IMG/VR virus record: IMGVR_UViG_3300020421_000135
Location: 1 to 24,469 of that record
Origin: a virus
Length of the DNA: 24,469 nt
Direction: 5' to 3' (one strand)
The notes beneath the pieces were generated by a model, which saw only the letters and a program-made list of their open reading frames with translations, had not been told where the DNA came from and did not search any database. Position numbers and translations under genes: made by a program. Positions 1 through 24,469 of this stretch are shown here, in pieces (positions within the stretch are counted from its first letter, which is position 1; every line of letters starts with the position of its first letter).

Positions 1-1
1 T

Positions 2-3000
2 ACACAACCTGAGAACTATGGTGGTACATCATTCTTCGATGGTAGTGATCAAACTAGATTGATGCTTGCAACCTCTAAGGAGAATGCAGCAGCAGGTATC
101 TATATCTACGCATCTGAAACTGATGCAATTGATAAGGATGTCGAGATAGATCTCTATCAGTTTGTCTTAGATGACAAGTATGATCTACACACTTACACAG
201 GTGAACTTAGTGGTGATATATTTGCTGGTATTGAGACAGATGTATCTCACATTTTTGACGTTCCTAATGCTGGTGTAACACCACAAAAGGCATTCATCAG
301 AGCTGTTGAAGGTGGTGTTCTACCTCTAATCTCACAGACATATGTTAATAATCCACTTGTTGCAGTTACTGATCCTAGTAACTCTGCTGTTGGTAGAATT
401 AATCCTAATGTTGAATTCTTTACTCGTTATCAAAACAATAAGACATTCACACTTCACTTAACATATGCTGATGCGATTAACAATATTAATCCAATCACAT
501 TTGCATCTGGTCAATCTGGTCTTGAATTTAGTGTCTTTGCTAACAAGCGTCGTTCGCCAATGCGTTACGATCCTACTTTCACTGATGCTGTTGCAACTAG
601 TGGTAAGTGGTACATTCAGTGTAAGGATGAAGTTACAGGCAAAACTCTTCCAACTGAACTAGAAGATAATATCTTCTATAGAATTGGTCAGAATGATCTT
701 AAAGATCGTCCAAGATCCACTGATATGTGGTATGAGCGTCTTAAGGATAGTCGTGGTAAGGATGAAAGAACATACAAACTACGTATGGTCATTCCTAAGT
801 ATCTTGAGAACGCAAGAGATCCTATCAATGGATTTGTTATCAAGACAAGAACTGACGATACACGTAAGTTAGTACCACAGAAACTTCTATTGAAACCAGT
901 TGTTGGTACTGTATATGGTGCTAGATTCCAGAACCCAGTTGATGCTAGTGAATTTATTGGTGATACAACTGGATCATATGATCCATTTAAGAAGGATCAG
1001 ACAGGTTCTGGTATTGACTTCAGATCATTTGCAAGATTCTCTTCTGGTATTCAAGCAACTATTCAATCTGGTCGTAAGATCAAAGATGCTTTAGATGACA
1101 GCATTGAGTATACAGAATTGACTGTGTACGATCATGGTGTTGACATCAAGAACTTCCCTGGTTTAAGAAATGAGGCATTTACTACTGTAAAGATTACTTC
1201 TCCTCAGGGTGGTATCTTTGTAACCAGTAAAGTTGATAATACATCTTCATCTCCTAATGCTGTTAACTTCACTGGTAATTCTTCTGGTCTTGCTAACATC
1301 CATGCTTACTACACTGTAAATGGTGACCATTATATTATCATCAAGAATATTCGTAATGGTGATTTGGAGTACAGTGAGTATACTAATACAAGATTCCAAC
1401 AAGGTACTGTCTTTGCTGACATGCTTGAGGATCAGGATATGGGTAAATCACTTCCTCTAAAACAGCAAATCGCAAAAAATAATCCCCAGTATTTTTACAA
1501 GCAAAAGGGTGCTAATGTTTATACTATCACACCAGGTGATCGTATTCAAGATGATGCTGGTGTTGAATACTATGTTGATAGTGTTGAAGATACAGGAATT
1601 ATCGAAGATACATTCTACATCTTCGGATATGAAACTTTACAGACGAGAATCTCAGGTCAGCAAGATGGTATCTACTATGTAACTGCACTACGTGGTAACA
1701 TGTCACCATTCCCAGTTGGTGCTGGTGTTACTACCAACTTTAAGAAGTTTAAATTCTCTCAACCAGTAAGTAAGTTATATCCTCTCAACTACAGAAATGA
1801 TCCTCTCTGGTTCAAGAGCTCTGGTACTTCACAGAAGGAGAAGGATGTATATGCTGGATTAATTGACCCACCAGCAACATACTCTGCTGCTGACAACTAT
1901 GTACATGGTTTAGTTACAGTTAACGACTTTAAGGGATCTGTAACTAAAGAGATGGTTATTGATCTAACAGAACAACCTGCATTTAGAGAAAATGTATACA
2001 CCATTCAAGCACAGAGTGGTAACGCAACTTCTGGATCTGAAAATAGAAAGATCGCTATTGGTGGTACTGGTGCTGTTTCTTTCACAGATCAGAAATACTA
2101 TGTTGAACTTAGGAGACCATCTATAGCAAGAGCAGGTAACCATACGTTTGAATACCTTGGTTTTGGTCCAGGTAACTACTCAACTGGTTTACCTGCAAGA
2201 CAAGAGATTGTCTTAACACCTGAAGAGGACTTCTACGCTCAAAGTAAGAAGCAAGATGGTGGTATTGTATTCTACACTGGTATCAACTCACAAGGTGACT
2301 TGTATATTGGTAACAGAAGAATCAATGCTATCACAGGTGAAGAAACATTCATAGATTCTGCACGTCTTGTAGATGATGGAGATGAGGATGATGTACTAGA
2401 TGGTCTAGTTACTACCTTCGATACTCCTGTAACATTTAACCAGAATATCACAGTTGTTGGTGGTGATGGAGAACTAGTTAATAACTTTGAATCTCCTATA
2501 ACCATCTCTGTTCAGGATGAAGATCTTAAACAATCTCGTTATCCTCTGATTATTCGTTCTTACGTAGAATCAATTGATGGAGTAACTGGAGCAGAACAAG
2601 ATGAAGGTTTAGACAGACAAGCATTTAATCCAGTAGATAGTGGTGATATCATTATCGGTAAGAACAGAATTGATGCTGCTATCTTTGGTTTCAATTCTAG
2701 AGGTAATGGTCAGGATTATATAATCCAGACACACACCTCATCAGGTGTTGCGTCTAACATGACTCCTAATCAGGATGCTGCAAAAGATATTCAAGCTGAT
2801 GTAAACGTTGGTGGAACTGCTATCAATGCAGTACAGAGTGTCAGTTATGGTGGTGTAATTCCTGCCCCTGGCGATATGCTACTCAAGGGTGAGGAAATAG
2901 GTAAGAGTGGATCTCTTGGATGGATTCTTTCTAACTACTTTGCACAAATTCCTAGCAGTGTTTCTCTGAACACAAGTCAAATTGACAACATTGAGTTTGA

Positions 3001-6000
3001 TGGCACTAACGTTGTTAAGATTTCGTTTAGATCTCTTGCTAATGGCACTGCACTTGCAGTTGGTCCTGATATTGGAATTACAGATTCTTCTCAGATTCGT
3101 CTGAAGAACTGGTATAGTAATGACAATTATAGTTTAGGTGATATGAACTATACTTGGATTGTATACAGCAAACCAGGTGATGCATTTACTCCTACAAATA
3201 ACTATGTACACTTCCAAATTATTAATCAGAAGGCAACGGATGTCATTGCTTGGGAAGATTTCATTGCAGGAAAGAATCCTGGAGATCCTGAACCAACCAT
3301 TGAGTTTTCTAATGCTAACTGGAAGGAATTTGGTGTACTTGGTGGTGAAGCACTTAGAACAGAGACAGAATCAATTGGTGATTACAGGTTAGGTATTAAC
3401 ACTGTTACAAGATTACCACATGATGCATATCTAAATGCATTTACTGGTACAGAATCTGATCCTCGTGCAAACTTAGATGTTGTTGGTACAGCATTCATCA
3501 GTGGTAAAACAACTGGTGACTTCCTAAATCATTCATTATTTGCTGATCGTGATAAGACAGCAGTTGATAATGCATTCTTAGTTGGTGGTGATAGTATTGC
3601 TCCTAGTGATGAGGCAGTACTAAGAGTTGCTACTACAAACAATGGTCGTGTTGGTATTAATGTTGACAATTCTCAACTTGATAGAGCACTCGTTGTAGAT
3701 GGTACATCTAGATTTACTGATGATGCTAAGTTTGAGCATGATATCGAAGTCAATGGTGATGACGGTGTAATTGCTGAGATCAGAACATCACAGACAACAG
3801 GTACATTTAACCTTGTAACTGATGCCACATTCACTGGTACATTAAATCTTGCTGGTGATACACAGTACATCAATATTGGTAATGATAGAACTGACACTCA
3901 GACAGTTAATCTATTCAATAGTGTAACTGGTGATCAGTTTGTTAATATTGCCAACACATCTGAACATGTTAACATTGATATTGGTGCAACACCAGATAAT
4001 CGTCCTTCAGATAATGCTGGAACAATTGCTAAGATTAATATTGGTGGTGCATATGATAGTAGTGAATCTCTATCCTTTACTAGAATCAAGACCAAATCCT
4101 TTAAGGTTGATGGTGACTTCCAGTTAGGTGCAAGAAGAACTATTAATGATACTGTAAATCTAACTACTACCGCAGGTAAAGTTAGCTTCTTCTCTAACTC
4201 TGGTTCTGCTTCTATTCTTGATTTCGCACTTAATGCATCTGAAATCAACATTGCTGGTCAAGGTGGTTTAACTACTATCAATAACCAGTTGAGAGTTGTT
4301 GCTTCTGCACAGTTTGATGGAAACATCTTAATGTGTGGTGGTGTTGCATCGTTCTCCTTCTTAGGTAATAGAGGACAACTTGGATCTACTCCTTTCGCAC
4401 ATGATGATGGTATTCTAAGTGATACATTATTCAATAAGAATATTGATATTCTCAACGTTCTAATTGTAGGATCAACTGAAGAAGGTTACAACCAAGTTGA
4501 TACAGCTGGTGCTGGTCTCTGGGGTGGTTCTGCTTATCAACAGGAAGTTACAAACATTGGTGGTTCACCAGTTGTTGAACCTCAGGTATTCCCATTACTA
4601 ACAGGTGATGAGTTCTACTTACCAATTAAGAATCAACCAGTCAAACTTGATGGCACTCCATACTTTGTTGAGAATGATTATATTATTATCAACAGTGCAG
4701 TATCTGGTAGTGGACACCCTGAAATCGTTCAGATTCTTGAACTAACCAGAACTGCTGTTGCTCCTTACTACCTCAAGGTTAAGCGTCAACCACTTGGTAC
4801 ATACACTGCAATTCTAGATAATCATCCTGATACTACACCTATCTACAAGGTTAACGTACAGTTTGATGCTACTTGGACTGAGCAGGCAATGGATTCCACT
4901 GGTCCTCAGGACAATGTATACCTTGCTGAGTTTGGTGGTGTTCTAACTAACAACGATTACGTAATCATTGATCGTGAAGATACTAATGATAATGGCATCT
5001 TTAATCAAGGTGAAGTAATCAAGGTTGATACTCCTCTAGAGGCAGTAGAACAGAAGTTTAGAATTAATTCTGATTGTACTGGTGGTGAAGCTAACGATGT
5101 ATTTGTCGTTAACTCTGTAACTGGTGATACTACTATACTTGGTGATACTACTATTAACAATAGTCTTAATATCAAGGGTGGTTGTGGAACAATATCTAAC
5201 ATTGAATTCACTGGAACTGCAACTACTGGACAGAATCAAATTACTGCTGTCAATGTTACAAGTATTGGTAAGACAATTAACGATTTCCAGATTGGTGATC
5301 ATATTGTTAATATCACTAATGAGTCTTCAATTGATTTCTTACCAGATTCGGTTATTATATCAATTGATGCAGTTAATAATGTCCTTCTTCTAAGCAAAAA
5401 CACTATTGGTTCTTCCTCAGCAACCGTAGGATTAGCAGCTAGAAGAAATGAGAAGTTTGAAATTACTGATGGTAGTTTAGTACCAACATTTAAGGTAGAT
5501 TCATGTACTGGAACCACAGATATTGGTAATCAATATGGTAGATTCGACATTGAATATGCTACTGGCGGTGAAATTACCTCTACTACTGCTGGTATTCCTG
5601 CACTATTTGATGCTGGAACTATCAAGAGAGCATATGGTTACATGTACGATCCTCAAGCATTCAATGCTGGAGGTCCTAGTACTACAATCGCTTCAGCAGG
5701 TACAGTAGCTGGTAGTGTTGGATTAGTTCAGATTCCTCTTGAATCTCTTGGTATTGGTTCTGGTAAATTTGAGGTTGGTGATTTGGTGTTCATTGGACCA
5801 CCTGCTGCAGCATCTAGTCAGATTGGTAATTTTGCTATTGCTGTAATCAGTGCAATTACAGATCAAGCAACTCCATATATCACAGTTGCAGATAATATTA
5901 ATTACAATTATCGAAATGATTTGGCAGGCACAATAGGTGGTGATTTAAGTACCAGCACACCACTTGATCCTGCTAATAGTACATTATTTGCTAGTGGTAA

Positions 6001-7108
6001 TATTGTTAGAAGAGTAATCGAGCATAAAGAAATTGCTAATATCGTTGATGTTGAGGAAAGAACTAGAGTTAACTCTGGTGCTTCTATCACATATATTTCA
6101 ATGATCCTTGACAGAGGATATATCTCTCAACAAAAACTTGATTATGCTCAATTCTTAGTTCTTGTAGATGAGGAAAATAATTCTCAGATTTGGACTAAGG
6201 TTGTTGGAAGATTGAAAGGTGATGTTCATCAAACAACGATGGATGAGCAGATTCAAAATGGTGCAGTTGGATATAGAAGTGGTAACACTAATATCAACGG
6301 CGACTTGAATATGATTGGTGGAAGCTTTGAACTGTATGATTCTGTTAATCGTACAAGATTATTTGCTTTCATTAATGATGATGGTCACGCTGATCACCAA
6401 GGTTTATTGACTTGGGATGCTGGTGTTAGTGCAAGAGGTGACTTCTTCCTCTTCAGTGCTCAAGATCCAGAAAACGTTGTTCTTAATCCAGATTCAAGTA
6501 CACCGTCGTTCTCTGTTGATAACCTAGGTAATGTAACTGCTCAGAAATCATTGACTATCAATGGTGAAGCAAATCCTACACCTTCTACATCATTCAAGCA
6601 GTTATCTGTAGAAAATCTTGGTATAAATGGAACACAGGAGTATGCAATTAAGCAAGATAGTTCTATCGATGCATTCGGTATTACTAACTGGAATACTTCT
6701 AGTGGTGCTAAGCATACTAGATACATTTCTTCTGCATCCCCAGAAACAGATCTAACACTTGTACCAAACATTGTTTATATGGTAAATACTACTGCTTCTA
6801 GTACTTTAGTTCTTACACTACCAACCAGTCCTCAGACAGGAGATGTTGTAAGAATTACTGATGTTGGTGGTAACTTGAGTTACAATACATCATTGGTATT
6901 AAGAACCTCAGAAGCTTCTGGAACGAAGATTCAAGGAGATAATACAGGAACACTATTAGGTGGAAGATTGACACCATATCCTTCTGGAGAATTGGTAGTT
7001 CAAACTCCTAATGCTGCATTTGCTCTTGTATATCTTGGTTCTATTGATAGTAATGGACAGGTTGGAATTCCAACTTCAGTACAAGGATGGTGGTTAACCG
7101 AGGTATAA
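2..7108 (+). CDS. Giant virion structural / tail-fibre-like protein (5' end outside window)
   Basis: The reading frame is open from the first bases, so the gene begins upstream; the ATG at 62 is internal. At least 2368 residues are in the window. The sequence is rich in Gly, Thr, Asn, Asp and beta-branched residues, as in fibrous phage proteins, with no signal peptide or membrane segment. A dense segment near nt 2090-2370 (YVELRRPSIARAGN, then FEYLGFGPGNYSTGLP) resembles a module I recall from large cyanophage structural proteins. The stretch at nt 3540-4330 has short repeating strands (for example GTLNLAGDTQYINIGN) suggesting a beta-helical shaft. A motif of the form F-x-V-[ND]...TG recurs near nt 5055-5200, 5455-5530 and 6500-6560. 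The C-terminus (nt 6770-7105) is compact and ends QGWWLTEV, perhaps a trimerising or tip domain. Three collar-domain genes follow directly, which supports a distal tail or fibre role. The exact role is unknown. Confidence 0.85.
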   Translation, partial: TQPENYGGTSFFDGSDQTRLMLATSKENAAAGIYIYASETDAIDKDVEIDLYQFVLDDKYDLHTYTGELSGDIFAGIETDVSHIFDVPNAGVTPQKAFIRAVEGGVLPLISQTYVNNPLVAVTDPSNSAVGRINPNVEFFTRYQNNKTFTLHLTYADAINNINPITFASGQSGLEFSVFANKRRSPMRYDPTFTDAVATSGKWYIQCKDEVTGKTLPTELEDNIFYRIGQNDLKDRPRSTDMWYERLKDSRGKDERTYKLRMVIPKYLENARDPINGFVIKTRTDDTRKLVPQKLLLKPVVGTVYGARFQNPVDASEFIGDTTGSYDPFKKDQTGSGIDFRSFARFSSGIQATIQSGRKIKDALDDSIEYTELTVYDHGVDIKNFPGLRNEAFTTVKITSPQGGIFVTSKVDNTSSSPNAVNFTGNSSGLANIHAYYTVNGDHYIIIKNIRNGDLEYSEYTNTRFQQGTVFADMLEDQDMGKSLPLKQQIAKNNPQYFYKQKGANVYTITPGDRIQDDAGVEYYVDSVEDTGIIEDTFYIFGYETLQTRISGQQDGIYYVTALRGNMSPFPVGAGVTTNFKKFKFSQPVSKLYPLNYRNDPLWFKSSGTSQKEKDVYAGLIDPPATYSAADNYVHGLVTVNDFKGSVTKEMVIDLTEQPAFRENVYTIQAQSGNATSGSENRKIAIGGTGAVSFTDQKYYVELRRPSIARAGNHTFEYLGFGPGNYSTGLPARQEIVLTPEEDFYAQSKKQDGGIVFYTGINSQGDLYIGNRRINAITGEETFIDSARLVDDGDEDDVLDGLVTTFDTPVTFNQNITVVGGDGELVNNFESPITISVQDEDLKQSRYPLIIRSYVESIDGVTGAEQDEGLDRQAFNPVDSGDIIIGKNRIDAAIFGFNSRGNGQDYIIQTHTSSGVASNMTPNQDAAKDIQADVNVGGTAINAVQSVSYGGVIPAPGDMLLKGEEIGKSGSLGWILSNYFAQIPSSVSLNTSQIDNIEFDGTNVVKISFRSLANGTALAVGPDIGITDSSQIRLKNWYSNDNYSLGDMNYTWIVYSKPGDAFTPTNNYVHFQIINQKATDVIAWEDFIAGKNPGDPEPTIEFSNANWKEFGVLGGEALRTETESIGDYRLGINTVTRLPHDAYLNAFTGTESDPRANLDVVGTAFISGKTTGDFLNHSLFADRDKTAVDNAFLVGGDSIAPSDEAVLRVATTNNGRVGINVDNSQLDRALVVDGTSRFTDDAKFEHDIEVNGDDGVIAEIRTSQTTGTFNLVTDATFTGTLNLAGDTQYINIGNDRTDTQTVNLFNSVTGDQFVNIANTSEHVNIDIGATPDNRPSDNAGTIAKINIGGAYDSSESLSFTRIKTKSFKVDGDFQLGARRTINDTVNLTTTAGKVSFFSNSGSASILDFALNASEINIAGQGGLTTINNQLRVVASAQFDGNILMCGGVASFSFLGNRGQLGSTPFAHDDGILSDTLFNKNIDILNVLIVGSTEEGYNQVDTAGAGLWGGSAYQQEVTNIGGSPVVEPQVFPLLTGDEFYLPIKNQPVKLDGTPYFVENDYIIINSAVSGSGHPEIVQILELTRTAVAPYYLKVKRQPLGTYTAILDNHPDTTPIYKVNVQFDATWTEQAMDSTGPQDNVYLAEFGGVLTNNDYVIIDREDTNDNGIFNQGEVIKVDTPLEAVEQKFRINSDCTGGEANDVFVVNSVTGDTTILGDTTINNSLNIKGGCGTISNIEFTGTATTGQNQITAVNVTSIGKTINDFQIGDHIVNITNESSIDFLPDSVIISIDAVNNVLLLSKNTIGSSSATVGLAARRNEKFEITDGSLVPTFKVDSCTGTTDIGNQYGRFDIEYATGGEITSTTAGIPALFDAGTIKRAYGYMYDPQAFNAGGPSTTIASAGTVAGSVGLVQIPLESLGIGSGKFEVGDLVFIGPPAAASSQIGNFAIAVISAITDQATPYITVADNINYNYRNDLAGTIGGDLSTSTPLDPANSTLFASGNIVRRVIEHKEIANIVDVEERTRVNSGASITYISMILDRGYISQQKLDYAQFLVLVDEENNSQIWTKVVGRLKGDVHQTTMDEQIQNGAVGYRSGNTNINGDLNMIGGSFELYDSVNRTRLFAFINDDGHADHQGLLTWDAGVSARGDFFLFSAQDPENVVLNPDSSTPSFSVDNLGNVTAQKSLTINGEANPTPSTSFKQLSVENLGINGTQEYAIKQDSSIDAFGITNWNTSSGAKHTRYISSASPETDLTLVPNIVYMVNTTASSTLVLTLPTSPQTGDVVRITDVGGNLSYNTSLVLRTSEASGTKIQGDNTGTLLGGRLTPYPSGELVVQTPNAAFALVYLGSIDSNGQVGIPTSVQGWWLTEV

Positions 7109-7111
7109 TCA

Positions 7112-8365
7112 ATGGCAAATTATAACAGAATCAAATCCGCCAAGGCAGTTCCAGTAGGAACAATTATGCCTTGGACGGGTTCAGCAAGCACATCTTCTAT
7201 TGCATCAGATGCAATTCCTTTTGGATATCTTATTTGTAGAGGACAAACATTAAGAGCAATTGATTATCCTCTTCTTGCACAACTATTAGGTAACACCTAT
7301 GGTCCTTTTCAGGAAGTTGGTGGTCCTGCAGTTGGCATTACAAACACATATCCAGATTATGATGAAGAAGATGTTTTTTTATTACCTAATTTGAATAATT
7401 GTAGTATGGTTGATTTGGAAGCTTCTAGACTTTCTCCTGAAGATACAGCAGTTGTTGGTACATATATTACTGAGAATGGAAATGATGCAACACCTCTAAG
7501 TCTTCTTACTTCATACATTGATGTAAATTTTGGTATTGATGCATCAACAACCTTATCTGGTAAACTTACTGGAGTAACATTACAGGATCCTTCATTTTTT
7601 GAGACATACAGAACTATACCCAGAAAACTAGGTATTGATCATACTCCTGCACATACTCACCCAAGACCAGCAAACAGTGATGGAACTACTGGTTCTTATC
7701 CATCTGCTGATGTACAAGGAACGTATATATCTACATTCATGCCTGGTACATATGACACACAAGGTTCTGAGTGGACAACTGTTACACCAGAACCGATTGG
7801 TAGTGAAGAAACAGTTGATAACTTTCAACCAGGTGAAATACAACTTACATGGTATGATCCACTTGCAGATAGTTTAGTTGACTGTAGTACATTCCGTGAC
7901 TTTACTGCTTCTTCACAAACAATTCCACAAGCTAGATCAGCATCAAGTCCAAGAACTATTCAACAGTATTTTGCCATAGAATCAGATTATGATGATGATT
8001 ATTCATGTATTCCTTTCGTAGATGTACCTGCAGTATCTGCACCATTCCCACCAGAAGGAAGATATAACGGGTTTAAGAACGCATATACAACTTCTAATGT
8101 AACAGCAGCAAGAAGACAAGGACCATATCCTACTACATTGAGTCATAATGCTGATGCATGGACATCTAAATCACTTGCAGGTCATAATCATTTTACAATT
8201 GACCTTGCAATGACAAGAGGTCAGATGAGGATCCCAAGTACTACACTCATAAATAATATGACAACGGGAACTATTGCACCTGTTAGTGTTGATAAAGCTT
8301 TGAGTGTGCAAATCAATCCCAATACTCCGTCACTTACTACTCTTGTCATAATGAGGGCATTCTAA
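7112..8365 (+). CDS. Tail-collar-domain fibre protein, paralogue 1
   Basis: A 417-residue protein. Residues 12-96 fit the phage tail collar domain (PF07484; T4 gp12/short-tail-fibre type): VPVGTIMPWTG, then GYLICRGQ, a DYPLLAQLLGNTYG helix and FLLPNLNN. Two His clusters follow, H177/H181/H183 and H358/H360. In T4 gp12 paired histidines of this kind bind a metal in the trimeric receptor-binding tip; metal binding here is inferred. The C-terminus ends TTLVIMRAF, aligning with the ends of the next two proteins (FLIKY, YLIKAV). The ATG lies three bases after the stop of the giant gene, and the next gene starts immediately after this stop, so they are surely co-transcribed. It probably builds a host-contacting baseplate or fibre structure. 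Confidence 0.85.
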   Translation: MANYNRIKSAKAVPVGTIMPWTGSASTSSIASDAIPFGYLICRGQTLRAIDYPLLAQLLGNTYGPFQEVGGPAVGITNTYPDYDEEDVFLLPNLNNCSMVDLEASRLSPEDTAVVGTYITENGNDATPLSLLTSYIDVNFGIDASTTLSGKLTGVTLQDPSFFETYRTIPRKLGIDHTPAHTHPRPANSDGTTGSYPSADVQGTYISTFMPGTYDTQGSEWTTVTPEPIGSEETVDNFQPGEIQLTWYDPLADSLVDCSTFRDFTASSQTIPQARSASSPRTIQQYFAIESDYDDDYSCIPFVDVPAVSAPFPPEGRYNGFKNAYTTSNVTAARRQGPYPTTLSHNADAWTSKSLAGHNHFTIDLAMTRGQMRIPSTTLINNMTTGTIAPVSVDKALSVQINPNTPSLTTLVIMRAF

Positions 8366-9781
8366 ATGGCAGTATTTTACAACAGAGAAAAATCGAAGGT
8401 TGGAACCACTAGTGGTACAATTATCAATTGGTCATATGAGTTAACTTCTAATGATCCAGATAATCTTAACACAAGAGATTCGCTACCCGCTGGTTATTTA
8501 AGATGTGATGGAACTATCTACTCTGCAGAAATCTTTCCAGAACTAGCAACAATTTTGGGTGTTGGATCTCAGTCAAGATATAAAAAACCAAATGTAACTT
8601 TATTGGATAATCAATTTCAGTTACCTGATTATGGTTCTAAAAAAATGAGAGCATCATCTGGTTCTAACTTAGGATTAGAAGTTGATTTAAGAATTCAGGA
8701 TGATAATGCTCAAGAGATTACAAAATCTGGTGTTGCACTAGAAGTACAGAGTAATATTGGTGAAACGTATGAAATTCTTTATCAAGGAAATTTCTTTGTA
8801 CCTTCTCAAATAATTCCTATTACTGGAGAACCAGGTTTCACAAGAGAAACAGGTAATTATACAGAGGAAATAGAGATTCTTCCTAATGGTTTCATACCAC
8901 ATGCTCACTTTCATGATGGTAATAGAACAAGAGTAAGATCATCACTCAATAACGAATTTACTACATTTGGTAGAAACTTCTATAGAAGAAAAACTACTCT
9001 ATGTGTTATCCCATGGTATTATAACACAAAACAAGAACTTTGTGCTGTTGCAGCTACGAAATTTAGATTGTCTGGTGTTAGTAATCCAGATGGATTCAGT
9101 AATTTTCTTGGTAGTACTTGTACTAGGTACATCTATGGTGGTTGTTTACAAGGTTGTGATTTCTATTTGGGATCCCAGACCTATTGTTTAACACCAAATC
9201 TTTCTGATACATCTGTCTTTAATAATGAAACAATGTCTAGTTATGTTGCAGGATTAGTTGGTAGTGGAGATACAGAAACAGATGGTAGATGTTTATATCC
9301 AGTGTGGGCTGGTTATAATGTTGGTTGTGATAACAATGAAGGAAATGCATCCGAAGATATTACCACATGTGGTACTGTAACTTATAATGGAACAGTTTTT
9401 TCTAAATGTGAACCATCAGGTTTCTTTGGTACTCAAGTTTGTGGTGGTATGCCAGCTGGAGCAAAAACTGGAGAATATTCTATTCCAGGTAACTACAATT
9501 TTACCAACGTTCCATTTGACTCTAATAAGGATGGTGATAGGGTAGGTAATTCTGCTATTTCAAATACCACTAATGAAGTAGAATCATTTGGTAATGAGGG
9601 TGTACATAGACATTTCGTAAATTTCCAAGCAGACCCACATACATATCAGATGGAGACCGTCCCAACATTTATTCCAGCAGGTAACTTAACTTCTACAATG
9701 AGGATTCAAGTTAACGAACAGAATAAAGCAGACCAATTCACACAACCTTACCTAGTCCAAGAGTTTCTAATCAAATACTGA
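8366..9781 (+). CDS. Tail-collar-domain fibre protein, paralogue 2, cysteine-rich
   Basis: A 471-residue protein whose ATG directly abuts the previous stop. Residues 15-90 repeat the collar signature: SGTIINWS, PAGYLRCDG, a FPELATILG helix and FQLPDYG. A first His cluster is H178/H180/H182 (PHAHFHDG) and a second is H414/H416 (GVHRHF), in the same order as in the upstream paralogue. The C-terminus ends YLVQEFLIKY. Unlike the upstream paralogue it has 12 cysteines, 11 of them between about residues 210 and 365, the part between the two His clusters. This suggests a divergent, perhaps metal- or disulfide-stabilised insert. Its stop overlaps the next start (TGATG). It is probably a receptor-binding or fibre-network component. 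Confidence 0.83.
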   Translation: MAVFYNREKSKVGTTSGTIINWSYELTSNDPDNLNTRDSLPAGYLRCDGTIYSAEIFPELATILGVGSQSRYKKPNVTLLDNQFQLPDYGSKKMRASSGSNLGLEVDLRIQDDNAQEITKSGVALEVQSNIGETYEILYQGNFFVPSQIIPITGEPGFTRETGNYTEEIEILPNGFIPHAHFHDGNRTRVRSSLNNEFTTFGRNFYRRKTTLCVIPWYYNTKQELCAVAATKFRLSGVSNPDGFSNFLGSTCTRYIYGGCLQGCDFYLGSQTYCLTPNLSDTSVFNNETMSSYVAGLVGSGDTETDGRCLYPVWAGYNVGCDNNEGNASEDITTCGTVTYNGTVFSKCEPSGFFGTQVCGGMPAGAKTGEYSIPGNYNFTNVPFDSNKDGDRVGNSAISNTTNEVESFGNEGVHRHFVNFQADPHTYQMETVPTFIPAGNLTSTMRIQVNEQNKADQFTQPYLVQEFLIKY

Positions 9782-12700
9782 TGACAGTCTCATACAGAAA
9801 TAAATTTACTGCATATAAGCAAGACCATGAGCAGAACTATGCTTCCATTGGATCGATCTTTCCTGTTCCAGTAGATTCTTTTTCTACTGATCCAGCACAT
9901 GCGATTGGTGGTGCAGGGTCTGGTGGTGAAATTATGGAATACAGTTACAAAGGATATTTGTACTGTGATGGAAGAGAGTTAAACATTAGAGAATATCCAC
10001 AACTATATTATTCTATTAGAAATAAGTATGGTGGATCTACATCTTATCTACCAGATGCGTCAAACGATGCTGGTGGTATGCGAAGAATTTTTTGGATTGG
10101 TGATAAGTGCTTTATTAATTTCTATAGAGATCCTGATATTCCAGGTAATCAAATAAAGCTACCATATCCATATGGAACATCATTTAGAATTAAAGATGAT
10201 ACTGGTGCAACACCACCAGGACCAGGTCTTGGATCAATGCCTGCAGGTGATTGGGCGTATGATACATTTTACTTAACTAAATTACCAACAGAATCTCTTA
10301 CTGAGGTACAAGTTCCATCAGGTGAATTTGCATATGAAATAGTATTCCCTGAAACTATTGACCCATCTACATTATCTAAAACCAATGTAGATATCACTGC
10401 TGGAACTCATCCTACAATTCAATTGAATAGAGGTTTTTCATTTGCTGATTCACCACACCAAATTGGTACATTTAAATTACCAGACTACAGGGATAGAATT
10501 ATTGTAGGTCTTGGTGACGTAGATGGAGAAGGAACACCAACCATAGAAAATGCACTAGTTAATAGTGTTGGACAGACTGGTGGTACATGGTATGTTTCCA
10601 AAGATCAAATTTTAGATGCTGGTTTATTCTTTAGTATTGGAGACGTAAGAACAACTGGATATCAGAATATCAATGCTGATATTTTCACTTATGTTACTGG
10701 TGATGTTAGTTATAGAGTAGGACCTATTAATGATGTAATTCTCAATAGACCAGTAGAACATAATCATTATATCTTATCGTCAGAAGCAGATGAGGCTGTT
10801 GATAATGAGAGAGATGGTGTACCAATAGATGAATTTGCTGTAAATTATAGAACTAGTAGAGCAAATATATTACCATTTGAACCAGTTGGACAAGGTGGAT
10901 TAGCTTTAGGTCACTCACATGGATTGACTCGTGAAAAATTAAATGATCCAACATTAGCAACCTTTGGTAATACAGATGGTCCTGGTGGTGTTGATCCTAA
11001 CCAACCTGCAGATACTTCATTTGATGTTACTGATACTAATTTAACATCCACGGCATCATATACTAATATTGCACTAGAAGACCATGGTCCTGGTACTGGT
11101 GAGTATGAGGGATTCTTGAAATCAGGAATCGCAGAAAGTAATCAGTATCTTGCTTTTGGATATAAAGCTTCTGGTAATTTAGGTGCAACAACTTTATTAA
11201 GTCCTAGACAAGTTTCATATACTTTAGATTTTACTGGATACACACAATTTTATATCTTTGCCATGGCAGGTAATGATAGTAATGGTGGTGAGCGTCCTAA
11301 TAACTTAGGTGAAGGATTGTTTGTTAGTTTTAGTGATGGAACCAGTACACGTATTTTTCCTTCAGTAAATGATTACATTGCGGATAATAATTTAGATACA
11401 GATACAGGATTTGATTTATATGATGCTATTCATGCTAACTGGAGAGAATTTGTTATTGATATTCCTCTAGCATTACAAGACCAACCTAATCAAACAGTAA
11501 CTATTACTCAAACAATAACTGGTAGTGGTACTGAACAGGGGAACAGTGTTCCAGCAGGAAATGATAATGCTAATGACATGTATGGCATTCAAAGAGTAGG
11601 ATTGCGTGGTGGTATTCTTGAGAATCCACCAGAACCAGATGGTTGCTATCCTATCACTGGTAGTCCAATAGTTACTGTTTTATCAGCAGTATATGATCCT
11701 GGTAATAACTGGGTTTTGTGTAGCACAGCAGAAGCACATGGATTTAGTATAGATGATTATATCACAGTACAGGGTGCAATACCAGACGATGCAGGAATGT
11801 TTAATGGAACATTCCAAGTTTTATCTGATCAATTTGCTAATAATTCATTTGCATATACACCAGAAACAACTCCTTCAATTAACACTGCTAGTGGTGTTAT
11901 CTCAGTTAGAATTGCTGCTGGTACATTTGAAGATGTATTATCAACACCTCAACCAAGATTATATGCTATTGATGGACAAACTATAATTGGTGGTAAAGCA
12001 GATACATTTACACCACCAGGAACAGGTACAGTATTCCAAAATGATGAGTTAACATCACAGGGATCATTTACATTACCACCAGTCCTTGAAACACAGGGTG
12101 ACGTAAATAGAATTGATGTTGAATTAAGAGCACCTGGCGGTGGTGGTGCTGGAACTTCAAGTAATGGTAGCTCTGGTGGATATGCATATCTTACTTTAGC
12201 TATTGGTGGAACCACTTACACTTGCTACGCATATGGTGGTGGAGGTGGTGAAGCAGGTGATAGTGGTGGTGATGGTGGTCAAGGAGGAACATATTTAGTT
12301 CCTAGTGCATTATTAAATATGGACATTATTGATATTTCTGGTTCAAACAATGGTGCTGATGGTGCTGATGGTGGAAACTTTGGTGCTGGACCTATCGCTG
12401 GTGGAACTGGATCTGGACAAGGTGGAGATGGTGGTTCTGGTTCATCTGGTACATTCACTACAACTACTGATACTGGATTTATATTACAAACTGGTGGTTC
12501 GTGGACAGCACCTGCAAACAATGAAGTTAACTCTAGAACAGTTACTATCAGAGCTTCTGGTGGTGGTGGAGGTGGTGGTAATGGAAATGCTAACTCTGGA
12601 TGTGAAGGTACTACTGCATATGGTGGAGATGGAAATAATGCAGCATTAGTTACTGCTGTTTGTGATGGAATTGGTCCTGCTTCACTTACATGGACTATTG

Positions 12701-14907
12701 GACAAGGTGGTGGTGTAGGTTATAACATTATTGACGGTAATGTTAATGGTACTGGTGGTGAACAACAAACATCTACGCCTGGTGGTGGTGCATCTCCAGG
12801 TGGAGCTGGTGGAACAGGTGCGTGGGGTAATGGTGCTTCTGGTGGTGCTGGTGGTGGATCTACTGGTTTATTCTGGGATGGTGGTATTCCTTTCATAGGT
12901 GCTGGCGGTGGAGGCGGCGGCGGTGGATCAGGTGGTGGTTACAACGGTGGTGGAACTACTGATGGTTGCTACGCTGGTGGATCTGCTGTAGGTGCAGCAA
13001 CTGACCTAAGTTCACAAACGACTGCACTCGACTTTACCTTTGGTTCAAATGGTGGATCTGGTGGATGTACTGCTGGTGCTGGTGGAGGCGGTGGTGGTGG
13101 CTGCGGTATTGGTGGACAATCCAACGGTGGTGGCGGTGGTATCAATGGTGTAGGTCACAATGGTAATGGTGGTGGCGGTGGTGGATCTCGTGGTAGATCT
13201 GCTTATAGATCTGATTATTGCACAGCATCATGGTCAACTGCTCCTGGTGGATCTGGTGGTGGTGGAGCATTATTACAAACAAGAGATTGGTTTGCTGTTG
13301 GTAACGTTGGTGGTAATACTAATATCTCTGCTGGTACTGCTAGTGTATGGACACAATTTATGTTAGACAGTGCAATATATCCAGCTATTCCAGCAGGAGG
13401 AGGTGTAGACCCTTACTTAAATCAGTGGGTAGAAGGTGGTGTTGGTATTTACTGTGATGGATCTTTTAGTAGTATCACAGTTACAATGGCAGTTGATGGG
13501 TTGGGTGAAATGAATTGGTATAATCCTGATGGAACTTTGAAGCAAGGTCCAGTTACTAATTTATCTCAACAACCAGTTGCTCCAGAAACTGAGTGGACAC
13601 CACAGGTAACAATGACTTTGAGTGGTTTTACTCAAGGTTGGAACCAGTTTAAATTTAAAGTTAAAAATGGATCTGCTTCAAATGGTGATGATAGTTGGAA
13701 TAATAACCCAGGTGGTATTGCATTTAGTGCAGTAGCTAATACTGGTTTAACCATATTTACTTCCAGAGGTAACTGTACAGGTGGAACAACTACATTTACC
13801 GCACCAACAAATAATGGTGGTGGTGGTCCTGCAGGACAAAGTGGTAATGATGGATATGTTGAAATTAGAGTTCAAGATGAAGTTGAGAGTCTTGGAAGAT
13901 TAGGTGGTGGAGGTGCTCAAGGTAGTACTTTAAAAATAGCTATTGCCAATACAAATACATCTATTACATGTGGTTTACAATCTGCTGGTAGTGATGGTGG
14001 TAATGGTTCTACTGATGGTTCTGTTGGATATGTTACGGCAGAATATAGAGGAACAATACCTGGTGACGAGGTAGAAGGAACTTTATCTAATCCTGCTGGT
14101 GGATATTATTTGTGTGATGCGTCAGGTGTTCCTTCAGGTGCTAGAATTGATGATAATGTATGGAAAGAATCTAGTGCTAATGGTGATACAAAAGAAACTC
14201 TTCTGAAACCAGTAACTCCTGGTCCTGGAACTGGAAGTAATAGTAAATTCGCGATGACTACCAGTGCTAATGGTGAACCACCAACATATGGTGCTCGTGC
14301 TACTAGATACTTACCTTTTGCAGGTGAAGGTACTAGAGAATATGTAATTGGTCCTGTAAATTTACTTAATGTAGAAAAGATTCAATGGTCAGTTATTCGT
14401 GGTACTAGTTTGAATGGTGGTGAATCACCTGATGAAGATCTTCTACTCTATTATAGGATTGTTGGTTCACAAACAGTAAATCTACTAGGAGTTGTTAAAT
14501 CTTCTACTGGTGGAAATTCAAATTGGGAAGAAGTTGAGGTAAATATTCCTGCCAATAGCAATGCAAAAAATTCAGCAGTTGAAATATTAGTAAGACAAAC
14601 CAGAGTTATTACTCAAGATGATAATGCTGATCTTACTCTAGACAACTATGGTATTGCTGCTATGACATTATGGTATGGTGAAGAAACAACCAGAGTATTC
14701 ATACCAACAGATGGTACAGAGATCTGTGATATTGATTATATCGATAGAACTGTTAATGTTATTCAATCAGGTATATTTTCTGATGAGGGATTATTCACAA
14801 TGAGTTCTTCTACACCTATTACAGTTACAGCAGAAGCTATTCCAGAGAGCAATATCCCTTTGATAACAAAATATCATAGAGTCAAGTACCTAATCAAAGC
14901 CGTCTAA
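9781..14907 (+). CDS. Giant tail-collar-domain adhesin with polyglycine region, paralogue 3
   Basis: A 1708-residue protein starting at a TGATG overlap. Residues about 20-90 repeat the collar signature (IGSIFPVP, YKGYLYCDGRELN, a YPQLYYSIRNKYGG helix), with FKLPDYRDRIIVG further on. The His pairs are HNH (nt 10759-10767) and HSH (nt 10912-10920). Then comes a beta-rich module (about residues 476-612), a very Gly-rich region (about 782-1165) with long Gly runs, a beta-sandwich-like stretch (about 1185-1330), a second Gly-rich part to about 1420, and a second copy of the first beta-rich module (about 1519-1636). The end, KYHRVKYLIKAV, matches the paralogues' C-termini. The Gly-rich blocks preceded by W-T-A-P/V-T-I-x-A motifs resemble glycine-rich fibre domains (PF21722 type) and the polyglycine adhesins of T4-like gp38. 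The likely role is a host-recognition adhesin; the receptor is unknown. Confidence 0.85.
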   Translation: MTVSYRNKFTAYKQDHEQNYASIGSIFPVPVDSFSTDPAHAIGGAGSGGEIMEYSYKGYLYCDGRELNIREYPQLYYSIRNKYGGSTSYLPDASNDAGGMRRIFWIGDKCFINFYRDPDIPGNQIKLPYPYGTSFRIKDDTGATPPGPGLGSMPAGDWAYDTFYLTKLPTESLTEVQVPSGEFAYEIVFPETIDPSTLSKTNVDITAGTHPTIQLNRGFSFADSPHQIGTFKLPDYRDRIIVGLGDVDGEGTPTIENALVNSVGQTGGTWYVSKDQILDAGLFFSIGDVRTTGYQNINADIFTYVTGDVSYRVGPINDVILNRPVEHNHYILSSEADEAVDNERDGVPIDEFAVNYRTSRANILPFEPVGQGGLALGHSHGLTREKLNDPTLATFGNTDGPGGVDPNQPADTSFDVTDTNLTSTASYTNIALEDHGPGTGEYEGFLKSGIAESNQYLAFGYKASGNLGATTLLSPRQVSYTLDFTGYTQFYIFAMAGNDSNGGERPNNLGEGLFVSFSDGTSTRIFPSVNDYIADNNLDTDTGFDLYDAIHANWREFVIDIPLALQDQPNQTVTITQTITGSGTEQGNSVPAGNDNANDMYGIQRVGLRGGILENPPEPDGCYPITGSPIVTVLSAVYDPGNNWVLCSTAEAHGFSIDDYITVQGAIPDDAGMFNGTFQVLSDQFANNSFAYTPETTPSINTASGVISVRIAAGTFEDVLSTPQPRLYAIDGQTIIGGKADTFTPPGTGTVFQNDELTSQGSFTLPPVLETQGDVNRIDVELRAPGGGGAGTSSNGSSGGYAYLTLAIGGTTYTCYAYGGGGGEAGDSGGDGGQGGTYLVPSALLNMDIIDISGSNNGADGADGGNFGAGPIAGGTGSGQGGDGGSGSSGTFTTTTDTGFILQTGGSWTAPANNEVNSRTVTIRASGGGGGGGNGNANSGCEGTTAYGGDGNNAALVTAVCDGIGPASLTWTIGQGGGVGYNIIDGNVNGTGGEQQTSTPGGGASPGGAGGTGAWGNGASGGAGGGSTGLFWDGGIPFIGAGGGGGGGGSGGGYNGGGTTDGCYAGGSAVGAATDLSSQTTALDFTFGSNGGSGGCTAGAGGGGGGGCGIGGQSNGGGGGINGVGHNGNGGGGGGSRGRSAYRSDYCTASWSTAPGGSGGGGALLQTRDWFAVGNVGGNTNISAGTASVWTQFMLDSAIYPAIPAGGGVDPYLNQWVEGGVGIYCDGSFSSITVTMAVDGLGEMNWYNPDGTLKQGPVTNLSQQPVAPETEWTPQVTMTLSGFTQGWNQFKFKVKNGSASNGDDSWNNNPGGIAFSAVANTGLTIFTSRGNCTGGTTTFTAPTNNGGGGPAGQSGNDGYVEIRVQDEVESLGRLGGGGAQGSTLKIAIANTNTSITCGLQSAGSDGGNGSTDGSVGYVTAEYRGTIPGDEVEGTLSNPAGGYYLCDASGVPSGARIDDNVWKESSANGDTKETLLKPVTPGPGTGSNSKFAMTTSANGEPPTYGARATRYLPFAGEGTREYVIGPVNLLNVEKIQWSVIRGTSLNGGESPDEDLLLYYRIVGSQTVNLLGVVKSSTGGNSNWEEVEVNIPANSNAKNSAVEILVRQTRVITQDDNADLTLDNYGIAAMTLWYGEETTRVFIPTDGTEICDIDYIDRTVNVIQSGIFSDEGLFTMSSSTPITVTAEAIPESNIPLITKYHRVKYLIKAV
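12127..13275 (+). repeat. Gly-codon-rich coding repeat (polyglycine region)
   Basis: Within the giant adhesin gene the DNA is dominated by GGT/GGA/GGC triplets, with several runs of seven to eight consecutive Gly codons (around 12559-12579, 12904-12927, 13084-13101 and 13168-13185). It encodes polyglycine loops broken by Asn, Ser, Asp and Cys. Such DNA is prone to slippage and recombination between repeats. Confidence 0.85.
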
Positions 14908-14910
14908 ATA
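14903..14910 (+). promoter_or_regulatory. Possible T4-like late promoter (TCTAAATA)
   Basis: TCTAAATA differs by one base from the T4 late core TATAAATA. It sits in the only sizeable gap of the structural module, about 32 bases before the ATG at 14942, a suitable place for a gp55-type late promoter. It overlaps the stop of the adhesin gene. A single short motif in AT-rich DNA is weak evidence. Confidence 0.4.
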
Positions 14911-14941
14911 CTATGACGGATCAGATCCTTAATTTAGTAAA

Positions 14942-15766
14942 ATGAGCGAGTATTCTTCACAAGATGTAGCACTATATGTAAATGCCATTAATAGGACAAT
15001 GGCAAGAAATGGTGTAACCAAGGTCATCACTGATGACTTTTGGAAAGATGAGATTGTCCCTATTTTATTTCCTGTTTGGGATTCTGATAAAGATAAATTA
15101 GAAAGTTTTATTAGATATAAAACTGGTTCTTCCTTGATGAACAAGAATAAGTTCCAAAGGAATCAGAAAACAGGTGACTATAAATGGGTTTCATATGAAA
15201 TGAACCTTGATGCATTTGATCAGTCAGAGATTGATGATCTATACAATAAGTTAGAAGCAAAATATACAGAGTTTAGAGATTTAAATGATATTACCCTTGA
15301 GGGTAAACTTGCTGCACAGTTTGCTGCTGATGAATATGTAAACTGGACTAAGATTACAATAGTCAGAAACTTCTTACTTATGGATAGTGACTGGACACAA
15401 GTTGCTGATTCTCCTCTTACTGATGATGAGAAAGCACAGTGGGTCACATACAGACAGAAATTAAGAGATCTTCCACAAGAACATCAATCAATTCCTGTTA
15501 ATGATGTTAAATTCCCAATTAGTCCTAAGAAGTATACAGAAATGTTAGCTGCTAATTCTGAACTAGGAGCATATCTATCATCTGAAGATCAGTTCTTCAT
15601 TATTGGTCAGTCAGTATATCGTAAGTTTGCAAGTAGAGCAATGACCTACATGGCAATGGCAATCACTACTAAGCAAGTTGATGGAATGCCACACAATAGA
15701 GTATTCAGTGAAAGTAATACTCTTGATGCTATTCTACGAGCTATTGATGACGGAGGACTTGGTTAA
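14942..15766 (+). CDS. Tail-fibre assembly protein with phage tail assembly chaperone domain
   Basis: A 274-residue protein. Residues about 141-195 closely fit the phage tail assembly chaperone family (Phage_tail_APC, PF16778): NFLLMDSDWTQ, then PLTDDEKAQWVTYRQKLRDL and a Pro-rich end around VKFPISP. The N-terminal 140 residues are charged and helical and I do not recognise them. The C-terminal 80 residues are an additional helical part (MTYMAMAITTKQVDG and on). Proteins with this domain are commonly encoded just after fibre genes and help fibres fold or attach, and the position here, directly behind four fibre genes, agrees. The start is the ATG after a 34-base gap holding a possible late promoter. 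The stop overlaps the next start (TAATG). Confidence 0.75.
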   Translation: MSEYSSQDVALYVNAINRTMARNGVTKVITDDFWKDEIVPILFPVWDSDKDKLESFIRYKTGSSLMNKNKFQRNQKTGDYKWVSYEMNLDAFDQSEIDDLYNKLEAKYTEFRDLNDITLEGKLAAQFAADEYVNWTKITIVRNFLLMDSDWTQVADSPLTDDEKAQWVTYRQKLRDLPQEHQSIPVNDVKFPISPKKYTEMLAANSELGAYLSSEDQFFIIGQSVYRKFASRAMTYMAMAITTKQVDGMPHNRVFSESNTLDAILRAIDDGGLG

Positions 15767-16155
15767 TGGCACTTATCTCTTTAAATCCAAAAACAATTGG
15801 TGAAATGTGTGCTCGTCTAGCAGTGCTAGAAGACAAATGTGTCATGGTGGTAGATAATACTGCATATTTTTCATTGTCTGCTGATGATAAAGCATTGATG
15901 TTTGCATATTATAAGAGTGTAGATGAGGATGGTGAAGCTAGATGGATTATTCCTGAAGCAGAAATTGATGAGATCTTTGCAGAAAAGCATACGTTCTACG
16001 TTTTCAGTACAGAACAGATTGCTGTTGATAACTGCCATGATTGGTTTCCACAACCACAGAATTTACCTAATGCAGCATTTAGAATACCTGCATACGTCAT
16101 TAAACCAAACGGAACAATCCCTTATATTAACGAAAATCCTACAAATCCTGGTTGA
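15766..16155 (+). CDS. Uncharacterised protein of the structural module
   Basis: A 129-residue protein that I do not recognise. It starts at a TAATG overlap with the assembly-chaperone gene, so it is translated from the same message. The sequence is mixed alpha/beta (MALISLNPKTIGEMC start, a central DEDGEARWIIPEAEIDE stretch) and ends in a Pro/Asn-rich tail (YINENPTNPG). It has three cysteines and no signal peptide or membrane segment. Its stop codon lies inside the first strong sigma70-type promoter of the window, marking the end of the late module. A fibre-associated or assembly role is suggested only by position. Confidence 0.75.
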   Translation: MALISLNPKTIGEMCARLAVLEDKCVMVVDNTAYFSLSADDKALMFAYYKSVDEDGEARWIIPEAEIDEIFAEKHTFYVFSTEQIAVDNCHDWFPQPQNLPNAAFRIPAYVIKPNGTIPYINENPTNPG

Positions 16156-16178
16156 CACCCTTAAAATAGTGTGATAAG
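16152..16178 (+). promoter_or_regulatory. Sigma70-type promoter TTGACA-15-GATAAG, extended -10
   Basis: A perfect -35 TTGACA (16152-16157) is followed after 15 bases by GATAAG (16173-16178), preceded by TG plus one base. It overlaps the stop of the upstream gene, and the expected start lies about 18 bases before the ATG at 16203. The short spacer is offset by the extended -10. Confidence 0.65.
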
Positions 16179-16202
16179 GTGGTCTGATAGTCGCAATTCA
16201 TA

Positions 16203-16436
16203 ATGAAAATGCCAAGACAGTGTGATTTAACACACATGCAGTTGCAAGCAATGCTTAGAGAGCATTCGATTCCTGAATCGGAACTGCTATATTCTGGTGA
16301 ACGTAAGTATACTACAGAATATGCTGGACATCCAGAGTATCATGGACAGTTAATGCACTGGTACATCATTGGTGGAGAGCATGAAGTTCCAGTGTGTGAC
16401 ATCCAATCGGTTGATCGTGTGGATGATGAATCCTAA
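16203..16436 (+). CDS. Small uncharacterised protein
   Basis: A 77-residue protein, first gene behind the promoter at 16152. It begins MKMPRQCDLTHMQLQAML and has a central HGQLMHWYIIGGEHEVPVC segment with a Trp/Tyr-rich strand. An ATG two codons downstream (16209) is an alternative start; neither has a clear Shine-Dalgarno. I do not recognise the family. A separate promoter follows, so it appears to be a single-gene unit. Confidence 0.7.
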   Translation: MKMPRQCDLTHMQLQAMLREHSIPESELLYSGERKYTTEYAGHPEYHGQLMHWYIIGGEHEVPVCDIQSVDRVDDES

Positions 16437-16464
16437 AGACATTATGAAGAAATTTAAAACCCCC

Positions 16465-16493
16465 TTGCATTCCTTCCACCAATCACATAAAAT
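16465..16493 (+). promoter_or_regulatory. Sigma70-type promoter TTGCAT-17-TAAAAT
   Basis: TTGCAT (16465-16470), a 17-base spacer and TAAAAT (16488-16493) lie in the gap between genes. The expected transcription start is about 16500, giving a leader of about 14 bases before the ATG at 16514. Confidence 0.75.
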
Positions 16494-16513
16494 AACTGAG
16501 TCAGATAAAATTC

Positions 16514-16702
16514 ATGGATTGGGACACTACTAAACACGAAAAACGACGAGATGCACTTGGTCTCCTTTACGAGAGTGTTGTTAAACCAGATCCTTCTCTT
16601 CGTGCATGTGCTCACAATCAAGAGTGCTACAACGAATTGATGGAATGGAGGGATGAAATCGTCGGTTACCTTGAAATCCGTCGTCAGGAGGAGTTTAACT
16701 AA
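16514..16702 (+). CDS. Small charged helical protein
   Basis: A 62-residue, strongly charged, probably all-helical protein (MDWDTTKHEKRRDALGLL; later NELMEWRDEIVGYLEIRR). It has no recognised domain. It is the first gene of an operon read from the promoter at 16465; its stop overlaps the next start (TAATG). An AGGAGG at 16686-16691, inside its 3' end, is the ribosome-binding site of the following gene. Confidence 0.75.
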   Translation: MDWDTTKHEKRRDALGLLYESVVKPDPSLRACAHNQECYNELMEWRDEIVGYLEIRRQEEFN

Positions 16703-17019
16703 TGACCATGCCCAAACATTTCGTGGACAACCGACCAATTCTCATAAACGAAAACTATGTACCAGAGGACGAGTACACCAAGCAGCGTAAGATTCGTATG
16801 CAAGACGCTATCGATGATTACCTCGAAGATGAGGGAATCACGTCTAGACAAGTATATGAAGAGATGCTATCTTGCATCGATGATGTAATACAATATCATC
16901 AAAGGCATATAGATCGTGCTACTGACCTCAAACATCTTATGACAGGTCAACGCCTTTTAAATGAACAACAAGAGTTGTCTGATAAATGGCAATATGACAA
17001 AATTCCATCCCGTTATTGA
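16702..17019 (+). CDS. Uncharacterised helical protein
   Basis: A 105-residue protein starting at a TAATG overlap, ten bases after a good AGGAGG site, one of the few clear Shine-Dalgarno sequences here. The middle is predicted helical and acidic (DAIDDYLEDEGITSRQVYEE), followed by a His/Arg-rich helix (VIQYHQRHIDRATDLKH). I do not recognise it. The next gene starts one base after its stop, so it is part of a tight operon. Confidence 0.78.
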   Translation: MTMPKHFVDNRPILINENYVPEDEYTKQRKIRMQDAIDDYLEDEGITSRQVYEEMLSCIDDVIQYHQRHIDRATDLKHLMTGQRLLNEQQELSDKWQYDKIPSRY

Positions 17020-17020
17020 C

Positions 17021-17218
17021 ATGAACGAAGAGCAATTCAAAGAATCAGTACAAAAGATGCTGATGATGCAAAACAACAATGACCATAACTTTAAGATTCT
17101 TCAATATCAAATTGATGAATTGAGGAAACAGATCCAAGATCTAAATGAATTACGTGAGGTATTTCATTTACCACCCCCAGAGAATCTTAACCGAAAAGCA
17201 TTCGATGAAGTCGATTAA
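17021..17218 (+). CDS. Small coiled-coil protein
   Basis: A 65-residue protein. I chose the ATG at 17021 (MNEEQFKESVQKM) because it lies one base after the preceding stop; the frame is open further upstream inside that gene. Residues about 24-48 form a heptad-like amphipathic helix (FKILQYQIDELRKQIQDLN), probably a coiled coil. It ends with a short Pro-rich tail. Function unknown. The 3' end overlaps the next gene by 14 bases. Confidence 0.72.
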   Translation: MNEEQFKESVQKMLMMQNNNDHNFKILQYQIDELRKQIQDLNELREVFHLPPPENLNRKAFDEVD

Positions 17219-17540
17219 CGATTTTGAATTACTTCAACCAGTTGAATGGGATGGCATCAAAGGATACATCTCTTTTATTTGTGAAGATTATCTAACGATT
17301 TGCTTCATAGATGAACCTCTTCCCACGAGTGCAAACTCTAGATGGGGAAGACATTACGTATCAATTCTAGTATATCCTCAACATTATCATGAAATACGCT
17401 GTCGTTTGGATGAAACCAAAGACCAAGGGCAAGTCCCGCCAACAAGCGATCTTTTACAATTTGGAAGATGCCGTTCAGTGGGAACAGCACATAAACAGAA
17501 CAGTACACGCAAAAACAAACGTAATCCCCCTGTTCAGTGA
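17205..17540 (+). CDS. Uncharacterised protein whose 3' part overlaps another gene
   Basis: The ATG at 17205 gives 111 residues; the frame extends upstream inside the preceding gene but MKSINDFELLQPVEWDG is a natural start. Residues 1 to about 68 look like a real beta-rich protein (GIKGYISFICEDYLTICFID). From about codon 62 the frame overlaps the better-looking 52-residue gene at 17389. In that section its translation becomes atypical (GQVPPTSDLLQFGRC, RKNKRNPPVQ), like a shadow frame. The original protein may have ended near 17390, where TGA occurs in another frame, and been extended by a frameshift. The N-terminal part is well supported, the C-terminal part is doubtful. Confidence 0.62.
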   Translation: MKSINDFELLQPVEWDGIKGYISFICEDYLTICFIDEPLPTSANSRWGRHYVSILVYPQHYHEIRCRLDETKDQGQVPPTSDLLQFGRCRSVGTAHKQNSTRKNKRNPPVQ

Positions 17541-17547
17541 CAGATAA
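17389..17547 (+). CDS. Small protein overlapping the 3' part of the upstream gene
   Basis: This 52-residue frame (MKYAVVWMKPKTKGKSRQQA start) has protein-like patterning: a hydrophobic strand, a basic loop, then FYNLEDAVQWEQHINRT, an amphipathic helix, and a hydrophobic end (NVIPLFSDR). It overlaps almost the whole last third of the gene at 17205 in another frame, and I think this is the frame under selection here. Function unknown. It ends just before the promoter at 17567. Confidence 0.6.
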   Translation: MKYAVVWMKPKTKGKSRQQAIFYNLEDAVQWEQHINRTVHAKTNVIPLFSDR

Positions 17548-17566
17548 CAAACTGGCACACACCCTA

Positions 17567-17594
17567 TTGCATGGGTCAGATTCTGGTGTATAGT
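17567..17594 (+). promoter_or_regulatory. Sigma70-type promoter TTGCAT-16-TATAGT
   Basis: TTGCAT (17567-17572), a 16-base spacer and TATAGT (17589-17594) lie in a 76-base gap. The expected start is about 17601, 23 bases before the ATG at 17624. Confidence 0.75.
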
Positions 17595-17623
17595 AAGTAC
17601 ATACATCACTCAAGGTCTTTACC

Positions 17624-17863
17624 ATGAAAGAAATCATGCACTTAGTAACAGACATTGAGTTTGATGTTACTCACGGTGGTGAGGCATTTGATGATCTATG
17701 GACTGATGAAGAGTATCAGAATCTCAAAAATGATGCCATTGGTTTATGGTATGCTAAGGATGAGAATCACTTATGTGATAAGATCGTCCAGAAGATGGGT
17801 TACTTGATTACTTCTATAGAATCAACTACTAACACTTTACATCCCCTTACATCATACATGTAA
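17624..17863 (+). CDS. Small acidic uncharacterised protein
   Basis: A 79-residue acidic protein (MKEIMHLVTDIEFDV; AFDDLWTDEEYQNLKNDAIG; LCDKIVQKMGYLITSIE). It is probably helical and has no recognised domain. It is the first gene after the promoter at 17567. It is followed by a GC-rich segment with competing hairpins (17865-17900) that may modulate readthrough into the next two tiny genes, which lack a promoter of their own. Confidence 0.75.
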   Translation: MKEIMHLVTDIEFDVTHGGEAFDDLWTDEEYQNLKNDAIGLWYAKDENHLCDKIVQKMGYLITSIESTTNTLHPLTSYM

Positions 17864-17864
17864 C

Positions 17865-17900
17865 CCCCTCATCGGTGCCTAGAGGGGTCTACAGTCCCCT
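17865..17900 (+). promoter_or_regulatory. Mutually exclusive hairpins, possible attenuator
   Basis: CCCCTC (17865-17870) can pair with GAGGGG (17882-17887). The same G-run (AGGGG) can instead pair with CCCCT (17896-17900), which is followed by only three T. The two hairpins share one strand, as in attenuators. The T-tract is too short for a classical terminator, so this is a possible partial stop or RNA-stability element. Confidence 0.4.
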
Positions 17901-17909
17901 TTAGACATT

Positions 17910-18071
17910 ATGACCACCAAATACACTAACGTGCCATTGACACCTCTTCAAATCCGATTTCTGTTGGATACAATGATGGGTTGTCCTACACGTTATACAA
18001 AACAATATTCTGCACATTATAATTCTGATGGTGCAGAACTTTACAATCACTTACAATCTTATTTGACATGA
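17910..18071 (+). CDS. Very small uncharacterised protein
   Basis: A 53-residue frame from the ATG at 17910 (MTTKYTNVPLTPLQIRFLLD; later RYTKQYSAHYNSDGAELYNH). The patterning is protein-like, with an amphipathic helix around LQIRFLLDTMM and an aromatic-rich second half. Support is the coupling to the next frame: its TGA overlaps the following ATG (ATGA). It has no own promoter and would be read through from the unit at 17624. Function unknown. Confidence 0.65.
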   Translation: MTTKYTNVPLTPLQIRFLLDTMMGCPTRYTKQYSAHYNSDGAELYNHLQSYLT

Positions 18072-18190
18072 CTTTACAAGAAAGCGATCTACTTGAACTA
18101 GATGATGGTAGTATGGCATTAGAATTGAAAGCAGCAGAGTTGGAAGTGACAGTTGATGAACTGTCCAAAATGCTTGGTTTGCCCCTATAA
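18068..18190 (+). CDS. Very small acidic helical protein
   Basis: A 40-residue frame starting at an ATGA overlap. The sequence (MTLQESDLLELDDGSMALEL, then an AAELEVTVDEL helix) is acidic and Leu-rich and probably forms two helices. Function unknown. Its 3' end carries the -35 element of the promoter at 18174, so the gene and the next promoter interlock. Confidence 0.6.
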   Translation: MTLQESDLLELDDGSMALELKAAELEVTVDELSKMLGLPL

Positions 18191-18202
18191 AGGTGCTATA
18201 CT
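18174..18202 (+). promoter_or_regulatory. Sigma70-type promoter TTGGTT-17-TATACT
   Basis: TTGGTT (18174-18179), inside the end of the upstream gene, a 17-base spacer and TATACT (18197-18202). The expected start is about 18209, 18 bases before the ATG at 18227. Confidence 0.7.
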
Positions 18203-18226
18203 AAGTTTATCAACACAAGAGACATC

Positions 18227-18667
18227 ATGACCAGTACCACTTTCGCTGAATACTCAGCACAAACAGAAGCAAGGGAGAACATTCAACAAGCAGTACTTGG
18301 TCACACTCTAGCATTGTGTGAAGCACTTAAGATGGACTACATCAACAGTTGTATCAAACATCATCAGCGTTCACTTCTTGAAAATCCTAACAGTACATAT
18401 CATACTGAAGCGATTGAAGAGTTGAAGAATGGTGTATCTGACTATGACTTTGTTGTAGAAACAGGTCGTAAGTATCACAAGATCGTGATGGTAAACAATC
18501 AGCGTAGTGTACACGCATTTATTAACAAGAAAACAGGTGAAGTGTACAAAGCAGCATCATGGGCATCTCCAGCAAAGCATGTTCGTTACGATCTCCGTAT
18601 TATTAAAGATCGTGAGTACGTGTTGGAGAACTGCGATTGGGCAGGTGGTTATCTTTACATGAGGTAA
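18227..18667 (+). CDS. Uncharacterised phage protein
   Basis: A 146-residue protein, the longest of the small-gene region, and first in the operon read from the promoter at 18174. The N-terminal half is helical (EARENIQQAVLGHTLALCEA). The C-terminal half is basic and beta-rich with the clear block FINKKTGEVYKAASWASPAK followed by HVRYDLRIIKDREYVLENCD. This block looks like a family seen in marine phages, to my recollection without a known function. No catalytic motif is visible. The next gene starts five bases after its stop. Confidence 0.8.
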   Translation: MTSTTFAEYSAQTEARENIQQAVLGHTLALCEALKMDYINSCIKHHQRSLLENPNSTYHTEAIEELKNGVSDYDFVVETGRKYHKIVMVNNQRSVHAFINKKTGEVYKAASWASPAKHVRYDLRIIKDREYVLENCDWAGGYLYMR

Positions 18668-18672
18668 TCACA

Positions 18673-18858
18673 ATGATAACAACAACAGTTTCATTCGCAC
18701 CAGTCACTCCTAGAGTTAGAGCAGGCAAGCGTGGTAAACACATTCTGTGTCCCAACTGTCGTTCTATCTCTAAGGTGTATCACTTTAGTTGGACTGGTTT
18801 ACAGTGCCAACAGTGTAAGGAGTGTATTGACAAATCCCTATGGAGTGTGGAACAATGA
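18673..18858 (+). CDS. Zinc-ribbon protein
   Basis: A 61-residue protein. I took the ATG at 18673 (MITTTVSFAPVTPRVRAGKR), six bases downstream of the previous gene's last base; the frame is also open further back inside that gene. Cysteines C26-P-N-C29 and C45-Q-Q-C48 form a CX2C-X15-CX2C zinc ribbon, with a fifth Cys at 51. A basic stretch (RVRAGKRGK) precedes the ribbon, so nucleic-acid binding is plausible. Small zinc ribbons in phages often act as transcription or replication accessories, but no specific role can be assigned. Confidence 0.75.
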   Translation: MITTTVSFAPVTPRVRAGKRGKHILCPNCRSISKVYHFSWTGLQCQQCKECIDKSLWSVEQ

Positions 18859-18879
18859 ACAAACTATTAATGACAGATC

Positions 18880-19176
18880 ATGTCTAAACAAGCAATTTTC
18901 GTCACCTCAAAGGATTTTGAGTTCCTAAGAGGTGACTCCAAGAGTCCTAAACTCAATGCCCACGATTTACACAACTTCTTTGAATTAATGGAAGGTATCG
19001 AATCCATGGTCGAAGACCATGTATTGGATGTTAGACCTGCTACCATGAAGAAACTTAATTCGTGGCAACGTTGCAAACCAATTATGCAGCGTGTGATCAA
19101 GAATGCCATGACAGGTGCTAAAAAGGATTATCCCTTTATTGTGACTGGAGTGCAAGCAGAAGGGGACACTTGGTAA
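18880..19176 (+). CDS. Uncharacterised protein
   Basis: A 98-residue protein, third gene of the operon starting at 18227, 21 bases after the zinc-ribbon gene. It is helical (LNAHDLHNFFELMEGIESMV; MKKLNSWQRCKPIMQRVIKN) with a basic second half and a short hydrophobic strand (DYPFIVTGVQ) near the end. No family recognised. It is followed directly by the best promoter of the window. Confidence 0.75.
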   Translation: MSKQAIFVTSKDFEFLRGDSKSPKLNAHDLHNFFELMEGIESMVEDHVLDVRPATMKKLNSWQRCKPIMQRVIKNAMTGAKKDYPFIVTGVQAEGDTW

Positions 19177-19190
19177 ACTGAACACTAGAG

Positions 19191-19219
19191 TTGACAAACT
19201 CTCTAATACATACTATACT
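19191..19219 (+). promoter_or_regulatory. Near-consensus sigma70 promoter TTGACA-17-TATACT
   Basis: A perfect -35 TTGACA (19191-19196), an ideal 17-base spacer and TATACT (19214-19219). The expected start is about 19226, 25 bases before the ATG at 19251. It heads the longest small-gene operon, 19251 to at least 20375. Confidence 0.85.
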
Positions 19220-19250
19220 ATTATCAAGTTCAACTTACTTCCCTAAAGTC

Positions 19251-19478
19251 ATGCCTGTTCCTAATTTCTATATCGTTGCTGATGGCAACGCATATGCTAT
19301 TGATGATGAAGGTTATATGTTTGGTGCTCCAGTATTCTCAGACAACTCAGTTGACTGGGAACACTCTTATGAATTTGACCCATGTGAGGAAGATGTAGAG
19401 TATGTTGCATATATGTGCAAGATGCTTCTAGATATTCAATCACTCACCCAAGAACACAATGAGGTATTTGTAAAATGA
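19251..19478 (+). CDS. Small acidic uncharacterised protein
   Basis: A 75-residue protein. The frame is open upstream to a TTG at 19191, but that is the -35 element of the promoter, so the ATG at 19251 (MPVPNFYIVADGNAYAIDDE) is the true start. It is acidic and beta-rich in the first half (repeated Tyr/Asp strands resembling a beta-meander) with a C-terminal helix (AYMCKMLLDIQSLTQ). Function unknown. Its stop overlaps the next start (ATGA). Confidence 0.75.
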   Translation: MPVPNFYIVADGNAYAIDDEGYMFGAPVFSDNSVDWEHSYEFDPCEEDVEYVAYMCKMLLDIQSLTQEHNEVFVK

Positions 19479-19723
19479 ACATGCTCGCTGAACACATCAA
19501 AGAGTATATCCAACCTTACCCAAGCAGGTATACTCGTGGAGAGTTTGAGATCCGTGTGCTTCCGCATGAGGATCTGGATTACGAAGGAACTTTAAAGTTC
19601 TGGCGTATGTTCAAGAAGTTTCCTAATGACTTCGCTGCTGCTGCTGTTGGTCTACTCCCTAAGGATGTAGAATTCAAACAGTATGATCACCTCAACAACG
19701 TTCTCTTTGCTACAAAATCATGA
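19475..19723 (+). CDS. Uncharacterised protein
   Basis: An 82-residue protein starting at an ATGA overlap (MNMLAEHIKEYIQPYPSRYT). It has mixed helix and strand content, an aromatic/basic helix (TLKFWRMFKKFPNDF) and an Ala-rich segment (AAAAVGLLPKDVE). No family recognised. Its stop again overlaps the next ATG, so expression is translationally coupled along this operon. Confidence 0.75.
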   Translation: MNMLAEHIKEYIQPYPSRYTRGEFEIRVLPHEDLDYEGTLKFWRMFKKFPNDFAAAAVGLLPKDVEFKQYDHLNNVLFATKS

Positions 19724-19965
19724 ACAATTTCGAGTACACTGACGATTCCGCAACAACTGATAGGTTGTCTGAACAGCGTGACAACATCTATGATGGTGTT
19801 GTACAGCGTTTCCGTGAACTAATGGCGGAAGAGAAGGTTAATGATGCACTTGCACTCGCAGATGAATTCTTTGAGTGGATGGATCCCAACCAAGTTGATG
19901 ATGAGATTACTACATTCTTCGATGAAGAAGAACTCATCCAGTTGTATGATGAACATCATGAGTGA
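19720..19965 (+). CDS. Strongly acidic helical protein
   Basis: An 81-residue, very acidic, almost all-helical protein (ATTDRLSEQRDNIYDGVVQR; EEKVNDALALADEFFEWMD; end DEEELIQLYDEHHE). The charge resembles small phage proteins that act by binding host proteins or mimicking nucleic acid, but this is only a compositional likeness. It starts at an ATGA overlap and overlaps the next gene by 8 bases. Confidence 0.75.
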   Translation: MNNFEYTDDSATTDRLSEQRDNIYDGVVQRFRELMAEEKVNDALALADEFFEWMDPNQVDDEITTFFDEEELIQLYDEHHE

Positions 19966-20110
19966 TGATAAGGAGTATGTTGTGAGTGATAAAGTGCGTG
20001 GTCTAATCATCAAGTACATGGAAGCATGTAAAGATGACGATCATGCACTTGCTGAAGGTATTCTACATACGATAAGACAGGAGAACAAGAAGAATGGATA
20101 TATCACGTAA
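19958..20110 (+). CDS. Very small helical protein
   Basis: A 50-residue protein. I chose the ATG at 19958 (MSDDKEYVVSDKVRGLIIKY) because it overlaps the preceding stop by only a few bases; an ATG at 19949 is possible, and more upstream starts lie deep in the previous gene. It is helical (AEGILHTIRQENKK). No family recognised. Its last 17 bases overlap the AbrB-like gene. Confidence 0.65.
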   Translation: MSDDKEYVVSDKVRGLIIKYMEACKDDDHALAEGILHTIRQENKKNGYIT

Positions 20111-20375
20111 ATCCTTAATCGTTCTGACTCACAAGTATGGCAACTCGAAAGACCTCTACATCCAAATCCCCAAAGAAATCAACTGGGAGGAAGGTGACAC
20201 AATCAACTGGGAAATCCAAGAAGACAACTCAATCATCCTCAAGAACAGCAGGATCATTAAAGAAGAATCTGTCCACCCTTACGACATCAAACAAGAAGCA
20301 ATCAAAGAGTACCTCGATCAAGTCCACCTCGACCACGAAAAGGACTTCGACCCGTACTTCGACGACGAAGAATAG
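20094..20375 (+). CDS. AbrB/MazE-fold-like protein
   Basis: A 93-residue protein. Residues about 8-50 follow the swapped-hairpin AbrB pattern: a strand (SLIVLTHKYG), LYIQIPKEINWEEGDTINWE, then DNSIILKN. This corresponds to the I-P-x-x-h-x-h-x-x-G-D-x-h core of SpoVT/AbrB and MazE DNA-binding domains. An acidic C-terminal tail of about 40 residues follows. No toxin gene is adjacent, so a phage transcription regulator is more likely than an antitoxin. Asp, Ile, Phe and Asn codons here mostly end in C, unlike the T-ending codons of many neighbours. A +1 frame is open through the whole second half. The family call is by pattern only. Confidence 0.65.
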   Translation: MDISRKSLIVLTHKYGNSKDLYIQIPKEINWEEGDTINWEIQEDNSIILKNSRIIKEESVHPYDIKQEAIKEYLDQVHLDHEKDFDPYFDDEE

Positions 20376-20427
20376 AGGAGTAAAGCACACAAGATGTAGA
20401 ACAAAGGCATTGTTTCCGCATAATAGT

Positions 20428-20616
20428 ATGCCATGGAGATTAGAACCACGCACTGGTAAGTTTAATTTATCGTGGTTTATGTGTTTTGACCATGCAGTTG
20501 ATCATATTGAACGCATTCACTTAAAACCAAATGATTATAAGTTGCAATGTTATACCAGTGTACCCGCAGATGATCCACTCACAGGAGACGTGAGAACCCA
20601 ACGTTACGTTACTTAA
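20428..20616 (+). CDS. Small uncharacterised protein, start uncertain
   Basis: With the ATG at 20428 the product is 62 residues (MPWRLEPRTGKFNLSWFMCF, then an HAVDHIERIHLKPNDYK helix, and PADDPLTGDVRTQ). The Trp/Phe/His-rich patterning looks genuine. The same frame is open upstream to an ATG at 20137, through and beyond the whole second half of the AbrB-like gene. That 97-residue extension is almost only Lys, Ser, Thr and Arg and is probably a by-product of the AbrB gene's codons. An AGGAG at 20376-20380 lies far from the ATG. A TTG at 20410 is another candidate start. Function unknown. Confidence 0.55.
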   Translation: MPWRLEPRTGKFNLSWFMCFDHAVDHIERIHLKPNDYKLQCYTSVPADDPLTGDVRTQRYVT

Positions 20617-20621
20617 TTAAC

Positions 20622-21179
20622 ATGAAAGATTTTATTGGGTTATTCCCAGAAGCACTAGCACCTGAACATTGTGAGATGATCATCAATGAGATGGAAGACA
20701 ATGAGAAGTATGATTCAGTAGATTTAAAGCAACAACACGGTGGTCCTAGTCATCGTACTGGTACTGCATACTTTGTACGTGCGAATGATGGTTGGGATCT
20801 CACGCGAAATCTTATCAATCAAGCACTGTCTAAATGTGTACAGGCATACATTGAAGAGTATCCCACAATGAATGTCAATTGTGCATCTCATACAATTAAA
20901 CTACAGAAATTAGAACCTGGTGAAGGATTTCATGACTGGCATTGTGAAGCATTTAATTACTCATCATGCCATCGTGTGTTGTTTTGGATGATCTATCTTA
21001 ATACTACCAAGGAAGGTGAAGGTACAACAGAATGGATCAATCAAGGAGTACGAATACAACCAGAGCAAGGCAAGATCGTAATCTGCCCATCTGGATTCAC
21101 CCATACTCATCGGGGAAACCCATCATACCATGACAAGAAGTATATTGCAACAGGTTGGTACACCCATCAAGGAGCATGA
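20622..21179 (+). CDS. 2OG-Fe(II) oxygenase-like protein (prolyl-hydroxylase type)
   Basis: A 185-residue protein with the double-stranded beta-helix layout of the 2OG-Fe(II) oxygenase superfamily (PF13640-like). The facial-triad region is GEGFHDWHCEAFNYSS, where H107-C-E109 is the likely metal pair (Glu in place of the usual Asp). Strands follow (HRVLFWMIYLNTTKEGEGTT), then a turn VRIQPEQGKIVICPSGFTHT with the distal His at 161 or 163. KYIATGWY closes the fold, where a basic residue should bind 2OG. The N-terminal 90 residues form the helical support region. The substrate is unknown. It is followed by a second oxygenase gene with an ATGA overlap, so they are co-translated. Confidence 0.75.
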   Translation: MKDFIGLFPEALAPEHCEMIINEMEDNEKYDSVDLKQQHGGPSHRTGTAYFVRANDGWDLTRNLINQALSKCVQAYIEEYPTMNVNCASHTIKLQKLEPGEGFHDWHCEAFNYSSCHRVLFWMIYLNTTKEGEGTTEWINQGVRIQPEQGKIVICPSGFTHTHRGNPSYHDKKYIATGWYTHQGA

Positions 21180-21703
21180 GATACTCACTGTTCCCATCAA
21201 TTGTAATCAGTCAGCAGTTAGACCTGCCCATTAATGATTTGATTGATTATGCATATGATATTTTCTCCACCTCAAAAGGAGTAAAGAAAACGAATAAGCA
21301 TGGATGGCAATCACATCACCTGAATATACCAATACTAGAGGATCATTTCCCTCTTGATATTCCTAATATACAACGACCATTAGTATATCATAAGCAATGG
21401 ATCAACATCTCACCAACAGGAGCATTTAATACGTATCATACACATACAAATAGTGATTACAGTTTTGTATTGTACTTAACTGAAACAACAACACCAATCA
21501 CATTTGTACATCCACATTTACATCTAGGAGCATTTAATCATATACGATCAGTAAAACCCTCTCCACAGGAGACATATGATATACTTCCTAAACCAAATGA
21601 ACTGTTAATCTTCCCAAGTTATCTCCCACATCAAGTAGGAGAAAATACAGGTAATGATGACAGAATATCAATTAGTTGGAATGCATCAATTTCTATGGTA
21701 TAA
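21176..21703 (+). CDS. 2OG-Fe(II) oxygenase-like protein, TIGR02466/PF13759 type, copy 1
   Basis: A 175-residue protein. The start at 21176 (MRYSLFPSIVISQ) overlaps the preceding TGA as ATGA; the frame runs seven codons further upstream. The family pattern is present: an N-terminal LFPS strand, W-Q-S near residue 44, WINISPTGAFNTYHTHTNSD (H88-T-H90 as metal ligands), YSFVLYL, HLGAFN, FPSYLPHQV (distal H152) and RISISWN (R163, predicted to contact 2OG). It aligns along its length with the product at 22399. The substrate is unknown. A strong promoter overlaps its last codons. Confidence 0.78.
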   Translation: MRYSLFPSIVISQQLDLPINDLIDYAYDIFSTSKGVKKTNKHGWQSHHLNIPILEDHFPLDIPNIQRPLVYHKQWINISPTGAFNTYHTHTNSDYSFVLYLTETTTPITFVHPHLHLGAFNHIRSVKPSPQETYDILPKPNELLIFPSYLPHQVGENTGNDDRISISWNASISMV

Positions 21704-21704
21704 T
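21676..21704 (+). promoter_or_regulatory. Near-consensus promoter TTGGAA-17-TATAAT with extended -10
   Basis: TTGGAA (21676-21681), a 17-base spacer and a perfect TATAAT (21699-21704) preceded by TG plus one base. It lies across the end of the oxygenase gene. The expected start is about 21711, 17 bases before the ATG at 21728, and it heads the operon 21728-23013. Confidence 0.82.
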
Positions 21705-21727
21705 TAGTACAATTGCTCCTATCATAA

Positions 21728-21841
21728 ATGAAACTATCACTATCAGAACTAGATAGATTGCTTGCTGTATTAAAGAAGGATACAGATGCATCATTAATTA
21801 ATAAGATAAACTCATACAGGTATCGACTCACTAATCCATGA
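21728..21841 (+). CDS. Mini-protein, helical hairpin type
   Basis: A 37-residue frame, MKLSLSELDRLLAVLKKDTD followed by ASLINKINSYRYRLTNP. It reads as two amphipathic helices joined by a polar turn. Support is its place directly after the strong promoter at 21676 and the ATGA overlap of its stop with the next start. It shares the pattern MK-h-x-L-[st]-x-x-[eq] with the products at 21942 and 22202. Function unknown. Confidence 0.65.
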   Translation: MKLSLSELDRLLAVLKKDTDASLINKINSYRYRLTNP

Positions 21842-21942
21842 TCTCACCAACACTACTATACAAAATATACAATAGAGCAAGACAATCAGGACAACGAGTC
21901 AAACCAATAAGAACTCATTACAATGCAAACACATTTGGATAA
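21838..21942 (+). CDS. Mini-protein, basic
   Basis: A 34-residue basic frame (MISPTLLYKIYNRARQSGQR, then VKPIRTHYNANTFG). It starts at an ATGA overlap and its TAA overlaps the next ATG (TAATG), so both ends are coupled to neighbours. This is the main reason to accept so short a gene. The Arg/Lys/Tyr content suggests nucleic-acid or membrane-surface contact, but no family is recognised. Confidence 0.55.
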   Translation: MISPTLLYKIYNRARQSGQRVKPIRTHYNANTFG

Positions 21943-22205
21943 TGAAACAGATTGAATTAACAGACAAACAAATCAATACTCTCATTGATTTAATAGATTC
22001 AGAACAGTATGCTGTTGTTGATGATAATTTAAATGAAGAGTTAAATGAATTGAAACGTGTATTAAGGAATAGAGGTAGGACGTATTCCACAATGAATGAG
22101 GATACTGAATACACATCACGTCATGCATACACACCATCATATGAAGAGTATGGTAGAGAGATGGTAGAAAAACATACACCTATGCCATCTAATTATCCAA
22201 AATGA
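21942..22205 (+). CDS. Small helical protein
   Basis: An 87-residue protein starting at a TAATG overlap. The first 45 residues form a helical hairpin (MKQIELTDKQINTLIDLIDS; NEELNELKRVLRNRG), similar in layout to the products at 21728 and 22202. The C-terminal half is polar, Tyr/Glu/Thr-rich and probably disordered (EDTEYTSRHAYTPSYEEYGR). Function unknown. Its stop overlaps the next ATG (ATGA). Confidence 0.72.
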   Translation: MKQIELTDKQINTLIDLIDSEQYAVVDDNLNEELNELKRVLRNRGRTYSTMNEDTEYTSRHAYTPSYEEYGREMVEKHTPMPSNYPK

Positions 22206-22399
22206 AGATAGAATTGAATGATGAACAGTTACTATGTCTACAAGTATGTGTACAAAATGCACCAACACCATATGACATAGGTAGTAAGAAACCCATTAGA
22301 GAAAGTATACAGAAGGTGATAGGTATTCCACCTGAGATACACGTAGAACCATTAGCAATGCCTAAGTATGATCTCACCAGATTTGGGATACATGATTGA
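22202..22399 (+). CDS. Small protein
   Basis: A 65-residue protein starting at an ATGA overlap. It begins MKIELNDEQLLCLQVCVQNA, the same MK-h-x-L-x-x-x-Q layout as the neighbouring mini-proteins, followed by a short helix (IRESIQKVIGIP) and a Pro-rich tail ending RFGIHD. Function unknown. Its TGA overlaps the ATG of the second TIGR02466-type oxygenase, so the chain of small genes is translationally coupled to that enzyme. Confidence 0.72.
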   Translation: MKIELNDEQLLCLQVCVQNAPTPYDIGSKKPIRESIQKVIGIPPEIHVEPLAMPKYDLTRFGIHD

Positions 22400-23013
22400 T
22401 GTATAATATTATTCCCCTATTCCCAACATTACTCTATCACAATAACTATGACATTAACATAGAAGAACTGATAAAGTATTGTTATGAACAGAAAGAACTG
22501 GATAAGTCATCAAAGTATCCCCAAAGATCAGGACAAGGTAGTTGGCAATCATTATACTTGAATACACAATTACTTAATCCACTAAAGGAAAAAGTAAATG
22601 GTATACTAAAGGAAGTATGTAGAAGACCTACGTTTCATCATCCAGATTGGGTTAACATTAATCCACCAGGTGCAACCAATGTTTATCATACACATCCTAA
22701 TAGTGATTATAGTTGTGTATACTATCTAAAGAATGAAGCAGACACAGGTATAATGTTTGTTAATCCAATGATGCATCTAGGTGCATTTAATACAACAACA
22801 TTTACTAACAAGAAGTTAATAGATGATACACGTGCATCACCTCAGTATAAGGTAGTACCTAAGAGAGGTGATTTGTTAATGTTTCCAGCATACTTACCAC
22901 ACTGGGTAGAAAAGAATGAAGGAACAGAAGATAGGTTGACCATAGCATGGAACATTTCAATGCAAATTAACCCACAACAAGACAAGATTGGACCTTTCGA
23001 GTTGTATTGGTAG
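22399..23013 (+). CDS. 2OG-Fe(II) oxygenase-like protein, TIGR02466/PF13759 type, copy 2
   Basis: A 204-residue protein whose ATG at 22399 overlaps the preceding stop (TGATG); a TTG one codon earlier is unlikely. It is the paralogue of the product at 21176: shared N-terminal LFPT strand, WQS, WVNINPPGATNVYHTHPNSD (H97-T-H99), YSCVYYL, HLGAFN, FPAYLPHWV (H168) and RLTIAWN (R179). It is about 30 residues longer, through an insertion near residues 132-150 and a C-terminal tail ending FELYW. The conserved ligands suggest an active enzyme; the substrate is unknown. It ends the operon from 21728 and is followed by the origin-like intergenic region. Confidence 0.8.
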   Translation: MYNIIPLFPTLLYHNNYDINIEELIKYCYEQKELDKSSKYPQRSGQGSWQSLYLNTQLLNPLKEKVNGILKEVCRRPTFHHPDWVNINPPGATNVYHTHPNSDYSCVYYLKNEADTGIMFVNPMMHLGAFNTTTFTNKKLIDDTRASPQYKVVPKRGDLLMFPAYLPHWVEKNEGTEDRLTIAWNISMQINPQQDKIGPFELYW

Positions 23014-23033
23014 TGATACACATATGGTACAAG

Positions 23034-23052
23034 GATACTACCCTATAGTATC
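23034..23052 (+). repeat. Hairpin GATACTA-5-TAGTATC
   Basis: A perfect 7-bp stem (23034-23040 with 23046-23052) and a five-base loop lie 20 bases after the oxygenase stop. No T-run follows, so it is not a clear intrinsic terminator; it could stabilise the 3' end of the operon message. Confidence 0.5.
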
Positions 23053-23057
23053 ATAGT

Positions 23058-23147
23058 CCGCACATTGGTGTCACAGGGTTTTCCACAGTTTTGTTGTGAG
23101 TTGTGGAAAACTTTATAAAGGTTTAATTAAATGTAGGTAATGTGCGG
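23058..23147. repeat. 9-bp inverted repeat CCGCACATT / AATGTGCGG
   Basis: CCGCACATT (23058-23066) and AATGTGCGG (23139-23147) are exact reverse complements, 72 bases apart. They enclose the first TTTTCCACA inverted pair, giving a nested arrangement. Confidence 0.6.
23079..23110. repeat. Inverted pair of DnaA-box-like TTTTCCACA sites (pair 1)
   Basis: TTTTCCACA (23079-23087) and TGTGGAAAA (23102-23110) face each other with 14 bases between them. Both match the cyanobacterial DnaA-box form exactly and differ from the E. coli R-box TTATCCACA at one base. Confidence 0.65.
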
Positions 23148-23233
23148 TGGAGTTGTTACCTTAGCCCGCAACCTATCGTTTGTCAAGTCGGTGTGTGCCA
23201 GTCCTCAAAGTGTCCCCAAAACCCCACAAACAC

Positions 23234-23262
23234 TTGCAAAATCTTTGAGATCGGGTTATAAT
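23234..23262 (+). promoter_or_regulatory. Sigma70-type promoter TTGCAA-17-TATAAT inside the origin-like region
   Basis: TTGCAA (23234-23239), an ideal 17-base spacer and a perfect TATAAT (23257-23262). The expected start, about 23269, coincides with an ATG and lies about 190 bases before the next good gene. The transcript would run through the long inverted repeat and the AT-rich tract, suggesting a structured leader, a non-coding RNA or a replication primer. Confidence 0.72.
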
Positions 23263-23315
23263 AATACCATGGATCTCCAAAGAACTCGAAGGGTCACTCG
23301 GTTGACTACTTTGCG

Positions 23316-23416
23316 ACTTTTTGAGTTTTTTGGGATTCGCACTTTTCCACAACCTGTGGAAAACCCAGAAAATCAGAAAGTTTAACTTTTAAGAAACCCA
23401 AAAAACTCAAAAAAGT
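23316..23416. repeat. Long imperfect inverted repeat flanking DnaA-box pair 2
   Basis: The 19-base arm at 23316-23334 and the 20-base arm at 23397-23416 are reverse complements apart from one base in an A/T run. Between them lie 62 bases that include the second TTTTCCACA pair. In RNA this would give a long stem closed by a smaller hairpin. Confidence 0.7.
23343..23363. repeat. Inverted pair of DnaA-box-like TTTTCCACA sites (pair 2)
   Basis: TTTTCCACA (23343-23351), three bases, TGTGGAAAA (23355-23363): a perfect 9-bp palindromic pair. It has the same orientation as pair 1 but a much shorter spacer. Confidence 0.65.
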
Positions 23417-23428
23417 TAAATTTTAAGA
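23377..23428. repeat. AT-rich imperfect direct repeat
   Basis: An 18-base unit at 23377-23394 and a 17-base unit at 23412-23428 share AAAGTT...TTTTAAGA, differing by one base lost and one changed. They lie in the most AT-rich part of the region, a candidate DNA-unwinding element. Confidence 0.5.
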
Positions 23429-23460
23429 TTTTTCATTTAATCTTTAACCACACCCTGCAT

Positions 23461-23697
23461 ATGTTTGTGAAAACTTACGAAAATCTTAATAGTTCAGCTA
23501 TTAACACTCTAAAAGTTGATGAAGATGTAGTATTTGTTACATATCAAAGTAATATTGACAAAGAATATGCTTTTAAGTGTGATAATACACAAGAATTCAA
23601 TGATAAAGTGTCAAATACACTTAAAACTAAAGAATCCATCGGTAAACTAGTTAATTCTAGCATAAAAGAAGGCACTTTAGTTGATATCACTAAATAA
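23461..23697 (+). CDS. KTSC-domain-like protein
   Basis: A 78-residue protein (MFVKTYENLNSSAINTLKVD). The pattern N-S-S-x-I near the start, a strand VVFVTYQS, an aromatic strand EYAFKC, a helix EFNDKVSNTLKT and then ESIGKLVNSSIKEGTLVDI is like the KTSC domain (PF13619). That small fold is found in phages, often fused to or near DNA- and RNA-modifying proteins; its function is not settled. It is the first gene after the origin-like region. No close promoter is visible other than the one at 23234, which would give a long structured leader. The promoter of the next gene overlaps its 3' end. Confidence 0.7.
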   Translation: MFVKTYENLNSSAINTLKVDEDVVFVTYQSNIDKEYAFKCDNTQEFNDKVSNTLKTKESIGKLVNSSIKEGTLVDITK

Positions 23698-23709
23698 TTG
23701 CAGTATAGA
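23681..23709 (+). promoter_or_regulatory. Sigma70-type promoter TTGATA-17-TATAGA
   Basis: TTGATA (23681-23686), inside the end of the KTSC-like gene, a 17-base spacer and TATAGA (23704-23709). The expected start is about 23716, 15 bases before the ATG at 23731. Confidence 0.68.
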
Positions 23710-23730
23710 GGTTAAAACACCCAAAAAGAG

Positions 23731-23886
23731 ATGACTAAGCGTTCTAAGAAAGAAGGCAACAGCAAGTACAAAGATTCAGAATGGACCAATGACGCATCTG
23801 GATACGATGTAAAGAATATCCGTAGACAGACTAAACGTAAGATAACAAAATTCAAGAAGGAAAACAATCAGTGGGAGGACAGTTAG
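23731..23886 (+). CDS. Small basic protein
   Basis: A 51-residue, strongly basic protein (MTKRSKKEGNSKYKDSEWTN, then an IRRQTKRKITKFKKE helix, ending WEDS). It is a single-gene unit bounded by the promoter at 23681 and the intrinsic terminator at 23916. The lysine/arginine clusters suggest nucleic-acid binding. Function unknown. A GAG-rich Shine-Dalgarno-like AAAAGAG precedes the ATG directly. Confidence 0.68.
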   Translation: MTKRSKKEGNSKYKDSEWTNDASGYDVKNIRRQTKRKITKFKKENNQWEDS

Positions 23887-23915
23887 TAAAGTGGCATAGT
23901 TTGTGTGTTTAATCT

Positions 23916-23955
23916 ATCCTGTACGTGTATAATTAATGCATGTACAGGATTTTTT
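23916..23955 (+). terminator. Intrinsic terminator with a -10 element in its loop
   Basis: A 12-bp stem (23916-23927 with 23939-23950, one G-U pair) is followed by six T (23950-23955). It ends the unit of the basic protein at 23731. The 11-base loop contains TATAAT. Confidence 0.8.
23928..23933 (+). promoter_or_regulatory. Possible -10 element TATAAT for the gene at 23957
   Basis: A perfect TATAAT sits in the loop of the terminator, 23 bases before the ATG at 23957, a spacing like that of the other promoters here. No good -35 is found (TTGTGT at 23901-23906 is 21 bases away), so confidence is limited. Confidence 0.45.
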
Positions 23956-23956
23956 A

Positions 23957-24136
23957 ATGGATTCAATTGATTTTCTCACCGTGGTCTATGAGGACTATTG
24001 CACTAAGCATGGTCTCCCATACGTCTCAGCGGATGAGCAAGATCTAAGTGATCTTGATAGTAAGCATGTACTATGGTTGAATTCATTCGTCAAGTCATGG
24101 GATGTTGCTCAGGTTACTGAGTGGTATACATCCTAA
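23957..24136 (+). CDS. Small acidic protein
   Basis: A 59-residue acidic helical protein. I chose the ATG at 23957 (MDSIDFLTVVYEDYCTKHGL) rather than the one at 23936, because the latter lies inside the terminator hairpin. The middle is EQDLSDLDSKHVLWLNSFVK and the end VTEWYTS. No family recognised. It is bounded by terminators on both sides, so it appears to be a single-gene unit. Confidence 0.72.
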   Translation: MDSIDFLTVVYEDYCTKHGLPYVSADEQDLSDLDSKHVLWLNSFVKSWDVAQVTEWYTS

Positions 24137-24164
24137 GCGCGAGAGGGAAAAAATCCAGCTGCCC

Positions 24165-24193
24165 ATGGACAGTCGAGAAACTGTCCATTTTTT
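24165..24193 (+). terminator. Intrinsic terminator
   Basis: A perfect 9-bp stem (ATGGACAGT, 24165-24173, with ACTGTCCAT, 24180-24188), a six-base loop and a T-run through 24193. It lies 28 bases after the stop of the gene at 23957. Confidence 0.85.
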
Positions 24194-24228
24194 ATGGGAA
24201 TGGGTCTGAAATCGTGTATTATAAGAAT

Positions 24229-24414
24229 ATGGAAATCACAGACCAGTTTCAAATCACTCTCACCTCTCAGGAATACGACCTGATTCAAGAGGTTTTCTCA
24301 TTCGCTTATTCAATGGATTTTGAAGAGCATCACGATGAGCAAATTTTCAACAGCACATGGGATAAAATCTCAAATGCTGATCACAACATTTCATTTGAAG
24401 AGGTCAACTCATGA
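24229..24414 (+). CDS. Small acidic helical protein
   Basis: A 61-residue protein. The frame is open upstream through the terminator, so the ATG at 24229 (MEITDQFQITLTSQEYDLIQ) is the sensible start. The first strand is followed by helices (EVFSFAYSMDFEEHHDEQIF; STWDKISNADHNISFEEV). No family recognised. TATTAT at 24217-24222 is a possible -10, but it would leave almost no leader. Its stop overlaps the next ATG (ATGA). Confidence 0.72.
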   Translation: MEITDQFQITLTSQEYDLIQEVFSFAYSMDFEEHHDEQIFNSTWDKISNADHNISFEEVNS

Positions 24415-24469
24415 GCGTCATTTCTGAATTCTATCCCATGTTCAATCAAAAGGGATACACTGATCGTGA
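24411..24469 (+). CDS. Start of an uncharacterised gene, cut by the window end
   Basis: A frame opens at an ATGA overlap with the preceding gene and stays open to the window end (MSVISEFYPMFNQKGYTDR). Only about 19 residues are visible, so no function can be given. The overlap geometry is the same as for other coupled genes here. Confidence 0.6.
   Translation, partial: MSVISEFYPMFNQKGYTDR

Follow-up and report, generated by a model that had tools for sequence, protein, structure and literature searches.

Cyanobacterial-type DnaA boxes in a conserved single-copy module of T4-like cyanophages: a possible replication origin or initiation-control region

Some T4-like cyanophages carry DnaA-type boxes of stringent sequence in a single-copy, non-coding module whose elements follow a fixed order. 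We identified this module at positions 23014–23460 of a 24,469-nt viral sequence (the whole stretch analysed, hereafter the window), where it fills a gap, conserved in relatives, that is bounded by a 2OG-Fe(II) oxygenase-like gene on one side and the gene for a 78-aa protein on the other. We propose that the region may serve T4-like cyanophages as a replication origin or initiation-control region, with host DnaA recruited in some lineages. We put the probability of this reading at roughly 0.45, and the choice between it and a transcription control region rests on the architecture of the module.

The first-pass annotation reported four perfect copies of TTTTCCACA, arranged as two inverted pairs within 285 bp, and our search found all of them where they had been placed. 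Box 1 (23079–23087, plus strand) and box 2 (23102–23110, minus strand) are separated by 14 bp; box 3 (23343–23351, plus strand) and box 4 (23355–23363, minus strand) are separated by 3 bp. Each is an exact match to the 9-mer, and one pair repeats the other in inverted orientation over 16 nt. No further perfect copy was present in the 24,469 bases searched, in agreement with the by-eye impression of the annotation. Dinucleotide shuffles of the window (n = 1,000) contained a mean of 0.47 copies, and neither four copies within 300 bp nor an inverted pair with a 2–20-bp gap occurred in any of the 1,000. The window contains several close copies of the exact 9-mer, as expected for a cyanobacterial DnaA box cluster. 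An 81-aa ORF at 23140–23385 is unsupported by relatives, so the stretch looks gene-free, as the annotation had described it. A 38-aa reading frame at 23269 was dropped because, read by eye, it is not kept in relatives. No tRNA genes were found in the window. A group of three neighbouring 2OG-Fe(II) oxygenase-like genes (20622–23013) directly precedes the module.

The sequence TTTTCCACA is the published cyanobacterial DnaA box, and in vitro DnaA binding has been reported for Cyanothece and Anabaena (PMC4674748). Clusters of exact TTTTCCACA occur in intergenic DNA at oriC of Synechococcus elongatus, Anabaena 7120 and Cyanothece 51142 (PMC4674748, PMC5987646). The phage module shares this arrangement but belongs to a lytic phage, has inverted pairs with preferred gaps, and places its boxes beside a phage-specific core rather than beside dnaN. 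Searching six host genomes gave one Bac_DnaA match in each, and the signature FGGKDHTTVMYA, which we take to be the part of host DnaA that binds the box, could be read in all six. Of 16 host genomes from the genus of WH7803, 11 also contain an inverted pair, TTTTCCACA-N35-TGTGGAAAA, whose gap is exactly 35 bp (WH7803 1819368–1819420, which is L255 1869–1921; also G026, G032–G034, G036, G039–G042 and G044). The pair was intergenic in the loci read, with a varied spacer, and one host genome has an additional TTTTCCACA pair with a gap of 26. We considered the N35 pair as a candidate host origin and rejected it for WH7803, where sampled GC skew reverses sign in the interval from 2.26 to 0.1 Mb, around dnaN, rather than at 1.82 Mb. 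This marine Synechococcus pair resembles the phage pairs in its box, its inverted arrangement and its spacing, as gaps of 4, 14 and 35 would lie close to mutual helical phase. It differs in lying on a host chromosome, far from the skew-defined origin of WH7803, and in lacking the phage core.

The elements of the module are ordered as boxes or another inverted repeat, AT tract, core, palindrome and sigma-70 promoter. The AT-rich stretch TTTATAAAGGTTTAATTAAATG (23112–23133) recurs between the boxes and the core in relatives and, read by eye, resembles a phage late promoter. The core, defined by alignment and a profile model, spans 64 positions (23135–23198, plus strand) and includes the motif CTTAG-N17-GTCAAG (23160–23187). 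This motif is present in gap loci, judged where upstream sequence suffices, as well as in many contigs identified through their box pairs, independently of the core. An operator-like inverted repeat, TGTGCCA...TGTCCCCA (23194–23217), was recognized by eye; it is imperfect in the window and reads TGTGCCA...TGGCACA in relatives, and we detected no RNA covariation at this repeat. A rightward sigma-70 promoter, TTGCAA-N17-TATAAT (23234–23262, plus strand), is followed by a T-rich/A-rich tract with inverted and direct repeats (23318–23460), a possible unwinding element. The 78-aa gene (23461–23697, plus strand) belongs to phrog_4357, and its counterpart in S-MbCM7 is annotated T4-GC_805. The repeats and the promoter listed in the first-pass annotation are present, with inverted repeats at 23318–23338 and 23393–23413 and a 34-nt direct repeat at 23359–23426. 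The promoter, called strong there, matches 10 of 12 consensus positions, but promoter-like sites in the stretch are no commoner than in shuffles. The T-rich tract after the promoter is a feature of the window's lineage and ranks among the window's three least stable 60-bp sites; the module tract is among the 3–10 least stable such sites of S-MbCM7 and S-PM2. Arrays of 10–11-bp repeats lie beyond the AT stretch, upstream of the core, in some relatives, and no such array was found in the window itself.

We compared the window with other phages that share the gap. The 78-aa protein is encoded downstream in 27 viral contigs, and S-PM2, S-MbCM7, S-WAM2, S-B43 and Sf-CH1b have the same gap arrangement. 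Where the contigs extend across it, the gap is conserved; the boxes, however, are not. The full set of four, with both pairs, occurs in 4 of the 27 contigs (L010, L011, L025 and L027), and one more (L022) has three, consisting of the upstream pair and a third box without the downstream pair. S-PM2 has three boxes at the corresponding place; two tRNA genes annotated over its boxes and core (L251 2678–2834) were not reproduced by ARAGORN. The remaining gap relatives carry other inverted repeats where the boxes would be, often of the ATTGAGAATCAAT type. Two or three copies of this repeat lie upstream of the core in the box-less contigs L009, L014, L340, L361, L368, L370 and others.

We searched 15 complete cyanophage genomes with a profile of the core's 64 positions, built from 32 examples. 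In 12 of them (10 strongly, 2 weakly) it gave one credible match, as for a single site per replicon. Several of the matched phages also supplied profile sequences; their match is by construction, but their single-copy state is not. The weak matches were in P-SSM4 and P-HM1, the latter with a second, weaker hit (E 0.017), and P-SSM2, S-SSM7 and S-CRM01 had no match. A CTTAG-N17-GTCAA core occurs in gap loci both with and without boxes. Since boxes are absent in 6 of the 12 isolates that have the core, and most near relatives of the window carry other repeats, the boxes are an exchangeable part.

Cores found without reference to boxes provided a measure of box enrichment. A perfect box lies within 200 nt upstream of 53 of 91 such cores, comprising 13 of 38 in one box-blind set and 40 of 53 in another, 12 contigs of which were already known from the box scan. 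The conservation asked for by the first-pass annotation is accordingly mixed, with boxes at those 40 of 53 cores of another phage group but four boxes in 4 of 27 and three in 1 of 27 same-gap contigs. Perfect boxes upstream of the cores, 125 in all, are about 276-fold denser than the background of 0.02–0.03 boxes per kb, and one-mismatch variants are rare there, those listed totalling about two dozen. An A hardly ever immediately precedes the box, and in 95% of cases a purine directly follows it. The genes after the module differ, with the 78-aa family in one group and another small family in the other.

We scanned viral contigs for TTTTCCACA-N2-20-TGTGGAAAA and found at least 120 stretches. 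Among the matches listed, the gaps form two main groups of about 3–5 and 12–16, and inverted pairs in other phages most often have a gap of 14. Homologous 3' ends of a single gene in P-SSM7 and its kin contribute to the peak at 14, and because such coding ends partly inflate the gap statistics, the core-based sets were used instead. In many records of 50–182 kb, boxes occur mostly in one place of 0.3–1 kb: all six boxes of a 103-kb record lie within about 1.05 kb, and four of the six in the 182-kb genome of P-SSM7 lie within 660 bp. Comparably dense clusters at other places would have spoken against a special site, and none was seen in these genomes. The isolates S-PM2, Syn9, Syn19, S-SSM5, S-CAM22 and P-SSM7 each have a paired or tight cluster. 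The module sits at 19.2–19.6 kb in S-PM2, which infects Synechococcus WH7803, at 52.5–52.8 kb in Syn9 and at 46.0 kb in P-SSM7. The boxes occupy the same place whether it falls outside a coding end (Syn19, S-SSM5) or apparently inside one (P-SSM7), which argues that the DNA site is kept and not a peptide.

We favor the origin reading because the core has one credible match in each of 12 of 15 genomes (two of them weak), boxes cluster mostly in one place and are about 276-fold enriched near the core with few one-mismatch variants, and the module stays while downstream genes differ between the two phage groups. The 10–11-bp arrays in some relatives, the identity of TTTTCCACA with the cyanobacterial DnaA box and the FGGKDHTTVMYA signature of host DnaA point the same way. 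On this view, the lineage of the window and several further ones would have host DnaA bound to the inverted TTTTCCACA pairs beside the AT-rich stretch, and the adjoining divergent promoter region would supply transcripts. A leftward RNA, reading across the AT tract and the boxes, might melt the duplex or serve as a primer, and the phage-encoded helicase, primase and polymerase would then carry on replication. Box-less relatives would use another repeat, often of the ATTGAGAATCAAT type, at the same place, and the recruiting factor would then be exchangeable. The broader idea that T4-like cyanophages share one conserved origin with an exchangeable initiator site, occupied by DnaA boxes in some lineages and by sites for another factor elsewhere, we consider rather unlikely as judged from these comparisons.

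The proposed origin has partial parallels in known systems. The T4 origins ori(uvsY) and ori(34) have a promoter next to an unwinding-prone tract and are not known to contain DnaA boxes or such a core. The window, also from a T4-like phage, has a promoter and a candidate tract of this kind, and in sequence features the cyanophage module differs by its DnaA-type boxes and conserved core. Phage and plasmid origins that use host DnaA and iterons, such as that of P1, combine DnaA boxes, an AT tract and repeats in one region. The cyanophage module likewise brings together boxes, an AT tract and, in some relatives, 10–11-bp repeats, but we identified no adjacent phage initiator gene, and the window lacks the repeat array.

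Several observations weaken the origin reading. GC skew, suggested in the first-pass annotation as a check, does not turn at the module in any of five phage genomes. Boxes are missing from half of the isolates with the core and from most close relatives, and the AT tract shows no unusual instability in P-SSM7, Syn9 and S-CAM22, three of the five complete genomes compared. Only twelve other contigs have a canonical form of the putative leftward promoter, and in most cores it is weak. T4-like phages also carry their own replisome, which weighs against a need for host DnaA. The original suggestion of cyanobacterial-type DnaA boxes in an origin-like region is partly supported: it agrees with one cluster per genome, a stringent 9-mer and a constant position beside the core, while skew does not turn and conservation is mixed.

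The main rival, which we regard as a real though lesser possibility, is a transcription control region made of divergent promoters, an operator and interchangeable upstream sites. In such a region host DnaA, or some different factor, would bind the boxes to activate or repress phage transcripts, perhaps sensing host replication, and no replication would start there. A sigma-70 site matching at least 10 of 12 positions lies downstream of 35% of unbiased cores, compared with about 5% of control segments, and in the complete-genome modules examined such a promoter could be read by eye on the downstream side of the core. This enrichment fits transcriptional control. So do the AT motif separating boxes from core, which looks like a late promoter, the difference of one helical turn between box gaps of about 4 and 14, exchangeable sites at the same position, and the recurrence of operator-like palindromes together with promoters in further contigs. 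GTCAAG with TGTGCCA...TGGCACA occurs several times per contig in some phages (L105 2220, 3274, 3810 and 8035; L080 7526; L082 11867), and these copies seem to be promoters that share an operator. The minus strand of the core reads TTGAC-N17-TAAG, which is promoter-like. Twelve other contigs, a set chosen for nearby boxes, come near TTGACA-N17-TATAAT on this strand, followed by C(T/C)(A/T)AGA, while most cores match the leftward promoter at only 9 of 12 positions. The nearest upstream gene is on the plus strand in annotated relatives, so the minus-strand reading of the core suggests a leftward start without a gene to express, which fits transcriptional control poorly. A single module per genome, followed by differing small genes in the two phage groups, is also unexpected on this account, and repeat arrays with tandem boxes exceed the usual needs of a promoter.

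An improbable alternative is a non-coding RNA gene or structured leader with the boxes in its promoter. The conserved block is non-coding, single-copy and flanked by promoters, as such a gene would be, but RNAalifold on 26 sequences of the block predicted no pair and no covariation, and Rfam gave no credible family match. Least probable is the DnaA-titrating decoy that the first-pass annotation had also suggested, which would block initiation in the host: several perfect consensus-type boxes do lie close together, but there is only a handful per genome, and a plain decoy requires neither the fixed place nor the fixed spacing by the core.

The literature searched yielded neither a description of DnaA boxes in T4-like cyanophages nor a mapped replication origin for this group, nor any work joining cyanophage, origin of replication and DnaA box. 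T4-like cyanophages are abundant in the sea, and the conserved single-copy module with its boxes gives an exact place to ask about reliance on the host initiator, for example in S-PM2, Syn9 and P-SSM7. It also frames the question of why some lineages swap the box site for another. If the broader idea of a conserved origin with an exchangeable initiator site is true, a phage with its own replisome would be tied to the initiation machinery of its host.
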